64,000 nucleotides of DNA from Streptomyces sp. HUAS 15-9 (lineage in GTDB: Bacteria; Actinomycetota; Actinomycetes; Streptomycetales; Streptomycetaceae), in NCBI RefSeq assembly GCF_025642155.1, contig NZ_CP106799.1, positions 124,001 through 188,000 on the forward strand. Reading direction: 5' to 3'. The notes under the pieces were generated by a model that was not told the origin of the DNA, did no database searches, and worked only from the letters and a program-made list of their open reading frames with translations. Numbering within the stretch: position 1 is the stretch's first letter; every line of letters begins with the position of its first letter. Positions 1 through 64,000 of the stretch are shown piece by piece. A program made the translations under genes and the position numbers.

Positions 1-132
1 CACCACGGCGGGGTGCAACTGCTCACCCGTGGCGAAGGAGACCTCGTGGCCCGCAGCCCGGGCGGCCTTCGCCAACGGCAGGAGGGGATAGACGTGGCCG
101 AAGTTACCGGCGCCGGCAAAGAGGATTCTCAT
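1..132 (-). CDS. Glycosyltransferase, N-terminal fragment (cut by window edge)
   Basis: Only the first 44 codons are in the window. They start at an ATG at 132 on the minus strand and run off the left edge. The visible peptide begins [20 protein letters not shown] and continues with a stretch rich in Ala, Arg and Gly. This is the usual first beta-strand, Gly-rich loop and helix of GT-B glycosyltransferases of the UGT/EryCIII type (a His in the G-N-x-G-H position followed by PLLPLA). It is transcribed divergently from the NDP-hexose 2,3-dehydratase gene, so a role in attaching the deoxysugar made by the neighbouring genes is a reasonable inference. Acceptor and sugar specificity cannot be judged from 44 residues. 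Confidence 0.75.
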
Positions 133-379
133 ACCGCCCCAGCGTAGGGACGCGAACAGCCGCTGTCTAGTGCTGACAGATTTTCTGTCATCGACAGCCA
201 ACACGCCAACTATCGCTGATGGCAAGCCATTTGAACGTCACTCGGAAGTCGCTCGGCGGATCGAGCGCCCCTCTGGGACAGGTCGAGGCGCTCTCCAGGC
301 ACAGCCGATCGCGCCACCCCATCGTCGTGATGCGGCCGCCCGCCCCAGGGTGCGCGAGACAAGCCGAAGGAGCCCCTTG

Positions 380-1786
380 ATGACCATCACCACCCAGGCA
401 GTCGCGCCTCCGGGTGTCTCGAGGAGTCATGTGCAGCGGTTCATGCTGTCCGCGCAGGCCCTCGACAGCGCGGTGACGCCCAACGAGGTGTTCCACGAGT
501 GGTTCTCCGCCCAGCGCCGCACCAACCGCTACGACGTGCGCCGTATCCCGTTCTCCGAACTCGTGGGCTGGCACTTCGAGGACGCCACCGGGAACCTGGT
601 GCACGACAGCGGGCGGTTCTTCTCGGTCGAGGGCCTGAGCGTGCGCACCGAGTGGAACGGGCGCGAGGCGTCGTGGGAGCAGCCGATCATCAACCAGCCC
701 GAGATCGGCATCCTGGGCATCGTGGTCAAGGAGTTCGACGGCGTCCTGCACTGTCTGATGCAGGCCAAGATGGAGCCGGGCAACGTCGACACGGTGCAGC
801 TCTCCCCCACCGTGCAGGCCACCCGGAGCAACTACACCGGGGTGCACAAGGGCGCCGCGGTCCGCTACATCGACTACTTCAAGCCGCCGCGGATGCAGTC
901 GCGGGTGCTGTACGACTCGCTCCAGTCCGAGCAGGGCTCCTGGTTCCTACGGAAGCGCAACCGCAACATCGTGGTGGAGGCCGTCGGGGACGTCCCCGAG
1001 CATGAGGACTTCGTCTGGCTGACCCTCGGTCAGATCCACCAGCTGCTGCACGAGTCGAACGTCATCAACATGGACGCCCGTACGGTGCTGTCGCTGATCC
1101 CGGCCTTCGGCGAGAGCGGGCTGCCGCTGCACCCGACCGAGCAGGTGCTGAGCCGGCTGACCGAGGTCAAGGCCCGGCGCGAGCTGGTGCAGCGCACCCT
1201 GCCGTTGAACCGGGTGGAGCGCTGGCGGCGTACCGACGAGGGCATCGAGCACGAGACGGGGCACCACTTCACCGTCATCGCCGCGTCCGTGGCGGCCGCC
1301 AACCGCGAGGTGAAGAGCTGGACCCAGCCCCTGCTGGCCCCCGCCGAACAGGGCCTGTCCGCCTTCCTGATCCGCCGTATCTGCGGGGTGCCGCACCTGC
1401 TGGCGCAGGCCAGGTCCGAGGCGGGCGTGCTGGACGTGGCCGAGCTCGGCCCGACCGTGCAGTGCCAGCCGGGCCGGGCCCTGACCCTGCCGCCCGAGCT
1501 GCGGCCGCGCTACCTGGACGTCGTCCTGCGGGCGACCCCCGACGAACTGCTTTACGACACCGTGCAGTCCGAGGAGGGCGGACGCTTCCACCACGCGGGC
1601 AACCGCTACGTCCTGATGGAGGTCGGGGACGAGTTCCCGGTGGACGTACCCGAGGAGTTCGTGTGGGTGACGGCCGAGCAGCTCAGCGCGCTGGTACGGC
1701 ACAGCAACTACCTGAACATCGAGGCCCGGACGCTGCTGACCGGGCTGCGCGCGGTCTGGTCGCTGGGCGGGGTGTTCGCCCGGTGA
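380..1786 (+). CDS. NDP-hexose 2,3-dehydratase
   Basis: The 468-residue product matches the family in length and in its internal duplication. Two repeats of roughly 220 residues each carry a T-V-Q motif (LSPTVQATRS in the first, LGPTVQCQPG in the second), preceded by a Q-A-K/R segment. The family (TylX3/EvaA/OleV type) removes water from NDP-4-keto-6-deoxyglucose, giving a 3,4-diketo-2,6-dideoxy sugar that a 3-ketoreductase then reduces. The ATG at 380 is chosen because GAAGGAG lies 7 bases upstream; the open frame extends further 5' to 170 but that part looks non-coding. The stop overlaps the GTG of the next gene (GTGA), so the two are translationally coupled. This commits the pathway to a 2-deoxy sugar. 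Confidence 0.93.
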   Translation: MTITTQAVAPPGVSRSHVQRFMLSAQALDSAVTPNEVFHEWFSAQRRTNRYDVRRIPFSELVGWHFEDATGNLVHDSGRFFSVEGLSVRTEWNGREASWEQPIINQPEIGILGIVVKEFDGVLHCLMQAKMEPGNVDTVQLSPTVQATRSNYTGVHKGAAVRYIDYFKPPRMQSRVLYDSLQSEQGSWFLRKRNRNIVVEAVGDVPEHEDFVWLTLGQIHQLLHESNVINMDARTVLSLIPAFGESGLPLHPTEQVLSRLTEVKARRELVQRTLPLNRVERWRRTDEGIEHETGHHFTVIAASVAAANREVKSWTQPLLAPAEQGLSAFLIRRICGVPHLLAQARSEAGVLDVAELGPTVQCQPGRALTLPPELRPRYLDVVLRATPDELLYDTVQSEEGGRFHHAGNRYVLMEVGDEFPVDVPEEFVWVTAEQLSALVRHSNYLNIEARTLLTGLRAVWSLGGVFAR

Positions 1787-2763
1787 GCGCCACGGCCGTA
1801 CGACCCCTGCGCCTGGGCGTGCTGGGCTGCGCGGACATCGCCCGGCGGCGCATGCTCCCCTCGCTGGAGCGGCAGCCGCTGGTCGAGGTGACCGCGGTGG
1901 CCAGCCGTACCTCGGACAAGGCCCGGCAGTTCACCGACCTCTTCGGCGGCACGCCCGTCGAGGGCTACGGGCGGCTGCTGGAACGCGACGACGTGGACGC
2001 GGTGTACATTCCGCTGCCTCCCGAGATGCATGTGGAGTGGACCCTGCGGGCGCTGGCGGCCGGCAAGCACGTGCTGTGCGAGAAGCCGTTCGCCACCAGC
2101 CTGGCCGACGCCGAGAAGGCGGTGGCCTTCGCCAGGGAGCGCGGACTGCTGCTGATGGAGGGCTTCATGTTCCTCCACCACTCCCAGCACGCCCGGGTAC
2201 GGGAACTGGTCGCGGACGGGCTGATCGGTGAAGTCCAGCTGTTCTCCTCGGAGTTCGGCATCCCACTGCGGCCGGCCGCGGAGCCCGGCGGCACACCCCG
2301 GCGGGCCAGCACCCTGCCGGAGGTGGCCGCCTATCCGATCCGCGCCGCCCAGCTCTTCCTGGGCCCCGGGCTCCGGGTGGCCGGGGCCCAGGAACGCCCG
2401 GCCAGCGCCTACGGGCCGAGCCCCGCGGGCAGCGCGCTGCTGGTGTCGACGTCCGGCGCCGCCGCGCAGCTGGCCTACGGCGTCGAGCACGCGTACCTCA
2501 GCGGGTACGGGCTGTGGGGCAGCCGGGGGCGGCTGCGGCTGGAGCGGGCCTTCAGCACGCCGGACGACTTCACCCCCGTGCTCAAGGTGGAACGCGACGG
2601 CGAGGTGAGCGAAATGGTCCTGGACAAGGACCACCACTTCACCAACATCGCCGGTGTCTTCGCCCGTGCCGTACTGCACGGCGAGGACTTCGCCCCACAC
2701 GCGGAGGCGATCCTGGACCACGCCCGGCTCGTGGAGGAGGTCGAGCGGGCGGCCGGCCGCTGA
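1783..2763 (+). CDS. NDP-hexose 3-ketoreductase, Gfo/Idh/MocA family
   Basis: This 326-residue protein starts at a GTG that overlaps the stop of the 2,3-dehydratase. The N-terminus has a Rossmann fold (LGVLGCADIARR, residues 10-21), and about residues 93-102 contain the family EKP signature (HVLCEKPFAT), whose Lys is the usual catalytic residue. The C-terminal half is the typical Gfo/Idh/MocA substrate domain. In deoxysugar pathways this family member uses NADPH to reduce the 3-keto group of the unstable diketo product made by the 2,3-dehydratase. The overlap supports that coupling. Whether the 3-OH ends axial or equatorial cannot be read from sequence alone. Confidence 0.9.
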   Translation: MSATAVRPLRLGVLGCADIARRRMLPSLERQPLVEVTAVASRTSDKARQFTDLFGGTPVEGYGRLLERDDVDAVYIPLPPEMHVEWTLRALAAGKHVLCEKPFATSLADAEKAVAFARERGLLLMEGFMFLHHSQHARVRELVADGLIGEVQLFSSEFGIPLRPAAEPGGTPRRASTLPEVAAYPIRAAQLFLGPGLRVAGAQERPASAYGPSPAGSALLVSTSGAAAQLAYGVEHAYLSGYGLWGSRGRLRLERAFSTPDDFTPVLKVERDGEVSEMVLDKDHHFTNIAGVFARAVLHGEDFAPHAEAILDHARLVEEVERAAGR

Positions 2764-2784
2764 CGGAGCGCGGCCACAGGGAAA

Positions 2785-2835
2785 GCGGCCCGGCGCGGTG
2801 ACGACAGGGATCCTCCCGTCACCGCGCCGGGCCGC
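2785..2835. terminator. Strong bidirectional hairpin terminator
   Basis: A perfect 19-bp stem (2785-2803 pairing with 2817-2835) encloses a 13-base loop. It sits between the convergent 3-ketoreductase gene (+) and SnoaL-like gene (-), so it can serve both. There is no long U-tract, as is common in Streptomyces. Confidence 0.8.
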
Positions 2836-2876
2836 CGGCGTTTCCACGTGTGCTGCTGCGTGTTGCTGTGTGCCGC

Positions 2877-3296
2877 TCAGGCGCCCTGCATGGCGTAGAA
2901 GTCGACGCCCAGCTGGTGGAACATCCCGGCCATGTCCAGCTGGTCCCAGTGCTCGGCCAGCAGCCCGTTCTCCACGCGCCAGATGTCGATGGACTGGAAG
3001 GACAGCGTGCGGCCGGTGCCCTCGACGCCGAAGAACGTGCCCCGGTGGGTGCCGGAGTACTCGAACCGCCCCGCGATCCGGTCACCGTCGACGATCACGT
3101 CGTGAGCGACGACGTGGACGTCCGGGAACGCGTCGAAGATCTGCTGGAAGAAGGCCGCGTTGGCCTCGATGCCGTCGGCGACGACCGGGTTGTGGTCGAT
3201 GTGCCCGGGCGCGGTGTGCTCGCTCATCGTGCTCACATCATGACTGTTGATCATGTCGACGAAGGCCTGGACGAGTGCGCGGTGGTTGTCTGCCAT
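2877..3296 (-). CDS. SnoaL-like polyketide cyclase/NTF2-fold protein
   Basis: The 139-residue single-domain protein has the SnoaL/ester-cyclase pattern. It starts with a helix (AFVDMINSHDVSTMSEH), follows with H-I-D-H-N at residues 32-36, then FPDVHVVAHDVIVDGDRI and a C-terminal W-x-x-x-x-G-L-L-A-E-H-W segment. SnoaL-fold proteins act as cyclases, hydroxylases or isomerases on polyketides, and many remain unassigned. This one is alone, divergent from the thymidylyltransferase gene, and separated from the 3-ketoreductase by a strong terminator. The start ATG at 3296 has a purine-rich GAGAGAGG upstream. It is one of three SnoaL-type proteins in the window. Its substrate is not predictable. Confidence 0.8.
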   Translation of the reverse strand: MADNHRALVQAFVDMINSHDVSTMSEHTAPGHIDHNPVVADGIEANAAFFQQIFDAFPDVHVVAHDVIVDGDRIAGRFEYSGTHRGTFFGVEGTGRTLSFQSIDIWRVENGLLAEHWDQLDMAGMFHQLGVDFYAMQGA

Positions 3297-3496
3297 TGGG
3301 TGTGTGCCTCTCTCGGCTCGTACTCGGGCTCGGGCTCGGGCTCGCCTCACGGACGTACTGAAGAACTCGTGACGGAACTGCACCGAGGATCCGTACTCCC
3401 TCTCGAGCCGCCCTGGAGGACCCCTGTGGGCAGGGCCCCTGTGGGCGCGGCCGATCCCCAACCCCCGCTCAAGTGCCCGCTCCTAGCCTCGAGGCC

Positions 3497-4564
3497 ATGA
3501 AGGCTCTCGTACTCTCCGGCGGGGCCGGAACCCGCCTGCGCCCCCTCACCCACACATCGGCCAAGCAACTGGTGCCCGTGGCCAACAAACCCGTGCTGTT
3601 CTACGGTCTGGAGGCGATCGCGGACGCCGGTGTCACGGAGGTCGGGATCGTCGTCGGGGACACGGCCGACGAGATCAGGGAGGCCGTCGGCGACGGCTCC
3701 ATGTTCGGTGTCTCCGTCACCTACATCCCGCAGGAGGCGCCGCTGGGCCTCGCCCATGCCGTAGTGATCGCCCGGGAGTTCCTCGGCGAGGACGACTTCG
3801 TGATGTACCTCGGTGACAACTTCATCGTGGGCGGCATCTCCTCCCTGGTCGACGGCTTCCGCGCGGACCGTCCCGACGCCCAGATCCTGCTGACCCAGGT
3901 CTCCGACCCGCGGCAGTTCGGCGTGGCCGAACTCGGGGCCGACGGACGCGTGGTCAACCTGGAGGAGAAGCCCGAGTCGCCCAAGAGCGACCTGGCGCTG
4001 GTCGGCGTCTACCTCTTCACGCCGGCCGTGCACGAGGCCGTACGCGCCATCGAGCCGTCCTGGCGCGGCGAGCTGGAGATCACCCACGCGCTGCAGTGGC
4101 TGATCGACGCCGGCCGCGACGTGCGCTCGACGACGATCTCCGGGTACTGGAAGGACACCGGGAACGTCGCCGACATGCTGGAGGTCAACCGGACGGTGCT
4201 GGAGCGCGCGGAGCCGCGGGTGGACGGGACCGTCGACGACAGCAGCGAGATCATCGGGCGGGTGCAGATCGACGAGACCGCGACGGTGACGGCGTCGCGC
4301 ATCGTCGGCCCGGCCGTGATCGGTCCGGGCACGGTGGTCACCTCCTCCTACATCGGCCCGTTCACCTCGATCGCCGGCGACTGCGAAATCACCGACAGCG
4401 AGATCGAGTTCTCGATCGTCCTCGACCACTCCCTGGTGCACGGCGCCCGCCGTGTGGAGGCGTCGATCATCGGACGCAACGTGGAGGTGACGCCCGCGCC
4501 GCGGGTGCCCGCCGCGCACCGGCTCATCCTCGGCGACCACAGCAAGGTGCAGATATCGTCTTGA
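3497..4564 (+). CDS. rmlA: Glucose-1-phosphate thymidylyltransferase (long, StrD-type)
   Basis: This 355-residue protein has the nucleotidyltransferase signature LSGGAGTRLRPLT at residues 5-17, with K-Q-L-V-P-V just after. It also has the sugar-binding segments YLGDNF and EEKPESPKS, and a left-handed beta-helix tail from about residue 240 (IIGR..I...A.V..S..IGP repeats). The reaction is dTTP + glucose-1-phosphate to dTDP-glucose, the first step of the deoxysugar pathway. The tail is typical of the longer antibiotic-cluster form rather than the roughly 290-residue RmlA. The ATG at 3497 follows a short GAGG. The stop codon TGA (4562-4564) lies within the predicted right end of the adjoining transposable element, which therefore abuts the gene without disrupting it. 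Confidence 0.93.
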   Translation: MKALVLSGGAGTRLRPLTHTSAKQLVPVANKPVLFYGLEAIADAGVTEVGIVVGDTADEIREAVGDGSMFGVSVTYIPQEAPLGLAHAVVIAREFLGEDDFVMYLGDNFIVGGISSLVDGFRADRPDAQILLTQVSDPRQFGVAELGADGRVVNLEEKPESPKSDLALVGVYLFTPAVHEAVRAIEPSWRGELEITHALQWLIDAGRDVRSTTISGYWKDTGNVADMLEVNRTVLERAEPRVDGTVDDSSEIIGRVQIDETATVTASRIVGPAVIGPGTVVTSSYIGPFTSIAGDCEITDSEIEFSIVLDHSLVHGARRVEASIIGRNVEVTPAPRVPAAHRLILGDHSKVQISS

Positions 4565-4572
4565 CTTCCTCG

Positions 4573-4589
4573 CCCGCCCTAAAGGCGGG
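4573..4589. repeat. Right-end hairpin of the TnpB element
   Basis: A 6-bp stem CCCGCC/GGCGGG with loop CTAAA. On the minus strand it is followed by GAGGAAGTCAA ending at 4561. Sequence around it (TTCCTC, hairpin, TATCC/TGATTCC) resembles the left-end hairpin at 5897-5938, which is why the two are read as the element ends. It also lies where a TnpB omega RNA would end. Confidence 0.6.
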
Positions 4590-5787
4590 TGATTCCAGCG
4601 GTCGCCCGCTGGGTTTCCTGCTTCACCGACGACCGCCCCGTCCGGGAAGGCTCCCGTTGAGGTCTTACACCGTCTCCGCAGGCAGACGCCGCCAGCCCGG
4701 CGGCCAGGATGTTGCGTGCCGCGTTCACATCACGGTCATGTACGGCGCCGCAGTCGCACGTCCACTCACGGACGTTCAGCGGCAACTTCGCCGCGACCGC
4801 GCCGCAGGTTCCGCACAGCTTGCTGCTGGGGAAGAAGCGGTCGATCACGACGAGTTCGCGCCCGTACCAGGCGCATTTGTACTCCAGCATGGAGCGGAGT
4901 TCCGTCCAGGCCGCGTCCGAGATGGCGCGCGCGAGCCTGCCGTTCTTCAGCAGGTTGCGGACGGTGAGGTCCTCGATCACGACCGTTTGGTTCTCACGGA
5001 CGAGTCGAGTCGACAGCTTGTGCAGGAAGTCCCGGCGCCGGTCAGCGATCCGCGCATGCACGCGGGCGACACGCTGACGGGCCTTCTCCCGGTTGTTCGA
5101 TCCCCTCGCCTTGCGCGACAGCTCCCGCTGCGCCTTCGCCAGGCGGGCACGGTCACGCCGCTCATGCCTCGGATTGGCGACCTTCTCCCCGGTGGACAGG
5201 GTCACCAGCGACGTGATCCCGGCATCGATGCCGACCGCCTTGTCGGTGGCGGGGGCCGGGGCGATGGTGACTTCGCAGAGCAGGGACACGAACCAGCGGC
5301 CGGCCGCGTCACGGGACACAGTGACCGTCGTGGGCTCCGCACCCTGCGGGAGCGGACGCGACCAGCGAATGTCCAGGGGCTCCGCCATCTTCGCCAGCGT
5401 CAACCGACCACCGCGATACGCGAAGGCGCTGCGGGTGTACTCCGCCGACGCCCGGGACTTCTTCCGGCTCTTGTACCGGGGGTACTGGGACCGCTTGGCG
5501 AAAAAGCTCCCGAACGCCGTCTGAAGATGGCGCAGCGCCTGCTGGAGCGGAACGGAGGACACCTCCGCGAGGAAGGCGAGTTCCCCGGTCTTCTTCCACT
5601 GCGTCAGCGCGGCCGACGACTGCACGTACGAGATACGACGCTGCTCGCCGTACCAGGCCCGCGTGCGCTCCTCCAGCGCCTTGTTGTACACCAGGCGGAC
5701 GCAGCCGAACGTGCGCGACAGCTCAGCCGCCTGCTCATCCGTGGGGTAGAAGCGGTACTTGAAAGCCCGCTTGACCTGCCGCGCCAT
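4579..5787 (-). CDS. tnpB: TnpB (OrfB) RNA-guided nuclease-like protein
   Basis: At 402 residues the protein is complete for the family. It begins with the helix-turn-helix-like segment KRAFKYRFYPTDEQ. All three RuvC acidic residues are visible: GIDAGI near residue 190, VIEDL near 272 and DRDVNAARN near 350. A Cys4 zinc ribbon (CGTCG and CDCG) lies between the second and third. TnpB proteins of IS200/IS605 elements are RNA-guided DNA nucleases that use an omega RNA encoded at the 3' end of the element. By analogy that RNA would cover the end of this gene and run to about 4561. No frameshift or premature stop is seen, so it may be active. Confidence 0.93.
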   Translation of the reverse strand: MARQVKRAFKYRFYPTDEQAAELSRTFGCVRLVYNKALEERTRAWYGEQRRISYVQSSAALTQWKKTGELAFLAEVSSVPLQQALRHLQTAFGSFFAKRSQYPRYKSRKKSRASAEYTRSAFAYRGGRLTLAKMAEPLDIRWSRPLPQGAEPTTVTVSRDAAGRWFVSLLCEVTIAPAPATDKAVGIDAGITSLVTLSTGEKVANPRHERRDRARLAKAQRELSRKARGSNNREKARQRVARVHARIADRRRDFLHKLSTRLVRENQTVVIEDLTVRNLLKNGRLARAISDAAWTELRSMLEYKCAWYGRELVVIDRFFPSSKLCGTCGAVAAKLPLNVREWTCDCGAVHDRDVNAARNILAAGLAASACGDGVRPQREPSRTGRSSVKQETQRATAGITRL

Positions 5788-5896
5788 GTCTCACATTCTA
5801 TCAGCTCCTATGTGAGAAGCGGAGGTCGGCCGGTGGAAGGCGGACGTCGGTCCACCCTGGCGGCGAACCGGCCGTCCTTGCCCTGCTCCGCAGGAG

Positions 5897-5938
5897 CTTC
5901 GTTTCCTCCCCGGCCCGAAGGTCGGGGTATCCACGAAG
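5897..5938. repeat. Left-end hairpin of the TnpB element
   Basis: An 8-bp inner stem (5908-5915 with 5920-5927, one G-T pair) with loop CGAA, plus an outer CTTCG/CGAAG pairing at 5897-5901 and 5934-5938. It is in the same orientation as the right-end hairpin. The last bases run into the ribosome binding site of rmlB (GAAGGAG), so the element border almost touches that gene. Confidence 0.55.
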
Positions 5939-5948
5939 GAGAGCCCCG

Positions 5949-6944
5949 ATGACGGCCACCACACACATCCTCGTCACCGGCGGCGCCGGCTTCATCGGCT
6001 CGCACTACGTCCGCACGCTTCTCGGCCCCGACGGACCGGACGACGTCTCGGTCACCGTGCTCGACAAGCTGACCTACGCGGGCAACCCGGCCAACCTCGA
6101 CCCGGTCCGCGGCCACGCCGGCTTCCGCTTCGTCCAGGGCGACATCTGCGACCGCGACCTGGTCGCCCAACTCGTCGCCGGGCACGACCAGATCGTGCAT
6201 TTCGCGGCGGAGTCCCACGTAGACCGCTCCATCCAGGGGGCGGCGGAATTCGTCATCACCAACGTGCTGGGCACCCAGACCCTGCTGGACGCGGCCCTGC
6301 GCCGCCCCGGCGGCCCGGCCCACTTCCTCCACGTATCCACGGACGAGGTGTACGGCTCACTCGCGGAGGGCTCCTGGCCGGAAACGGACCCCCTGAAGCC
6401 CAACTCCCCCTACGCCGCGTCCAAGGCCTCCTCCGACCTGCTGGCGCTGTCGTACCACCGCACGTTCGGCCTGGACGTGCGGGTGACGCGCTGCTCCAAC
6501 AACTACGGCCATCACCACTTCCCGGAGAAGGTCATCCCGCTGTTCGTCACCAACCTCCTCGACGGCCTGCGCGTACCGCTGTATGGCGAGGGCCTGAACG
6601 TCCGCGACTGGCTGCACATCGACGACCACGTCCAGGGCCTGGAACTGGTCCGCACCGGCGGCCGCGCGGGCGAGGTCTACAACATCGGCGGCGGCACGGA
6701 GCTGAGCAACAAGGAGCTGACCCAGCTCCTCCTGGACCTGGCCGGCGCGACCTGGGACAGCGTCGAACACGTCCCCGACCGCCTGGGCCACGACCTGCGC
6801 TACTCGGTCGACTGCACCAAGATCACCACGGAACTGGGCTACCGCCCGCGCAAGGACTTCGCGGAGGGCCTGGCGGAGACGTTCACGTGGTACCGCGAGA
6901 ACCGTTCATGGTGGGAGCCGCTGAAGGAGCGAGCGGCACTGTGA
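5949..6944 (+). CDS. rmlB: dTDP-glucose 4,6-dehydratase
   Basis: This 331-residue extended SDR protein has the NAD-binding GGAGFIGS at residues 11-18, FAAESHVDRS near residue 83, the catalytic STDEVYG near 120, and YAASK near 145 supplying the active-site Tyr and Lys. It converts dTDP-glucose to dTDP-4-keto-6-deoxyglucose, the common precursor for the 2,3-dehydratase encoded upstream. The ATG follows GAAGGAG by 7 bases. It is co-directional with rmlA but separated from it by the TnpB element, so it may now depend on a promoter inside or beside that element. Confidence 0.96.
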   Translation: MTATTHILVTGGAGFIGSHYVRTLLGPDGPDDVSVTVLDKLTYAGNPANLDPVRGHAGFRFVQGDICDRDLVAQLVAGHDQIVHFAAESHVDRSIQGAAEFVITNVLGTQTLLDAALRRPGGPAHFLHVSTDEVYGSLAEGSWPETDPLKPNSPYAASKASSDLLALSYHRTFGLDVRVTRCSNNYGHHHFPEKVIPLFVTNLLDGLRVPLYGEGLNVRDWLHIDDHVQGLELVRTGGRAGEVYNIGGGTELSNKELTQLLLDLAGATWDSVEHVPDRLGHDLRYSVDCTKITTELGYRPRKDFAEGLAETFTWYRENRSWWEPLKERAAL

Positions 6945-6982
6945 ACTGTCCGGGCGGACCCCGGCCCCGGAACCCTCCGCAC

Positions 6983-7034
6983 GGCTGCCCCGGACCCTGG
7001 CCCTGCCCGGCCCAGCCCGGGGCGGCCGCGCTTC
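6983..7034. repeat. Hairpin direct repeat, copy A
   Basis: GGCTGCCCCGG and CCGGGGCGGCC can pair (10 of 11) to make a terminator-like stem between rmlB (+) and the ASCH gene (-). The same sequence, with a 16-base identical left block and an 18-base identical right block (CCGGGGCGGCCGCGCTTC), recurs in the same orientation at 11811-11851. Together the two copies bracket the 7-11.5 kb island. Confidence 0.6.
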
Positions 7035-7084
7035 GGTAGGGGAGCACCGTCTCCCCCACATCGGCCACGACGGAGACGGAGAAC

Positions 7085-7441
7085 CTACGACGCAGCACGC
7101 CTGATCTCGATGGCGAGGGCACCCAGCGCTTCCTTCTCCGGTGGGTAGATGTTTCGAATGTTGGCGAGCTGCTGCTCGCGGTCGGCGGTGGGGTTCACGT
7201 TGGTGGGGCCCTCGCCGTCGAGCAAGGCGTCGAAGGACTCGTACTCAGTCACGCGCACTACGCAAACGTCGCACGTCTCGTTGGTGCCCTTGATGCGGAA
7301 GCGGATGACGTCGTCTGCGGCGAGGTCGGCAAGGTGCGGGTATTTCACCCGCACCTCGATGGTCTTGGTGCCCGCGCTAACGAGGTCGAAGTACTGCCGG
7401 TAGAGGTTGAGTTCGTGGACACGGGCGGTGGTGTCGGTCAT
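7085..7441 (-). CDS. ASCH-domain protein
   Basis: The 118-residue protein begins with MTDTTARVHELNLYRQYFDL and continues GTKTIEVRVKYPHLADLAADD, the E-x-R-x-x-Y-P pattern of small ASCH (PUA-like) proteins that bind RNA or nucleotides. The conserved Y-E-S-F-D-A-L-L and I-Y-P-P-E-K segments also fit. Its start overlaps the end of the synthetase-like gene upstream (ATGA), so the two are likely co-translated. Some ASCH proteins process modified nucleosides or RNA, which would suit a tRNA-ligase-like partner, but no activity is assigned here. Confidence 0.8.
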   Translation of the reverse strand: MTDTTARVHELNLYRQYFDLVSAGTKTIEVRVKYPHLADLAADDVIRFRIKGTNETCDVCVVRVTEYESFDALLDGEGPTNVNPTADREQQLANIRNIYPPEKEALGALAIEIRRAAS

Positions 7442-8553
7442 GTGGCAGGAACGCTCCTGGTGGCTGGTGCGGTCATCATGCGGCCGATCTCGGCGGCCGA
7501 GTACGAGCGGAAGAAGTGGCGGGGGTCCGACAGCAAGGTATCGGTCATGGTCAGTAGTCGGTCGGCATACTCAGCGACGGTTCCAGGCCACTGTCGGGTA
7601 TCGAGCATCCAGTCGGCTGCACCTTCGGGCAAGGGAGCGTGGCCCTCGCGGATCAGCGACTTGGAGAGTTTGGCGCCGGTCTCGGTGACGACTTGGGGAC
7701 AGAAAAGGCGAGCCGGGAGCTGTCCGCAGGTGAGGCCGACGGCTTGGAGTGCCTCGTCGACCAGGTAGGAGCCGAAGACCCAGTCGCCACCCTTGACCAT
7801 GACATGCAGGGTGCCGCGGAGGCTGGACAGGGCAAGTTCCTTGACCATGTTGCGGTACAGGGTGGCCAGGTCCAGGTAGGAGCCCTCGGTCGGCGTGATG
7901 GTGGCCCGGTAGGGGCCGTGGTGCAGGCAGATGGCAGCCACCTGCGCAGACTCGCGGTTGGTGAGTCGGACGCGGGTCCGTTCGGCGTGCTTTTCGGCCC
8001 AGCCGCAGCCGGGATGAGGGCAGGGGATGCGCAAGTGTGGTGTGCCGGTAGAAGGAGCGAGACACCAGCGCGCGGCGTCCAGGCGGGGCACTAGCCGCAG
8101 CCACGTGCGTCGGAAGTGCTCGCCGGCCTGCTGCTCGGTGTAGGTCTCGACGCGGTGCGGAACGCCCAGGCGCCGCGACAGCACGGTGAACAGGGGCTGA
8201 TAGAGGGCTGAGACGAGGTCGCCCAGCGCGTGCTCCCCGAGCACCTGGGCGTAGGCGCGCTGGTAGCGGTTGCCGGTCGCTGGGTCGGTGGCCAGTTCGT
8301 AGGGCGCATTGTCGAGGGCGTTGAAGAGGACCTCGATGGGCAGAACGAGGCGGTCGCGCAGGCGGGCGGCCATGGCGAAGGCCAGGGACTGGACGAGGGA
8401 GGTGCCGATGTGCGGCGCGCCGTTGATCTGTGCGCCGACGACCAGCACGATCCGCTCCGGTGAGGTGGCCAGGATGCGCGGGGTCAGGATGTCCTCGGCG
8501 CGATGGAGGGCGTTGGCGAGGACAGTGTTCGGTGAGACTGGATGAATCGTCAC
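7438..8553 (-). CDS. Class I aminoacyl-tRNA-synthetase-like protein without anticodon domain
   Basis: The 371-residue protein has a class I synthetase catalytic core. It has a HIGH-type motif (GAPHIGTSL, near residue 42) and a KMSKS-type motif (GAKLSKSLI, near residue 300). A zinc-knuckle-like segment lies between them (CPHPGCGW, then a C-L-H-H-G further on). The fold resembles class I lysyl-tRNA synthetases, but the protein ends about 70 residues after KMSKS and has no room for an anticodon-binding domain. I prefer the GTG at 8553, which follows GAGAAGG by 7 bases; the frame also opens at a GTG at 8673. It overlaps the ASCH gene by ATGA. It could be an aminoacyl-AMP or aminoacyl-tRNA-forming accessory enzyme. 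Its substrate is unknown. Confidence 0.72.
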   Translation of the reverse strand: MTIHPVSPNTVLANALHRAEDILTPRILATSPERIVLVVGAQINGAPHIGTSLVQSLAFAMAARLRDRLVLPIEVLFNALDNAPYELATDPATGNRYQRAYAQVLGEHALGDLVSALYQPLFTVLSRRLGVPHRVETYTEQQAGEHFRRTWLRLVPRLDAARWCLAPSTGTPHLRIPCPHPGCGWAEKHAERTRVRLTNRESAQVAAICLHHGPYRATITPTEGSYLDLATLYRNMVKELALSSLRGTLHVMVKGGDWVFGSYLVDEALQAVGLTCGQLPARLFCPQVVTETGAKLSKSLIREGHAPLPEGAADWMLDTRQWPGTVAEYADRLLTMTDTLLSDPRHFFRSYSAAEIGRMMTAPATRSVPAT

Positions 8554-8725
8554 GGGACGTCCTTCTCGGGTGAGTTGGGTTCCATTCGGTTCGGGTGTGG
8601 CCGAGAGGAGGCGTTGGCTGAGGTCGCTGACGTCGAGGTAGCTGTCGATCCGGGCAGGGCGATGTCCAGCCACGTGACAGTGGCAAGGAAGGCAAAAGTC
8701 GTGAAGGAGCCAGTGCGAGCCGGAG

Positions 8726-9187
8726 TCAGCATCCTGGCGCCACGCTGTGGTGGAAAGCGGCCCATACGCACTTGCCGGGACCCTGGCGTTCCTCCACGCC
8801 CCAGTCCTCGGCGACGGCTGAGACGAGCAGCAGGCCGCGGCCGCTGTCGGCGGTGTCCGCTACGTGTCGTCTGCGGGGTGTGGCGTCACCGCTGTCGTGT
8901 ACTTCGATGCGGACTTGGATATCGTCGAGCGTGACGCGCACCAGCACCCGGCCGCCTGCTGAGGCTCCGTGCAGGATGGCGTTGGTGACGAGTTCGGAGG
9001 TACAGAGCTGGACATCGTCGAAGCGTTCGGTCCGGCCCCATGAGGTAAGGGCCTCCTCGATGAATTTCCGGGCGGCGCCTGGTGTGCTCCGGCGTCGGTC
9101 GAAGAGCCTCGTACGGTGCTCGACGGTGCCGCCGAGAGCAGGGGCCGGGGCGAGGGTGCCCGGCTTGCCGGGCAGTGTGCTGGGCAT
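8726..9187 (-). CDS. RsbW-like ATP-binding (HATPase_c) regulatory protein
   Basis: This protein of about 153 residues has the GHKL/Bergerat ATP site: N-box LCTSELVTNAILHG, then EVHDSGD and G-box DSGRGLLLVSAVAEDW. It is the short anti-sigma or serine-kinase type that is very common in Streptomyces next to XRE regulators, and it lies divergent from one here (9292). The start is uncertain: ATG at 9187, or TTG at 9193. It probably acts on a partner regulator by binding or phosphorylation, but no target can be named. Confidence 0.78.
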   Translation of the reverse strand: MPSTLPGKPGTLAPAPALGGTVEHRTRLFDRRRSTPGAARKFIEEALTSWGRTERFDDVQLCTSELVTNAILHGASAGGRVLVRVTLDDIQVRIEVHDSGDATPRRRHVADTADSGRGLLLVSAVAEDWGVEERQGPGKCVWAAFHHSVAPGC

Positions 9188-9291
9188 GGCCAAGAGCCAA
9201 CCACTGTCGCTCGTTCGGGTCGGGAGCCAGCGTGGGGGCCATGTCGGGGGCCACTATGGGGGCCAGTGTTCGCGTGCTGCGGGGAGAGGGG

Positions 9292-10629
9292 ATGGGTGAC
9301 ACGGGGATTGGTGCGCTGCTCGCCCGGCTGCGCACCGAGCGTGGCTGGTCCCAGCAGCGAGTGGCCGACGAGTACAACGTCCTGGAGGGGCAGGCTGCCA
9401 AGACGGGCAAAGAGATCGGGCGCTATGAGCGCGAGGTGCGGATCCCGGTGCCGTACACGCGCAAGTACCTGGCGCAGGTGTTCGGCGTGGATGCCGGGAT
9501 GCTCGACCGGGCGGTCGCTGTCAGCAAGCGTCGACGCAGTGATGACGGTGCGGAAGAGCCACAACGGGCGTTACCCACGCGGCCCACGGCGCGTCCGCGC
9601 TCGGCCGTAGGGGCTGTGTCGGCGGATGCCGTGGCCTCGGCAGAGTTCGCCCGGTTCATCGCGCAGCGCAACGCCGACGAACTCGTCGTGGAGCAGCTGG
9701 AGGCGGATGTCGCTCGTCTTGCCCGCGCCTACGTCAGTCACCCGCTGCTGGAGCTGTACGTCGAGATCCAGCGGTTGCGAGACGGAGTGTTCGAGCTGCT
9801 GCGCGGCCGGCAGCATCCCCGGCAGACCACCGACCTGTACGTTGCGGCCTCCCGCCTTTGCGGGCTGTCAGCGCACGTCTGCCTGGACCTGGGGGACTAC
9901 GACTCCGCAGCCAGACACGCTCGTACCGCCCGGGCGTGCGCCGAGGCGGTGGGCCATGACGGAATGCTGGCCTGGGTACGGGCAGTTGAGTCCTTGATCG
10001 CCTACTGGACCGGGCAATACGAGCGGGCGGCGCGACTGGCGCAGGCAGGTCGGCAGCACCGGGCGGGCGGGAGCTTGGGAGCTCGGCTTGCAAGCCTTGA
10101 GGCGCGGGCGCTGGCCATGGTCGGGGACCGGGCGGGAGCGGTGGCCGCACTGGCGGACGCCGAGCGTTCCCGCGAGGCGATGCCCGGCCATGACGACGCG
10201 CCAGGCATGTTCACCTTCCCGGCTGCCAAGCAGTTCGCCTACGCCGGGACGAGTCACCTGGCTATGGGGGGCCGGGAGCACGTCCAACAGGCCATTACCA
10301 GCGCGGACACCGCGATCCGGCTCTATCGCAGTGCCGAGGACGACGACCAGTCGGTCGGCGACCTGTTCGCCGCCCACGTCGACCTCGCCCGCGGTCACCT
10401 GCTTCTCGGTGACCTGGACGGCACAGAGGCGATGCTTGGTTTCGTCCTCGACTCCCCGCCGGAGCGCATGTCGGCCAGCATCGTGCGAAGACTCACCGCT
10501 CTGGGCGGGGAGCTGAGCCGCGCGCAGTACGGTGGAGCCGTGCGGGCCGCACACCTACGCGAACGACTCCAGCACACGGCCGTCCTCGCGGCCTCACCCG
10601 CCGCCCGTCCTCCGGAGCTACCGACGTGA
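9292..10629 (+). CDS. XRE-family HTH regulator with TPR-like C-terminus
   Basis: The 445-residue product has an N-terminal helix-turn-helix (LLARLRTERGWSQQRVADEY, residues 8-27) followed, from about residue 130, by a long helical region of TPR-like repeats (DYDSAARHARTARACAEAVG and similar). ATG 9292 is preceded by GGGGAGAGGGG. A TTA leucine codon occurs at 9571-9573, so translation would need the bldA tRNA. The stop overlaps the GTG of the methyltransferase gene. Regulators of this kind typically control development or adjacent small operons in actinomycetes. Divergent pairing with an RsbW-like ATPase is a recurrent arrangement. Confidence 0.82.
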   Translation: MGDTGIGALLARLRTERGWSQQRVADEYNVLEGQAAKTGKEIGRYEREVRIPVPYTRKYLAQVFGVDAGMLDRAVAVSKRRRSDDGAEEPQRALPTRPTARPRSAVGAVSADAVASAEFARFIAQRNADELVVEQLEADVARLARAYVSHPLLELYVEIQRLRDGVFELLRGRQHPRQTTDLYVAASRLCGLSAHVCLDLGDYDSAARHARTARACAEAVGHDGMLAWVRAVESLIAYWTGQYERAARLAQAGRQHRAGGSLGARLASLEARALAMVGDRAGAVAALADAERSREAMPGHDDAPGMFTFPAAKQFAYAGTSHLAMGGREHVQQAITSADTAIRLYRSAEDDDQSVGDLFAAHVDLARGHLLLGDLDGTEAMLGFVLDSPPERMSASIVRRLTALGGELSRAQYGGAVRAAHLRERLQHTAVLAASPAARPPELPT

Positions 10630-11444
10630 CCGAACTCTCCGCCGCGCACGACGCCGCCGTCACCGACCGGGGCCGACTGGCCGGGAGCGCCTACAGCAGC
10701 GACCGGGACCTGGCCGCCCGCCAGTCGCTCTACCAGTGGCAGACGCCCAGATACGACCTGCCCGGCATCGTCGCCGAGCAGCTGAGCACCGTGCGCGGGC
10801 GCGTGGTCGACGTCGGCTGCGGCAACGGCAAGTTCATCCAGCGACTCCGCGAGGACAGGCCTGATCTGGCACTGCTGGGCCTGGACATCGCTCCCGGCAT
10901 CCTCGCCGGTGTCCCCGGCCCGGTAGCCGTGGCGGACGCAACCCGCCTGCCGCTGGCCACGGAGGGCGTCGACGCCGCTTTGGCGCTGCACATGCTGTAC
11001 CACGTCCCAGACATTGCCCAGGCGGTCAGGGAGTTGTCCCGTGTCGTTGCCCGTGACGGGCTGGTGATCGCCTCCACCAACAGCGACCGGGACAAGGCCG
11101 AACTCGACGACCTGTGGCAGCGGGCCGCGGGAGACATCCTCGGCACCGGACGGGGCCCGGCCCGCATCTCGCTCAGCGCCCGCTTCTCCCTGGAAAAGGC
11201 CCCAGCTCTCCTGGGGGAGGAGTTCGGCCGCGTAGAGACGATCGAACTGCCCGGCACCATCACGGTCCAGGAACCCGAGCCGGTCATCGCCCACATGACC
11301 TCCTACCGGGCATGGGCGGACCAGCACGACGTGCCCTTCGAGGCCACGATCGAGCGGGCCCGCACGATCCTCGCCGAACACCTCACTCAGCACGGAGCCT
11401 TTGAGATCACCTGTAAGGGCGGCATCCTCGTCTGCCGTCGCTGA
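10626..11444 (+). CDS. SAM-dependent methyltransferase (class I)
   Basis: The 272-residue protein has motif I VVDVGCGNGKFIQ near residue 60, then LGLDIAPGIL, DATRLPLATEGVDAAL (motif II region) and a H-M-L-Y-H-V segment, all typical of class I methyltransferases of the UbiE/Methyltransf_11 type. It starts at a GTG overlapping the stop of the XRE-TPR gene (GTGA), so it is its operon partner. The substrate is unknown. Its place in the non-biosynthetic island, with a synthetase-like protein and an ASCH protein, leaves RNA or a small molecule equally possible. Confidence 0.82.
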   Translation: MTELSAAHDAAVTDRGRLAGSAYSSDRDLAARQSLYQWQTPRYDLPGIVAEQLSTVRGRVVDVGCGNGKFIQRLREDRPDLALLGLDIAPGILAGVPGPVAVADATRLPLATEGVDAALALHMLYHVPDIAQAVRELSRVVARDGLVIASTNSDRDKAELDDLWQRAAGDILGTGRGPARISLSARFSLEKAPALLGEEFGRVETIELPGTITVQEPEPVIAHMTSYRAWADQHDVPFEATIERARTILAEHLTQHGAFEITCKGGILVCRR

Positions 11445-11567
11445 GGGCTGACTCGGCCTGCGGCGTCGACCGCATTCCGTAGGCCGCTCGCCTAACCTTG
11501 TGGGCGTGGCTCCGGGAGCTTGAGGGTGATACGCCACGACGTGCTGGTGCATCTCTCACCTCACGGG

Positions 11568-11812
11568 TCACCGCCGGGTGTATCCAGCCACCGTGTACGC
11601 GGTCGGGCCGGTGAGCCCTGTTCCTGTGCCGTCGAGCATGTCCAGGACCTCGAAGCCGGCATGCTCCGCGTAGCGCTCCAGCTCGCGGGGGAACAGGACG
11701 CGTCTGCGGATCTCGTCTCGGGCCTCGTCGCCCGAGGGGAGCATCCAGTGTCGGTACGTGGTGTTGATCTGGGTCCGCAGGTCCCACTCATGTCGGGTGG
11801 TGACAATCGCGG
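11568..11812 (-). pseudogene. Methyltransferase C-terminal remnant
   Basis: One minus-strand frame ending at a TGA at 11568-11570 encodes a coherent stretch of roughly 80 residues without a proper start. It runs HEWDLRTQINTTYRHWMLPS..., then FPRELERYAEHAGFEVLDM and ends TAYTVAGYTRR. The helix ending in PRELERYAEHAGFEVLDM and the closing Y-T-V-A-x-x strands match the C-terminal end of many small SAM methyltransferases. Upstream it runs into the hairpin repeat at 11811. A possible N-terminal piece of the same kind of gene is at 13937-14104 on the same strand. Confidence 0.5.
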
Positions 11813-11851
11813 CTGCCCCGGACCCTGCCCGGTCCGGGGCGGCCGCGCTTC
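11811..11851. repeat. Hairpin direct repeat, copy B
   Basis: The second copy of the repeat at 6983-7034, shorter by 11 bases in the middle. Here the two arms pair over 13 of 14 positions (GGCTGCCCCGGACC with GGTCCGGGGCGGCC) around a CTGCCC loop. It interrupts or ends the methyltransferase remnant and lies downstream of the small winged-helix gene. Confidence 0.6.
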
Positions 11852-11875
11852 AGGATCGTTCGTGCCCTTCCTCTG

Positions 11876-12292
11876 TCAGGCAACCTGAAGGTCAGGATGC
11901 CCTTGCGCCGGCGGCACGGATGCGTAGGCGGGGAGCTTGAGGTTGGGCAGGTCGCCGGCCTTGATGCCGGCGATGGCTGCCCGTAGAGCGGCGTCCATCT
12001 CTTCAGCACTGGCGTACTTCGCTGCCAGCGGGTGAAGGCGGTAGGAGTTGCCCTTGCTGCCGTCCTCGTTCCTCGGCCGCAGCACGATGTTCAATGCGCA
12101 CAGGGGCGCGATGAGGTTGCTGACGGCCTGGGGCGTGACCCGGTATTCGCGGGCCATGTCCTTTTGTCGTATGGGCAGCTGACCGCCGAAGTCGGAGCGG
12201 TGGAGCAGGTACTGGAGGAACTTCACCGACGCTCCGGATACGGGCAGGGCCCAAATACGCTCGGACACGACCGGCGACATGACCTCAGCCAT
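11876..12292 (-). CDS. Small winged-helix DNA-binding protein (plasmid-type)
   Basis: This 138-residue protein has a clear winged-helix segment: FLQYLLHRSDFGGQLPIRQK, then DMAREYRVTPQAVSNLIAPL, then NSYRLHPLAAKYAS. It resembles the small MarR/RepL-like proteins found on actinomycete plasmids and integrative elements. ATG 12292 is chosen over an upstream in-frame ATG because AAGGAAGG precedes it. It follows the larger winged-helix gene by 48 bases on the same strand and is likely co-transcribed with it. Replication, copy control and repression are all possible roles. Confidence 0.6.
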   Translation of the reverse strand: MAEVMSPVVSERIWALPVSGASVKFLQYLLHRSDFGGQLPIRQKDMAREYRVTPQAVSNLIAPLCALNIVLRPRNEDGSKGNSYRLHPLAAKYASAEEMDAALRAAIAGIKAGDLPNLKLPAYASVPPAQGHPDLQVA

Positions 12293-12340
12293 CGGTTTTC
12301 CTTCCTTGTGACGCACGGCGCGGCGATCGGTGCCCGGCTG

Positions 12341-13021
12341 TCACCCCGTGCGCCTTCCGTTCCCGTATCCCACGTGCTGCGCGAAGCCGAGATCCAGCTC
12401 CTTCTCGCAGGCTTCGGGACCGATGGCGTGAGGGAATGCCTCGGGATCCCGGTCGTGCCGGACGGCGAGCTGCTCGAGGACAGCGTGCTGGGCGTTGCTG
12501 TTGCCGTGGAACCACAGTCGTACGTTCAGCTGGATCATGCCGTTGCCGAGTTGTTCGACCCACTTGTAGCCGACAAGGGCGCGGACGGCGCGATTGACCG
12601 TGGAGCGGGTGGTGCGCTTGCCACCCTTCTTGGCGGCGAGCTTGTTCAGCCCATCGGTGATCTCCTGCTGGGTGTACTGGGCGATGCCAGTGCCGCGCTG
12701 CTGGCCCCCGGCGACGTACAGGAACACGCACAACTGTGACTTGGTGATGGATTCGGCGACGGCGAGTTGGGCCAGGAACTGGGTGAACCAGTTCGATGCC
12801 AGGCTGTAGCCGGAGTCACCGGCCATGTCGTGCACCGCAGTATGGTCCGGCTCGAACTCGAAGGAGACAATCTTCAGCTTCCGGCGGGTACGTGGGTCGG
12901 CCGTGTCGCCGACTTGTCCGAGTTGCTCACCCAAGACCTGCAGAAGATCGTCGAAACCGACGTCGGAAGCGGGGTCAGGGACGGCTCGGGGCCACCGATG
13001 TGCCGGTGCACCAGATGTCAC
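12341..13021 (-). CDS. Winged-helix protein, possible replication initiator or regulator
   Basis: The 226-residue product starts at a GTG with GGAG upstream. The C-terminal two thirds look conserved. They include FLAQLAVAESITKSQLCVFL and QYTQQEITDGLNKLAAKKGG, then TTRSTVNRAVRALVGYKWVE and QLNVRLWFHGNSN. This is a winged-helix fold with an N-terminal helical arm, much like RepL-type plasmid replication proteins or plasmid regulators. Three 19-bp palindromic repeats lie just upstream (13148-13346), which supports autoregulation or an origin. No relaxase, integrase or transfer gene is nearby, so it looks like the residue of an integrated plasmid. I do not recognise a named family. Confidence 0.55.
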   Translation of the reverse strand: MTSGAPAHRWPRAVPDPASDVGFDDLLQVLGEQLGQVGDTADPRTRRKLKIVSFEFEPDHTAVHDMAGDSGYSLASNWFTQFLAQLAVAESITKSQLCVFLYVAGGQQRGTGIAQYTQQEITDGLNKLAAKKGGKRTTRSTVNRAVRALVGYKWVEQLGNGMIQLNVRLWFHGNSNAQHAVLEQLAVRHDRDPEAFPHAIGPEACEKELDLGFAQHVGYGNGRRTG

Positions 13022-13936
13022 GGGAACTCCGTCGTTGCTCGGGCCGTCCAGAGGACCAGCCCAAATATCAAGCAGGGCTTGTTTTCTTGCTTCGGCTACT
13101 CGTCACCAGCCCTTCCGAGAGAGGCCTCACGTGCGGGCGGCCTGAAAAATCAACCACAGGTTGAACTTTCGGGCTGCCGGATGTCGTTAATCAAGTATCA
13201 GTTGATTAGTCGTGTCGCCATTACGACACATTCGACACCTGGCGCCAGCCCGAAACAGCCCACCGCACGCCGGTGACCTAGGAGCTGCGACCTGCGGTTT
13301 CGCACCCCCGCAGTCCTGCACGGCAAGAATCAAGCGCTCGTTGATTTCCGGGACGAAATGTGCGCGCCACAGCTACAGAACGAGGCCGTAAATGTGCTCC
13401 TCAGGACAACATGGGGGCGACGAACATGCAGGTCACAAGGCTAGGCCGCCGCGCGCCTCTTTTTAAAGAGCAGCCCGACCCGATGTCTGCACACGAACCG
13501 CACCGCTTCCCCCACTCTTGAACCCGCACCACCGAAAGCCAGCCCCCGCGGTGGCTTGCACGCCCTCGTACGAGCGGAGGCCACCCTGGCCACCCACTCA
13601 CCTCAGCCACGTCATCCGGTATTTCTCTGCCTCGACAACAAACCGGCACAGCCCAGCTCCTCACCTGCCCTGGTACCGGCTTCGTACACATGACAAGAGC
13701 CAGGGCCGTGAACCCCCGCCCGTCAGATGCATGGCCAGGCAGTTCAGCCAGGTACAACCACTCGCGCCGTTCCGGGAAGTACTGGATCCTGAACCGTTGG
13801 GTGTGGTTCATCGGCAACTGGGCGATCTCTTCCGGCGGTACGAACCGCAGCCGCCGGGCCGAGCCCGCAGGCCGTTGTCGCGGCGCCACTGCAGAAGGGT
13901 GCACCCATGGCCGCGCACCGACAAGCTTGCCTTGGT
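13022..13936. other. Gene-poor stretch with operator repeats and possible decayed coding
   Basis: Apart from the three 19-bp palindromes no intact gene is visible. On the minus strand around 13640-13860 one frame reads like a once-coding stretch (RRLRFVPPEEIAQLPMNHT followed by a W-L-Y-L-A-E-L-P segment), but it has no credible start, ribosome binding site or family match. It may belong with the methyltransferase and XRE fragments to the right as genetic debris. Confidence 0.4.
13148..13346. repeat. Three 19-bp iteron-like quasi-palindromes
   Basis: Copies lie at 13148-13166, 13189-13207 and 13328-13346. The pattern is AATCAA(G/C), five variable bases, then GTTGA(T/A)(T/C). The first is AATCAACCACAGGTTGAAC, the second AATCAAGTATCAGTTGATT, the third AATCAAGCGCTCGTTGATT. 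They are AT-rich in an otherwise GC-rich setting and lie 0.13-0.33 kb upstream of the putative replication-type gene. They are likely the binding sites of one of the two winged-helix proteins, as operators or as iterons of a former origin. Confidence 0.6.
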
Positions 13937-14104
13937 CTACCAGGGGGGTCCTGCGGTTCGGGTGTCCGGCCCGTGCAACTCGATGAGCATCTGGAACATC
14001 TCGGCGCTCGTGCTGTCGGACTGGACCATGTCGTAGAGCGCCGGATCCCGATAGAGGAGGTTCGTTGCTTCCACGCGCTCGGCTTCCGTGTCGGGTCTGG
14101 CCAC
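13937..14104 (-). pseudogene. Truncated methyltransferase-like N-terminus
   Basis: A GTG at 14104, preceded by AGGA, opens a 55-codon frame ending at a TAG at 13937-13939. It contains EATNLLYRDPALYDMVQSDS followed by SAEMFQMLIELHGPDTR. The L-Y-D-x-V-Q-S-D-S pattern is the usual beginning of many actinobacterial class I methyltransferases, just before motif I, but here the frame stops. The C-terminal remnant at 11568-11812 lies on the same strand and downstream, so the two could be ends of one gene split by the winged-helix/iteron segment. That is inference only. Confidence 0.4.
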
Positions 14105-14217
14105 ATGAGATTCCTGCGCCGCCGACTCGCGATTCGGCCGGGATGATCATCATTCGGTTGATCCGGGGCAGTGCCGCAGGGGTACCGTCTGAATGTTGCC
14201 GCAGAACGGAGTTCGCC

Positions 14218-14356
14218 GTGCCGCAGAGCATCGAGGAACACACCGGCGCTCGGATCGCCCGCATCCGGAAGCAGCGCGGCCTGACGCAGCAGGGGCTGGC
14301 GATGCGGGCTCACCTGTGCAAGTCGCTGACCGGCTCGCAGCCATACGCTTCCCAGT
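14218..14356 (+). pseudogene. Truncated XRE-family HTH gene
   Basis: A GTG at 14218 with CGGAG upstream begins VPQSIEEHTGARIARIRKQR, then GLTQQGLAMRAHLCKSL. This is the standard N-terminus of Streptomyces XRE/TPR regulators. After about residue 40 the frame loses all similarity (T-G-S-Q-P-Y) and continues as non-coding-looking sequence into the lipoprotein gene on the other strand. It diverges from the methyltransferase-like fragment, so both are probably remains of one damaged regulatory locus. Confidence 0.55.
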
Positions 14357-14405
14357 TACGCCTGACGGGTCACCGAGTTCAACGCTCCCTGATTCATGCA
14401 GTTGG

Positions 14406-15125
14406 TCAGCCGTGCAGGGCGCTACTCAACCGGTCGACCTGCTTCTCGACGAGGGCGAGAGGGAACTGCGCCTTGTCGCCCACGTTCAGCTTTTCGAAGT
14501 CGGCCGTGGTGTTGCCGACTCGGACGTAGACATGGTGCGCATCCCGCAGTCCGCCTCCGTCCGGCAACTGCGAAAGCTGGTGAAAACTCAGGGCCTCGTC
14601 ACCCACGTCGGGAGCCTTGTCCACGACAATCCTGGCATGGAACTTTCCAGTCCACCCGACCCCGGTGAAGGACCGGCAGGTCTCGAGTGAGTCCTGCAGT
14701 TGGCGGAACGCCCTCTGCGCCTTCCCGCCCTCGTACGAAGCGAGTGTGGAGCCGCCAGGCCAGATGTCCCTCTTCCAGTTGAAGATCTGGATCACGGCAG
14801 CAGAGGCGGTTTTGCCGCCGAGCACGTCGAGAGCCGTCTGGCACGAGGCGTCGGAGACCGGCGGGAAGGTTCGCTGCTCGCTCTTCGGAACAGGATCCTG
14901 TATCGGCACGCTGTGAGCCCGAGGCACCTCATTGGCCTTCAAGGCGAGAGCCTTCAGTTGCTCAGCCGTCAGCGGGGGGCTGGAGGTTCTTGACGGTATT
15001 GCCGTCGTCGGAGACGCCGATGTGCCGTTCCCCTCTACGGCCGAACAGCCGGACACGACGAGCACCCCGGCAGCTATCGCCGTGTTCACCGATATCCAGC
15101 GCTTCGTCAGCGCAGCCGCCGCCAT
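14406..15125 (-). CDS. Secreted lipoprotein, unknown function
   Basis: This 239-residue protein has a signal peptide with a lipobox (residues about 12-28, ending VVSGC), so Cys27 is the likely lipidated residue, followed by a Ser/Thr-rich linker. The mature part has paired Cys residues and a segment LASYEGGKAQRAFRQLQDSL like other Streptomyces PknH-sensor or DUF3558-type lipoproteins. ATG 15125 is chosen for the AGGGGG upstream; an in-frame ATG at 15143 lacks one. It is not obviously related to the biosynthetic genes. Confidence 0.7.
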   Translation of the reverse strand: MAAAALTKRWISVNTAIAAGVLVVSGCSAVEGNGTSASPTTAIPSRTSSPPLTAEQLKALALKANEVPRAHSVPIQDPVPKSEQRTFPPVSDASCQTALDVLGGKTASAAVIQIFNWKRDIWPGGSTLASYEGGKAQRAFRQLQDSLETCRSFTGVGWTGKFHARIVVDKAPDVGDEALSFHQLSQLPDGGGLRDAHHVYVRVGNTTADFEKLNVGDKAQFPLALVEKQVDRLSSALHG

Positions 15126-15163
15126 GAATGCCCCCTGGTCCATGCGTAAAAGACAGGCAGACG

Positions 15164-16498
15164 CTAGCCGCGGTCGCCGACGGGCGTCACATCCTTATCC
15201 CGTTTCATCTGCTCCCGGCCCCCCGGCACCGGCGCCGTGCCCGTCCGGCCGGCAAGCGCGGCGCGCATCGCCCTCCACGACCGGTTCCGTTTGAACGGCA
15301 TTTCGAAGATTTCCGCGAACAGCCACGCCCCCAGCACCGAGGCGGGCACGGCCAGCAGCACTGTGAAACAGAACGTCGGCAGGCCGGGTGCAACGACGTG
15401 CGGGGCCAGCTTCCGGACGACGAGCATGACGATCGGGAGATGGATGAGGTAGAGGCTGTAGGAGAAATTGCCGAGAGTGCGTACGGGCCGCGTGGCCAGG
15501 AGGCGGGTGAGGAAGGCGGGCCTGCCGGTGGCCACCGCCGCCAGGAGCATCGTCATGGCCGGTACGACGGCCAGGTCCAGCCAGAAGTAGTGGTCCACCG
15601 TCCAGGCCGATCCCTTGACGGCTACCAGTGCCAGAGCCGGCGTCGCGGTCAGCGCTGCGAGCCAGTGCCACGGCAGGCGCCGTACCCGCTCGGGCGCGGC
15701 GACGATTCCCGCGCCTACCAGGCCGGCGACGAACACCGGAGCGAGATCCGGGGTCAGCATGTTCATGCCCTCCGTCGGTGTCCCGTTCGCCGCCGTCAGG
15801 CCGTGGGCCACCACCAGGAGCGTCACACCCGCGACCAGGACCACCGCGCCCAGGCGGCGCCGGATCAGGAGGAGGAGCGGGAAGAGGAGGTAGAGCTCCG
15901 CCTCCACGCCTATCGACCAGAACGCGCCGTTCGGGGTGGGGGCCGTGACCATGTCCTGGAGTACGAGGCCGTACACCAGGAGTGTCTTCCCCGTCGGCGG
16001 GCCGTAGTGCGAGGCGGGCACCACCCACCAGGCGACCGCCAGGCTCAGCGCGAGTGCCGCCCAGTACGGCGGCAGGATCCGCCAGGCCCGTCTGCGCAGG
16101 AACGGGGCGACGCCGCCCAGTTGCCAGCCTCGGCGGGCCGGTGTGATGGCCAGGGAGAACCCGGACAGCACGAGGAAGAAGACGACGGCGATACGCCCGT
16201 ACATCAGCCAGCCGAGCCAGGAGGGGCCGGAGTTGTGGGGGAATCCCGGGAAGGTCAGCAGCCAGCAGTGGAACAGCACCACGTACAGTGCGGCCAGGCC
16301 GCGGAGTCCGTCGAGGCCCTCCACATGGCCGCGGTCGTGCACATGGCTGCGATCGTGCACTTCGTCCGTCCCGTCCCCTTGCCGCGCCCGGACGGCCAGG
16401 TCGATGTCACTACCGGTGTCAATGCCGATGCCGCTGCTGACGGGATGGTTCGATTGCAGTGAGATCGTTCGGCCCTTTCCCGCGTGAGATGACGCCAC
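15164..16498 (-). CDS. Acyltransferase-3 family membrane protein (OafA-like)
   Basis: The 444-residue integral membrane protein has about ten hydrophobic segments. The family signature GLDGLRGLAALYVVLFHCWL lies near residues 62-81, F-F-L-V-L-S-G-F near 106 and FWSIGVEAELYLLFP near 190. These proteins O-acylate sugars, peptidoglycan or small molecules, using the conserved His in the first helix and the SxxxE motif. The start is uncertain: GTG 16498 is the longest frame, and the first 60 residues are not conserved-looking. It could acylate a sugar moiety of the cluster product, but position alone is weak evidence. Confidence 0.8.
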   Translation of the reverse strand: MASSHAGKGRTISLQSNHPVSSGIGIDTGSDIDLAVRARQGDGTDEVHDRSHVHDRGHVEGLDGLRGLAALYVVLFHCWLLTFPGFPHNSGPSWLGWLMYGRIAVVFFLVLSGFSLAITPARRGWQLGGVAPFLRRRAWRILPPYWAALALSLAVAWWVVPASHYGPPTGKTLLVYGLVLQDMVTAPTPNGAFWSIGVEAELYLLFPLLLLIRRRLGAVVLVAGVTLLVVAHGLTAANGTPTEGMNMLTPDLAPVFVAGLVGAGIVAAPERVRRLPWHWLAALTATPALALVAVKGSAWTVDHYFWLDLAVVPAMTMLLAAVATGRPAFLTRLLATRPVRTLGNFSYSLYLIHLPIVMLVVRKLAPHVVAPGLPTFCFTVLLAVPASVLGAWLFAEIFEMPFKRNRSWRAMRAALAGRTGTAPVPGGREQMKRDKDVTPVGDRG

Positions 16499-16577
16499 CT
16501 ACTGCGACTGATACGTCGCGTGCAGCTACGTCGTTCAAAGCACGGCGTCGATCACAACGCGACGTCGTCAGCACACG

Positions 16578-16609
16578 ACCGCGCCCCCGGTGTGGACCAG
16601 GGGCGCGGT
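16578..16609. terminator. Hairpin terminator downstream of reductase gene
   Basis: A perfect 10-bp stem ACCGCGCCCC/GGGGCGCGGT (16578-16587 with 16600-16609) and a 12-base loop, about 85 bases beyond the stop of the F420/NADP-type reductase gene on the minus strand. Confidence 0.65.
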
Positions 16610-16692
16610 GGGGCGGGCCGGGGGACTGAAGGGCGCGCCCGGGGCGCGGCGGTGGCGGGGGGTGCCGAAGCCGCCGCGCGGGATCAGCAGGA

Positions 16693-17334
16693 TCAGCGGG
16701 CTATGCCCAGGCTGAAGGGGATCATGCCGTAGCGCATGACGAAGGGGCCCAGGAACAGGATCAGCCACTCCTGGGTGCGGGCGCTGTACAGGCCGCCCAG
16801 GTCCAGGATCCAGTCGTCCTTCCAGCCCAGGTCGCGCAGGAGGCCGACCACCGTCTCCTTGGCCCCGGGGTCGTCGCCGGACAGGCACGCGGTCGGCGGC
16901 ATCGACAGGATGGAGGGGTTGGTCATCACCCGGCTGTCCATCGAGTTCAGGGCCTTGACCACCCGGGTCCGCGGCAGCGCCTTCTGGAGTTCCTCCGCCA
17001 GGCTGGAGTCCGCGTAGACGGGTGCGGCGGGCAGTCCGTCCGGGCCGCGTACGTACGCGTTGGAGACGTCCACCAGGACGCTGTCGCGCAGCTGCGGCTC
17101 CAGCGGGCGCAGGAGGTCGAGGGACAGTTCGCCGGGGGTGGCGTTGAAGACGACCTCGGACGACTCGGCGGCCGACGCGTGCGTCTTCAGTCGTACGCCT
17201 GCCTGCGTCAGCTCCTCGCCCGGTGCGCGGTCCGGGTGGCTGGAGCCGATCAGCACCGTGTGGCCGGCGCGGGCCAGGCCCAGGGCCAGGCCGCTGCCGA
17301 CGGTGCCCGAGCCGAGGACGGCGATGGCGGTCAT
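16693..17334 (-). CDS. NAD(P)-binding reductase, F420-dependent NADP reductase-like
   Basis: This 213-residue Rossmann protein has AVLGSGTVGSGLALGLARAG at residues 5-24, then IGSSHPDR where the NADP phosphate is usually bound, and VVFNATPGELS in the middle, as in the NADPH:F420 oxidoreductase (Npd/Fno) family. Its ATG overlaps the stop of the epimerase gene (ATGA), which points to a shared pathway. In a deoxysugar setting it could reduce the 4-keto group, for which no standard SDR 4-ketoreductase is seen in the window. It could equally recycle or reduce another cofactor-dependent substrate. Confidence 0.75.
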   Translation of the reverse strand: MTAIAVLGSGTVGSGLALGLARAGHTVLIGSSHPDRAPGEELTQAGVRLKTHASAAESSEVVFNATPGELSLDLLRPLEPQLRDSVLVDVSNAYVRGPDGLPAAPVYADSSLAEELQKALPRTRVVKALNSMDSRVMTNPSILSMPPTACLSGDDPGAKETVVGLLRDLGWKDDWILDLGGLYSARTQEWLILFLGPFVMRYGMIPFSLGIAR

Positions 17335-17933
17335 GACAGCACCGGCGTCCGGTACGACGCCTTCGCCTGCTCGTACGTCGGCAGCAGACCGGCGGCGACG
17401 GCCTCGGCGAGGGTCGGCGCGGCGGCGTCCTTCTCCGAGCGGATGAAGGGGTGGGAGGTGTCCCACGGGATGCCGATCGCCGGGTCCAGGGCCTGGATGT
17501 CGACCATGGTGCCGTGCACGTACTCCTCGGAGCACAGGTAGTTCATGCAGGTGTCGTCGCTCAGCGCGAGGAAGGCGTGGCCGAGGCCGTCGGCGAGGTA
17601 GACGCCGATGCCCGAACCGGCCTCCTGCAGCGTGGTGTCGAACATGCCGAACGTGGGCGAGCCGACCCGCAGGTCGACCACCACGTCCAGGGCGGCCCCG
17701 CGCACACAGGTCACGAGCTTGGCCTGGCCCGGCGGCAGGGTCGTACCGTGGATGCCGCGCAGTGTGTTGCGGTGCGAGACCGAGTAGTTGACCTGCCGGA
17801 CGGCGAACGTCTGGCCGCTCGCCTCGCTCAGCTCGCTCAGTCGCCACGCCTCGAAGAAGTGGCCGCGGTTGTCCGGGATGTGCGACGGCGTGATCCTGAA
17901 GGCGTCTTTGACCTTCATTTCTTCGATTGCCAT
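17331..17933 (-). CDS. dTDP-4-keto-6-deoxyhexose 3,5-epimerase (or 5-epimerase)
   Basis: This 200-residue RmlC-family cupin has NTLRGIHGTTLPPGQAKLV near residues 55-73, containing the catalytic His. VDLRVGSPTFG and HAFLALSDDT follow, then the Tyr of EEYVHG and the C-terminal LDPAIGIPW. RmlC-type enzymes epimerise C3 and/or C5 of NDP-4-keto-6-deoxy sugars, so its presence suggests an L-configured 2,6-dideoxyhexose. The motif LRGIHG in place of the usual RGLHYQ resembles the 5- or 3-monofunctional members of antibiotic clusters. Start ATG 17933. It is coupled to the downstream reductase. Confidence 0.88.
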   Translation of the reverse strand: MAIEEMKVKDAFRITPSHIPDNRGHFFEAWRLSELSEASGQTFAVRQVNYSVSHRNTLRGIHGTTLPPGQAKLVTCVRGAALDVVVDLRVGSPTFGMFDTTLQEAGSGIGVYLADGLGHAFLALSDDTCMNYLCSEEYVHGTMVDIQALDPAIGIPWDTSHPFIRSEKDAAAPTLAEAVAAGLLPTYEQAKASYRTPVLS

Positions 17934-18029
17934 GCTCCGCTTCCTCGGTTTCCTGTTCGGGCAACGGGGTTGAGCCGGTCGAGAACGCCCGGGCGCGGCG
18001 CCGGACCCCCCGCGGGCGTGGTCGGGTTT

Positions 18030-18048
18030 CCGGGGCCCGGTGCCCCGG
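18030..18048. terminator. Small GC hairpin between exporter and epimerase genes
   Basis: A 7-bp stem CCGGGGC/GCCCCGG with a 5-base loop, followed on the minus strand by more GC-rich pairing. It lies between the stop of the MFS gene (18078) and the epimerase start (17933) and may terminate the exporter transcript. Confidence 0.4.
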
Positions 18049-18077
18049 AGCGGGGAGCCGGCGCCGCGCCTCGGGGG

Positions 18078-19556
18078 TCAGCGGGCCGGGGCGGGTGCGG
18101 ACTTCTCGTCCGAGGTGGCCGGGGACGACTTGGCCACCGGCGCGGACTGGCTCGCGTCCTGGGCACCGCGGCCCGGCACGATCAGCATGAACAGGGTGCC
18201 GAGGCCCACCGCGGCGGCGCCCACCCACATCGCCGGGACCAGGCCGTCGACGAAGTTCTGCGGTGAGGCGAAGCCGCCGTTGGCGCTGAAGATGGAGGCC
18301 AGGAGGGCGACGCCGAGCGCCGCGCCGACCTCACGGGTGGCGGCCGTGACACCGGAGGCGATGCCCTGCTCGTGCTCGGCGACCGAGCCCATGGTGAGGT
18401 TCATCAGCGGGGCGTAGAACATGGCCATGCCCGCGCCGCAGATCATCAGGGCCGGCAGCTGCTTGACGTAGGAGACGTCCGGGTCCATGACAACCGCCCA
18501 GTAGGCCATGCCCGCCGTCATCAGCGCGAGGCCGACGGCGACCACCGGCTTGCCGCCGATCCGGTCGGATACCATGCCGGCGATCGGCGCGACCACCATC
18601 GGCATCGCGGTCCAGGCGAGCAGCCGTACGCCGGCCTGCATCGCGGTGTAGCCCTGGATCAGCTGGAAGAACTGGGTCATCAGGAAGATGGCTCCGAACA
18701 TGCCGACCGACATCAGCACACCGGCCAGGTTGATGCCGGTGAACGCTCGGCCGCGGAACAGCCGCATCGGCACCATGGGCTTGTCGGTGCGGTTCTCCCA
18801 CAGCACGAACAGGCCCATCACGGCGGCGCCGCCGACCAGCCCGGTGAGCACCATCGGCGAGGTCCAGCCATTCTCGTGACCCTTGATCAGACCGAGCACG
18901 ATGCCGAACAGGCCGACGCCGGACAGGACCGTACCGACCGCGTCGAGACGGGAGTCGGCGATGCTGCTCTCGGCGAGCTTGCGCCAGGACAGCGGGGCCA
19001 GGATCAGACCGAGCGGCACGTTCAGCCAGAAGATCCACTGCCAGGACAGGTGCTCGACGACGACACCGCCGACCAGCGGACCCGCGGCGATCGACAGGCC
19101 GTTGATCGCGCCCCAGATACCGAGGGCCGAACCGCGCTTCTCGGGCGGGACGGCAACAGTCAGCAGGGTGACCGACAGCGGCATCACGATGGCCGCGCCC
19201 GCGCCCTGGACGGCACGGGCCGCGATGAGTTCACCGACCCCCGGCGCCATCGCCGCCGCCGCGGAGGCACCCGTGAACAGCAGCAGGCCGAGGCAGAAGA
19301 CCTTGCGCCGGCCGAACCGGTCACCGAGCGCGGCACCGAACATCATCAGGACCGCGAAGGACAGCGTGTAGGCGTTGACCGTCCATTCCAGGTCCGCGAG
19401 GCTGCCGCCGAGCTTCTCCCGGATCGTGGGCAGCGCCGTGATGATCACTAGGTTGTCCAGGCCCGCCATGAAGGAGGCGAGGCCGGTGGTGAGGATGGCC
19501 CAGAAGACCAGCCCCTTCGTTCCTCCGCCCGTAGATGGGGGGTTGACGGTGCTCAT
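18078..19556 (-). CDS. MFS drug/metabolite exporter, DHA2 (14-TMS) type
   Basis: The 492-residue membrane protein has the DHA2 architecture. The motif GAALGDRFGRRKVF near residue 80 is the A-motif between helices 2 and 3, and the C-motif GPLVGGVV lies in helix 5. About 14 hydrophobic segments are visible, and the C-terminal tail is charged. Proteins of this kind export the cluster product and give self-resistance. It is a single gene flanked by hairpins on both sides, preceded by AGGATG-rich sequence. It is the first of two such exporters in the window and they are not close copies of each other. Confidence 0.9.
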   Translation of the reverse strand: MSTVNPPSTGGGTKGLVFWAILTTGLASFMAGLDNLVIITALPTIREKLGGSLADLEWTVNAYTLSFAVLMMFGAALGDRFGRRKVFCLGLLLFTGASAAAAMAPGVGELIAARAVQGAGAAIVMPLSVTLLTVAVPPEKRGSALGIWGAINGLSIAAGPLVGGVVVEHLSWQWIFWLNVPLGLILAPLSWRKLAESSIADSRLDAVGTVLSGVGLFGIVLGLIKGHENGWTSPMVLTGLVGGAAVMGLFVLWENRTDKPMVPMRLFRGRAFTGINLAGVLMSVGMFGAIFLMTQFFQLIQGYTAMQAGVRLLAWTAMPMVVAPIAGMVSDRIGGKPVVAVGLALMTAGMAYWAVVMDPDVSYVKQLPALMICGAGMAMFYAPLMNLTMGSVAEHEQGIASGVTAATREVGAALGVALLASIFSANGGFASPQNFVDGLVPAMWVGAAAVGLGTLFMLIVPGRGAQDASQSAPVAKSSPATSDEKSAPAPAR

Positions 19557-19733
19557 TCGAGCATCCTTTCTGGAGGCGGTCAGTGCGAGATGCTCGTCGC
19601 GGAGACGTGTCCGACGTACGACAGCGTGGACCGGGCGCACGGCCGGCCCGGCGCGGACGACGCTACGGACGGGTACTCGACTTCCCCTTGAGCCTCACTC
19701 GGCGAGCGCTGAACCCCCAGGTGTGCGGGTGCG

Positions 19734-19803
19734 CCGCGGGGCCCCGGGCCGTCGGCGGCGCTGCCGGTGTCGGCAGCGTCCGTGGGCGGCCGGGGCCCCG
19801 CGG
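19734..19803. terminator. Large hairpin downstream of SnoaL-like gene
   Basis: A perfect 14-bp outer stem CCGCGGGGCCCCGG/CCGGGGCCCCGCGG (19734-19747 with 19790-19803) encloses a second stem-loop (GCTGCCG-GTGT-CGGCAGC). It lies between the SnoaL-like gene stop at 19819 and the exporter start. Confidence 0.7.
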
Positions 19804-19818
19804 TGTCGCGGCCCGTGA

Positions 19819-20286
19819 TCAGGCGAGCTGGCGCTTGAAGGTGTCGATGTCGAAGTAGAGGGTCTCGTCGATCAGCACGTCACCGTCGAAGTGGAAGATG
19901 ACCAGGATGGGCGCGTCGATGGACTTGCCGCGGTTGGGTATGTCCCGCCAGTCGGCTTCCTGCTTGCCGCGGGCCCAGGCCTCGAGGATGACCGCGGTGG
20001 GGGTGTGGTGCAGGTGGAGCACGTCGTGCTCCAGGTTCGGGAAGGCCGCCTGCATACCGTCGAAATAGCCCTTGCGGATGGCCTCGGGGCCGACGAAGGA
20101 CTCCTCCTCGAAGGCCTGGATACGGTAGACGGGGCCGCGCGGGAACGTGGCGAAGACGCCGTCGATGTCCCACTGCGTCTCGGCGATGGTGTGCTCGATG
20201 ACCACCGCCTCGCGCCGGGCGCGCAGGTCGGCGTCGGGCGCGGGGAGATCCGCGCCCGGGAGAGTGAATCCGTTGTCGCTGGCCAT
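19819..20286 (-). CDS. SnoaL-like/NTF2-fold protein
   Basis: The 155-residue protein shows the SnoaL pattern with an N-terminal helix (EHTIAETQWDIDGVFATF), F-V-G-P-E-A-I-R-K-G-Y-F, AFPNLEHDVLHLHHTPTAV and a C-terminal D-E-T-L-Y-F-D strand. His residues line the predicted pocket (LHLHH). It is transcribed in the same direction as the adjoining cupin and MFS genes but has its own spacing and terminator. It may cyclise, isomerise or hydrate a polyketide intermediate. I cannot rank these options. Confidence 0.75.
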   Translation of the reverse strand: MASDNGFTLPGADLPAPDADLRARREAVVIEHTIAETQWDIDGVFATFPRGPVYRIQAFEEESFVGPEAIRKGYFDGMQAAFPNLEHDVLHLHHTPTAVILEAWARGKQEADWRDIPNRGKSIDAPILVIFHFDGDVLIDETLYFDIDTFKRQLA

Positions 20287-20418
20287 GTTCCCGTTCCTCC
20301 ACGCGTCGCGGTGAATCCGTCGGGGCCGACGCTAGGACGCACCGCTAGGCCGGCCCTCGCACGGAACTCGAAAACCGGCCGAGCGACCTGAATCTGCCGA
20401 GCAGTCTGCCTGAACGGA

Positions 20419-20988
20419 TCAGGCCGTCTGCGGCTGCCCGGCCCGCTCCTGCGGCGGACGGTAGGTCGGGCGGTAGCCCATGGCCACGGACAGCGGCGCC
20501 AGCGCGGTGCACAGCGCCATGTCGAGAAGGAACGGACGGCCGGTGACGACGCGGTACTCGTCGCGGAAGCCGAGGGCGAGCAGCGGCATCTGGAGCCTGG
20601 GGGTGCCGTCGGGCTTGAGCCGGCCCTCGTTGGTCAGGCCCCACAGGGTCTCAAAGACCGTCTCCGTCTTGTAGGCGGGCGTGGTGCGCCAGGTGATCCG
20701 GGCCCGCTCCGGGCCGGGGTTCCAGATGGAGTGCACGGCGCCCGGCGGGATGTAGAACTCGTCGCCGGGACCGTACTCGTGCAGGGTGCCGTCGAGCAGC
20801 AGGTGCAGATGCCCGCGCTCGACCTGCATCCGCTCGGTCTGCCGGGGGTGGTAGTGCTGGGGCGGCTTGATGCTGGCCGGGGAGTACTCCACGGCCACCT
20901 CGACATAGGCGCCGTCGGTCTCGGCCGCCGTTTTCAGGAAGGTGAGCCGGTCCTCGCCGAGCCGCAGGACGTCTCCGGGGCTTGCCAT
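20419..20988 (-). CDS. Cupin-domain protein
   Basis: This 189-residue protein has one clear cupin core at residues 35-95: P-P-Q-H-Y-H-P-R-Q-T-E (two metal-binding His and Glu), G-H-L-H-L-L-L-D-G and YGPGDEFYIPPGAVHSIWNP (motif 2 with the third His). The C-terminal half is helical and not recognised. Cupins in such clusters act as small cyclases, isomerases or regulators. Start 20988 is followed closely by the next exporter gene upstream on the same strand, so the exporter and cupin genes are probably one transcript. Confidence 0.75.
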   Translation of the reverse strand: MASPGDVLRLGEDRLTFLKTAAETDGAYVEVAVEYSPASIKPPQHYHPRQTERMQVERGHLHLLLDGTLHEYGPGDEFYIPPGAVHSIWNPGPERARITWRTTPAYKTETVFETLWGLTNEGRLKPDGTPRLQMPLLALGFRDEYRVVTGRPFLLDMALCTALAPLSVAMGYRPTYRPPQERAGQPQTA

Positions 20989-21015
20989 GGGGGTCTCCCT
21001 CGTGAGGGTGGGGGG

Positions 21016-22539
21016 TCAGGTGGTCTGTGCCCGGGCCGTGCTGGTGGCGCGACGCCGGCCGGGCAGGCCGACGACGGCGTTGATCAGGTTGAGCACCGCG
21101 ATGCCGGCCGCGATCCAGAAGCCGAGGTGCAGTCCGTCGAGCCAGGCGACGGCCGGGGCGGTGCCGCTGGTGAGTTCCGAAGTGGTACGGGTCAGGGCGC
21201 TGGTGGCGACGGTGGCGACGCCCAGCGAGGCGCCGACCTGGAAAGCGGCGACGAGCACACCGGAGGCGATGCCCTGCTGTTCCTGCGGTACGTCGGACAC
21301 GCCCGCGACGTTGACCGGGATGGTGCAGCACTGCATGGCCGCGCCCAGGATGAGCAGCGCGGGCAGTACCTGGGTGACGTAGTCGCCGTCGTGCGGGGCC
21401 TGGGTGAGCAGGTACAGGCCGGCGACGGAGCCGACGGCGCCCGCAATGTAGACGGGGCGGGGGCCGAACCTGTGCATCACGCGGGTGGCCGGGGCGGTGA
21501 TGATGATGGCGATGATGCCGAGTGGCAGGAACGCGAAGCCCGACTTCAGGGTGGACCAGCCGAGGGTGCGCTGCAGGTAGTAGCTGCTCAGGAACAGTAC
21601 GGCCGCCTGCACACCGCTGGTCAGGACGCGGCCGATGGAGGACGCGACCAGGGAGCGGGTGGCGAAGAGCCGCATCGGCATCAGCGGGTCGGCGACCCTC
21701 AGTTCGACGAGGACGAACGTGGTGAGCAGGACCAGCGAGCCGACGAACGGCGTCACCACGTACAGTCCCGAACGCCAGCCGTGGTCCTGGATGTTGACGA
21801 TGGCGTAGACGAGCGCGGCCAGGCCGCCGGTGACGGTGACCGCGCCGATCAGGTCGGGGCTGGAGCCGGGGGTGAGGTCCTCGCGGCGGCTGCCGAGCAG
21901 CAGCACTCCGGCGACGGCGACGACACCGAAGGGGATGTTGATGTAGAAGATCCAGCGCCAGTCGAGGCTGTCGGTGATGACGCCGCCGAGGACGACGCCG
22001 AGGGTGCCGCCGAGACCGGCGAGCGCCGCCCAGACGGCGAGGGCGGTGGTGCGTTCGCGGCCCTTTGGGAAGGACGTGGTGACCAGCGACATGGCCGCGG
22101 GCGACAGGAAGGCCGCGCCGCAGCCCTGCAGGGCGCGCGCGGCGATCAGCACGGTGGTGCCGCCGGCCAGTCCGCACGCCAGGGAGGCGGCCGTGAACAG
22201 GACGGCGCCGACCAGGAAGGTGCGCCGCCTGCCCCAGCGGTCGGCGGTGCGCCCGCCGAGCAGCATCAGGCCGCCGAAGCAGAGGATGTAGCCGGTGAGC
22301 ACCCACTCGGTGGCGGTGGCGCTCGCCTTCAGGTCGGCCTGGATGGCGGGCAGCGCGAGGTTCACCACGGTGGTGTCGAGGAGCACCATGAACTGGGCTA
22401 TCGCGACGAAGACGAGCAGGGTCCAGCGCCGTGGATCCGGCGGGGTGTGGTCCTCGGCCTCGACCACGGCTGTGTCGACCGGCTGGTCGGCGGGTGACGC
22501 GTGGCGTTCGGTGCCCATGGCTCCCTCTCGTGTGTCCAT
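21016..22539 (-). CDS. MFS exporter, EmrB/QacA (DHA2) type
   Basis: This protein of about 507 residues has 14 predicted membrane segments. It has motif D1-like LLDTTVVNLALPAIQADL in helix 1, the A-motif GGRTADRWGRRRTF between helices 2 and 3, and GTLGVVLGGVI in helix 5. It is a proton-driven exporter, and a role in product efflux is likely. Two in-frame ATGs 21 bases apart (22539 and 22518) both have GGGAG close upstream, so the start is ambiguous. It is co-directional with the cupin gene downstream and separated from the TauD operon by a strong hairpin. Confidence 0.9.
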   Translation of the reverse strand: MDTREGAMGTERHASPADQPVDTAVVEAEDHTPPDPRRWTLLVFVAIAQFMVLLDTTVVNLALPAIQADLKASATATEWVLTGYILCFGGLMLLGGRTADRWGRRRTFLVGAVLFTAASLACGLAGGTTVLIAARALQGCGAAFLSPAAMSLVTTSFPKGRERTTALAVWAALAGLGGTLGVVLGGVITDSLDWRWIFYINIPFGVVAVAGVLLLGSRREDLTPGSSPDLIGAVTVTGGLAALVYAIVNIQDHGWRSGLYVVTPFVGSLVLLTTFVLVELRVADPLMPMRLFATRSLVASSIGRVLTSGVQAAVLFLSSYYLQRTLGWSTLKSGFAFLPLGIIAIIITAPATRVMHRFGPRPVYIAGAVGSVAGLYLLTQAPHDGDYVTQVLPALLILGAAMQCCTIPVNVAGVSDVPQEQQGIASGVLVAAFQVGASLGVATVATSALTRTTSELTSGTAPAVAWLDGLHLGFWIAAGIAVLNLINAVVGLPGRRRATSTARAQTT

Positions 22540-22577
22540 GGCTCCCCCTGTCTGTGGATCCTGCGTGGGTCCTGTGT

Positions 22578-22612
22578 GCCGGACGCGCCCCCGGGCGGGG
22601 TGCGCGTCCGGC
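22578..22612. terminator. Hairpin terminator after the TauD-ligase operon
   Basis: A perfect 11-bp stem GCCGGACGCGC/GCGCGTCCGGC (22578-22588 with 22602-22612), 17 bases beyond the TauD gene stop on the minus strand. Confidence 0.75.
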
Positions 22613-22628
22613 GGCCCGGCGCGCCGCG

Positions 22629-23552
22629 TCAGGCGGCGGCGGGTACGGCGATGTAGCTGAGGGCGTTGTAGATGGTGCGGTCCGGGTCGGTGATGGCGCG
22701 GCGGCCGTGCATGACCCGGGTGTTGTCGATGACGGCGACGTCGCCGTGCTGCCAGTCGAGGTTCTCGGTCAGGGCGGCGGTGACGGCCTCGACCTCGGCG
22801 AGCAGCTCCGGGGAGAACTCGGTGCCGTCCGCGAAGGTGATCTTCGGCTTCTCGTAGTTGAAGGAGGGGCCGAGGATGCTGTTGGCGAAGGACGGGCGCG
22901 TACCGAAGACGGTGGAGTCGGCGGCCGGGGTGGTGTACGAGTAGCGGATGCCGCCGTCGGCCTCGGGCACGATCTCGGTGCCCTTCAACGTGCCGGTCAG
23001 GGCGAGCAGTTCGGAGATCTGGATCTCCTCGGCGGGCTTGGTACGGCCCATCAGGTGGTGGGCCATGCCGCGCCACTGGGGCTCGGAGACGTACCGGCTG
23101 TAGACGATGTCCTGCGCGGAGAACGCCTCGCGCGCGGCCGGGGACAGGGCCTCCCAGACGCGGTAGCCGTCGCAGACGGTGGTCTGGGAGCCGGAGGTGG
23201 CGGCCTTCTCGCAGAAGAACCAGGCCAGGTGGGAGCGGAAGGGGCTGTTGCCGTTCTCGGTGTGCAGGCCGACCTCGTCGAGGCCGGCGTCGACCTTCTG
23301 CGCGACGTCGGAGTAGAAGTCGCGGGCGGGGTCGAGGGTGGTGGAGGTGGAGGTGTTCTGCACCAGCGCGGTGAACGACGTCATGTCGGTGTCGAAGCCG
23401 CGCAGCAGCAGGAAGCCCGCCTGCTTGAGGAGTTCGAGCAGCTTGGCGGAGTCGATGGCGTCCAGGGCGGTGCCGGCGGCGGGTTCCACCAGCAGGCCGC
23501 TGCCGGTGCCGTAGGGACTGGTCTTCAGGGCGGTGTGCGAGGCGGTGGTCAT
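22629..23552 (-). CDS. TauD/clavaminate-synthase-like Fe(II)/2-oxoglutarate oxygenase
   Basis: This 307-residue protein has the facial triad of the TauD superfamily: GLHTENGNSPF near residue 95 (His-x-Glu), and the distal His in VIDNTRVMHGRRAI near 285. An Arg just after it (DPDRTIYN) binds 2-oxoglutarate. Glu instead of Asp in the HxE motif is usual for the clavaminate-synthase/gab branch. It is the last gene of an operon with an acyl-activating ligase, a thermostable-hemolysin-family protein and probably the flavoprotein. ATG 23552 overlaps the ligase stop (ATGA) and has AAGGAG. Hydroxylation, desaturation or decarboxylative cleavage of an activated acyl substrate is plausible. Confidence 0.85.
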   Translation of the reverse strand: MTTASHTALKTSPYGTGSGLLVEPAAGTALDAIDSAKLLELLKQAGFLLLRGFDTDMTSFTALVQNTSTSTTLDPARDFYSDVAQKVDAGLDEVGLHTENGNSPFRSHLAWFFCEKAATSGSQTTVCDGYRVWEALSPAAREAFSAQDIVYSRYVSEPQWRGMAHHLMGRTKPAEEIQISELLALTGTLKGTEIVPEADGGIRYSYTTPAADSTVFGTRPSFANSILGPSFNYEKPKITFADGTEFSPELLAEVEAVTAALTENLDWQHGDVAVIDNTRVMHGRRAITDPDRTIYNALSYIAVPAAA

Positions 23553-25174
23553 GCCTTCTCCTTGATACGGGTGTCACCGGCGGCCGCACCGGGGGCGCCG
23601 CCGAGCACATGGGCGCGGATGACGTCCCGACGCGGGCGGCCGGTGACGGTGAAGCAGCGGGCGTAGTCGGGGTCGTCCTCGGACATCAGGCGGATCACCG
23701 CGGCGCGCTCGATGTCGGAGAGCCGCTCCCGGCCGAACTCCTCGATCCGGCGGCGGGCGGTGTCGTGGTCGAGTCCCGCCTCGACGACGAACAGGCCGTG
23801 CACCGCCTCGAGTCCGTCGGCGACGATGGCCGCCTCGCGGACGAAGCCCAGTTCGCGGTAGCGGGCCTCGACCCACTCGGGCGAGACGTTGCGCCCGCCC
23901 GCGGTGATCACCAGGCTCTTCTTGCGGCCGGTGATGCGCAGATAGCCGTCGTCGTCGAGCTCGGCGAGGTCGCCGGTGTGCAGCCAGCCCTGCTCGTCGA
24001 CGACGACGCTGGAGGGGTCCTCGCGGGTGTAGCCGGCGAACAGCGAGCTGCTGCGGATGAGCAGTTCGCCGTCCTCGGCCAGCTCCACCTCGACATGGTC
24101 CAGGGGGCGGCCGACGGTGCCGAAGCGGACCTCGCCGGGGAAGTTCCAGGAGACCACCGAGGAGTTCTCGCTCAGCCCGTAGCCCTCGTGGACGGTGAGG
24201 CCGAAGTCGTGCAGGCGCTGGAGGATCTCGGCGGGCACCGGGGCGCCGCCGCAGGCGACGAAGACCGGGCCCTCGTGGCCGAAGATCCGCAGGTGCCGCT
24301 CGGTCACGTTCTCCTCGGGCCGCTGGTCGCACAGGGCGAGGAACAGCCCGGCGACGGTGGGCGGGATGACCAGGGCGGTGGGCCGGGCCCTGCGCAGCAG
24401 TTCGAGCATGCGGGGCGCGGCGTCGGCGGCGGTGCCGACCAGCGCGGTGCCGGGCGGCATGAAGGTGACCGAACCGCCCGCGAGGAACGGCATGTAGAGC
24501 CCGGCGACCTGCTCGATGAGCAGGCTCAGCGGGACGATGGACAGATAGCGCTCGAACAGGGCGGTGCCGGTACGGGCGCGCAGCGAGGTCAGCAGGGCGT
24601 CCATGCCGTGCCGGCGGATCTGTACGCCCTTGGGGGCGGAGGTGGTGCCGGAGGTGTGGATGACCTTGACGATGGCGTCCTCGGCGGGCACCGGCCACGT
24701 CGGTGCGGTGGCGGGCGCGGCGGCCCGCAGGGCGGCCAGGTCGATCTCGGTCACCGGGCAGCCCTCGGGCAGTACGCCGCCCTCGCGGTCCTTGGTCCAG
24801 CGCTCCAGGGCGTGGGCGCCTGCGGCGTCGACCAGGCACAGGTCGGCCGTCTCGAAGAGGGAGGCGGCCTGTTCGGCGGCGAACGCGGTGGGGACCGGGA
24901 TCTCCACGGCGGAGGCGAACAGCAGGGCGAGGTCGGCGGCGACCCACTCGGGCGAGTTCTCGGCGAGCAGCCCGACGCGGGCGGGGCGCCCGTGCTCCCG
25001 CTCCCACTCGCTCAGCCGGGCGGCGAGGACGAGGGCCGCGCCGATGAGGTCGCGGTAGCCGAAGTCGGTGGCGGGGCCGCCGTCGGCGGACAGCACGCGC
25101 ACCATGACGTCGTCGCTGTCCGCCCGCGCGAGCAGTCCGGCGGCAAGGCTCACGGTCTCGGTGTCACGCGGCAC
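23549..25174 (-). CDS. AMP-dependent acyl ligase (fatty-acyl-AMP/CoA ligase type)
   Basis: The 541-residue ANL enzyme has an intact P-loop, VIHTSGTTSAPKGV near residue 170. It also has YGLSENSSVVSW (A5) and GWLHTGDLAELDDDGYLRITGRKKSL (A7/A8) with the hinge Asp and Arg. The usual C-terminal A10 Lys region reads TVTGRPRRDV, so the catalytic Lys appears to be Arg, which may slow adenylation or mark the subfamily. Its stop overlaps the TauD start and its start overlaps the T_hemolysin gene end by 11 bases. It would activate a carboxylic acid, either a starter or the finished polyene chain, for its operon partners. Confidence 0.86.
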   Translation of the reverse strand: MPRDTETVSLAAGLLARADSDDVMVRVLSADGGPATDFGYRDLIGAALVLAARLSEWEREHGRPARVGLLAENSPEWVAADLALLFASAVEIPVPTAFAAEQAASLFETADLCLVDAAGAHALERWTKDREGGVLPEGCPVTEIDLAALRAAAPATAPTWPVPAEDAIVKVIHTSGTTSAPKGVQIRRHGMDALLTSLRARTGTALFERYLSIVPLSLLIEQVAGLYMPFLAGGSVTFMPPGTALVGTAADAAPRMLELLRRARPTALVIPPTVAGLFLALCDQRPEENVTERHLRIFGHEGPVFVACGGAPVPAEILQRLHDFGLTVHEGYGLSENSSVVSWNFPGEVRFGTVGRPLDHVEVELAEDGELLIRSSSLFAGYTREDPSSVVVDEQGWLHTGDLAELDDDGYLRITGRKKSLVITAGGRNVSPEWVEARYRELGFVREAAIVADGLEAVHGLFVVEAGLDHDTARRRIEEFGRERLSDIERAAVIRLMSEDDPDYARCFTVTGRPRRDVIRAHVLGGAPGAAAGDTRIKEKA

Positions 25175-25817
25175 GGGTCAGCACCTTCTGCTCGGGGCGG
25201 TTGCCGACGAACCGCATGTCGACCGATTCGAAGCAGTAGCGGCCGATCGCGGCGAGCAGCAGGGTGCTCTGCGCGGCCGCCTCGGCCCAGCCGACGACCG
25301 GCCGGGTGTCGTAGTAGGAGCCCCACAGGGCCGCCTCCTCGGGCGAGAGGCGGTCGCGGGAGGCGTCGACGAGCGGGTGGAAGACCACGCCGAGGTGCTG
25401 CATCAGCATGGCCAGCCGGCCGGTCATGGTCATCACCGCGTACGGGCGGCCCAGGCAGGCCATCACCAGGGGCAGGGCCTTGATGATCTCGCCGCCGGCG
25501 CTGGCGCGGACGGAGGCGATGTTGCCTATCTGGAGGATCTGCTCGCGCGCGACCTCAGAGCCCAGTTCATCGGCGATGATCTGCTCGACGGGGGCGTCGA
25601 GGTAGCGCTCCAGCAGGATGCCCTCCTGCTCGGGGAAGGACAGTCCCGCGCAGGCGAGGGCGGATTCCGTCTCGTCCTCTGCGGTCTCGAAGTAGGCGAG
25701 GAACGCGTCCGGGTTGGGCCGGATGCGAGCGTCGTACTGAGCGGCGAACACGTCCTGGACGAGGTCGGCGGCGACCTGCCAGTCCGGGGTGTCGCGCATG
25801 GACAGCGTGATTCGCAT
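25164..25817 (-). CDS. Thermostable hemolysin (T_hemolysin) family protein
   Basis: This 217-residue protein matches the family in length and in its core motif IGNIASVRASAGGEIIKALP near residue 120, the G-N-(L/I)-A-S segment that defines it. The N-terminal half holds YFETAEDETESALACAGLSF and the E-x-Y-L-D pattern. Despite the name, members are often encoded beside acyl-AMP ligases and oxidoreductases and may be acyl- or aminoacyl-transferase-like (GNAT-type fold), so a role in lipid or acyl-conjugate biosynthesis is more likely than haemolysis. ATG 25817 follows AGAGGGGG. It is co-translated with the ligase. Confidence 0.75.
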   Translation of the reverse strand: MRITLSMRDTPDWQVAADLVQDVFAAQYDARIRPNPDAFLAYFETAEDETESALACAGLSFPEQEGILLERYLDAPVEQIIADELGSEVAREQILQIGNIASVRASAGGEIIKALPLVMACLGRPYAVMTMTGRLAMLMQHLGVVFHPLVDASRDRLSPEEAALWGSYYDTRPVVGWAEAAAQSTLLLAAIGRYCFESVDMRFVGNRPEQKVLTRAA

Positions 25818-25890
25818 GGGTGCACCCCCTCTTACGGGGTCGGGTGGGACAAGTAGTCGGATATGAGGTCGGTTGTTGTGGTCGGCGTGG

Positions 25891-27078
25891 TCACATGCCG
25901 AGGACGGCGGGGCGCGGTGCGCTCACCGGCCGTGTCCGTACGGCGAGTTCGGCGGCCATCAGACCGCTGTTGATGGAGGTCTCGGCGAGGATGCCCGGGG
26001 CGGCGACGCTGTCGCCGATCAGGTACACGCCGTCGCCCCGGTCGATGGCGGGCCGGTCCCGCCAGGTGTGTCCGGGGTAGTCGACGGCTCCGGTGCGGCC
26101 GCGGGAGACGCCCTCGCGGCGCCACAGCATGCGCTCGCGCCAGCCGGGGGTGGTCAGGTCGAACAGCCCCTCCAGCCGCTCGATGGCCTGGGCCTTGTTC
26201 TCGCCGGGCCGAAGCGGCATCGCGCCCTGGAAGAGCGCCTCGCCCTCGGGGGCGAGGGAGGGGTCGTGGTCGGAGTACTGGGAGGTGAAGCCGCCCTCGT
26301 CCATGTCGAAGGAGACGTTGCCGTCCTTCTTGGAGTGGGTGACGGCCATGTCCACCAGGGCGGCGGTGCCGCTCGGCCAGTCGAGTTGGCTGTCGCCGAG
26401 CAGTCCGCGGGCGGCGGCCAGCGAGGTCGCCACGATCACCGGGCCGTCGCTGACCGGCAGTTCGGTGATGCGGGAGTTGGTCTCGATGATCACACCGTGC
26501 CGGCGGGCGACGCGCGCCATGCGGTCGACGACCGTGCCCCAGCCGCCGATGAAGTACCGGCTGGGCAGCGGGAACTTGGGGGTGCCCACGCGCAGCAGCC
26601 GCTCCCAGATGAACGCCGCGGACAGGGTGCCCGGGTCGCCGTGGAAGACGATCGGGCCGAGGAAGCCGAGGGCCTCGTCGACCGTCTGCTGCGGGAAGAT
26701 CTTCGAGGCCCAGTCCTGGAAGGACTGGTCGGTGGGGACCGGCCGGTCACGGTCGAGCAGGGTCATGCGCATGTAGCCGGGCGGCAGCGTCATCCGCAGC
26801 CGGCCCTGGTGGCGAAAGCGCATCCGGGTCCACTCGTGGAAGGACAGGCGCACATAGTGGCCGGCCACACCGCGCGAGATGAGCCACTGCCAGGCCTCGC
26901 CGTTGTTCATGATGGTGTGCGGGCCGTCGTTGGTGACGTACGGCCCCTCGGCCGAGCGGGCGCGGCCGCCGAGTTGGGAGTGCGCCTCGTGGACGGTGAC
27001 CCGGGCGCCCTGCTCGGCGGCGGCGATGGCTGCTGTCAGGCCGGCCATCCCGCCGCCGATGATCGTGATGTTCACCAT
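25891..27078 (-). CDS. FAD-dependent oxidoreductase, phytoene-desaturase/amine-oxidase-like
   Basis: The 395-residue flavoprotein has the N-terminal dinucleotide motif IIGGGMAGLTAAIAAAEQGA at residues 6-25 and the family extension VHEAHSQLGGRARS, ending in the G-G-R-A motif. YLIGDSVAAPGILAETSINS near the C-terminus is the second FAD-contact motif. Relatives desaturate carotenoids, oxidise protoporphyrinogen or oxidise amines. In polyene and cinnamoyl type II PKS loci such enzymes dehydrogenate the polyene or the ring. It lies 73 bases upstream of the T_hemolysin gene on the same strand and is probably in that operon. Confidence 0.85.
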   Translation of the reverse strand: MVNITIIGGGMAGLTAAIAAAEQGARVTVHEAHSQLGGRARSAEGPYVTNDGPHTIMNNGEAWQWLISRGVAGHYVRLSFHEWTRMRFRHQGRLRMTLPPGYMRMTLLDRDRPVPTDQSFQDWASKIFPQQTVDEALGFLGPIVFHGDPGTLSAAFIWERLLRVGTPKFPLPSRYFIGGWGTVVDRMARVARRHGVIIETNSRITELPVSDGPVIVATSLAAARGLLGDSQLDWPSGTAALVDMAVTHSKKDGNVSFDMDEGGFTSQYSDHDPSLAPEGEALFQGAMPLRPGENKAQAIERLEGLFDLTTPGWRERMLWRREGVSRGRTGAVDYPGHTWRDRPAIDRGDGVYLIGDSVAAPGILAETSINSGLMAAELAVRTRPVSAPRPAVLGM

Positions 27079-27115
27079 GGTTGCTCCTCAGTCACCTTCG
27101 CTTCCGCGGCCCGCG

Positions 27116-28108
27116 TCAGCGGTTGAGCGTGGCCATGGAGTTGGCGGGGTAGCGGTCCCCGACGGTGCTGCCGTACGGGGCGATCTCGTCCAGCGCCGCG
27201 AGGTCGGCCGCACTCAGGCGGACGTCCGAGGCGGCGACGTTCTCCTCCAGGTAGGCGACGCGCTTGGTGCCCGGAATGGCTATGACCTCGTCGCCCTGGG
27301 CGAGGACCCAGGCGAGGGCGAGCTGTCCGGTGGTGACGCCCTTGTCCGCGGCCAGGGCGTCCAGGCGCTCGACCACGGTGAGGTTGGCCGCGAGGTTCTC
27401 CTCCTGGAAGCGGGGGACGATGCGGCGGAAGTCATGGGCGGCCAGCGTGTCCAGGCTGCGGATGCGGCCGGTCAGCAGGCCGCGGCCGAGCGGGCTGTAG
27501 GCGACGAAGCCGATGCCCAGCTCGCGGACCGTCTCCAGCACGCCGTTGACCTCTACGTCGCGCGTGGACAGCGAGTACTCGGTCTGTACGGCGCTGAGCG
27601 GGTGGACGGCGTGGGCCCGGCGGATGGTGGCCGCGGAGGCCTCGGAGATGCCGATGTGGCGCACCTTGCCGGCGGCCACCAGCTCGGCGAGGGCGCCGAT
27701 GCTCTCCTCGATGGGCACCTCGGGGTCGACGCGGTGCAGGTAGTACAGGTCGAGCCGGTCGGTGCCCAGTCGGCGCAGGGTGCCCTCGACGGTGGCCCGG
27801 ATGTACTCGGGGCGGCCGTTGATCTGTCCGGTGATGGTGCCCTCGGGGGAGACCTCGTTGCCGACCTTGGAGGAGACGACGACGTCGTCGCGCCGGCCCG
27901 CGATGATCCGGCCGACGAACTCCTCGTTGGTGTGCGGGCCGTAGAAGTCGGCGGTGTCCAGCAGGGTCACGCCCAGTTCGAGTGCCCGGTGGGCGGTGCG
28001 CAGGGCCTCGGCCTCGTCGGCCGGGCCGTAGGCGAAGGTCATGCCCATGCATCCGAGGCCTTGCTCGGAGACCGCGAGCCCCTGGCTGCCGAGCTTACGT
28101 TGCCGCAT
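27116..28108 (-). CDS. Aldo/keto reductase
   Basis: The 330-residue protein has the AKR barrel and catalytic residues. [20 protein letters not shown] near residue 48 holds the Asp and Tyr, VVSSKVG the Lys, and [10 protein letters not shown] the His. The NADPH-binding end [14 protein letters not shown] is also present. The closest general type is the YakC/pyridoxal-reductase-like group with the GCMGM N-terminus. It may reduce a keto or aldehyde group of the product. A role as NDP-sugar reductase is less likely, since sugar-cluster AKRs usually begin differently. It is co-directional with the FAD gene downstream (37-base gap). Confidence 0.85.
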
Positions 28109-28271
28109 GAATCGGTTCCTTCCTGAGCCGTGCGGGCCTCGGAGGGCTGGCGGTTCGGGTCTTGCTCCCCCGGGCACTTACCATTGTTAGAAATCCTAGC
28201 ATTGACATAATCCGGGAAGCCAGCAGCCCAGCTCGGCAATGCCCGTACCGAGCAGCAGACTTGACGGACGA

Positions 28272-29137
28272 TCAGCGGGCGACGAGCTCGCTGGTGACGT
28301 TGGACCAGTGGTGGCCCTGCGCGGCAGCGCCGCCGTCGGCGAGCGCGGCCCACGGGTCGCTGCCGAACACCTCGACGGCCGCCGCGCGCAGCCAGACGTC
28401 GAACTCGTCCGCGGAATCGCGCAGCTTGCGCCCCGACAGCGCCGGGTCACGGGACTCCACCTGGAGCACCACCACGTCCTGGCCGCCCACGTTCTGCACG
28501 GCGAAGGACTCCTGGACGATGCCGACGCGCCGACGGGAGGCGTCGTAGGCCGTCCGGCGCGAGGTGTCGAGCTCCGCCTGGACCTCGGCCCAGCGCTCGC
28601 TCCTGCCGGGCAGCAGCGGCACCAGGACCGAGCCGGGCCTGGCGCTCCTGCGGGCCTCGGCCCGCGCGCCGCCGCGCGCCGCGGGGGCGAGCGGCGCATG
28701 CCGAGGACCTCCAGCATGTTGGACTCCACGCCGATGCCCCAGCGCTCCGCGATCTGCCCGTTGTCCAGCAGACGCCACACCACGACGCCGATGAACTCGA
28801 TGAACTGACCGGTGGGCGCGATACCGAGGAACTCGCCCTTGTGGGTGCCGCGCCAGGTGTTGTGGATGACCACGTAGTTGGCGTGGGCGCTCATGTCCTC
28901 GATGGTCACGTGCAGGTCGGGGAAGCCTTCCCGCAGCGCGGCGATGGTGTACTTGACGCCGTCCAGGTCCTCGGTGGCGCCCGGCAGCGGCTGGTGGTCG
29001 ATCATGTCGGGGCTGTAGATCTTGTCGACGATGGTGAAGTCGCCCTTGTTGACGAAGACGTCGAAGACCGAGCGGATGGTCTTCTTGTTGCGCTCCTCGA
29101 CGCTCTCACCGGTCTGCACCGTCTGCTGTGTCGACAC
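28272..29137 (-). CDS. SnoaL-type protein with second domain, interrupted by a frameshift
   Basis: The frame from ATG 29137 gives a normal SnoaL domain for about 148 residues (DHQPLPGATEDLDGVKYTI, FPDLHVTIEDMSAHANYVV, ERWGIGVESNMLEVLG). It then turns into an Arg/Pro/Ser-rich stretch typical of out-of-frame reading. A second frame, reached by a shift of -1 near 28690-28700, continues with RPGSVLVPLLPGRSERWAEV and RVGIVQESFAVQNVGGQDVV, and stops at 28272 after about 120 good residues. The simplest reading is one two-domain protein of about 285 residues with a single missing base. That could be a sequence error, a real lesion, or programmed shifting. The second domain is an NTF2- or ABM-like alpha/beta unit I cannot name. 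Confidence 0.6.
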
Positions 29138-29199
29138 GTTCCGTCCTTAATGGTCGAAGGGTTTTCGGGATGTGACGGTCTACGGGACGCGACGGGCCG

Positions 29200-30309
29200 T
29201 CACTTCCCGGGGAACGGTGCTTCCCAGGTGAGGGTGAGCCCCGCGTACAGGTAGCGGCTGGCCTCGATGGCGAGCAGCAGCACCTTGTGACCGGGGCGGA
29301 TACGGCCCTCGGTCCAGCCGGCGTCCAGCGCCAGCGGCACCGCGGCGGAGCCGGTGGCGCCCACGTCGGTCAGGTTCTCGACGATGTTCTTGGAGAGGGT
29401 GGCCTGGTCGTCCTCGGACAGCCCGGCGGTGCCATACTCGCTGGCGAAGTACTCGGCGTTGCCCTCGGGCAGCACGCACGCGTCGATGTCCGTGAGGGCG
29501 AGCCCGGAGCGCTCCAGCATGTCGTGAATGCCGCGCACGAAGACCCTGGGACCGAACGTGGCGGTGCCGGGGATGTCGAGCTTGATGTCCATCAGCCGCT
29601 TGCGGCGCTGCTGTTCGGCCAGCGGTACGTCGGTGCCGCCGCCGACGATGAGCATGCCGGGCTTGCGCTTGCCGCCCATGGAGGCGGTGGCGAAGACCTG
29701 CTTGCTGCCCTCGTGCGCGGAGCCCTCCTCGCCGGCGCGCAGGACCACCGCGCCGGCGCCGTCGCCGAAGGTGTAGACGGTGAGCCGGTCGCGCATCCGC
29801 ACGCGCTGCGGGTCGAGGCCCAGGAAGACGGGGGCGAGCAGCGGGGAGACGGCCTCCACGCCGATCACCAGCGCCGTCCTGTAGGTGCCGTCGGCGAGCT
29901 GGCGGCGCGCGATGTCCAGGGCCTGGACGGCGCCGACGCAGCCGGCCCGGACCTCGATCACCGCGACGCTCTCCAGACCGAGCTGCTCCTGGACGTACGT
30001 TCCGGCGACGGGCAGCAGATAGTCGGGGCTGGCCGTGGACACCACGATCAGGTCGATCTCGTCGGCCTCGACACCCGCCCGCTGAAGGGCCTGGCGGGCC
30101 GCCGCGGTAGCCATCTGCGAGGTGCTGATGCGGTGTTCACCGGTGTCCGGGTCCACCATCCAGTGCCGGCGCTGGACCTGGATGCCCTCCAGGACGTCGT
30201 CGGGCAGCGGCCCGGTCACCCGGGCCAGGGCGTCGTTGTCGAGCGGCTCGCCCGGCAGATACGCGCCGGTGGCGAGGATCGACACATGGCGGTCGGTGCT
30301 GGAGGGCAT
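29200..30309 (-). CDS. KAS III-like (FabH-fold) acyltransferase/synthase with altered triad
   Basis: This 369-residue thiolase-fold protein of the FabH type keeps the nucleophile in EVRAGCVGAVQALD, near residue 123. The usual His motif (P-H-Q-A-N) reads LPEGNAEYF, and the usual Asn motif (G-N-T-S-A) reads VGATGSAAVPLAL, so both partner residues are missing. FabH enzymes start chains by condensing acyl-CoA with malonyl-ACP. Relatives with altered triads transfer acyl groups to other acceptors instead. It is co-directional with the KS-CLF gene upstream, separated by one base, and clearly part of the PKS operon. It may choose the starter or esterify the product. Confidence 0.88.
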   Translation of the reverse strand: MPSSTDRHVSILATGAYLPGEPLDNDALARVTGPLPDDVLEGIQVQRRHWMVDPDTGEHRISTSQMATAAARQALQRAGVEADEIDLIVVSTASPDYLLPVAGTYVQEQLGLESVAVIEVRAGCVGAVQALDIARRQLADGTYRTALVIGVEAVSPLLAPVFLGLDPQRVRMRDRLTVYTFGDGAGAVVLRAGEEGSAHEGSKQVFATASMGGKRKPGMLIVGGGTDVPLAEQQRRKRLMDIKLDIPGTATFGPRVFVRGIHDMLERSGLALTDIDACVLPEGNAEYFASEYGTAGLSEDDQATLSKNIVENLTDVGATGSAAVPLALDAGWTEGRIRPGHKVLLLAIEASRYLYAGLTLTWEAPFPGK

Positions 30310-30310
30310 G

Positions 30311-32665
30311 TCACTTCTCCGTAGCGGGACGCAGGACGAGGCTGATGTGGGTGCCGCCGAGTGAGGAGCTGTTGATGAGCTGGGGCCCTTCGTCGACGCC
30401 GTGCTCCCAGCCGGTGACCGCGAGCAGGGCGGCCAACTGGGCGCCCGCGCCGATGGGTTCGCCGACGATCCGCTTGGGGGTGTGCACGGTGGCCCGGGTG
30501 GAGAGCCGGTCGGTGGCCAGCGCCTCGGGGGCGTCGGCCCGCTTCAGGCCGGCCGCGTTGGCCCAGATCCCGGTCAGTTCCGCGGCCGTGACCCCGGCGT
30601 GGTCGAGGGCCTGGCGCATGGCCCGCTCCACTCCCCCACCCTGCGGGTCCCAGCGGCCGACGCCCTGGGCGTCGGAGGCGGTGCCGTGCCCGGCGAACTC
30701 CGCCAGGATGCGCGCCCCGCGGGCCCGCGCGGTCGACTCGCGTTCGAGGACGAGGGTGATGCCCGCCTCGGCGAGGGTGTAGTCGCTGTCGTCGAACAGC
30801 GGCAGTCTGCGGTAGGCCTCCAGCACCCCCGGCGAGAGGTCCTCGACGGCGGGCACCAGCACGGCCTCCGCCCGGTGCTGCAGCAGCAGGTCGTGGGCGA
30901 CGGTCAGGGCGGAGGCCCCGGCCGCGTGCCCGGTGGTGACGGTCGACGTCGGGCCCTTGGCGCCGACGTTCATGGAGACCTGCCCGGCGGCGGCGTTGAA
31001 GACGGTGTTCGGGAAGATCGCCGGGCTGCCGTGGTCGGGGCAGCCGGCCAGGACCGGCAGCAGGAACTCCTCGATGCTGCGCATCGGGCCGAGTCCGGTG
31101 CCGAGGACCACGCCGACCCGCTCGTCGGCGGTGATCCCGGCATGCTCCAGCGCGCCGCGGCAGGTGGCCACGGCGAGCTGGCCGAGCCGGTCCATGCGGC
31201 GCCGCTCGCGCGGCGGGATCGCCTTCGGGTCGAAGTCGGCGCGGGCGACGTGCAGTCCGTCCTCGTCGGCGCCGAGGACCCGTCCGTCGCGCCAGGCCTG
31301 CCACAGCGCCTCGGCGCCCTCGCCGGCCGAGGTGACCGCCGCATACCCGGTGATCACGACCTTGTCGTCGGCGGGGTCGGCCGGCGCCTCCACGGGGGTG
31401 CGCTCCTGGCCGGGACGGCCGAAGGCGACGCACGCGTTGGCGCCGGCGAAGGCGAAGTTGTTCGACAGCGCCGTGTGCATGGCCAGCGGCCGCGCGGTGG
31501 GCACCGCGTCCAGGCCGCACTTGGGGTCCACCTCGGTGAAGTTGGCGGTGGGCGGCGCGATCTGCTCGACCAGCGCCTGCACGGTGACGATGGCCTCGAC
31601 CGCGCCGGCCGCCCCGAGCAGATGCCCGATCATGGACTTGGAGCTGCTCAGCGCGGTGTTCTCGGCGGCCTCGCCGAGCGCGGAGCGCACCGCGTTGCTC
31701 TCGGCCGAGTCGTTCTTCGGCGTGCCGGTGCCGTGGCCGTTGATGTAGGCCACGTCCTCGGGGTCGATGCCGGCCGACTCCAGCGCCGCGCGGATGGCGC
31801 GGGCCGCGCCCTCGCCCTTGGGGTGCGGGGCGGTGGCGTGGTAACCGTCGGCGGACAGGCCGTAGCCGAGGACCTCGGCGAGGATCGGGGCGCCCGCGGC
31901 GCGGGCCACCGACTCCTCGGCGAGGACCAGCATGCCGGCGCCCTCGCCGAGCGAGAGGCCGTCGCGGTCCCTGGAGTAGGGCGCGGCGGGCCTGGTCGAC
32001 AGCGACTGCAGGCTGGTGAACCCGGCGAACGCCGTCTCCGTGAACGCGTCGCTGCCGCCCACGAGCATGGCGTCGACGCGGCCCGCGCGGATGGACTCGC
32101 TGGCGTGGGCGATGGCGTGGGCGCCGGAGGCGCAGGCGGTGTTCACCGACAGCGAGGGGCCCTTGAGCCCGAAGGCACTGCTCACCGCCTCGGCGATGGC
32201 CTGCGGCGGGACCAGCAGATTGTGCCGCCCGTCGTCCTCGGGCGAGATGCCGTCGGCACCGCGCCGGGACAGTTTCTCGGCGCTGCGCAGTCCGCCCATG
32301 CAGGAGCCGAGGGCCACGCCCCAGCGCTCCGCGGGCACCTCGGCCAGGCCCGCCTGGTTCAGTGCCTCTTCGGCCGCCAGCAGGGCGAAGTCCACGGCGG
32401 GTTCGCGTTCGCGGCCGCCGAAGGAGGCCAGGTAGTCGTAGGCGGGACGGCGTTCGGTACGGACTTCGCCGCCGATCTCGGTGGCGCAGCCCTCCATGGG
32501 CAGTGCGCGCACCGGGGTGATGGCCGCCTCGCCCGACCGTATGCCCTCCCACAGTGCCGTGGCGCCGTCGCCGTGGGCGGTCACCGCGCCCACACCGCAG
32601 ACCACGACCCGCCGGGACCGAGCGCCGCGATCCGGCGAGGTGTTGCCGTGCTCGCCGTGGCTCAT
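30311..32665 (-). CDS. Fused ketosynthase-chain length factor (KS-CLF) in one protein
   Basis: At 784 residues it holds two complete KAS-fold halves. Half 1 (about residues 15-410) is a working KS: SVNTACASGAHAI carries the Cys, NGHGTGTPKND and SMIGHLLGAAGA the two His. Half 2 (about 430-780) is a CLF-like copy with the nucleophile position in TVTTGHAAGAS occupied by His and no matching His motifs. In most type II systems KS and CLF are separate, overlapping genes, so a continuous fusion is unusual. Start ATG 32665 is set by AAGGAG 7 bases upstream; the frame is open well beyond. It lies between the KAS III-like gene and the Cys-less KS gene. Confidence 0.9.
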   Translation of the reverse strand: MSHGEHGNTSPDRGARSRRVVVCGVGAVTAHGDGATALWEGIRSGEAAITPVRALPMEGCATEIGGEVRTERRPAYDYLASFGGREREPAVDFALLAAEEALNQAGLAEVPAERWGVALGSCMGGLRSAEKLSRRGADGISPEDDGRHNLLVPPQAIAEAVSSAFGLKGPSLSVNTACASGAHAIAHASESIRAGRVDAMLVGGSDAFTETAFAGFTSLQSLSTRPAAPYSRDRDGLSLGEGAGMLVLAEESVARAAGAPILAEVLGYGLSADGYHATAPHPKGEGAARAIRAALESAGIDPEDVAYINGHGTGTPKNDSAESNAVRSALGEAAENTALSSSKSMIGHLLGAAGAVEAIVTVQALVEQIAPPTANFTEVDPKCGLDAVPTARPLAMHTALSNNFAFAGANACVAFGRPGQERTPVEAPADPADDKVVITGYAAVTSAGEGAEALWQAWRDGRVLGADEDGLHVARADFDPKAIPPRERRRMDRLGQLAVATCRGALEHAGITADERVGVVLGTGLGPMRSIEEFLLPVLAGCPDHGSPAIFPNTVFNAAAGQVSMNVGAKGPTSTVTTGHAAGASALTVAHDLLLQHRAEAVLVPAVEDLSPGVLEAYRRLPLFDDSDYTLAEAGITLVLERESTARARGARILAEFAGHGTASDAQGVGRWDPQGGGVERAMRQALDHAGVTAAELTGIWANAAGLKRADAPEALATDRLSTRATVHTPKRIVGEPIGAGAQLAALLAVTGWEHGVDEGPQLINSSSLGGTHISLVLRPATEK

Positions 32666-32703
32666 GTCCGCGCTCCTTTCGGATGTGTCCTCGGATATGT
32701 CCG

Positions 32704-33993
32704 TCATGAGGTCCGCTCCATGGCGATGGCCACCGCCTGGCCCTCCAGGCCACGGGCGACGGCCAGCGCATGGCCGGGCCGGGTCTCGCGCGGGGTGAGC
32801 GGGACGTAGTCCAGGTCGCACTCCTCGGCGGGGTTGTGCAGGTTCAAGGTGGCGGGTACGACACCGGAGTCGAGGGTCAGCGCGGCCACGGCGGCGTTCA
32901 GCGCCCCGGCGCCGCCGACCAGATGCCCGGTCTGCGGCTTGACGCTGCTGATCTGCGCGGCCTTGGCGGCCGTACCGAGCGCGTCGTGCAGGGCGATGGT
33001 CTCGCTGGCGTCGCCCTGGCGGGTGGCGCAGCCGTGCGCGGCGATGTAGCTGCCGTCGGGGAAGGAGCCGCCCGCGTCGCCGAGCGCGCGGGTGATCGCC
33101 CTGGACAGCCCGCGGGCGCGGGGCTGCGGGCTGGGCGGGCGGACGCAGTCGTTGCCGGAGCCGAAGCCGGTGACCTCGGCGTAGCAGCGGGCGCCGCGGG
33201 CCAGGGCGTGCTCGCGCTCCTCCAGGATGAGGAAGGCCGCGCCCTCGCCGAAGACGGAGCCGCTGCGGTCGCGGTCGAACGGCCGGAAGGCCTCCTTGCC
33301 CAGGTCGCTGCGGTCGCTGAGCACGCCGATGCCGTCCATCTTGGACATCGCCCACCAGCCGGTGGCGTCGTCGTAGCCGCCGGCCACGACCACATCGGCC
33401 TCGCCGCGGCGCACCGTGCGCATGGCCCGGCCGACCGCCATCGCGCCGGAGTCGGCGGTGCCGGCGAAGTAGGCGTTGGCGCCGCGGATGCCGAACTTCT
33501 CGGAGATGTGGAAGCCGGCCGCGGGCTGCAGGCCCTCGACGAAGAACAGCGGGGCGATCACCGAGGAGGCGGTCTGCCCCAGCTTGTGCAGGTCGGGGGT
33601 GCCGTCCGGGGAGCGCACGGACTGGAGCTGGGAGATCAGCTCGTCCATGCGGGGCATTTCCTTGTTGCTGCCGAGGAACAGGCCCGTGCGGTGACCGAGG
33701 TCGCCCGCGTCCTCCAGGCCGGCGTCGCGCAGCGCCAGGACGGCCGCGGCCAGGGCCAGTTGGTCGCCGCGGCACAGCATGCGCAGGGTGCGCCGCTTCG
33801 CCCATTGGGTCGGGTCGAAGTCGTGGATCTCGGCGCCGATGCGGGTGTTCAGCGGTGCCGGGTCGTAGGACCGCAGCGGGCCGATGCCGATGCGGCCCTC
33901 GAGCAGGTTCTCCCAGGTCGGTGCGGCGCCCTGGCCGATCGCGGTCATCAGGCCGATGCCGGTCACCATCACGCGTCGCCTGTCGTGGCTCAT
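32704..33993 (-). CDS. KS-like protein lacking the active-site Cys (CLF-like partner)
   Basis: The 429-residue KAS I/II-type fold has the nucleophile region YFAGTADSGAMAVGRA, so Cys is replaced by Asp. Later His-containing motifs remain: AAHGCATRQGDASE and VKPQTGHLVGGAGA. It is most likely a chain-length-factor-type partner of the active KS encoded two genes upstream (34406-35683), with which it shares an overlapping gene chain. Its ATG at 33993 overlaps the stop of the FabZ-like dehydratase gene and has GGGAGGG upstream. Asp in this position is not the Gln usual in decarboxylating CLF or KSQ proteins, so I would not assume decarboxylase activity. Confidence 0.85.
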   Translation of the reverse strand: MSHDRRRVMVTGIGLMTAIGQGAAPTWENLLEGRIGIGPLRSYDPAPLNTRIGAEIHDFDPTQWAKRRTLRMLCRGDQLALAAAVLALRDAGLEDAGDLGHRTGLFLGSNKEMPRMDELISQLQSVRSPDGTPDLHKLGQTASSVIAPLFFVEGLQPAAGFHISEKFGIRGANAYFAGTADSGAMAVGRAMRTVRRGEADVVVAGGYDDATGWWAMSKMDGIGVLSDRSDLGKEAFRPFDRDRSGSVFGEGAAFLILEEREHALARGARCYAEVTGFGSGNDCVRPPSPQPRARGLSRAITRALGDAGGSFPDGSYIAAHGCATRQGDASETIALHDALGTAAKAAQISSVKPQTGHLVGGAGALNAAVAALTLDSGVVPATLNLHNPAEECDLDYVPLTPRETRPGHALAVARGLEGQAVAIAMERTS

Positions 33994-34409
33994 GCTGTGC
34001 CCTCCCAGGGCTCGTCGGCGCTCACCAGCGCCAGGGAGCGAGCGGTGGCGACCACCCGGTCCCCGACCCGGGCGGTGGCCCGTACCTCGGTCGTCTGCCG
34101 GTTGCCTCCCGTCACCTCGACGGTGATGTGCACCTGGTCCCCGGGGCCGACGAAGTGCTTGAAGCGCACGCCCCTGACGGATGCCAGGCGCCAGGCCCGC
34201 TCGCCCCCGGCGGCGGCCTTCGCCAGGGCCGCCATGCTCTCCAGGAGCAGCACCCCGGGAAGGACGGGAAAACGCGGGAAGTGGTGGTCGAAGCACGGAA
34301 GGGTGTTCGGGATATTGCGCACGGCCACGGCCCGGCGCCCCGGCTCGACTTCCACGATCCGATCGAAGACGGGGACGACCGCACTCGTGGCCGCCTGGGT
34401 CGTACTCAT
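33990..34409 (-). CDS. FabZ-like hot-dog 3-hydroxyacyl-ACP dehydratase
   Basis: This 139-residue protein has the FabZ signature: FDHHFPRFPVLPGVLLLESM at residues 39-58, with catalytic His and Glu both present, then FKHFVGPGDQVHITVEV. It removes water from 3-hydroxyacyl-ACP to make the double bonds of the polyene. It is coupled by ATGA overlaps both to the active KS gene upstream and to the Cys-less KS gene downstream, so it sits inside a tight operon. It differs from the other hot-dog protein in this operon, which lacks the His. Confidence 0.88.
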   Translation of the reverse strand: MSTTQAATSAVVPVFDRIVEVEPGRRAVAVRNIPNTLPCFDHHFPRFPVLPGVLLLESMAALAKAAAGGERAWRLASVRGVRFKHFVGPGDQVHITVEVTGGNRQTTEVRATARVGDRVVATARSLALVSADEPWEGTA

Positions 34410-35683
34410 GCGTCCTCCCGCGCCGCACCGATGACGATGCTGGTGTTGCTGCCGCCGAAGGCGAACGCGTTGATCAGGGCCGTGCCCACCGGCATCTTCC
34501 GCGCGGTGTGCGGCACGTAGTCGAGGTCGAGGCCGGGAGCGGTGCGCTCCAGGTTGACGGTGGGCGGCACCAGCGAGTACCGCATGGCGCCGATCGCGGC
34601 CAGCACGCCGAGGCCCAGGCTCGCCGAAGTCAGGTGCCCGGCCATGGACTTGGGGGCGCTGACCACCAGCTTCTGGGTGTCGGCGCCGAACACCTTCTTG
34701 ATGGCGACCGTCTCGGACTGGTCGTTGCCGTGGGTGCTGGTGCCGTGCGCGACCACGTAGTCGATGTCGCCGGTGCCGAGGCCGGCGTCCAGCAGGGCCC
34801 CCTCCATCGCCTGGATCGCGCCGGAGCCGTCGGGCGGCGAGTCGGTGATGCGGTAGGCGTTGAGCGTGGAGCCGTAACCGAGGACCTCGGCGAGGATCTC
34901 GGCGCCGCGCTCGACGGCGGCCTCCCGCTCCTCCAGTACGACGGCGACGGCGCCCTCGCCGATGACGAAGCCGCTGCGGTCGGCGTCGAAGGGCCGCGAG
35001 GCGCGCTCGGGGTCGTCGTTGTGCTGGTCGGTCAGGGCGCCCAGGAGGCTGAAGCCGAGCAGGTCGAGCCAGGTGGTCAGGGAGTCGTACCCACCGGCGA
35101 CCATGACCTTGGCGTCGCCCTCCTGGATGGCCCGGAAGGCCTCGCCGATGGCGTGCCCGGAGCCGGAGCAGGCGGTGCTGATGCCCAGCATCGGACCGGT
35201 GCCGCCGATCATCCGCGTCATGGCGGCGAGTGGCACGTTCTGGTCGTGAGTCAGCGTCACGGCCGGCGGAATGCAGATGAACGCGTCCGGGTTGCCGGTG
35301 CTGCTGCGCAGATGACCGATGTCCAGCAGCGTCTGCAGTTCGGGCCGGCCGACGCTGGCGCCCATGGCGACGCCGCGCTCGTCGGCGCCGTACACCTCCT
35401 CGGAGAGGGTGTCGAGCCCCGCCTTGCGCACCGCCTCCCAGGCGGCCGCGACGCCGAACTGGCCCACGCGCGAAAGGTGTTTGCGCCCGATGTGCTTCGG
35501 GATGGCCCTGGCCGCGTCGAAGTCCTTGACCTGTGCGGCGATGCGCACCGAGAACCCTTCGGCGTCGAAGGTGGTCAGCCGGCCCACTCCGTTGCGTCCG
35601 GTGGCCAGGCCCTCCCAGGTCGTCTCGGCGTCGTTGCCGAGCGGGGTGACCGCTCCCACCGCGGTGATCACTACACGTTTCAT
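34406..35683 (-). CDS. Ketosynthase (KAS I/II type), active
   Basis: The 425-residue protein has all catalytic residues: Cys in GISTACSGSGHAIGEA near residue 170, and His in VAHGTSTHGNDQSE and SMAGHLTSASLGLG. The C-terminal F-A-F-G-G-S-N-T-S is also present. It condenses acyl-ACP with malonyl-ACP. It probably pairs with the Cys-less KS-like protein encoded downstream, giving a second KS/CLF pair besides the fused one. The start codon overlaps the stop of the hot-dog gene upstream (ATGA), and its own stop overlaps the FabZ-like start. Confidence 0.92.
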   Translation of the reverse strand: MKRVVITAVGAVTPLGNDAETTWEGLATGRNGVGRLTTFDAEGFSVRIAAQVKDFDAARAIPKHIGRKHLSRVGQFGVAAAWEAVRKAGLDTLSEEVYGADERGVAMGASVGRPELQTLLDIGHLRSSTGNPDAFICIPPAVTLTHDQNVPLAAMTRMIGGTGPMLGISTACSGSGHAIGEAFRAIQEGDAKVMVAGGYDSLTTWLDLLGFSLLGALTDQHNDDPERASRPFDADRSGFVIGEGAVAVVLEEREAAVERGAEILAEVLGYGSTLNAYRITDSPPDGSGAIQAMEGALLDAGLGTGDIDYVVAHGTSTHGNDQSETVAIKKVFGADTQKLVVSAPKSMAGHLTSASLGLGVLAAIGAMRYSLVPPTVNLERTAPGLDLDYVPHTARKMPVGTALINAFAFGGSNTSIVIGAAREDA

Positions 35684-36132
35684 CCCACCGGCCCTCCGCC
35701 CTGCAGCTGGTGCGCCATGCGCCTGGTGTTGTCAGGGTCGTCGAGCCGCTCGGCGTCGATGAGCGCGCACAGGATGCCGGTGGCCTCGAGGACACTCTCG
35801 CCGTCGACCGTGACGGTGCCGTCCAGGATGGCGGCCTCGTCGGTCATCGACTCGATCGTGGCGTGCATCTGAAGCACTTCTCCGGGGGCCACGTCCCGGT
35901 GGGCGGTGGCCTCGCCGACCGCGAGCAGCGCCGCGCGCAGCCGGTGGTCGGTGCTGATCATGATCAGCCAGGTCGCCGCCTGGCACAGGGCCTCCAGAGC
36001 GAGGCCGAAGGGCAGCGCCGGGCCGTTCGGGGTGGCCTGCCAGTACGTCTCGTCGACCGAGGTGACCTTGCGCGCGGTGATGGTCTCGCGCGGGGTGAGC
36101 GTCTCGATCCTGTCGATCAGATGGAATCGCAT
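35680..36132 (-). CDS. Hot-dog fold dehydratase-like protein without the catalytic His
   Basis: This 150-residue FabA/FabZ-fold protein has RETITARKVTSVDETYWQAT and then NGPALPFGLALEALCQAATW, which holds the family Glu. No His occupies the F-x-x-H-F position. The conserved helix and strands (GEVLQMHATIESM) are otherwise normal. A pair of hot-dog proteins of which each supplies one catalytic residue is known in other dehydratase heterodimers, so it may work together with the FabZ-like protein encoded one gene downstream. ATG 36132, with the upstream gene (KR) 29 bases away on the same strand. Confidence 0.75.
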   Translation of the reverse strand: MRFHLIDRIETLTPRETITARKVTSVDETYWQATPNGPALPFGLALEALCQAATWLIMISTDHRLRAALLAVGEATAHRDVAPGEVLQMHATIESMTDEAAILDGTVTVDGESVLEATGILCALIDAERLDDPDNTRRMAHQLQGGGPVG

Positions 36133-36161
36133 CGTCGTCCCGTCTCCCGTCCCCCGCCGCC

Positions 36162-36929
36162 CTACGGGCGCCCGATGCCGAGCTGGGCGGTGAAGCCGCC
36201 GTCGACGGTGAGCAGTTCGCCGGTGGTGTAGGCGGAGTCGGGTCCGGCGAGGAACACCGCGGCCGCCGCCACCTGCTCGACCGTGGCGAACCGGCGCAGC
36301 GGGATCTGCCGCTTGATGCTCTTGCCGCCGTCGCGCTGGAAGACCTCTTCGACCAGCTCGGTCGGCGTGAAGCCGGCCAGCACCGCGTTGACCCGGACCC
36401 CGAAGCGGGCGAGCTCGATCGCGGCGCAGCGGGTGAAGGAGTTCAGCGCGCCCTTGGAGGCCGAGTAGTTGGACTGGCCGATCCAGCCGCTCTCGCCCAT
36501 GGCGGAGGAGATGTTGACGACGGACGCCTCGCCCTGCGCCATGAACTGGTCCATGACGGCGTGCGTGGTGTGGTACGCGCCGCCGAAGTTGACCTTCATG
36601 ACGTTCCACCAGGCGTCGGGCGCCGAGTCGTAGATCAGCCCGTCGTCGCTGATGCCGGCGTTGTTGATCAGGATGTTCAGCGAGCCCAGCTGGGCGGTGG
36701 CCTCGTCGACCAGGCGCCTGGCCTCCTGGGGGTCGGAGACGTCGGCCCCGACCGCGACGGCCCGGCCGCCCGCCGCTTCGATCTCCTTGACCACGGCCAG
36801 CGCCTCCTCCTGGCGCGAGCGGTAGTTCACTGCGACGGCCGCCCCCTGTTCGGCCAGGGCCAGGGCGATGGCCCGGCCGATGCCGCGGGAGGCGCCGGTG
36901 ACCAAGGCGGTACGGTCCTTCAGCTTCAT
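36162..36929 (-). CDS. fabG: 3-Oxoacyl-ACP reductase (FabG-type SDR)
   Basis: The 255-residue SDR has the cofactor motif TGASRGIGRA at residues 10-19, NNAGIS near 90, and the catalytic Ser (NISSAMGE) and YSASK near 155-160. It ends TTGELLTVDGGF. It reduces the beta-keto group after each condensation. It is the only KR in the PKS operon and must therefore act on all cycles. Start ATG 36929. It lies 170 bases downstream of the ACP gene, with a strong hairpin in between that may act as an attenuator or partial terminator. Confidence 0.92.
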   Translation of the reverse strand: MKLKDRTALVTGASRGIGRAIALALAEQGAAVAVNYRSRQEEALAVVKEIEAAGGRAVAVGADVSDPQEARRLVDEATAQLGSLNILINNAGISDDGLIYDSAPDAWWNVMKVNFGGAYHTTHAVMDQFMAQGEASVVNISSAMGESGWIGQSNYSASKGALNSFTRCAAIELARFGVRVNAVLAGFTPTELVEEVFQRDGGKSIKRQIPLRRFATVEQVAAAAVFLAGPDSAYTTGELLTVDGGFTAQLGIGRP

Positions 36930-37019
36930 CTCTCTCTTCCCGTTTCTGCTACGAGGTGGGCGGCCTGGTTGCCGGCGGGACGGGCCCGGGGCAGGGCGGG
37001 GCGGGTGGTGCCGGGGCCC

Positions 37020-37063
37020 CGCGGCCGGTGTCCGGGGCGTCATTGACCCGGACACCGGCCGCG
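37020..37063. terminator. 17-bp hairpin between ACP and KR genes
   Basis: A perfect stem CGCGGCCGGTGTCCGGG/CCCGGACACCGGCCGCG (37020-37036 with 37047-37063) and a 10-base loop. It is inside the co-directional ACP-KR interval, so it probably tunes the ratio of ACP transcript to downstream PKS transcript. Confidence 0.65.
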
Positions 37064-37100
37064 GAGACACGGGCGCCGCTCAGGCGGACGCGTGCACCGC

Positions 37101-37523
37101 TCAGGCGGACGCGGCGGCCTTGGCCCGCTCGGTCAGGAGGTCGGTGAGGTTCTGGACGGTGAACAGGCCCAGCACGCCCTCGGCCGTCAGCGGCTCGTCG
37201 AGCCGGCTGCGGTCGAACTGCGGCAGGACGCTCTCCAGGTGCGTCAGGCCGCGGTCGTTGACGACCTCGTTCTCGTCGCCGAACTCCTCGTCCGGGATGC
37301 CGCCCTGGAGCAGGTCGGCGATGTCGGAGACGGTGATCTTCACCTTGGTGGCGCGCTCCAGGCGGAAGAGGATGTCGAGCAGGTCGATCGACTCCGCGCC
37401 GAGCTCGCCCAGCAGGGTCGCCTCGGGAACGGCCTCGGACTCGTCGATGCCGAGGGCGTCGGCGACGGCCGCCTGCACCGCGGACAGGTAGTCGGTCGAC
37501 GTGGGAATCAGGGTTTCGGACAC
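37101..37523 (-). CDS. Acyl carrier protein
   Basis: The 140-residue protein is longer than a usual ACP (about 80). The phosphopantetheine site is GAESIDLLDILF near residue 43, in a normal four-helix context, then an acidic insert (GGIPDEEFGDENEVVNDRGL) and a long helical tail to residue 140. It carries the growing chain for the KS, KR and DH proteins encoded downstream. ATG 37523 is preceded by GAAAGG. The 3' end is locally duplicated: a 17-base unit at 37076-37092 repeats at 37097-37113, so the Ala-Ser-Ala-stop end is present twice. Confidence 0.88.
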   Translation of the reverse strand: MSETLIPTSTDYLSAVQAAVADALGIDESEAVPEATLLGELGAESIDLLDILFRLERATKVKITVSDIADLLQGGIPDEEFGDENEVVNDRGLTHLESVLPQFDRSRLDEPLTAEGVLGLFTVQNLTDLLTERAKAAASA

Positions 37524-37702
37524 CGTTGGCTGCCTTTCGGGTGGTGAGTGCGCGCCGGGGCTGAAAGCGCCCCCGGCACGCGGATGGTCGGGAGGTTCGG
37601 GAGGTCGGGAGTCGGAGCGGACAGGGAAGGGACCGGGGCTCGGACAGGGAAGGGGCTGGGACCGGGGCCGGCGTCCGGTGCGCCGCCGACGGCCGCGGCC
37701 GG

Positions 37703-38674
37703 TTACGCGGCGACCGCAGAGGCGGCCGCGTCCTGGCGCAGGTCGCGCAGGAGCGTGGTGATGCGGCGCGCGTCGTTGGTGCTGCGCACCTGGGCGTCGG
37801 GCACGGTCCGCTTGGCGAAGCCGCTGAGCACCCGGCCCGGGCCGACCTCGAGGTAGCCGTCGACCCCGTAGGAGGCGGCGGCGTCCAGCACGTCCACCCA
37901 GCGCACGGGACCGGCCAGCTGACGCCGCAGCAGATCGCGGGCGTGCGCGCCGTCGCGCACCAGGGCACCGGTCACCGAGCTGAACACCGGCAGCCGGGGG
38001 GCGCCGAACTCGACCCGCTCCAGCTCCGCGGCGAACTCGTCCTCGATGACCCGCATCAGCGAGCAGTGGAAGGGCGCGGACACCTTCAGCGGCACGGTGC
38101 GCTCGGCACCGGCCCCGTTCGCCAGCCGTACGACCTCGTCGACCGCGGCACTCTGGCCGGAGATCACCGTCTGCCCGGCCTCGTTGTAGTTGGCCACCTC
38201 CACCACGCCGGAGGCGGCGGTGGCCGCGCAGATCTCCTCGATCTTCGCGGGCGCGAGACCGATGATCGCGGCCATCGCCCCCGACACCCGGCGCGAGACA
38301 CCGGCCATGAGCTCACCGCGGCGGCGCACCAGACGCAGCGCGTCGTCGGCGTCGAGGACACCGGCGACGACCAGGGCCGTGTACTCGCCGAGGCTGTGCC
38401 CGGCGGCCGCGCCCGGGACGAAGCCGGTCTCCTGGTGCAGCACCTCGTACACGGCGAGGCTGGTGGCGACGATGGCGGGCTGGGCGATCTCGGTGGGCTC
38501 GAGCTCCGACTCCGCCGCCGTGGTGCACAGTTCGGTCAGCGGCAGGCCGGTCGCCTCCTGAGCCCGCTCCAGCACGCGTCCCGCCGTGCGGGGATGCTCG
38601 CGCAGCAGGTGCTCGGCCATGCCGGCGCGTTGCGATCCCTGTCCGGGAAACATCGTGAATCGGTTGTCGCTCAT
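37703..38674 (-). CDS. fabD: Malonyl-CoA:ACP transacylase (FabD-type)
   Basis: The 323-residue protein begins with FTMFPGQGSQRAGMAE and has the catalytic AAGHSLGEYTALV near residue 93, with the Ser nucleophile. VSAPFHCSLM near 200 holds the His. The GHSLGEY form is typical for malonyl-specific enzymes. It loads malonyl units on the ACP encoded next. It is the first gene of the PKS operon, and its promoter faces the divergent TetR gene. Candidate SARP heptamers lie just upstream (38714-38742). The 179-base gap to the ACP gene has no strong terminator but contains tandem purine-rich repeats. Confidence 0.93.
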   Translation of the reverse strand: MSDNRFTMFPGQGSQRAGMAEHLLREHPRTAGRVLERAQEATGLPLTELCTTAAESELEPTEIAQPAIVATSLAVYEVLHQETGFVPGAAAGHSLGEYTALVVAGVLDADDALRLVRRRGELMAGVSRRVSGAMAAIIGLAPAKIEEICAATAASGVVEVANYNEAGQTVISGQSAAVDEVVRLANGAGAERTVPLKVSAPFHCSLMRVIEDEFAAELERVEFGAPRLPVFSSVTGALVRDGAHARDLLRRQLAGPVRWVDVLDAAASYGVDGYLEVGPGRVLSGFAKRTVPDAQVRSTNDARRITTLLRDLRQDAAASAVAA

Positions 38675-38713
38675 CCCCGTTCCTACCTCACTGAATTGTG
38701 GCGGCGTGGGTCA

Positions 38714-38742
38714 TCGAGCCGTCGACGAGCGGTTCTCGACTC
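38714..38742 (-). promoter_or_regulatory. Candidate SARP operator for the PKS operon
   Basis: Heptamers TCGAGCC (38714-38720) and TCGACTC (38736-38742), start-to-start 22 bp, match the direct-repeat spacing (multiples of 11) used by SARP activators; TCGACGA lies between at 38722. On the minus strand a possible -10 (CACAAT) follows about 13 bases beyond the nearer heptamer, leading into the fabD-type gene. Confidence 0.45.
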
Positions 38743-38848
38743 CGCCGAATCTCGCACCCCGCTCTGGCGCATTCCTCGAATGTGTCTCGAAAACCGATTC
38801 GGCCGGTTTTCCTTGACGCGGCGGGCGGGCACACCCGAGCGTGTTGCC

Positions 38849-39418
38849 ATGCCGAGGATGAGCGCGCAGGAGAGGCGGACGGCCGTGGTCGGCGCGGCGA
38901 TGATCGAATTCGCCCGCCGGGGCTACGACGGCACCTCGACGCAGGACATCGCCCGCCGGGCCGGGATCTCGCAGCCGTACCTCTTCCGGCTGTTCCCCGG
39001 CAAACGCGCCCTGTTCCTCGCGGCGGCGACACGCTGCGTGGCCGAGACCGCACGGCTGCTGACGCGGGCGGCCGAGGGCCTCAAGGGCGAGGAGGCACGG
39101 CACGCGATGGCCATCGCCTACACCCGGGTCATCGTGAAGGAGCCGGAACGCCTCCTGATGCAGATGCAGGTCTACGCCGCGGTGGCGGGCGCGGAGGCCG
39201 CGGGCGACCACGAGTTCGGCGAAACGGTCCGCGCCGACTGGCAGAGCCTGTGGCAGGAGGTCCACCTTGCCCTGGGCACCGACCCCGACGACACGTCCTG
39301 GTTCATGTCCCGAGGCATGCTGGTCAACACCCTGGTGGCCCTGAACTTCCCACCGGAGCACCGGGTCTGGGAGGCGCTGGATCCTTCGATCGGCGTTGAT
39401 GCGCTGCGCCGCCGGTGA
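38849..39418 (+). CDS. TetR-family transcriptional regulator
   Basis: This 189-residue protein has the N-terminal TetR helix-turn-helix, EFARRGYDGTSTQDIARRAG followed by ISQPYLFRLFPGKRALFL. The C-terminal ligand domain is helical and unassigned. It is divergent from the PKS operon (175-base gap), so it is likely to repress either itself, that operon, or both. The start is ATG 38849; a second in-frame ATG is at 38858. No strong ribosome binding site is seen. Confidence 0.85.
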   Translation: MPRMSAQERRTAVVGAAMIEFARRGYDGTSTQDIARRAGISQPYLFRLFPGKRALFLAAATRCVAETARLLTRAAEGLKGEEARHAMAIAYTRVIVKEPERLLMQMQVYAAVAGAEAAGDHEFGETVRADWQSLWQEVHLALGTDPDDTSWFMSRGMLVNTLVALNFPPEHRVWEALDPSIGVDALRRR

Positions 39419-39529
39419 CGGGAAGAGTGCGGGTCTCCTGACCCGGCACGTTTCCGGCCCGCGACGCGTTTCGAGAACTCGAAGGCCGCTGGATAGTGTC
39501 GAGATTCACCGACCTGGAAGGGCAGTCGC

Positions 39530-39865
39530 ATGGCCAGCGAGATCGTGATTGCGCAGACGACCATCGACAACGAGGAGCAGGCGAAGACCCTCGCACGCGG
39601 CGCGGTCGAGAACCGCTTGGCAGCCTGCGCCCACATCGACCAACCGTTCACCGCGGTGTACCGGTGGAAGGGTGCCATCGAGACCGCCCAGGAGTGGCGG
39701 ATCTCGTACAAGACGACCACGGACCGGCGCCCGGAACTGGAGGCCTGGGTCACCGAGCGTCACAGCTACGAAGTTCCTGAGTGGATCACTCTGCCGGTGA
39801 CCGGCGGATCCGAGGCCTACCTGGAGTGGGTGGTCGAGGAGTCGTCGCCAAGGTCCGCCGAGTGA
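39530..39865 (+). CDS. cutA: CutA1-like divalent-cation tolerance protein
   Basis: The 111-residue protein has the full CutA pattern: A-Q-T-T-I-D-N-E-E-Q-A-K near the N-terminus, NRLAACAHIDQPFTAVYRWK (usual L-A-A-C-x-x-I then Y-x-W-x-G), E-W-R-I-S-Y-K-T-T and YEVPEWITLPVTGGSEAYLEW near the C-terminus. It forms trimers related to PII proteins. It is a housekeeping-type gene and so marks sequence outside the polyketide operon. Confidence 0.9.
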   Translation: MASEIVIAQTTIDNEEQAKTLARGAVENRLAACAHIDQPFTAVYRWKGAIETAQEWRISYKTTTDRRPELEAWVTERHSYEVPEWITLPVTGGSEAYLEWVVEESSPRSAE

Positions 39866-40358
39866 CCTCTCACGCCGCGAACTGCTGTAGGTGCCCAGCG
39901 AGTTCGTACTCACTCGCCGGAAGCTGCGCTACAACGGTCAGATGCCCTCTAAGTACGTAGCCATGAAAGCAGCCATGCCTCGGGGTCCGGAGCTGGGCGA
40001 CACGCATCGTGCCGCACGGAGGCGCCCGCAGCGGCCCGCTGGCGCCCGCGCCGCCGCAAACCTCCGGTTCTGGCGGGCTAAACCCGGCTTACCTCGCCGA
40101 ACTCGTCGGCGAGGACGCGCCGGCGCCAGACGTTCATCACGCAGCGCCGAGCGCCTCGCCGAAGAACCGTGCCTGCCTCCGGGCGCGAACAAGTCGCCAG
40201 GCTCACGCCTATTGCCCTCCACCGAAATGGAAACAGCGGCACCGGTGAGGCCCCGACCACCCGCCAAGAGGGGAACGGACCGACGGGGCCGGTTCAGGGC
40301 CGGTCAGCAGAACTCGCTCAGATGTCCCAGGCGGCCGTGGGGTCGTCGACCCACGCAC
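39866..40358. other. Intergenic stretch of decayed sequence
   Basis: No intact gene. Frames are short and shift. One carries N-P-A-Y-L-A-E-L-V-G, which resembles a linker of XRE/TPR regulators, so this is probably the decayed front part of the regulator remnant that follows. Confidence 0.4.
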
Positions 40359-41069
40359 GCTGCGTGGGACTCCGGGCTGCAGCGGCAGGCGCAGTCCTAC
40401 TACCTGCTCGCCCTGCACGCAGCCCACGCCTGCCGTGACTCTGCCTTCGGCGCCAACGTCCTTGCCGGCATGGCACGGCAGATGCTGTACCGGGACCGGC
40501 CGCAGGACGCGCTCGAACTCGTGCACCTGGCACAGAAGGGCGTGGGTAAAGCAGCCAGCGCGCGCCTGCGCGCCATGCTGCATACACGGGAGGCCTGGGC
40601 ATACGCGGCGATGGGCCGCAGTGCGGCCTTCCGGCGCGCCACCGGCGAAGCGGCCGGAGCATTGGCCGATGCCGGGACGGGCGAAGATCCGCACTGGATC
40701 GGGTACTTCGACGAAGCCGAACTGTCGGGTGTTACCGGCGGCCGGCTCCTGGACATGGCTCGGCAAGAACCTCGGCAGCACGCCGAATCAGCCGCAGACT
40801 CCATCCGTGAGGCCTTGGCCCGGCGCGGTCCGGAGGCCGGGCGTAGTCATGCCCTGGACACCATCGGCCTCGCAGAGTGCCACTTCCTCATGGGCGACAT
40901 GAGCGGCGCCGTCACCCACACCCGGCGCGCCGTCGAGGCTGCGGCCCTCACCCAGTCCAATCGCGTCAGGACGCAGTTGGGCCAGCTGTACCCGTACACG
41001 GTCGGCCGGGGAGCCTCGCGGCCCGTGGCCGAAGCCAGAACAATGATCCGCGACCTGTTGTCGACCTGA
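40359..41069 (+). pseudogene. XRE-TPR regulator C-terminal remnant
   Basis: From about 40359 one frame encodes about 235 good residues. It starts GLQRQAQSYYLLALHAAHAC, then ANVLAGMARQMLYRDRPQDA, and ends QLYPYTVGRGASRPVAEART before LLST-stop. These are TPR-like repeats of the C-terminal half of Streptomyces XRE regulators. No start, no helix-turn-helix and no ribosome binding site precede it in frame, so it looks 5'-truncated. It precedes the SLOG gene by 8 bases, an order often seen for intact pairs. A separate truncated XRE N-terminus lies at 14218 on the same strand. Confidence 0.6.
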
Positions 41070-41077
41070 GGAGCAGC

Positions 41078-41569
41078 GTGACCACAATCGCCGTGACCGG
41101 GCACATGGACCTGACCGACGCCAGCGTGCCCCTGGTGCGCGACGCCCTGTGGGAGACGCTCAAGCCGTACGCCGCAGACGGCTCCCTCGTCGGCGTCTCA
41201 TGCATCGCCAAGGGCAGCGACTCCATCTTCGCGGAGGTCGTCCTGGAGCTCGGCGGCCGCCTGGTCGCGGTCATCCCCTCGAAGGACTACCGGCAGAACA
41301 AGGTCAAGCCCGACCACGCCGAGGCGTTCGACCGCCTCACCGAGGCCGCCGCAGATGTCGTCGTCCTGGAGCACGAGACCGCGAACCGCTCGGCGTACGA
41401 GGACGCCAACCGCACACTCCTCCGGCGTGCGGACCGTCTCGTCGCGGTCTGGAACGGCGAGCCCCCGTCAGGTAAGGGCGGCGGCACTGCGGACACCGTC
41501 CTCGAAGCCCGCGACGCCGGCCTGTCGGTCGACGTCGTCTGGCCGGACGGTGCAGCACGGCGGAGCTGA
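41078..41569 (+). CDS. SLOG/DprA-like nucleotide-binding protein
   Basis: The 163-residue Rossmann-like protein has TIAVTGHMDLTDASV at the N-terminus, GVSCIAKGSDSIFAEVVLEL in the middle (G-x-D-x-x-x-A) and D-R-L-V-A-V-W-N-G-E-P-P-S-G-K-G-G-T later. These are the patterns of the SLOG superfamily, which senses or cleaves nucleotide ligands. GTG 41078 has GAGGAG upstream. The gene follows an XRE-TPR remnant, a common pairing in Streptomyces, but its regulator is broken here, so its expression is uncertain. Confidence 0.7.
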   Translation: MTTIAVTGHMDLTDASVPLVRDALWETLKPYAADGSLVGVSCIAKGSDSIFAEVVLELGGRLVAVIPSKDYRQNKVKPDHAEAFDRLTEAAADVVVLEHETANRSAYEDANRTLLRRADRLVAVWNGEPPSGKGGGTADTVLEARDAGLSVDVVWPDGAARRS

Positions 41570-41585
41570 CGCGACGCAGCCGCCG

Positions 41586-41690
41586 TCACCGTGTGAGCCG
41601 GATGCCGCGCGGGCGGCCGGGCTCGCGGACGATGGCGCCCTTCGCCACCAGCTCCCCCAACTGGCCCCCACTCACCCAGTGGCAGGCCGT
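41586..41690 (-). pseudogene. Winged-helix (LexA/GntR-like) tail fragment
   Basis: A short minus-strand frame ending at the TGA 41586-41588 reads GQLGELVAKGAIVREPGRPR and then GIRLTR. The wing ending in P-G-R-P-R-x-I-x-L is typical of LexA-type winged helices. There is no upstream domain or start, so it can only be a remnant. The match is short. Confidence 0.3.
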
Positions 41691-41775
41691 CGGGCCGCTC
41701 CCCGGCCGGCGACTGCCCGACAACGGAAATCCAGTCGCCCCGCCGCGAGCCGGAGAGAATCCCGCGAAGCGAGCG

Positions 41776-42993
41776 TCAGTCCCCGGTGGTCGGAGCCGCG
41801 GCCCGCCGGGAGGCACCCGGCTTGGCCCAGCGCATCCCGTACGCGACCTGGCCCTGCTCGGCCGCCTGGAAGGCCTTCGTGTTCCAGTTCTTGCGCATGA
41901 ACGACTCACGCATCCTGATCAGCAGCGAGTTCTCCACCGCGCCCATCTTCCCGATCCGCCAGGCGATCTTCTGCAGCGGAGCGGTCCGCGCCCGCCGCTC
42001 GGTCTCGTACCGGCGCAGCGCCGCGACCGGGTCGCCCGGCTGGTCGAGGTACTCGGCGAGCACCAGGGAGTCCTCCAGCGCCTGGCAGGCGCCCTGCCCG
42101 ATGTTGAAGGTGATGGGGTGCGCGGCGTCGCCGAGCAGCGTGACCCGCCCCCGGCCCCACTCGCGCTCGGGCTTGCGGCCCTCGACGTCGCCGCGCAGGA
42201 CCCACTCCTCCGGCGTGGCCCGCAGGATGTCGGCCACCGGCCCGGCCCACCCCTCGTGCCGGCGCAGCAGCATCGCCCGCGCCGTACCGGGCTTGTCGCG
42301 CCCGCCGGGTACCCCGTTGGCGACGCTCATCCAGTGCACCAGGCCGGGCGCGACGTCGTAGTACGTGAACCGGGTGCCCGGTCCGAAGATCGCGTTGAAG
42401 GTGCCGGGCGGGATGTCGGCGTGCTCCATCGGCGCCCGGCCGCGCCAGGCGATGTAGCCGCTGAAGCGGTTGCGGGCGGGCCCGAACAGGCAGTCGCGTA
42501 CGGCACCGTGGATGCCGTCGGCGCCGATCAGAAGGTCGCCGCGCTCGCTGCCGCCGTCGGCGAAGTGCACCGTCACCCCGTCCGCGTCCTGGTCGAAGGA
42601 CACGACGTGGGCGCCGGTGCGCAGCGGCGAGCCCTGCAGGGCGTCGCGCAGCACACCGTGCAGCTCGGACCGCTCGATGGCGATGGTGGGTGCGCCGTAC
42701 CGCTCGATGAAGTCACCGACCGGCCAGGCGCCCAGCACCTCGCCGCGCCAGGTGCTGAAGTGCGCGACGTGCTGGACGGGCGCGACCCGCAGGACCTGCT
42801 CGGCCACGCCCAGGTAGTCCAGGGCGAGGACGCCGTTGCTCCAGATGTGCAGGCCCGCGCCGCCGTCGCGCAGCGACTCGGCCCGCTCGAACACGACGGT
42901 CTCGAACCCCCTCTGCTGCAGTGCGAGGGCCGCGGCCAGGCCGCCGATCCCTCCGCCGGCGATGAGTATGCGACGGGCACGTCCTATGGCCAT
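41776..42993 (-). CDS. FAD-dependent monooxygenase (PHBH/zeaxanthin-epoxidase type)
   Basis: The 405-residue group A flavoprotein has the dinucleotide motif IAGGGIGGLAAALALQQRGF near residue 11 and the DG motif GADGIHGAVRD near 160. It also has RVTLLGDAAHPITFNIGQGA (second FAD motif) near 290. Such enzymes hydroxylate or epoxidise aromatic or unsaturated substrates using NADPH and oxygen. ATG 42993 has GAGGAG upstream. It is divergent from the DUF1772 gene, a small membrane protein family often paired with polyketide oxidation. A tailoring role is likely but its substrate is open. Confidence 0.88.
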   Translation of the reverse strand: MAIGRARRILIAGGGIGGLAAALALQQRGFETVVFERAESLRDGGAGLHIWSNGVLALDYLGVAEQVLRVAPVQHVAHFSTWRGEVLGAWPVGDFIERYGAPTIAIERSELHGVLRDALQGSPLRTGAHVVSFDQDADGVTVHFADGGSERGDLLIGADGIHGAVRDCLFGPARNRFSGYIAWRGRAPMEHADIPPGTFNAIFGPGTRFTYYDVAPGLVHWMSVANGVPGGRDKPGTARAMLLRRHEGWAGPVADILRATPEEWVLRGDVEGRKPEREWGRGRVTLLGDAAHPITFNIGQGACQALEDSLVLAEYLDQPGDPVAALRRYETERRARTAPLQKIAWRIGKMGAVENSLLIRMRESFMRKNWNTKAFQAAEQGQVAYGMRWAKPGASRRAAAPTTGD

Positions 42994-43178
42994 CTCTTGG
43001 TCTCCTCGTGGCTCTGTCCGGGCGCAGGTCCGGTGCGAAGTCCCCGACGGAACAATGTTGTTGTCAACGCTAGCATTCAGAGCGGCGACCAATATAGTCT
43101 CGAAAGAGTATCTAGCATCGACATATCCGTGTGGCTCAGGACCACATGCCAACCGGCAGAGACCCAAAGGTGGTTGTG

Positions 43179-43652
43179 ATGGAAGCGCTCCTGCAAACGC
43201 TGGCCGTGGTGGCCACCATGGCCAACGCGGTGGTCTACGGGACCGACGTCTTCTCCGCCCTGGTGCAGCGGCCCGCCATGGCGCACGTCGACGACGTGGT
43301 ACTCACCAGCGCCATGGGCCAGACCCACCGCTTCGGCGACCAGCGCATGCCGGTACCGGGCGTGTTCGGGCTGGTGGCGACGGTTGCCACGGTCGCCGTC
43401 GCCGCCGTCGACGGCAAGGCGGTGCCGGCGGTGGCCGCGGGCGTCGCGGCCGTGTCCCTGGTGGTGTGGCTGGCCATCTACAACAAGGTCAGCGCCCCGG
43501 TGAACAAGGAGCTCACCGGCGCTGCCCTGGACTGCCGGGTGGCCCCCGACGCCCGTGGACTCCAGCGGACCTGGGACAGCGTCATCAACGCCCGCGTGGC
43601 CCTGCAGGCCCTGGCGCTGGGCGGGATGTGCGTGGCGCTCGCGAGCAGCTGA
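43179..43652 (+). CDS. DUF1772/anthrone-oxygenase-like membrane protein
   Basis: The 157-residue protein has four predicted membrane helices (LAVVATMANAVVYGTDVF; FGLVATVATVAVAAV; AAGVAAVSLVVWLAIYNKV; ALQALALGGMCVAL). It has the conserved N-K-x-x-A-P-V-N-K-E segment of DUF1772 and anthrone-oxygenase-like proteins. Fungal relatives oxidise anthrones, and bacterial ones accompany polyketide tailoring genes. ATG 43179 is chosen (AAAGG upstream) although the frame opens at 43131. It is divergent from the FAD monooxygenase and followed by a very strong terminator. Confidence 0.75.
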   Translation: MEALLQTLAVVATMANAVVYGTDVFSALVQRPAMAHVDDVVLTSAMGQTHRFGDQRMPVPGVFGLVATVATVAVAAVDGKAVPAVAAGVAAVSLVVWLAIYNKVSAPVNKELTGAALDCRVAPDARGLQRTWDSVINARVALQALALGGMCVALASS

Positions 43653-43662
43653 GCCCGCCCAG

Positions 43663-43722
43663 CCGCACGGCAAGGAGGGAGGGGGCCACCCGGTCGGGTG
43701 GCCCCTCCTCCTTGCCGTGCGG
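43663..43722. terminator. Very long bidirectional hairpin terminator
   Basis: CCGCACGGCAAGGAGG at 43663 pairs with its complement ending at 43722, and an inner stem GGGCCACCC/GGGTGGCCC with loop GGTC closes the structure. About 27 bp can pair. It separates the convergent DUF1772 gene (+) and the small peptide gene (-). Confidence 0.85.
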
Positions 43723-43736
43723 TGCGTCCGTACGTC

Positions 43737-43844
43737 CTACTGCAGGGCGATGTTGCCGAGGACGGCCTCCGCGTCCACGTCCGTCAGGGCGTCGGTGACG
43801 GCCTCCGGCTCGCTGTTCGGCACGTTCTTGTTGTTGCTGGCCAC
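43737..43844 (-). CDS. Small acidic peptide gene (35 aa), unknown
   Basis: A GTG at 43844 with a strong AGAAGGAGG 8 bases upstream opens a 35-residue peptide, MASNNKNVPNSEPEAVTDAL followed by a stretch ending V-L-G-N-I-A-L-Q. The codon pattern is strongly GC3-biased and a major terminator lies directly after the stop, both of which argue for a real gene. It has no Cys and only few Ser/Thr, so it does not look like a lanthipeptide core. It could be a peptide precursor, a small regulator or a remnant of a carrier-like protein. I recognise no family. Confidence 0.5.
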   Translation of the reverse strand: MASNNKNVPNSEPEAVTDALTDVDAEAVLGNIALQ

Positions 43845-44050
43845 GGCAATGCCTCCTTCTCGGAATACCCGGAATCGAGGTTCGCCAGCGGCCACCCGGG
43901 GGGTCAAGACAACTCCCCCGCATTCCGCCGGAATTCAAGACGCATTCCAGAATTTCGGCCCCGGTCCAGCGCCGCTCCGCGCGTATGCGAGCAAGCCTGA
44001 ACAGGCTATGTGGCAAACAGTTGCCAAACAGGCTGATGAAGGAGCAGGAA

Positions 44051-44206
44051 ATGCCCTCATCCCATTCCGTGGGCCGCACGCTGCACCGCGTGCGACTGCG
44101 GGCCGTAGGCGCGGCCGCGACCAGGATCATGTGGGGCATGCGGGACACCCCGGCCCCCGCTCCGCGCCGGCCCCCTCGGCTCACCCTCTTCGCGGGCCGC
44201 TCCTGA
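44051..44206 (+). CDS. Small basic peptide ORF (51 aa), unknown
   Basis: ATG 44051 is preceded by AAGGAG with 6 bases spacing. The 51-residue product begins MPSSHSVGRTLHRVRLRAVG and ends P-P-R-L-T-L-F-A-G-R-S. It is rich in Arg, Ala and Pro. The ribosome binding site is the main support. There is no recognised domain and the base composition does not distinguish it well from chance. Confidence 0.3.
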   Translation: MPSSHSVGRTLHRVRLRAVGAAATRIMWGMRDTPAPAPRRPPRLTLFAGRS

Positions 44207-44405
44207 GAGGGGCCCCAACTGCCGCCCCGGCCAACGCCGCAGTCGCCGCCTCAGCACCGCCCGAGCGCCACCTTGCAGCGGTCCTCATTCGAATCTCGTG
44301 CGTTCCTCGAGCACTTCTCCAGCGGTTCCCGGCAGGCTCTCGAACTGCCCGGCTCCTGCCCGGGGGGCCGGTTCCTGCCCTTTTTCCGTTTCCAGGGGGT
44401 CGACG

Positions 44406-44552
44406 ATGAGGCCGTGGGCGAGCACGCCTTCCGCAGCCGGTACGGCGAAGGTGTCCCCCGGCGACGAAGAGGCCGCGCGGGTCACCGCGACCCAGCCCGC
44501 CGAACCGGTCCAGGACCAGTCCGAGGACGACATCGGCTGGCCCAAGCGGTAG
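44406..44552 (+). CDS. Small peptide (48 aa), possible ATP-grasp-type RiPP precursor
   Basis: ATG 44406 has AGGGGG 6 bases upstream. The peptide starts MRPWASTPSAAGTAKVSPGD and ends D-Q-S-E-D-D-I-G-W-P-K-R. The M-x-P-W opening followed by a Ser/Thr/Pro-rich leader resembles the small precursors modified by ATP-grasp ligases in Streptomyces, and the acidic end would offer side chains for ester or amide cross-links. No ATP-grasp gene is seen in the window, so the link is weak. It could also be an orphan small protein. Confidence 0.4.
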   Translation: MRPWASTPSAAGTAKVSPGDEEAARVTATQPAEPVQDQSEDDIGWPKR

Positions 44553-44879
44553 GCGCGACCAGCCGAGGGAACGGCCCTACCGAGCCTCGGCGAAGAGTGC
44601 CGCCGCTCACCTCACACGGCGTCACATCGGCCCACCCCGGCTCCGAGGATGTGATCCATGCCGGACTCGGAGCAGTTCCCTTCAACTTTGGTGCCGCAAG
44701 CCCCGCCACGTCCGCGAGGGCAGGGTCACCCGGCGTCAGGCCGAGCAGCGGAACGAGCAGGCGTGGTGCCTGACCGTCGTCACGAACGCGGTGACTGGAG
44801 ACATCGTCGTTCTTACGCCCCTCACCTTCCTCTCCGGTCACGACTCCACGGTAGGAGGGGGAGGCCGCCAGACACCTCC
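44553..44879. other. Intergenic stretch, no gene seen
   Basis: This interval lies between the small peptide gene and the convergent hydrolase gene. Short frames exist on both strands but none has a ribosome binding site, a start and a protein-like composition together. Confidence 0.5.
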
Positions 44880-45827
44880 TCAGTCGGCACCAGACCCGGC
44901 GAGGAAGGTCTCGACAGCGTGACAGAACGCCGCCTCCTCCTCGACGTGCGGCATGTGGCTCGATTCCGGGAACACGCGCAGTTGCGCACCGGTGATGAAC
45001 TCGGCGAACGGCGCGACGCACTCGACGGTGGCCTCGTCGTGTTCCCCGCGCACAACGAGCACCGGAACGTCGACCGACGCCAGCCGGTCCACCACCGACC
45101 AGTCACGGAGGGTGCCGGTGACGTTGAACTCGCTGGGGCCGACCATCGTGTGATACACGGTGGGGTCCTCCTCCCACTGGGCAAAGCTCGCGGCCACCTC
45201 GGGCGGGTACGGCTTGATCCGCAGGAGGTGGCGGTCGTAGAAGACCTGAGCGGCCTGCGCGTACTCCGGTGCCCCCGTGGTGCCGGCCGCTTCATGGCGG
45301 TCCAGAACCTCCCGCACGTCTCGTGGCAACGCCCGGCGCAACCGTGCCACCCCGCTGCACCACAGGGGCATCGATGCCGGTGCGTCCGCCAGCACCATTC
45401 CGCGCAGCCCGGCCGGACGCCGCACCGCGTGCTCGGCGGCGAGCATGCCGCCCCAGGACTGGCCGAGCACAGTGTGGTCCTCGGTGATCTGGAGACGATC
45501 GAGCAGCGCATCGAGTTCGTCGACGAACAGGCCGACGGTCCACAGGCCGGGGTCGGCATCGGGCAGGTGGGTGGAACGGCCGCAGCCCAGTTGGTCGTAG
45601 TGAACGACGGCGCGCCCTGCCGTTGCCAGCCGGGCGATCCTCAGCAGGTAATCGTGCGGGAAGCCCGGCCCCCCATGCACGACCACCAGCGGAGTGTGTC
45701 CGCGCGCCCGCGAGACATCGAGGTCCCCGGTAATCCGGTACCAGGTTCGACCGTGGAGGCCCTCGACCCAGCCTTCCGTGGTCGCGGGCGGAAACGGCTG
45801 CGTCGTCGGCACGACGGCGGCTCCCAT
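44880..45827 (-). CDS. Alpha/beta hydrolase, proline iminopeptidase-like
   Basis: The 315-residue protein has the oxyanion segment VVHGGPGFPHDYLL near residue 48, the nucleophile elbow TVLGQSWGGMLAAEHAVRRP near 120 (G-Q-S-W-G-G), Asp in VVRGEHDEATVE near 255 and His in PESSHMPHVEE near 280. This is the S33/proline iminopeptidase arrangement. Such enzymes release N-terminal proline from peptides, and in clusters can act as hydrolases or amidases. The ATG at 45827 gives a family-like length; no good ribosome binding site is visible and the frame opens further 5'. Confidence 0.85.
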   Translation of the reverse strand: MGAAVVPTTQPFPPATTEGWVEGLHGRTWYRITGDLDVSRARGHTPLVVVHGGPGFPHDYLLRIARLATAGRAVVHYDQLGCGRSTHLPDADPGLWTVGLFVDELDALLDRLQITEDHTVLGQSWGGMLAAEHAVRRPAGLRGMVLADAPASMPLWCSGVARLRRALPRDVREVLDRHEAAGTTGAPEYAQAAQVFYDRHLLRIKPYPPEVAASFAQWEEDPTVYHTMVGPSEFNVTGTLRDWSVVDRLASVDVPVLVVRGEHDEATVECVAPFAEFITGAQLRVFPESSHMPHVEEEAAFCHAVETFLAGSGAD

Positions 45828-46240
45828 GGGGAAGTTGCGGTGCGAAGGGCATGCGGTGAACCGGACGCGCGTGATCTCGGCGCTGCCGTGAGCGCTAGCC
45901 GCCGAGCAGACGTCCGTGGTGGTCAACCCAGTCAGACTTCCACCGCGAGGAGTTGACAGCGGTTCTGAGGCAACACGACACAACCAAGCGACCGGTTCGG
46001 CGCGCCCGTGTCACCCGAACGGTTGCGCCGCCGTGCCACCGGGGTGATTTCCTGATCGCCTGGGCAACTCTCCCGGAACGGCGTGGAATCACCGTCTCTA
46101 CGGGTGGGCAGCTGCCGTCAGCGGGCATGTGCGCGGCACCCCCCGCGTCAGCTTCCCCAGCCCCGGAAGGAAGGCAACCCGGTCCGCGTCGTGGTCAAGC
46201 CGCAGCCGTAGCCGGAACCGCGACCCGGCGGAGATCTCGT
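45828..46240. other. Intergenic stretch, no gene seen
   Basis: This is a divergent interval of about 410 bases between the hydrolase (-) and membrane protein (+) genes. The plus-strand frame is open but Arg/Ala-rich and without a start signal. It probably holds the two promoters. Confidence 0.5.
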
Positions 46241-46744
46241 ATGTCGGTGACCTCGTACATTCGCAAGCAAGCGACGATCGCCGCGATCATCAACGTGGTG
46301 CTCAACTCGCTGATCACCTGGCTCGGCCATCGCCGGACGGACTTCGTGCCGCTCGCCGGGGACAGCGGCATCGTCGTCGACGTCTTCGTGACGTCGATCC
46401 TGCTGTCGTTGCTGGTCTCGCTGTTCGTCTCCAAAGGCGTGCGGCACGATCTCGACGCCGGACGTCTCAGGGCGACCGACGAACCTCCCGGAGCGGGACG
46501 TGTACTGTCGCGGCTGCCCGCACGATGGTGGGCTCTTGGCCCGCTGCTCGGGCTGGGGGTGGCGGTCGTCGCCGCCGTCGTGCTGCGGCTGCTCGGTGCG
46601 CTGGGGCTGTTCGGTCTTTCCCCGGCGGGATTCGTGGTGTTCATGGCCGTGTACACCGGCGTGCTCGGTTACGCCGTGACGCGCTGGGTGATCATTCGGC
46701 AGCTGGCCGATCGTCGGACAAGTACATCGGGCACGGACGGCTGA
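46241..46744 (+). CDS. Small four-helix membrane protein, unknown
   Basis: This 167-residue protein has predicted membrane helices at residues 10-30 (ATIAAIINVVLNSLITWLGH), 45-65 (DVFVTSILLSLLVSLFVSKG), 100-122 (LGLGVAVVAAVVLRLLGALG) and 130-150. A charged cytoplasmic loop lies between the second and third. No family is recognised. ATG 46241 has GGAG 8 bases upstream. It is co-directional with no neighbour and is probably unrelated to biosynthesis. Confidence 0.65.
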   Translation: MSVTSYIRKQATIAAIINVVLNSLITWLGHRRTDFVPLAGDSGIVVDVFVTSILLSLLVSLFVSKGVRHDLDAGRLRATDEPPGAGRVLSRLPARWWALGPLLGLGVAVVAAVVLRLLGALGLFGLSPAGFVVFMAVYTGVLGYAVTRWVIIRQLADRRTSTSGTDG

Positions 46745-46828
46745 GTCCGGCGCCACCGGTACGACGTCGCGTCGGGCTGGAGGCGACGCGAAGGCCCGAC
46801 TTCGCCCCTGTGCACCCCTCCACGACCC

Positions 46829-48439
46829 TCAGGCCGCCGTCAGATACTGCCGCACCAGCATCCGCGGCACCGGCTTCGCCCCGATCCTGCGGGGAAGCGT
46901 CTCGACCGCTTCGAGCCGCCGTATCTGCTCGCCGGGACCCAGCTGGGCGTTGGCGCGTTCGGCGACGGCGTCGAGGATGTCCGGCGCGTCCCGGACCTCC
47001 TCCCCGTCCCCCTCCCCGACCCCCTCCCGCAGCACGACTCCTGCCCACACCGAGGAGCCGGTGACGGGATCGGGGACGTCGGCGACGGCGCAGTCCGCCA
47101 CGCGGGGGTCCTGGCGCAGCACGCGCTCGACCACTCCGGGCGCGACGACGGCGTCGCCGCAGGCGAAGGGGGAGCCGGACCGGCGCACCAGGTGCAGCTG
47201 GTCGTCCAGGTCGAGGTAGCCGACGTCGCCCGTGGCCAGCCAGCCGTCGGCACGGCCCGCGGGCACCTGCGGGCCGCGGATCTCCACCTCGCCGTCGGAC
47301 CACACCGGCGCGGGCGCCCGGGTGACGGGGTCGACCACCCGGCACTCGGTCCCGGGCAACGGCACGCCCACCGCGCCCCGTTCGGGCCGTGCCCCGGGCG
47401 CCTGGACGTGGGAGAGCGCGCTGAGCCCGCCGACGCCGTAGCCCTGCAGCACGGGCACCCGCAGGGTGTCCCCCAGGCGGCGGGCGACGACCGGTTCCAG
47501 GGCCACGCCGGCGGACAGTACGGCCCTCAAGTGGCCGCCGGGCAGGACCGTACGGTGGTCGGCGAGCCGCTCGTCCTCCGCGAGCCGGGCGAGCCGGGTC
47601 GACAGCCCGTAGTAGTGGGTGGCCTGCCGCCCGCGGCTCACGGTCATGCCCGCGCACGGGTCCGGGTCGCTCACCAGCACCTGCTCGGCCCCGGCGTGCA
47701 CGGCGGCGCCGAGCAGGGCCGGGTGGTAGGCCGGCATCTGGTTGACCACGACGCTCGCGGGGTCCAGCTGATGGGCCACGGCGATCTGCGCGGCGTTGGC
47801 GAGCAGGTTGCGGTGGCTCAGGCGCACCTCCCGCAGTCCTGCGACCGGATGCGGCACGAGCTGCACGCAGGCCACCGCGTCGAGGTCACCGACGGGAGTC
47901 CGGAACGGCGTACCGGGTACGGCGCTCAGGGCGTCCGCCAGCGGCACTGCGACGCCATCGTTGTCGCCGTCGTTGTCGCCGTCGCGACCGCCGTCGGTGA
48001 CGACGATCGTATGCAGGCGCGGCAGCCGCCCCTCCTCCGCCTCCGCGGTGAGCAGCGCGGCCAAGTGGCCGGGTACGAAGGCGACTTCGGCCCAGGCCGC
48101 CGTGCACAGCTCGTGGGCGGCCGCGGATCCCGCCGCCGGGTCGAGCAGCGCGAGCAGCCGCCCGCTGCGTACCGCGCCGAAGTACAGCGCGGGAAAGGCG
48201 GCGTCCAGGGCGCAGGCCACCACGACGGCGGAGTCCGCCCGCCGCAGGGCGCCGTCGATCCAGTGGGCGACGCGGTCGGCCTCCCGATCGAGCGCCTCGA
48301 AGGTCGTGGTGTCCCCCACGGCGGTGTCCCCCAGGGCGGTATCCCCCACGTTGGTGACGGCCGGCCGGTCGCCCGCGCGCGTGGCGGCCCGCCGCAGCAC
48401 CACGTCCAGGGGGCTGTCCAGCTGTCTCAGGATGCGCAC
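46829..48439 (-). CDS. AMP-binding (ANL) ligase-like protein with degenerate P-loop
   Basis: This 536-residue protein follows the ANL fold throughout. It has YGVGGLSALSH near residue 345 (A5), DGWLATGDVGYLDLDDQLHL near 400 (A7) and LPRRIGAKPVPRM near 520 (A10, with Lys). The A3 P-loop, normally S-G-T-T-G-x-P-K-G, reads VQLVPHPVAGLREVRLSHRN, so the Ser/Thr/Gly-rich phosphate loop and its Lys are gone. Adenylation is therefore doubtful. It may bind an acyl group non-catalytically, or be a decaying copy. Two short in-frame repeats occur (G-D-T-A-x and D-G-D-N). It is followed on the minus strand by no partner and preceded by a SARP gene. Confidence 0.8.
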   Translation of the reverse strand: MRILRQLDSPLDVVLRRAATRAGDRPAVTNVGDTALGDTAVGDTTTFEALDREADRVAHWIDGALRRADSAVVVACALDAAFPALYFGAVRSGRLLALLDPAAGSAAAHELCTAAWAEVAFVPGHLAALLTAEAEEGRLPRLHTIVVTDGGRDGDNDGDNDGVAVPLADALSAVPGTPFRTPVGDLDAVACVQLVPHPVAGLREVRLSHRNLLANAAQIAVAHQLDPASVVVNQMPAYHPALLGAAVHAGAEQVLVSDPDPCAGMTVSRGRQATHYYGLSTRLARLAEDERLADHRTVLPGGHLRAVLSAGVALEPVVARRLGDTLRVPVLQGYGVGGLSALSHVQAPGARPERGAVGVPLPGTECRVVDPVTRAPAPVWSDGEVEIRGPQVPAGRADGWLATGDVGYLDLDDQLHLVRRSGSPFACGDAVVAPGVVERVLRQDPRVADCAVADVPDPVTGSSVWAGVVLREGVGEGDGEEVRDAPDILDAVAERANAQLGPGEQIRRLEAVETLPRRIGAKPVPRMLVRQYLTAA

Positions 48440-48467
48440 GGCGAACTCCCCTCTCCCAAGCCGGGGC

Positions 48468-49289
48468 TCACGCCGCGAACAGATCGAACGTGGAGGTGTG
48501 CCGGGGGCCCGCCAGGACGTCCAGCTGCGGGTCGACGGCCAGCATGGCCTGGTGCAGCCGCTGCAGCTGGGGCGAGGGCTCGACCCCGAGCTCGTCGATC
48601 AGCCGCATCCGCAGCCTGCGGTAGACCTCCAGTGCCGAGGCCTGCCGCCCCGACCGGTACAGCGCCACCATGACCTGGGAGTGCAGGCCCTCGTGCTGGG
48701 GGTGGCGGGCGGTCAGTTCGGTGAGCTCGGCGATCAGTTCGGCGTGCCGTCCGAGCCTGAGCTCGGCGTCGATGCGCCGCTCCACGGTCACCAGCCGGCT
48801 CTCCTGCAGCCGCCGTACCTCGATGTCGAGGATCGGGCCGACCCGTACGTCCACGAGCGCCGGACCCCGCCACAGTTTGAGCGCGGCCCCGAAGCGGGCG
48901 GCGGAGACCTCGCTGTCGCCCACGTCGAAGGCCGACTGTCCCTCGCGGATCAGGCGCTCGTAGTCGTGCACGTCCACCGATTCCTCGGGAATCTGCAGCA
49001 GATAGCCACCGTGCCGGGTGGCGAGGACTTCCTTGGCGCGGCCGGGCGCGCCGGGCCCCATCGCGGTGCCCAGGCGCCTGCGCAGCTGGAGGATGTAGGT
49101 CTGCAGGGTGGTCAGCGCGCTCTGCGGCGGCCGGGTCGACCAGATCTCCTCCATGAGTGTGGGTACGGGCATCACACGGCCCGGATAGAGGGCAAGCAGT
49201 GCCAGAATCTGCCGCGGCTTGCTCGCGGACGGAACGATGGATCCCCCGTCGACCTCGGCACTCAACGGACCCAGAACCTGAATCCTCAC
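48468..49289 (-). CDS. SARP-family pathway activator (1)
   Basis: The 273-residue protein has the SARP layout: an N-terminal OmpR-like winged helix starting MRIQVLGPLSAEVDGGSIVP (residues 1-95) with SALTTLQTYILQLRRRL, then a bacterial transcriptional activator domain (DVHDYERLIREGQSAFDVGD onward). It ends ELGVEPSPQLQRLHQAML. SARPs bind heptamer direct repeats and recruit RNA polymerase. GTG 49289 follows GGAGGAG. It is the most divergent of the three SARPs here and lacks the upstream element shared by the other two. Its operon position upstream of the degenerate ligase suggests they are co-transcribed. Confidence 0.92.
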   Translation of the reverse strand: MRIQVLGPLSAEVDGGSIVPSASKPRQILALLALYPGRVMPVPTLMEEIWSTRPPQSALTTLQTYILQLRRRLGTAMGPGAPGRAKEVLATRHGGYLLQIPEESVDVHDYERLIREGQSAFDVGDSEVSAARFGAALKLWRGPALVDVRVGPILDIEVRRLQESRLVTVERRIDAELRLGRHAELIAELTELTARHPQHEGLHSQVMVALYRSGRQASALEVYRRLRMRLIDELGVEPSPQLQRLHQAMLAVDPQLDVLAGPRHTSTFDLFAA

Positions 49290-49749
49290 GGTCTCCTCCG
49301 TACTCGTCGAGTTCCTTGTCTCTTTCCTTCCAGTGGCCAGAATTGTGCCTCCACCTCAAGGCAAGCTAGCGGCATTCCCCTCCTTCCAGCCAATTCCTCT
49401 AGCGGTCCTCGAGCGAAATCCCATGGACGGTATTGCGCATTCGATCAGGCCCTTTCAAGAGCATCTGTACGAGAGTCACATACCTGCTCGTCAGACCGGC
49501 CGGGACGTGCGGAATTCAACATTCCGTCGACCATTGGCAAGGTCTTTCAGGATTTCGATCAACACACCGGGTCAATAACTTGAGAATTTCCGCACAAGCC
49601 CCTACGGCAGACGTCGAAATAGCGATGAAGTGCGCGCGGAAGGCGCGCGCGGAAGACAGGTCCGGAAGACGGGCGCAGAACGCGGGTGCGGAAGACGGGC
49701 GCCGAAGAACGTCACGCCCTTTCCTGATGTCCTTCCGGAGACCGGCCCG
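49290..49749. other. Intergenic region upstream of SARP 1 with short repeats
   Basis: No gene is supported in these 460 bases. The unit CGGAAGACGGGCGC occurs at 49663-49676 and 49689-49702, with a degenerate copy just before (near 49650). The part near 49300-49450 is less GC-rich (TTCCTTCCAG, CATTCGATCAGG) and probably holds the promoter of the SARP gene on the minus strand. Confidence 0.5.
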
Positions 49750-50577
49750 TTACGCGGCAGCGGCGTACGTGTCTCCTCCCACGGGCTCGGGCAGCAGGAA
49801 CCTCTGCGGCTCCGACCGGCTCCAGGGGAAGCCGTGGTTGAGGTGGACGACCGCCTCCTCGTTCCCGTCCGCGGGCACGGCCACGGCGACCAGCACACCG
49901 GACACCGGCTCCAGTTCGAGGAACCGCCAGGGGCGGCCGGTGTCGTCGGCGGGCGGGGTGAAGGCGCGTACCCCGCCCTCGTCGTCCAGGGTGAAGACGA
50001 AGCTGTCGAACGGGATGCCGAGGCCAAGGCCGCGCGCCTTGGAGTACGCCTCCTTCAGCACCCACACCCGCAGCGCGCGCCGGTCCCGCTCTGGCCCGGG
50101 GTCGGCCTCCCGTACCCAGTCGCGCTCCTGCGGCGAGATGGCGTTCACGATGGTGGCGATGGCGTTCTCGTCCCGTTCCGCGATCCGCTCGACGTCCACA
50201 CCGATACGGGCCTGGCGCACGATGCCCAGGAAGTTGTAGCCGCCCGCGTGGGAGAGGTTGAAGTCGAGCACCCGCCCGCCGCGCGAGGCAAGGTCGGAGG
50301 TGGGCCGCAGGAAGGGCCGCCCCCGTGCCGAGCGCCAGATGACCAGTTCCGCCTCCGCCAGACCCGCCTCCAGCGCCAGGGCGCGCCGTACGAGGGTGTG
50401 GGCGATCAGATACTGGAGACGGTCGCGCTCGAAGAGGAACTTCCCCGCGGTGCGCCGCTCCTGGGCGTCCAGCCAGTGCTCGGCGAGCAGCCGGGCGATG
50501 TCGGGGTTGAGCCCGTCGTTGGGACACAGCCACAGGGTGACCTGGGCCGGGTCCGTCTGCTGCTCGGCGGCCGTCAC
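49750..50577 (-). CDS. Sfp-type 4'-phosphopantetheinyl transferase (1)
   Basis: The 275-residue protein has RDRLQYLIAHTLVRRAL near residue 50, FNLSHAGGYNFLGI near 110 and IGVDVERIAERDENAI near 125, the magnesium-binding G-V-D-x-E. WVLKEAYSKARGLGLGIP follows near 175 (W-x-x-K-E-A-x-x-K). It transfers phosphopantetheine from CoA to carrier proteins, here most directly the tandem ACP encoded two genes upstream. GTG 50577 with GAGGAG overlaps the stop of the dead KS gene, so all three genes are coupled. A second, dissimilar Sfp-type enzyme lies at 58682. Confidence 0.93.
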   Translation of the reverse strand: MTAAEQQTDPAQVTLWLCPNDGLNPDIARLLAEHWLDAQERRTAGKFLFERDRLQYLIAHTLVRRALALEAGLAEAELVIWRSARGRPFLRPTSDLASRGGRVLDFNLSHAGGYNFLGIVRQARIGVDVERIAERDENAIATIVNAISPQERDWVREADPGPERDRRALRVWVLKEAYSKARGLGLGIPFDSFVFTLDDEGGVRAFTPPADDTGRPWRFLELEPVSGVLVAVAVPADGNEEAVVHLNHGFPWSRSEPQRFLLPEPVGGDTYAAAA

Positions 50578-52268
50578 GTCTGCGCTCCTCGGGGCAGTAC
50601 CGCGCTCGGGGGCAGTTCCGTCACCGGTCCCGCGAGGTGGGCGGGGGCCGCGCCCAGCACGTCGACACCGGCCAGCCACAGCCGGATCAGCTGCTCGAAG
50701 CGCCGGCCCTCCCACAGGGCGTCGACATAGGCGCGGGTCTCGGGAAGTCCGGCGAGCAGCAGCGGTTCGGCGGGCGGGTCCCGCAGATCCGCGCTGTGCA
50801 CCGGCGGTCCCTCCGGCGGGTCGTCCGGCGAGTCCTCGGGGCCGCCCCGTGCCGCGAACGCGGCCAGTGCGGTGGCGAGTTGGGAGGTGTCGTACACCAC
50901 CAGCGCCAGCCGGCACTCCAGCGCGGCCCGGCCCAGTTTGAGTTCGCGGGCCACGGCGGCCAGGGCGGGCACGCCGGGGCCGGTGAGGCGGTCGCGGCCG
51001 GTGAGCCAGGTGGCGAGTCGTTCGGCGGTGGCGGCCAGATGCCCGGGGGTGGCCGCCGACAGCAGCACCAGCTGCGGCCCGCCGTCGTCGTCCCCCGGTG
51101 CCCGCGCCACGGGCGACGAGTCCTGGTCCGAGTCCGGGTCCCGCTCGCGCAGCACCACGACCGCGTGCTGGGCGTCCGGCGCGTGTACGCCGACCAGGAC
51201 CGTACGCGGCAGGGTTCCCCCCTCGGGAACGCGCCCGGCCTCCCAGACGGCGGGCCGCGGCCGGCCCGGCCCCGGAAGCAGGGTGGCATGGCGCAGTTGG
51301 AGGACGGCGCGGGTCAGCGCGGTCGCCGCCGGCTGTCCCGCTCCCCCGGCCCCGGCACCGTACCCGTCCTCCTCGACCTGCACCTGCGCGGCCGGTGTCC
51401 CGGCGGCCCGCAGGGCCCGGCGCCGCAGCCGGTCGCGCAGCGCGGGGTGCGCACCACGCCCCGGATGCCCCACCGCGCTGGCCGGTACGACGGCGTGCAC
51501 GACGTCACCGGCGGCGCGCGCGGCGGCAAGCGGCTTCAGCAGTACGGCAGTCGTACCACCGGAGGGCATGCCACCGGCGGTCGTACCACCGGCGCCCGGC
51601 TCGGTGGCCGCGACGAGGGCCGCCGCGCACTCGCCGGCGCGCAGCGCGCCGAGGGCCAGGTGCAGGGCGGTGAGGAACGAGGAGGGACCGGTGTCGATGT
51701 CCTGACTCGGGCCGCGCAGATCCAGGATGCGCGAGAGGCGGGCGGCACCGGCGGCCGCGAACACCCCGACGCTGCGGCGCTCACCGTCCGGGCCGGTCAG
51801 CGCGTCGAGGCGGGCACCGGCGTACCCGGCGCCCTCCAGGACCTGCCGGGCGCCGGAGAGCAGCAGCCGCTCACGGAAGTCCATGCGCGCCGCCTCACCG
51901 GGGTCCACCCCGAACGGGTCGGGGCCGACGGCGTCCACGCCACCCGGGACACTCCCCCGCACGGCCGCGCCACGGGCCCGCAGTTCAGCCTCCCAGAAGG
52001 CATCCGGACCGTCGGCCCCCGGCCAGCACCCCTGGAGTCCGACAACGGCGCACCATCCGGCGCTCGGAGAGTCGGCGGGAGCGGCGGCGGAGGCGAGGGA
52101 CTCGGGCCGGACGGTCGGCGCGACGGCCACCAACGACGGCACCGCGGCCGATGGCACGGGCGGCACGGCAGGTGTGTCCCCCGCGCGCGCCAGCAACGCC
52201 AGCGCATGCCGCCGTTCCAGGGTGCCGTCCTTGAACCGTGTGAGTATCTCCCGGCTGTCCATGGGCAC
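50574..52268 (-). CDS. Modular-type ketosynthase-like protein with no catalytic residues (KS0)
   Basis: The 564-residue protein resembles a KS of a modular, trans-AT-like PKS. An N-terminal helix EILTRFKDGTLERRHALALL (residues 6-25) looks like a docking linker. The KS fold starts near residue 72 with WCAVVGLQGCWPGADGPDAF. The Cys motif reads DIDTGPSSFLTALHLALGAL (Cys to Pro). The V-E-A-H-G-T-G-T site reads V-E-E-D-G-Y-G-A, and the second His motif is gone. After it comes a post-KS linker (LLSAATPGHLAATAERLATW) and a short tail like those in trans-AT systems. Condensation is impossible, so scaffolding, substrate holding or ACP docking is more likely. The start is the GTG at 52268 (GGAG upstream), or the ATG 6 bases later. 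Confidence 0.8.
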   Translation of the reverse strand: MPMDSREILTRFKDGTLERRHALALLARAGDTPAVPPVPSAAVPSLVAVAPTVRPESLASAAAPADSPSAGWCAVVGLQGCWPGADGPDAFWEAELRARGAAVRGSVPGGVDAVGPDPFGVDPGEAARMDFRERLLLSGARQVLEGAGYAGARLDALTGPDGERRSVGVFAAAGAARLSRILDLRGPSQDIDTGPSSFLTALHLALGALRAGECAAALVAATEPGAGGTTAGGMPSGGTTAVLLKPLAAARAAGDVVHAVVPASAVGHPGRGAHPALRDRLRRRALRAAGTPAAQVQVEEDGYGAGAGGAGQPAATALTRAVLQLRHATLLPGPGRPRPAVWEAGRVPEGGTLPRTVLVGVHAPDAQHAVVVLRERDPDSDQDSSPVARAPGDDDGGPQLVLLSAATPGHLAATAERLATWLTGRDRLTGPGVPALAAVARELKLGRAALECRLALVVYDTSQLATALAAFAARGGPEDSPDDPPEGPPVHSADLRDPPAEPLLLAGLPETRAYVDALWEGRRFEQLIRLWLAGVDVLGAAPAHLAGPVTELPPSAVLPRGAQT

Positions 52269-52283
52269 GGAGCGCTCCGCGCC

Positions 52284-53081
52284 TCAGGCCGGCCGGGTGC
52301 CGAGCAGGGCGGCCGCCTCGTCGACGCTGAGCAGATCGTCGCGGACCGCGTCCAGCAACGCCTCCAGGTCGATCTGCGCGCCCGAGGCGCCCGAGGCGCC
52401 CGAAGCGGCTGACGCGGCTGACGCGGCTGACGCGGCGGCCTTCGGCGACCCCGACGGCACCACGTCCCCGGCCGCCGATCCACCCCCACCCGCACGCGAG
52501 TTGGCCGCGACATACGCCGCGACCGAGGCCAGGTCGGGGTGCTCGTACAGCAGCGCCGTGGGTTCGCGCAGCCCCCAGATCCGGTTGACGCCCTCCACGA
52601 ACTGCGCGGAGAGGATGGAGTCCAGGCCCAGCAGGACGAAGGGGGCATCCGCCTCGATGTCGTCCGGTGCGCAGCCGAGGATCCGGGCGAGCAGGCCGCG
52701 CAGTCGGCCGATGACGTCACCGTCGTGGTCCCCGGCCGCGACCGGTGCGGACACGGGTACGGCCGGGTCGGATGCGGGTACGGCCGGATCGGGTGCGGCA
52801 CCGCCGAGTTCGGCGGCCAGCCGGTCGGCCAGGGCCTTCGGCGTCGGGCACTGATACAGGACGTCCGGCGGCACCGAGGTGCCGAAGCGGGCGTTGAGCG
52901 CACCCATGAACCCCACGCTCAGCAGGGAGTCCAGCCCCAGCACCGCGAAGCTCTCCTCGGCGTCGACGGCCTGGGCCTCGACAGCCACGAAACCCGCCAG
53001 CAGCGCGGTGAGTTCGGCCAGCACGTCGGCGGCCGGCATCTGCGGGGCGGGGTGCCCCGGCGGGGGCGAGGCAGCGGTCAT
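52284..53081 (-). CDS. Tandem acyl carrier protein (two ACP domains)
   Basis: The 265-residue protein has ACP 1 around residues 20-95 (FAVLGLDSLLSVGFMGALNA) and ACP 2 around 125-195 (FVLLGLDSILSAQFVEGVNR). Both keep the phosphopantetheine Ser, in the modular style rather than type II style. An Ala/Ser/Gly-rich linker follows (9-bp DNA repeats near 52390-52435), and then a helical tail LEALLDAVRDDLLSVDEAAA that could dock to the N-terminal helix of the KS0 protein. ATG 53081 has GGAG upstream. Together with KS0 and the PPTase it forms a three-gene unit. Confidence 0.88.
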   Translation of the reverse strand: MTAASPPPGHPAPQMPAADVLAELTALLAGFVAVEAQAVDAEESFAVLGLDSLLSVGFMGALNARFGTSVPPDVLYQCPTPKALADRLAAELGGAAPDPAVPASDPAVPVSAPVAAGDHDGDVIGRLRGLLARILGCAPDDIEADAPFVLLGLDSILSAQFVEGVNRIWGLREPTALLYEHPDLASVAAYVAANSRAGGGGSAAGDVVPSGSPKAAASAASAASAASGASGASGAQIDLEALLDAVRDDLLSVDEAAALLGTRPA

Positions 53082-53223
53082 GGTGGCGTCTCCAAGGTCG
53101 GTTCCCGGGTGGCCGTCTGCGCATTGTGCAGGCGGGTTCACCCCGACCGCATCGCCGTCCGGGGTGATCCACGGGCCGCCGACTCGCTCCTGCGAGGGAG
53201 AGGGATCAGCCGAGGAAGTCGGA

Positions 53224-54048
53224 TCAGCCCACCGCCAGGACCGGCTCCTCCGGTACCTCGACGGCCGACGCCTGGATGGAGTGCTGCAGCCGCTGCAGCC
53301 GGGGCGACGGCTCCAGCCCCAGCTCCCGCACGAGCGTGGTGCGCAGCTGCCGGTAGACGTGCATCGACTCGCTGCGCCGGCCGGAGCGGGCGAGAGCCAC
53401 CATGAACTGCGCGTGCAGGTTCTCGTGGGTGCGGTAACGGCTGGTCAGAACGATGAGCTCGGCGAGCAGTTCGCGGTGCCGGCCCAGGTGCAGGTCGGCC
53501 TCGATGCGCTGGTCGAGCGCGCACAGCCGGCTCTCCTCCAGCCGCTTGGCCTCGCGCGCCAGCAGCGTGCCCTGCTGGACGTCGGCGAACGCCGGCCCGG
53601 TCCACAGGTTCAGCGCCTCGGTCAGCCGGGCGGAGGCGTCGGCGTAGGAGGCCGCGTCCATGGCCCGGTAGCCCTCGCCCGCGAGGGTCTCGAACCGGCG
53701 CACATCGCTGCTGCCGCCGTCGGCGGCGAGCAGATAGGCGCCGGGCAGGGTCACCAGGACGTCCTTGGCGCCGCGCGGGAGCCTGTCCCGCTCCCCCGGC
53801 TGCTCGGCGGCGAGGGCGAGCGCCCGGGCGATGTGGTCGCGCAGGTGCAGGACGTAGGTCTGCAGGGTGGTACGGGCGCTGCGCGGCGGTCGCCCCTCCC
53901 ACAGCTCCTCGACCAGGTCCGTGACGGGCACGGCGTGGTCGGCGTTGAGTGCGAGCAGGGCCAGCATCTGACGCTGTTTCGGCGCGGTGGGAGTGACCGG
54001 CACTCCGCCCTCCCGCACCGCCAGGGCCCCCAGTACGTCGATGTCCAA
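53224..54048 (-). CDS. SARP-family pathway activator (2)
   Basis: The 274-residue SARP begins MDIDVLGALAVREGGVPVTP at a TTG codon (54048, with AGGGAG upstream) and contains SARTTLQTYVLHLRDHIARA and ELGLEPSPRLQRLQHSIQAS. It is very similar in layout and sequence to SARP 3 at 62019, and both share an upstream 42-base element, so the two are recent paralogues. It should activate operons bearing heptamer direct repeats. It is co-directional with, and upstream of, the tandem-ACP unit, whose transcription it may control. Confidence 0.92.
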   Translation of the reverse strand: MDIDVLGALAVREGGVPVTPTAPKQRQMLALLALNADHAVPVTDLVEELWEGRPPRSARTTLQTYVLHLRDHIARALALAAEQPGERDRLPRGAKDVLVTLPGAYLLAADGGSSDVRRFETLAGEGYRAMDAASYADASARLTEALNLWTGPAFADVQQGTLLAREAKRLEESRLCALDQRIEADLHLGRHRELLAELIVLTSRYRTHENLHAQFMVALARSGRRSESMHVYRQLRTTLVRELGLEPSPRLQRLQHSIQASAVEVPEEPVLAVG

Positions 54049-54078
54049 CGCCGTCTCCCTACGACAAGTACAGCCAAG

Positions 54079-54120
54079 AACAGCACGAGCGGTCGGCCAA
54101 TATCATACCGGTCGCGCTGC
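54079..54120 (-). promoter_or_regulatory. Conserved 42-bp upstream element of SARP 2
   Basis: This block matches 62902-62943 upstream of SARP 3 at 33 of 42 positions without gaps. Shared parts include AACAGCACG, GCGGT, AATA and TACCGG. On the minus strand the aligned -35-like box is TTGGCC (54095-54100), weaker than that of SARP 3. It likely binds a common regulator. Confidence 0.55.
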
Positions 54121-54213
54121 TTTAGGTCAGCGCCGGCCCGGCAAAATGGCTTGGAGCCCTCCCGTGGACCCCAACAGAGGCTCAACTCTGCCACATTCCC
54201 GGCGAAAAAAAGT

Positions 54214-54249
54214 ACCGTCCGGTTCCCTTCTTGGGGAGAACCGGACGGT
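54214..54249 (-). terminator. Rho-independent terminator of the carboxylase operon
   Basis: A perfect 12-bp stem ACCGTCCGGTTC/GAACCGGACGGT (54214-54225 with 54238-54249) is followed on the minus strand by ACTTTTTTTC, a rare clear U-tract in this GC-rich sequence. It lies about 35 bases after the carboxyltransferase stop. Confidence 0.92.
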
Positions 54250-54282
54250 GCGGTGTCTTCGTGGAGTGGGTCTCCAGGGCGA

Positions 54283-55875
54283 CTACTGCGGGGGGTTGCC
54301 GTGCTTGCGGGAGGGCAGGTCGGCGTGCTTGGCGTGCAGCATCGCCAGGGACCTGATCAACACCTGCCGGGTCTCGGCGGGGTCGATCACGTCGTCGACG
54401 AGGCCGCGCTCCGCCGCGTAGTACGGGTGCATGAGCTCGGCCTTGTACTCCTCGACCATCTGACGCCGCATCGCCTCGGAGTCGTCGGCCGCGGCGATCT
54501 GCCGCCGGAAGATGACGTTCGCGGCGCCCTCGGCGCCCATGACGGCGATCTCGTTGGTCGGCCAGGCGTACGTCACGTCCGCACCGATCGCCTGCGAGTC
54601 CATGACGATGTACGCGCCGCCGTACGCCTTGCGCAGGATCAGCGAGATCCTCGGCACGCTCGCGTTGCAGTAGGCGTACAGCAGCTTCGCCCCGCGCCGG
54701 ATGATGCCGTCGTGCTCCTGGCCGACTCCGGGCAGGAAGCCGGGCACGTCCACCAGGGTCATGATCGGGATGTTGAAGGCGTCGCACATCGTCACGAACC
54801 GGGCCGCCTTCTCCGACGACTCGATGTCCAGCACGCCGGCCAGGCTCTGCGGCTGGTTGGCGACGATGCCGACGACCTGGCCGTCCAGCCGGGCCAGCGC
54901 GCAGATCACATTGCGCGCCCAGCGCTCGTGGACCTCGAGGTACTCGCCGTCGTCGACGATCTCCTCGATCACCTTGGCCATGTCGTACGGCCGGTTGCCG
55001 TCGACCGGAACCAGGTCCAGCAGCGCCTCGCAGCGCCGGTCGGCCGGGTCGGCGGTCGCGGCGTGCGGCGGGTTCTCCCGGTTGTTCTGCGGGAGCAGGG
55101 AGAGGAGGTAGCGCACCTCGTGGATGCAGGTCTCCTCGTCGTCGTAGGCGAAGTGGCACACACCGGAGGTCTCCGCGTGCACGTCCGCGCCGCCCAGACC
55201 GTTCTGGGTGATCTCCTCACCGGTGACCGCCTTGACCACGTCCGGCCCGGTGATGAACATCTGCGAGGTCTCACGCACCATGAACACGAAGTCGGTGAGG
55301 GCGGGGCTGTAGGCCGCGCCGCCCGCGCAGGGGCCGAGCATCACGCTGATCTGCGGGATGACACCCGACGCCTTCGTGTTCCGCTGGAAGATCCCCCCGT
55401 AGCCCGCCAGGGCCGAGACACCCTCCTGGATCCGCGCGCCCGCACCGTCGTTGAGGGACACCAGCGGCGCACCCGCCGCGATGGCCATGTCCATGATCTT
55501 GTGGATCTTCGTCGCATGGGCCTCGCCCAGCGCACCACCGAAGATCCGGAAGTCATGCGCGTACACGAAGACCGTACGGCCCTCCACCGTCCCCCAGCCG
55601 GTGATCACACCGTCCGTGTACGGCTTCTTCGCCTCCAGCCCGAAACCCGACGCCCGGTGCCGCCGCAGCTGCTCGACCTCCTGGAAGGAACCCGGGTCCA
55701 GGAGCAGCTCGATCCGCTCCCGCGCCGTCAGCTTGCCCTTGGCGTGCTGCGCCTCGGTCGCCTTCTCGCTGGGGCCCGCCAGCGCCTGCGCACGGATGCC
55801 GTGCAGCTCTGCCACCCGGCCGCGGATGTCGGCCGGCCCGGTCTCGACCGGAGCGGAGGCAATCGTCGTTGACAT
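54283..55875 (-). CDS. pccB: Acyl-CoA carboxylase beta (carboxyltransferase) subunit
   Basis: This 530-residue carboxyltransferase has GKLTARERIELLLDPGSF near residue 50, the acyl-CoA oxyanion loop GGALGEAHATKI near 120 and GPCAGGAAYSPALTDF near 185. The biotin-side motif GAEGAANVIFRRQI lies near 445. The sequence is that of PccB/AccB of actinomycetes, which make malonyl- or methylmalonyl-CoA together with a biotinylated alpha subunit. That subunit is absent here and would come from elsewhere. Start ATG 55875. It is the second gene of a two-gene operon with the epsilon subunit and ends at a clear U-tract terminator. It raises extender supply for the PKS. Confidence 0.95.
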   Translation of the reverse strand: MSTTIASAPVETGPADIRGRVAELHGIRAQALAGPSEKATEAQHAKGKLTARERIELLLDPGSFQEVEQLRRHRASGFGLEAKKPYTDGVITGWGTVEGRTVFVYAHDFRIFGGALGEAHATKIHKIMDMAIAAGAPLVSLNDGAGARIQEGVSALAGYGGIFQRNTKASGVIPQISVMLGPCAGGAAYSPALTDFVFMVRETSQMFITGPDVVKAVTGEEITQNGLGGADVHAETSGVCHFAYDDEETCIHEVRYLLSLLPQNNRENPPHAATADPADRRCEALLDLVPVDGNRPYDMAKVIEEIVDDGEYLEVHERWARNVICALARLDGQVVGIVANQPQSLAGVLDIESSEKAARFVTMCDAFNIPIMTLVDVPGFLPGVGQEHDGIIRRGAKLLYAYCNASVPRISLILRKAYGGAYIVMDSQAIGADVTYAWPTNEIAVMGAEGAANVIFRRQIAAADDSEAMRRQMVEEYKAELMHPYYAAERGLVDDVIDPAETRQVLIRSLAMLHAKHADLPSRKHGNPPQ

Positions 55876-55909
55876 GTGGTCAGGTTCCTTCCTGGAGCAC
55901 CAAGATCCG

Positions 55910-56107
55910 TCACTGCCAGCTGCGCGGGGCCCGGTAGGAGTGCGGCCTCCTCCACCACCGGGAGCCGTTGACCGGACGTCCCGCCTCGCTCTCCTGCGCC
56001 TCCGCGCACAGCGCGAGCAGTACGACGGTGAGCGCGGCCAGTTCCTCGTCACTCGCCTGCCCACGCTCGATGCGCAGCGCCGGTTGTACTTGGCCCGAAT
56101 CGCTCAT
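55910..56107 (-). CDS. Acyl-CoA carboxylase epsilon subunit
   Basis: The 65-residue protein begins MSDSGQVQPALRIERGQASD, then EELAALTVVLLAL, and ends R-A-P-R-S-W. The R-G-x-x-x-D-E-E-L-A-A-L-T core and C-terminal W-x-x-x-x-R segment are diagnostic for the small epsilon subunits that activate actinomycete acyl-CoA carboxylases. It lies 34 bases upstream of the beta-subunit gene on the same strand. Confidence 0.92.
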   Translation of the reverse strand: MSDSGQVQPALRIERGQASDEELAALTVVLLALCAEAQESEAGRPVNGSRWWRRPHSYRAPRSWQ

Positions 56108-56293
56108 GCCCTCTCCTCCAGCTCTTCGGACACCGTCGAATGAGCCGCTAGAGAACGGCTCCTCCCCGACTTGAGGACCATCACAAAAGCTTGCTTACGC
56201 CCTATTTCCGGCGTGAATTCGGCCCCGTCACCCGTCCCCCGGCCCCCGTCACGCCCTCCCCCGGCACCCGTCACACGTCCCTGGCGCGCACGG

Positions 56294-58374
56294 TCACACG
56301 TCCCTGGCGCGCACCGACCGCAGCCCACGCGCCAGCGCCTGCGCGCTCGCCGTGGCGCCGCCCACCCCCGTCATCACCACGGCCACGGCCGAGCCCGGCT
56401 CGGCCGCACCGCGCCGGGCGATCTCGTAGGCCGCGCTGCCGCCCGGCCCGCAGCCGCCGAGGACGAGTCGGCGGTCGGGGGCGAGCATCTCGCGCAGCAC
56501 GGACACCGACACCTCCGCCGGTCCCTCCATGCGCAGGGCCACGATCCGTTCGGGTCCCTGGTGGTCACGGGCAAGGACCTCGTAGGCACCGGCCGGCACA
56601 CCCGGCACCCCGATCAGGCAGATGACGTCCGAGAGCGGTTCCCCGGGGCGCAGCACGGCCAGGGCGAGGCCGCGCGGCGCGGGCGAGCGCGGGGCCACCC
56701 GGGGCACGTCGGAGGTGCGCAGCGGCTCCAGCACCTGGGCGACGGTGCACCGCAGGTCCCGGTGGTCGGGCAGGGAGCGCAGCAGCTGCACGCACTGGGA
56801 CAGCGTCGCGGACGCGTCCCCGTCCGCCAGGCTCGCGCGGTCGTACAGACCGGTCAGCAGCAGCCCGCCCTCCGGGCTGTGCTGGGCGACGAGGGTGAAC
56901 GGCAGGCTCGTGTCACCACTGACGCTCTGCGGTACGTCCACCTGGACGCCCTGCTCCCGCAGTTCGGCGAGCAGCGCCTCCGGCAGTTCGGGCCGGCTGT
57001 CGAAGACGACGACCGTGTCGGTCAGGTCGGTGTCCTCGCCCCGGCCGCTCCAGGCGCGTACCCGGTCGGCGGGCACCCAGGCGTGCGCGATCAGGTCGAA
57101 CGCGGTGTCGCGCACCTCGTGCAGCAGCTCCGCCAGGGGCGCCGCCGGGTCGACGGTGACGGTCATCGGCAGCGCGTTGCCGAGCAGCCCGGGGATGCCC
57201 GCGGCGCCCTGCATCGGCACGTCCCGCCCGGACAGATGCACACCGAAGCTGACCGGCAGCGGCCCCTCGGCGCCCGCCGCCCGGTACAGCAGCAGCGCCC
57301 ACACCACATGCAGCGCGCTGCTCTCGCCGACGCCCCGCATGGCCGCCCAGGACCGCAGCCGCGCGGTCTGCGGGGGCCTGAGACGGCGTTGCAGCCGGCC
57401 GGGGCCGGTGTGCCCGGTGGGACTGCCGGGGCGGCCGGACCGGACGGCGACGCCGGGGCCGGCGCGGCCGCGGACCAGAACGCGCGTGCGGTGGTGGTGT
57501 CCTGACGAGCCAGCCAGCGGGCGTGGTCGCGGACGTCGGGCCGCCGTTCGCCGCCGGGCAGGGTGCCGCCGCTGACATAGGCCCGGAAGAACTCGCGCAG
57601 CAGGAGATGGACGCCGCGCTCGTCCAGCAGGGCGCGGTGGTAGGTCAGCAGCACCCGCACCGGCGCCCGTTCGGGCGGCAGCCGGTCCTGCGGCGACCAG
57701 TTCTGGGCGAACCAGTCCTGCACCGCCGGCCCCGGTGTCCCCTCCAGCAGGGTCACCCGCAGCAGGCCCGGCCGGTGCAGGTCGAAGCCGCGCGCCCGGT
57801 CCCGCTTGACAAGGTCGCCCCAGGTGACGGTGGAGTGCGCATGGTGGACGACCTCGATCCGGGCCCGGTCGTGCAGGACCAGACGCGGTGCGGCCGTCCA
57901 GTCGAACGACGCCCGCAGCACGGCCTCGCGCTCGACGAGCGACTGCCAGGCCGTGGCGAAGCGGGACGTGTCCAGCGGCCCGGACCAGTTCCAGAAGAGC
58001 TGCTCGACATGGCGGTCCGGCGACCCTGCCGCGGCCGCGAGGATCAGCTCGCGCTGGTGCCCCGTGGCCGGGACGATGCCCTCCACGCCGGGCAGCAGGG
58101 CCAGTACGTCGGCCAGCAGCTCGGCGGTGAGCGGCTCGTGTCCGCCGTCGCCCGGCGCGGCCGGGAGGAAGCTGAGGCTGTGCCGTTCGCCGTCGTCGTC
58201 GACGGTGACGGAGTACGCGCGGTGCCGTTCGGCGAGCCGGGCCGCCACGTTCTCGGCCTCCGCGGGGCCCAGCGGCCCGCACAGCTCCAGCACGACGGGG
58301 GACCTTGGCGCGGTGCCGCCCGGCTCGTGGACCACGGCGAGGACGGTGTCCTCGGAAAGGTGATGGCTGCTCAT
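56294..58374 (-). CDS. Condensation-domain protein with thioesterase-like tail, frameshifted
   Basis: From ATG 58374 the first frame gives about 325 residues of a free-standing condensation domain (HQRELILAAAAG, SLVEREAVLRASF, RVLLTYHRALLDERGVHLLL). The last segment is the H-x-x-x-D-x-x-G form of HHxxxDG, with Tyr in the first His position and the catalytic second His kept. The match ends near 57400. A -1 shift then continues the protein (RLRPPQTARLRSWAAMRG, ALHVVWALLLYRAAGA, LPMTVTVDPAAPLAELLHEV). The C-terminal part (VICLIGVPGVPAGAYEVL, VLGGCGPGGSAAYEIARRGA) looks like a thioesterase fold without the Ser. One missing base restores about 690 residues. It could form an amide or ester from a carrier-bound acyl chain. 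Confidence 0.7.
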
Positions 58375-58685
58375 CCGCTGTCCCGGGTACCGAAACCCGC
58401 CGCCGCGGCGAAGAGGACCGGCTCCCTGCCCCCCTTTTCGGCTCGTTCTCGCTCCTGTTCGGATCGTTTCTGCGCGATATGCGCCGACTGCTGCGGCGCA
58501 CTCGGTGCGCCCAGCGCACTCAGCGCATACGGCCCCGCCGGCCCGCGCGCCCCGCACGGCTCCAGCGGCACCCGCTCCCCGTACGGCACCGACCTCGTCG
58601 TCGGTCCCGTGGGAGGGCGTCCGCGCACCCCCGCCCGGGCCGCCCGCGGGGCGCGCCCGGACTCGGTGCCCACGTCGGTCCTCAT
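58371..58685 (-). CDS. Hypothetical 104-aa protein coupled to both neighbours
   Basis: ATG 58685 overlaps the stop of the PPTase gene and its own stop overlaps the ATG of the condensation gene (ATGA at both ends), which is hard to explain by chance. The product starts MRTDVGTESGRAPRAARAGV, is rich in Arg, Ala, Gly and Pro, and has a charged helix (AHIAQKRSEQERERAEK) near the end. It has no recognised domain. It may be a linker or coupling peptide that keeps translation going between the two larger genes. Confidence 0.5.
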   Translation of the reverse strand: MRTDVGTESGRAPRAARAGVRGRPPTGPTTRSVPYGERVPLEPCGARGPAGPYALSALGAPSAPQQSAHIAQKRSEQERERAEKGGREPVLFAAAAGFGTRDSG

Positions 58686-59581
58686 CGGTCGCCGGGTCTC
58701 CATCGCCCCGGAAAGCCCGGTACGCCCGCGGCCGGCGGACCGGCCTCGGCGAACTCCGCGGCGTCGTACGACGGGACCTGCCGGGCGGCCCGCGCCGGGC
58801 GGTGGGCGACGCTCACGAGGTAGCGTCCCTGGACGAGATGGGCGGCGAACACCCATGCACGGGCGCCCTCCGAGTCCTCCGCCAGGGTGATGCGCCCCTC
58901 GCCGTCGCGGCGGAACCCGAACGCGGCGAAGCGGCGCCGCATGCCCTGGCCGAGGGCCTTGGTGTAGGCCTCCTTCAGCGTCCACAGCTGCAGCAGCCTG
59001 AGGGTGCGCTCGGCCTCGGGCAGCGCGGCGAGCGCGGCCGCCTCCTCGGGCGTGCACACGTACTCGCCCAGCAGCTCGAACGGCGCCTGCCGGTCGGCCG
59101 GTTCGGCGTCCACCCCTATCGGGCCCGTGCCGCTGACACCGACCACGATCAGCTCGTCGGTGTGCGCGAGGCTCAGCTCGAGCTCCTCGCCGAGCCCGCG
59201 CAGATGGGGCCGTCCGCCGGGCTTGTAGGCGAGGTCGAGGGCGTCGGGGGGCACTTGGAGCACCGCCCCGGCCGTGTACTTCATGACCAGGCGGGAGACG
59301 GCGAAGCGCAGCCGCCCGGCGCTGGCGCGGGTCTGCCGGTAGCGCGGCCAGTCGTGGCCGAGCAGCGCGCGCAGCCGCGGGTCGAGCAGGGTCACGGTGA
59401 GCCACTCGCCCCAGGTCGTGTGCACCACGGCGACCCCGGTGGAATCGACCGCGTCGGACACCGGCTCCCAGGGCCCCTCGGGACCGGCGAGGTGCAGCGG
59501 CGACGGCAGGGGCGCTGTGACGTCCACCGGGCCGCTCACGGCCTGGTGCCCTTGTCCGGCGCGGTCCTCGGGCCCGTTCAC
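58682..59581 (-). CDS. Sfp-type 4'-phosphopantetheinyl transferase (2)
   Basis: This protein of about 299 residues has TRASAGRLRFAVSRLVMKYT near residue 85, SLAHTDELIVVGVSGTGPIG near 140 with V-D-A-E following, and LQLWTLKEAYTKALGQGMRR near 215. These are the metal-binding and W-x-x-K-E-A-x-x-K motifs of Sfp enzymes. It differs clearly from PPTase 1. The GTG at 59581 overlaps the stop of the dehydrogenase-like gene (GTGA); a further GTG is 3 bases upstream. Its likely targets are the type II ACP or the substrate carrier for the condensation protein. Confidence 0.88.
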   Translation of the reverse strand: MNGPEDRAGQGHQAVSGPVDVTAPLPSPLHLAGPEGPWEPVSDAVDSTGVAVVHTTWGEWLTVTLLDPRLRALLGHDWPRYRQTRASAGRLRFAVSRLVMKYTAGAVLQVPPDALDLAYKPGGRPHLRGLGEELELSLAHTDELIVVGVSGTGPIGVDAEPADRQAPFELLGEYVCTPEEAAALAALPEAERTLRLLQLWTLKEAYTKALGQGMRRRFAAFGFRRDGEGRITLAEDSEGARAWVFAAHLVQGRYLVSVAHRPARAARQVPSYDAAEFAEAGPPAAGVPGFPGRWRPGDR

Positions 59582-60936
59582 CACAGCGACTTCGTGGCGT
59601 ACACGTCGCAGTCGACGTCGCGTCGGCCGCGCTCGGCCAGCTCCGCCCAGACGTCGTCGCGCGGATCGGCGGGCACGGGCGGCCGTGGGACGCCGAGCCG
59701 TTCGGTGAGGCGGACGAGCGCGAGCAGGGCCCAGTCCGGGCTGCTGAGGAAGGTGGTGTGGTCGGCCGCCCGGCGGACGCCGAGCACGGCGGCGGCCAGC
59801 AGCACTTGGGCCTGGCGGTCCGCCAGCGCCCGCGCGGCGGGGTCCTCCGGGGAGGCGTCGGCGGCCTGCAGACAGGGCAGGCGCAGGGTGCGCCGCTCGG
59901 TGCGCAGCCGGCGGGCGGCGCGGGCGAGCGCGCCGTCCTCCCCTTCGGCAGGCCGGGCCGCCGCCGCGGTGGCCAGCGCGTCGGCCAGCACATGGTGGCA
60001 GCCGGTGCCCTCGGGCAGCAGGTCGGCCGGGACGGCGGCCGTGTCGCCGATCCTGAACAGCGCGGTGGCGTCCGCCTCGCCCGGCCCGTTCTCGGCGAGG
60101 TCGGGCAGTGCGGCGACGAGCCGGGCCAGGCAGGCGGCCGGGTCGGGCCACTGTCCGCCGGTGGCGAGGTCGGCCCGTAGCTTGGCGAGCGAGCGCTGTT
60201 CGAGGCTGCCGGGCGCGAACCCGCTTTCGTTCAGGACGAGTTCGAGGTCGTTGTGGACGTCGGCCATCAGCTGCGGGACGACGTATCCGACCGCGGCGGT
60301 GAGCAGGGCGGTGGCCTCGGCGGGCAGGACGAGGGAGCGCAGCGCCACGGTCGTCAGGCTCTCGCAGGCCAGCAGGTCGGCGAAGTCTCCGGCGAGCGTG
60401 CCGTGCCACTGCCGGGCGGCCGGTTCACGGCGGTCGACTTCGTCGACGATGCGGACCGCGGTGCGCAGCACGGTGCCCGTCGCCGCGATCAGCGCCACCG
60501 GCCCGAGCAGGGCGGCCAGTTCGGCCGGCCGGGCGGGCGCCGGGCGGGTGCTGTCGGCCGCGGCGAGCAGCGGGCGGGTGCCCCAGGCGTGGCCGAGGGC
60601 AAGGTCGCGGCGGAAGAGCGGGCGCAGCACTCGTACCAGCTGGTCGGCGCTGGTGTAGTGGCCGCCGGCCGCGCGGGGCCGGAACTCGGCGCGCAGGTCG
60701 GCGGGGGACGGCGGGCCCTCGGTGCCCTCCACGGCGCTCAGCGCGGGAAGGCCGTAGCGGTTGGCGGGATCGGCGGGGTCGCCGAGCTGTGCCTCCAGCC
60801 GTACGGCGCGCAGCGCCACCTCCACCGGCGGCGGCAGTTCGGCGTAGGCCGCCCTGCGCCGCTCGCGGGCCGGACGTGGCTCCGCGGTGGCGGTGTCGGT
60901 GTTCTCCCCGGTCGGAGCCGGTCGGGTGAGGGCCAT
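59578..60936 (-). CDS. Acyl-CoA-dehydrogenase-like protein of polyketide clusters
   Basis: The 452-residue protein shows acyl-CoA-dehydrogenase C-terminal-like helices: DFADLLACESLTTVALRSLV near residue 190 and AAVGYVVPQLMADVHNDLEL near 220. The usual N-terminal FAD and acyl-binding segments are weak. Similar proteins occur in type II PKS clusters as acyl-CoA dehydrogenase homologues. ATG 60936 is set by a perfect AGGAGG 6 bases upstream; an earlier in-frame ATG (60951) overlaps the aromatase stop. It may dehydrogenate or simply bind acyl thioesters. It is coupled on both sides to aromatase and PPTase genes. Confidence 0.55.
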   Translation of the reverse strand: MALTRPAPTGENTDTATAEPRPARERRRAAYAELPPPVEVALRAVRLEAQLGDPADPANRYGLPALSAVEGTEGPPSPADLRAEFRPRAAGGHYTSADQLVRVLRPLFRRDLALGHAWGTRPLLAAADSTRPAPARPAELAALLGPVALIAATGTVLRTAVRIVDEVDRREPAARQWHGTLAGDFADLLACESLTTVALRSLVLPAEATALLTAAVGYVVPQLMADVHNDLELVLNESGFAPGSLEQRSLAKLRADLATGGQWPDPAACLARLVAALPDLAENGPGEADATALFRIGDTAAVPADLLPEGTGCHHVLADALATAAAARPAEGEDGALARAARRLRTERRTLRLPCLQAADASPEDPAARALADRQAQVLLAAAVLGVRRAADHTTFLSSPDWALLALVRLTERLGVPRPPVPADPRDDVWAELAERGRRDVDCDVYATKSLW

Positions 60937-60947
60937 CGCGGGCCTCC

Positions 60948-61898
60948 TCATCGCAGACGGCGGACGGCGCTCTCCGCGTGCCACTTGGCCAGGCCCAGCG
61001 CTTCGGTGCTCGCGCGGCCCAGCCACTCGCGCACATACCGGCGGGCGTCCGCAAGGGTGGCTTCCTCGCCCAGGACCGGGGCCACGGCCTCTTCCCTGAG
61101 CAGAACGTGGTGGGTGCAGCCGACCCGCACCCCGGACTCTTCGGGCAGCAGGTACCACTCACCGGCGTGCGCCGCGATCAGTTCGGGCGTGACCGTCTCC
61201 TTGAAGACGATCCGCCCGGCGTGCGGGAAGCACAGGCGTACGGCCTCGACGGTGACGGTCTCACCGGTCTCCTCGGCACAGGTGTCCATGGCGGCGAGCT
61301 GCACGCCCGGCTGGTCCTCGGTGACGCTGGTCCACTCGACGTGCGGGACGGTCTCGGCCCAGTTCTCGATCCGGTAGAGGAAGTCGTAGACGAGCTCGAA
61401 GGGTCCGTCCACCAGCACGTTGTCCTCGAAGGACAGCAGCAGTTCGTCGAGTTTCTCCCAGTGCTCGGCCATCTCCCGGACCCCGTCCAGCTGGGCCCTG
61501 AGTTCGGCCTCGGGGTCGTGGGCGGTGGACCGGTAGGGGCCGGCCGGCGGCAGGTCGTGCCGCAGGGTGACCAGGGAGCTCGCGTCGTCCTGGGCCTGCA
61601 CGGTCCAGGCGCCGGTGGTGGGCGCGTCCGGCCAGAAGGTGTCCTGCTGCTCGAACTCGATGGACCGCGACTGCGGTTTGAGCACCCGTCGGGTGCGGGA
61701 GGACCGGACGTGGTCGGCCGTCACGTCCCACATGCGCAGGTGCTCGGTGACCCCGTCGAAGTCCATCCGCTCGACGTGGACGTGGGAGGAGAGGAACACC
61801 GGCCAGCGCACGGCGTCGGCGAGCATGCCGTAGACGACACCGGCGGGGGCGGCGACGGAGACGGTGTGCTGGGCCGAGTGCCCTCGTTCGGACGGCAT
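60948..61898 (-). CDS. Two-domain aromatase/cyclase (SRPBCC fold)
   Basis: The 316-residue length equals that of the didomain aromatases of reducing aromatic PKSs. Domain 1 (residues 10-150) has HTVSVAAPAGVVYGMLADAV and RWPVFLSSHVHVERMDFDGV. Domain 2 (165-310) has DGPFELVYDFLYRIENWAET followed by V-P-H-V-E-W, plus EYLR-type C-terminal helices. Such enzymes fold and dehydrate the first ring of C9-reduced aromatic polyketides. No aromatic minimal PKS is in the window, so either the cluster continues to the right or the protein cyclises another chain. ATG 61898. It is the first gene of a chain running to the condensation protein. Confidence 0.88.
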   Translation of the reverse strand: MPSERGHSAQHTVSVAAPAGVVYGMLADAVRWPVFLSSHVHVERMDFDGVTEHLRMWDVTADHVRSSRTRRVLKPQSRSIEFEQQDTFWPDAPTTGAWTVQAQDDASSLVTLRHDLPPAGPYRSTAHDPEAELRAQLDGVREMAEHWEKLDELLLSFEDNVLVDGPFELVYDFLYRIENWAETVPHVEWTSVTEDQPGVQLAAMDTCAEETGETVTVEAVRLCFPHAGRIVFKETVTPELIAAHAGEWYLLPEESGVRVGCTHHVLLREEAVAPVLGEEATLADARRYVREWLGRASTEALGLAKWHAESAVRRLR

Positions 61899-62018
61899 GC
61901 CTGTCCCCCTCCTCCGTGTGTCCTCAAAACTGCGTCGTGCGCCTAGAGCGGTGCTCGAACAAAGACGGAGGTGGCGCTCAAGGCGGCACGTGGCCGGCCG
62001 GGCCGTGCTGACGCCGGG

Positions 62019-62843
62019 TCAGCCGATGGCCGTGAGCCGTCCGGGCCCGGAGGCGGGCGGTACGACGCCCTCCGGCCCGGCCATGAGGATGGAGCGCTGC
62101 AGCTTGCCCAGTGCGGGCGACGGCTCGAGACCCAGGGTGCGGACCAGGGTGGCGCGCAGCCGCTGGTAGGCGTCCAGCGCCTCGCCGCGGCGGCCGGAGC
62201 GGTACAGGGCCAGCATGTACTGGCCGCACAGGCTCTCGTGGGTGGGGTACCGGCTGACGAGCACGGTCAGTTCCGCGAGCAGCTCACGGTGCCGGCCGAG
62301 CCGCAGATCGGCCTCGATGCGCTGGTCCAGCGCGCACAGCCGGCTCTCCTCGAGCCGTTTGATCTGCGTCTCCAGATGGGTTCCGGCCTGTACGTCGGCG
62401 AGGGCGGGGCCGGTCCACAGCTCGAGGGCCTCGCGCAGCCGCTGGGCGGCGCCGGGGTAGTCCTCGGCGTCCATCGCCCGGTATCCCATGCCGGCCAGCC
62501 GCTCGAACTCGCGGACGTCGCTGGTGCCTCCGCCGCTCTTGAGCAGATAGCCGCCGGGCACGGTCAGCAGGACGTCCTTGGCCGAACGGCCCTCTTCCGC
62601 GTCCCCGCTCTCCAGGGCTACGGTGATCAGCTCGCGCAGTTGCAGGATGTAGGTCTGCAGCGTGGGGCGGGCGCTGCGGGGCGGCTTGGCGCCCCAGAGC
62701 TCCTCGCTGAGTGTGTCCACGTGCACGACCTGGTCGGCGTCGAGCGCGAGCAGGGCTAACACCTGGCGCGGTTTGGGTGCCGTCGGGGTGATGGAGACGC
62801 CCTTCTCCCGCACGGCGAGTGTGCCGAGTATGTCGATGTCCAC
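62019..62843 (-). CDS. SARP-family pathway activator (3), with a TTA codon
   Basis: This 274-residue SARP starts at GTG 62843 (GGGGAG upstream) with MDIDILGTLAVREKGVSITP, contains SARPTLQTYILQLRELITVA and DVREFERLAGMGYRAMDAED, and ends with LGLEPSPALGKLQRSILMAG. Leu29 is encoded by TTA (62757-62759, minus strand), so translation depends on the bldA tRNA, and the gene is probably a developmental gate. The promoter has TTGACA (62918-62923) and TTTACT (62895-62900) with 17-base spacing, overlapped by a palindrome at 62913-62928. It is adjacent to the butyrolactone-receptor-like gene, which may repress it. Confidence 0.94.
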   Translation of the reverse strand: MDIDILGTLAVREKGVSITPTAPKPRQVLALLALDADQVVHVDTLSEELWGAKPPRSARPTLQTYILQLRELITVALESGDAEEGRSAKDVLLTVPGGYLLKSGGGTSDVREFERLAGMGYRAMDAEDYPGAAQRLREALELWTGPALADVQAGTHLETQIKRLEESRLCALDQRIEADLRLGRHRELLAELTVLVSRYPTHESLCGQYMLALYRSGRRGEALDAYQRLRATLVRTLGLEPSPALGKLQRSILMAGPEGVVPPASGPGRLTAIG

Positions 62844-62901
62844 GCCGTCTCCCCGTCGCTGCTGGCTGTCTTTGAGCGGTTCCCTAGCAACCCGAGTAAA
62901 A

Positions 62902-62943
62902 AACAGCACGGGCGGTATGTCAATACCGTACCGGCCTCCCTGC
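62902..62943 (-). promoter_or_regulatory. SARP 3 promoter with overlapping palindromic operator
   Basis: The -35 TTGACA and -10 TTTACT on the minus strand are 17 bases apart. The palindrome CGGTAT-GTCA-ATACCG (62913-62928) covers the -35, the usual place for repressor binding. The block aligns without gaps (33 of 42 identical) to 54079-54120 upstream of SARP 2. Confidence 0.6.
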
Positions 62944-63101
62944 TTGTCCTCTATCCGTACGCGAGACCCGCTCAAGACGACCTGGATCTTCCCTATTTAC
63001 CGGGACAAATAGGGTGTAAAAACCGAACGAGAAGGCTACCGCCACCCGTGCTTGACTAGACCATTACCGAACCATGTGCGCGGTTTTTGTTAAGGTCGCG
63101 T

Positions 63102-63734
63102 TCACTCGCTGTCGGGCTCACCCATGGACTTGACCGGCTTGACCGAGATCTTCTGCGGCGAGGCCGCCATGCGCGGCAGGATGAACGACCAGAACCGGGC
63201 CACCCGTTCCCTCGACAGCCACTCGCCGTCCACCTCGCCGAGCGCCTCGAAGCCCACGGTCGCCGCGACGACGGCCGCCGCCGCGTCCTCGGGCGCGACG
63301 TCGGTCGCCAGCTCCCCGGCGTCCTGCGCCTGGACGACGAGATCGTGGACCCAGGCGCACCACCACTGCGGCACCCCCGCCCCGCTGTTGCGCGACGGGT
63401 CGGTGCCCAGCTTGAAGCCCGCCCTCACGACGGGGTCGGTGGCCACGGCGGCGAGCAGCCGGCAGGTGGCGTTCACGAGTGACTGCAACAGGGTGTCGGC
63501 CGAGGACAGACAGCGTTCGGCCATCTTCTCGATGGAGTCCGCCGCGGCCCCCTCCACCTCCCTGGCCAGCGCGTCCTTGCTGGGGAAGTGGAAGTGCAGG
63601 GCGCCGGTGCTCACTCCCGCGCGCTTGCTGATCACGGGCAGGGTGGCCAGCGCGTACCCCTCGTCGGCGAAGACCTCGGCCGCCGCGAGGATGAGGGCCT
63701 GGCGCGTACGGGCCGCGCGCACCTGTTTGACCAT
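63102..63734 (-). CDS. Gamma-butyrolactone-receptor-like TetR regulator
   Basis: The 210-residue protein begins MVKQVRAARTRQALILAAAE, then VFADEGYALATLPVISKRAG and VSTGALHFHFPSKDALAREV, the very characteristic N-terminus of ArpA/ScbR-type receptors and pseudo-receptors. The central W-x-x-W-V-H-D segment fits that family too. These repressors bind 22-bp palindromes and release them on hormone binding, often controlling SARP genes. ATG 63734 has AGGAGG. Its place beside SARP 3, with a 22-bp palindrome upstream of its own start, suggests it represses itself and the SARP. Receptor versus pseudo-receptor cannot be decided. Confidence 0.88.
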   Translation of the reverse strand: MVKQVRAARTRQALILAAAEVFADEGYALATLPVISKRAGVSTGALHFHFPSKDALAREVEGAAADSIEKMAERCLSSADTLLQSLVNATCRLLAAVATDPVVRAGFKLGTDPSRNSGAGVPQWWCAWVHDLVVQAQDAGELATDVAPEDAAAAVVAATVGFEALGEVDGEWLSRERVARFWSFILPRMAASPQKISVKPVKSMGEPDSE

Positions 63735-63823
63735 CGGTCTCCTCCTGGGGACTGGAGCGGAACACGGAGTGCGTCAGTCCGCTTCCCTCAGGGGCTTGCG
63801 GCGTTCCGTTTCAGGACATTAGC

Positions 63824-63845
63824 AAACCGCATGATTGGTAGGTTT
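63824..63845. promoter_or_regulatory. Candidate autoregulatory element (ARE) of the receptor gene
   Basis: AAACC at 63824 and GGTTT ending at 63845 form a 22-bp quasi-palindrome (outer CAAACC/GGTTTG is perfect). This is the length and outer sequence expected for butyrolactone-receptor operators. It lies about 90 bases upstream of the receptor start. Confidence 0.5.
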
Positions 63846-64000
63846 GCCAGGGTGGAGAAACGCAACCCTAATGCGGGCCTGATGGTCACACACCGTCAGA
63901 CACCCTGCTCGTATTGTGTGGAGCCGTCGATGATGGCGTATGCGGGCGGACCAAGGCTCGCCTCACAACGGGCTCACAAAAGAGCATACGAGGTCTGCTA

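Follow-up and report, generated by a model that had tools for sequence, protein, structure and literature searches.

A pseudo-ketosynthase, an ACP protein and a PPTase in Streptomyces sp. HUAS 15-9, probably a reduced counterpart of the junction between VirA and VirFG

What role is left for a ketosynthase (KS) without its catalytic residues that is encoded directly between an ACP protein and a PPTase? This question is raised by a 64,000-nucleotide stretch of Streptomyces sp. HUAS 15-9 (NZ_CP106799.1, positions 124,001 to 188,000), referred to here as the window. All three open reading frames of the original prediction were found on the minus strand (Table 1), and none of the three genes carries an AT, KR or TE, as had been proposed. 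The KS-like frame, described as 564 residues from GTG 52268, was confirmed; its start is most likely ATG 52262, inferred from the MDxREIL start common to the family, which gives 562 residues. The described coupling to a PPTase was borne out by a 4-nt overlap of the PPTase 1 start with the pseudo-KS stop (GTGA) and by co-occurrence of the genes. GTG 53141 is a possible alternative start of the ACP frame.

Table 1. Features of the trio and its surroundings (positions of the window).
Feature	Position	Strand	Basis or remark
SARP-type regulator, one flank of trio	48468..49289	-	Pfam, locus comparison
PPTase 1 (ACPS family)	49750..50577	-	Pfam; GTG start
Pseudo-ketosynthase (pseudo-KS, KS0)	50574..52262	-	562 aa from ATG 52262; Pfam, family alignment, predicted structure
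Remnant of HGTGT-to-NIGH stretch	51327..51377	-	Family alignment
Codon at lost catalytic Cys (Pro, residue 193)	51684..51686	-	Cys in 0/162 family rows
N-terminal docking helices of pseudo-KS (residues 1-27)	52182..52262	-	2N5D C-half, E 1.2e-7
ACP protein, two ACPs and C-terminal docking tail	52284..53081	-	ORF, Pfam, structure matches
C-terminal docking helices of ACP protein	52293..52388	-	2N5D N-half, E 9.9e-6
Second ACP, ACP5b-like	52500..52718	-	Best match 4CA3/8AHQ
First ACP, ACP5a-like	52803..53027	-	Best match 2MF4/8A7Z for this part
SARP-type regulator, other flank of trio	53224..54048	-	Pfam, locus comparison
Condensation-domain gene of wider block	56297..58350	-	Frameshifted at ~57427-57475
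PPTase 2 of wider block (start not settled)	58682..59620	-	Locus comparison, tree

Pfam recognized the pseudo-KS as ketoacyl-synt in two pieces plus RhiE-like_linker, and did not list Ketoacyl-synt_C up to E 1. Predicted structure and fold search likewise indicated a trans-AT KS fold with this linker, and the best solved relatives were trans-AT KSs, in line with the trans-AT style originally proposed. The postulated loss of three catalytic residues was also evident, with DTGPSS in place of DTACSS, a deletion that removes the HGTGT stretch, and an altered NIGH. We examined the triad in 162 rows (120 listed of 175 family proteins plus 42 loci, with some proteins in both): the Cys was present in none, and the first and the second His in two each. 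At the Cys position we found Asp (52 rows), Glu (41), Pro (28), Ala (21), Gly (6), Gln (6), others (7) and one gap, and the HGTGT-to-NIGH stretch of the family is about 31 residues (median) shorter than that of VirFG KS2. Gln is thus not fixed at this position as in KSQ/CLF proteins. Classical KS0s keep the Cys, have lost the His and can transacylate without chain extension; the pseudo-KS is more dead than these. Because no row keeps the Cys, yet fold and frame are kept, it is an established pseudoenzyme and no decayed copy.

The neighboring ACP frame contains two PP-binding stretches (Pfam), whose best matches are entries for VirA ACP5a (2MF4/8A7Z) and ACP5b (4CA3/8AHQ) according to PMC10006238. 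The phosphopantetheine Ser expected of carrier proteins was found in 40/40 KS-bearing rows for the second ACP and in 35/40 for the first, not counting the minus-strand rows L066 and L071 and the window's own copy L065. The claimed tandem ACP is therefore correct for the window and not universal: a single ACP occurs in 4/40 of these rows and Ala replaces Ser in the first ACP in 1/40. We also considered ACP and pseudo-KS as one split gene; they are in frame in the window, but share a frame in 16/40 pairs, roughly as by chance, and the idea was discarded.

Each of the facing termini of the two proteins shows two helices matching 2N5D, which PMC9113145 describes as the docking complex between VirA and VirFG of virginiamycin M, as for a four-helix-bundle docking pair of the VirA-VirFG type; the predicted pseudo-KS model places the helices at residues 3-11 and 17-27. 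Docking-like and linker segments are thus kept, as had been stated. The "matching helical tail" of the ACP protein is real as well, although as a partner and not as a copy, with tail and head matching opposite halves of 2N5D. The docking charges are conserved across 40 loci. Head charges are retained in 39/40, 40/40 and 40/40, found with a search pattern in which Leu57 is fixed and positions 60 and 61 are limited; the only block loci that it missed are L014 and, both cut by a contig end, L025 and L037. For the tail, we counted an acid at position 31 in 39/40, an acid at 17 in 30/40 and an acid or Asn at 26 in 33/40, so that positions 17 and 26 are less kept than the remaining interface charges. 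These counts omit L066, L071 and L065, and L014, L025, L037, L062 and L079 lack a usable pair of head and tail. In four of eight streptogramin-type heads (L029, L035, L040, and L063), position 60 is Val and Arg is absent from 66/67; these residues are therefore not fixed in the parent group. In a read-through model of ACP and KS, the helices were confident, the packing was not readable, and 2N5D was absent from the 50 listed fold matches.

Where does the trio come from? In a quick tree that sampled no type II KS or CLF, the pseudo-KS core sequences group as a single clade nested within the second KSs of proteins like VirFG, and PPTase 1 groups with PPTases of streptogramin A type clusters. The sequences show the trio to be a reduced relative of the place where the subunits VirA and VirFG meet in a trans-AT PKS of the streptogramin A type. 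The end of VirA (ACP5a, ACP5b, and C-terminal docking helices) has its counterpart in the ACP protein, and the pseudo-KS corresponds to the VirFG N-terminal docking helices fused to the second KS of VirFG, without the first KS and the KR that separate them in VirFG. After this origin, the KS lost Cys, HGTGT and second His while retaining docking interface and fold. Descent from such a junction and loss of catalysis, taken together, are almost certain. The statement that no described counterpart was known in polyene-type II systems overlooks the VirA/VirFG junction, the ancestral counterpart.

In total, 175 proteins among 7995 scored candidates belong to the pseudo-KS family at E <= 0.001, and the gene order of the trio is identical in dozens of loci; the trio is therefore not a chance arrangement. 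The search for the three-gene set that had been proposed accordingly returned co-occurring genes in the same order. Within the genus of the window, at least 6 of 198 other genomes match, with a maximum of 7 candidates scored per genome. Docking head and KS core lie in one open frame in 35/38 loci and in 4/4 added loci; the exceptions comprise two loci cut by a contig end (L025 and L037) and one frameshifted locus (L014). A decayed or frameshifted copy in most relatives, which had been named as the counter-case, hence did not turn up. By the Nei-Gojobori method, which is rough in GC-rich genes, dN/dS of KS0 was at most 0.553 across 72 pairs. Constraint was weaker for KS0 than for PPTase 1 in the same close pairs (0.25-0.55 vs. 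0.07-0.24), and medians over all pairs were 0.355 and 0.290, respectively; near-copy loci (L018/L024/L070, L067/L072, and L020/L058) are not independent. Among the 20 plasmid block regions, L062 and L079 retain ACP and PPTase but have no KS gene, which is dispensable there. As both fall within the PPT1 tree, KS0 was probably lost. Most of the docking tail is still kept in both, which may reflect another partner or a recent KS loss; decay of the tail after KS0 loss was unusable as a test, with two cases and partial change only. L061 lacks PPTase 1.

Regarding the neighborhood, a SARP was found in 23/24 genome loci and 19/20 plasmid regions, and an ScbR-family regulator and ScbA are annotated in 17/20 and 13/20 plasmid regions. 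An ScbA homologue also lies past the window's end. The plasmid regions were chosen by hand (21, i.e., 20 block and one streptogramin type, of 80 listed matches, some via an ACP query). MOB-suite typed four of the 20 plasmids as mobilizable (L061, L062, L079, and L086) and the others as non-mobilizable. The 20 regions carry a reducing type II PKS (5), an aromatic type II PKS (7), a type I PKS (2) or none in the stretch (6); the trio is not tied to one PKS type. The reducing type II PKS applies to all five fetched plasmid regions nearest the window (L056 and L086-L089, the latter four being H2, H4, H5, and H11 of ten near-window plasmid relatives), and to genome loci L009, L010, L012, and L014 of 24. 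In six regions (L059, L064, L073, L076, L077, and L079), the fetched stretch contains neither a type I PKS nor KS-CLF nor a reducing type II PKS; L073 carries KSIII and an adenylation megasynthase. The plasmid stretches covered 14-20 kb, and PKS genes farther out would be missed. Judged by HMGS, the block loci are no beta-branching tandem ACP system, with no match in the fetched stretches of 44 loci (40 + 4 added); HMGS was found in 9/10 streptogramin-type loci, the tenth (L031) being a 7.9-kb contig.

The wider block includes a condensation protein, whose HH is kept in 4/24 block relatives and whose motif reads YHRALLDERG or YHQALLDERG in L010, L013, L056, and L086-L089. L009 and L012 lack a condensation match in the stretch. 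Pfam reported Condensation only, with one other weak family in L075. By eye, the protein has a TE-like end, which is not a Pfam match.

How the trio functions has to be weighed against this background. According to the original prediction, the trio would take up a polyene chain made by the type II PKS and pass it to the condensation protein. In the nearest relatives, the trio does share its neighborhood with a condensation gene and a reducing type II PKS (all five plasmid regions), and four genome loci share this PKS, two of them without the condensation match. However, the other 15/20 plasmid regions carry other PKS types or none, which rejects a polyene-only role, and in the window the condensation gene carries a frameshift, while in most relatives its motif is degenerate, so we consider such a hand-over improbable. 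It is even harder to credit that the KS fold catalyzes a different reaction with new residues, as SalC reportedly does. The region of the old Cys (residues 180-222) is the best conserved of the pseudo-KS (mean top-residue frequency 0.83), and SalC is among the fold matches, as are many KSs; yet the Cys position varies, neither a new nucleophile nor Gln is fixed, and the HGTGT portion has been deleted.

Alternatively, the KS-like gene could be a relic of a lost streptogramin A cluster, kept by translational coupling to a useful PPTase. The absence of KS0 from L062 and L079, its weaker constraint and the frameshift in L014 would fit. Against such decay stand the open frames, the dN/dS values, the retained docking charges and the conservation of residues 180-222, and we regard a relic as unlikely. 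A regulatory use, in which the trio would stand outside the antibiotic pathway and produce or sense a signal for the SARP/ScbR circuit around it, is not very likely either, and overlaps with our preferred explanation, which leaves the product open. The frequency of SARP, ScbR, and ScbA, the ScbA homologue beyond the window and the six regions without these PKS types favor it; on the other hand, no signal-making catalytic step was identified, and a PKS may lie beyond the fetched stretch. SARP/ScbR-like regulators flank many Streptomyces clusters, and therefore the neighborhood alone is no proof of function.

We consider it probable that the pseudo-KS, itself non-catalytic, serves as a platform onto which a way-station ACP docks within a regulator-linked block, and a scaffold, as originally suggested, remains the likeliest role. 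PPTase 1 would convert the ACP to its holo form, and the ACP tail would clip onto the pseudo-KS head in a four-helix bundle. In this arrangement the pseudo-KS, which is probably dimeric, would hold the ACP5b-like carrier as a way-station, at which partner enzymes could pick up or modify the acyl group without chain extension; the way-station itself is a plausible guess, somewhat short of even chances. The trio would be part of a block, on a plasmid or the chromosome, that carries SARP/ScbR regulators and often also an acyl-CoA carboxylase, a condensation-like protein and PPTase 2. More tentatively, the trio could be a portable, non-catalytic fragment: an excised streptogramin PKS junction with an inert KS, whose docking platform, carrier and PPTase were recruited into a butyrolactone/SARP block common on Streptomyces plasmids. 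There it could connect to pathways of unrelated kinds, either producing or gauging a signal or providing an acyl group. The trio clearly exemplifies how part of a modular PKS can become a conserved pseudoenzyme, with parent junction, partner and kept interface all traceable. Furthermore, it provides a natural test of KS roles besides catalysis and marks a carrier unit recurring in regulator-linked blocks.

In our searches of the open-licence literature, including PMC10409956 and PMC7296167, we found no description of the trio, and the dead loading KS of a type I PKS described in PMC12093942 is unrelated to it. KS-beta, or chain length factor, of type II PKSs is also a dead KS homologue, whereas the pseudo-KS has docking helices and a RhiE-like linker; the tree sampled neither type II KS nor CLF. 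The regulatory block of pSGRIFU1 (L062), which we take to resemble pSLA2-L, has the same arrangement of SARP, ScbR, tandem ACP, PPTase, SARP, and condensation gene, but lacks the KS gene and has Thr for Ser in the second ACP. With the non-elongating KS0 of trans-AT PKSs, the pseudo-KS has in common a KS fold without extension, while the Cys kept there is found in none of our 162 rows. The VirA/VirFG junction of the virginiamycin M trans-AT PKS differs in its HMGS context and in that the trio consists of the junction only, with a catalytically dead KS; it shares with the trio both docking halves, the ACP types and, in the second KS of VirFG, the nearest KS.

In the window, the genes for an ACP protein, a KS-like protein (pseudo-KS), and a phosphopantetheinyl transferase (PPTase 1) adjoin in this order on the minus strand and are all supported by Pfam, which bears out the original prediction of a dead KS coupled to an ACP protein and a PPTase. 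A gap of 15 nt separates the ACP stop from the GTG start originally assigned to the pseudo-KS gene, and the PPTase start overlaps the KS stop (shared sequence GTGA). This trio is flanked on either side by SARP-type genes (BTAD domain; Pfam), and a ScbA homologue (64% identity) lies past the window's end on the same contig (249,478 bases).

Features of the trio and other genes in the window
Feature	Coordinates	Strand	Remarks
ACP protein	52284-53081	-	Two PP-binding stretches (Pfam)
KS-like protein	50574-52262	-	ketoacyl-synt in two pieces and RhiE-like_linker (Pfam)
PPTase 1	49750-50577	-	ACPS (Pfam)
Condensation-domain gene	56297-58350	-	Frameshift at ~57427-57475
PPTase 2	58682-59620	-	Second PPTase of the block, different clade
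Conserved protein, ~450 aa	59578-60960	-	
813-aa ORF	30311-32752	-	Two ketoacyl-synthase units
ORF	4579-5787	-	TnpB/OrfB transposon protein likeness, by eye

Regarding other genes, the 813-aa ORF resembles a KS fused to a CLF within a type II system, and a single gene of ~2.4 kb occupies its place in L056 and L086-L089. In many blocks (the trio with its surrounding regulators and other genes), the ~450-aa protein is flanked by PPTase 2 on one side and an SRPBCC protein on the other; neither the window ORF nor the L056 copy had a Pfam match. The genome contains nine ACPS-family places in total.

The dead KS was found in 24 loci of the genome collection, and co-occurrence of the trio was confirmed: where judgeable, it is adjoined by the ACP gene in 22/22 and by the PPTase gene in 23/23 loci. 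A SARP gene is near in 23 of the 24 (exception L012). Within the window's genus, at least 6 of 198 other genomes had a match at E ≤ 1e-30. Among 20 annotated plasmid block regions (L056-L062, L064, L072-L079, L086-L089), the KS is present in 18, the ACP in 20, PPTase 1 in 19, SARP in 19, a ScbR-family regulator in 17, and ScbA in 13. KS and PPTase genes overlap in all 17 regions having both, by 4 nt in 14 and by 11 nt in L056, L086, and L088. PKS neighbours within the fetched stretch comprise aromatic type II genes (7/20), reducing type II PKS (5/20; L056 and L086-L089, the window's nearest relatives), and type I PKS (2/20; L057 and L075); six regions have none of these. In L076 (18650-29524), the block directly adjoins a mycofactocin-type cluster on a plasmid.

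The KS is not frameshifted or decayed in most relatives, as one open frame spans docking head (N-terminal helices) and KS core in 35/38 loci; L025 and L037 are cut by a contig end, and L014 is frameshifted. Read-through also applies to all four added loci. Pseudo-KS dN/dS reached at most 0.553, with the median at 0.355 (72 pairs, 70-98.5% identity); together with the open frames, this maximum rules out a decaying copy. Across the same close pairs, the PPTase gave lower values (0.07-0.24 versus 0.25-0.55 for the pseudo-KS); its median over all 254 PPTase pairs was 0.290. In L089 (13441-16461), the KS gene, annotated from 14857, shares an open frame with the head located at 13441; the annotation may therefore fall well short of the full protein.

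Both halves of PDB 2N5D find a match in the trio: the C-half in the KS head (residues 3-39, original numbering; E 1.2e-7), the N-half in the ACP tail (C-terminal docking helices; E 9.9e-6). According to passages of PMC9113145, which also name interface residues of VirA/VirFG docking, 2N5D is a tethered pair of virginiamycin PKS docking domains, the C-terminal one of VirA and the N-terminal one of VirFG. Tail and head of L023 (Streptomyces sp. BR123) are letter-identical to 2N5D. The two ACPs best match 4CA3/8AHQ and 2MF4/8A7Z, given as ACP5b and ACP5a, respectively, in passages of PMC10006238. Pseudo-KS proteins form a single clade within the second-KS group of VirFG-like proteins (29/29 rows, SH-aLRT 100), and PPTase 1 groups with three streptogramin-type-cluster PPTases, apart from PPTase 2 (support 100). 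A single kind of parent is therefore indicated by the head, core, tail, ACP, and PPTase matches; descent from it with loss of catalysis can, from sequence, be regarded as good as settled.

Docking residues were counted in 40 loci having both partners; for most positions, the head numbers in the passages of PMC9113145 are offset by one relative to the chain index. In the head, whose search pattern includes Leu57 and limits the residues allowed at 60 and 61, Arg66/67 occurs in 40/40 loci and Lys/Arg54 in 39/40, and Phe/Tyr60 and Lys/Arg61, within the pattern-allowed sets, in 40/40 each. In the tail, position 31 is acidic in 39/40, position 26 is acidic or Asn in 33/40, and position 17 is acidic in 30/40. 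Ser is present in the tail-proximal (second) ACP in all 40 KS-bearing rows and in the first ACP in 35, with Ala in one and the ACP absent in four. Catalysis was lost, and the docking plug and adjoining carrier were retained. The window's own genome has a single clear site for the head (next best E 0.037) and a single site for the tail. In L062, Thr replaces Ser in the second ACP.

The most economical reading is that the trio would act as a docking platform holding an ACP5b-like carrier in a regulator-linked block, and most economically this platform would be a way-station without chain extension. Several observations count against it: L062 and L079 have ACP and PPTase but lack the KS gene (probably lost, because both fall within the PPTase tree), the docking tail is still present in both, and L061 lacks PPTase 1. 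The predicted read-through model gave no docking bundle in readable form. The steady link with a reducing PKS in the nearest relatives also counts against a platform, and favours the original proposal of a scaffold handing a polyene chain to the condensation protein; trio, condensation gene, and reducing PKS remain together in the window's own clade. However, the window's condensation gene is frameshifted (real or assembly error) compared to intact relatives L056, L010, and L013. Its motif reads YHRALLDERG in the window's clade, and the HH of HHxxxDG is kept in only 4/24 block relatives (L021, L022, L058, L061), two of them with the whole motif. Frameshift and rare HH thus argue against simple hand-over.

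The docking platform, our preferred reading, differs from its streptogramin-type counterparts: VirFG-like proteins have two KS domains with intact motifs, whereas the trio's pseudo-KS has lost catalysis; and HMGS is present in 9/10 streptogramin-type loci, but in 0/44 block loci within the fetched stretch.
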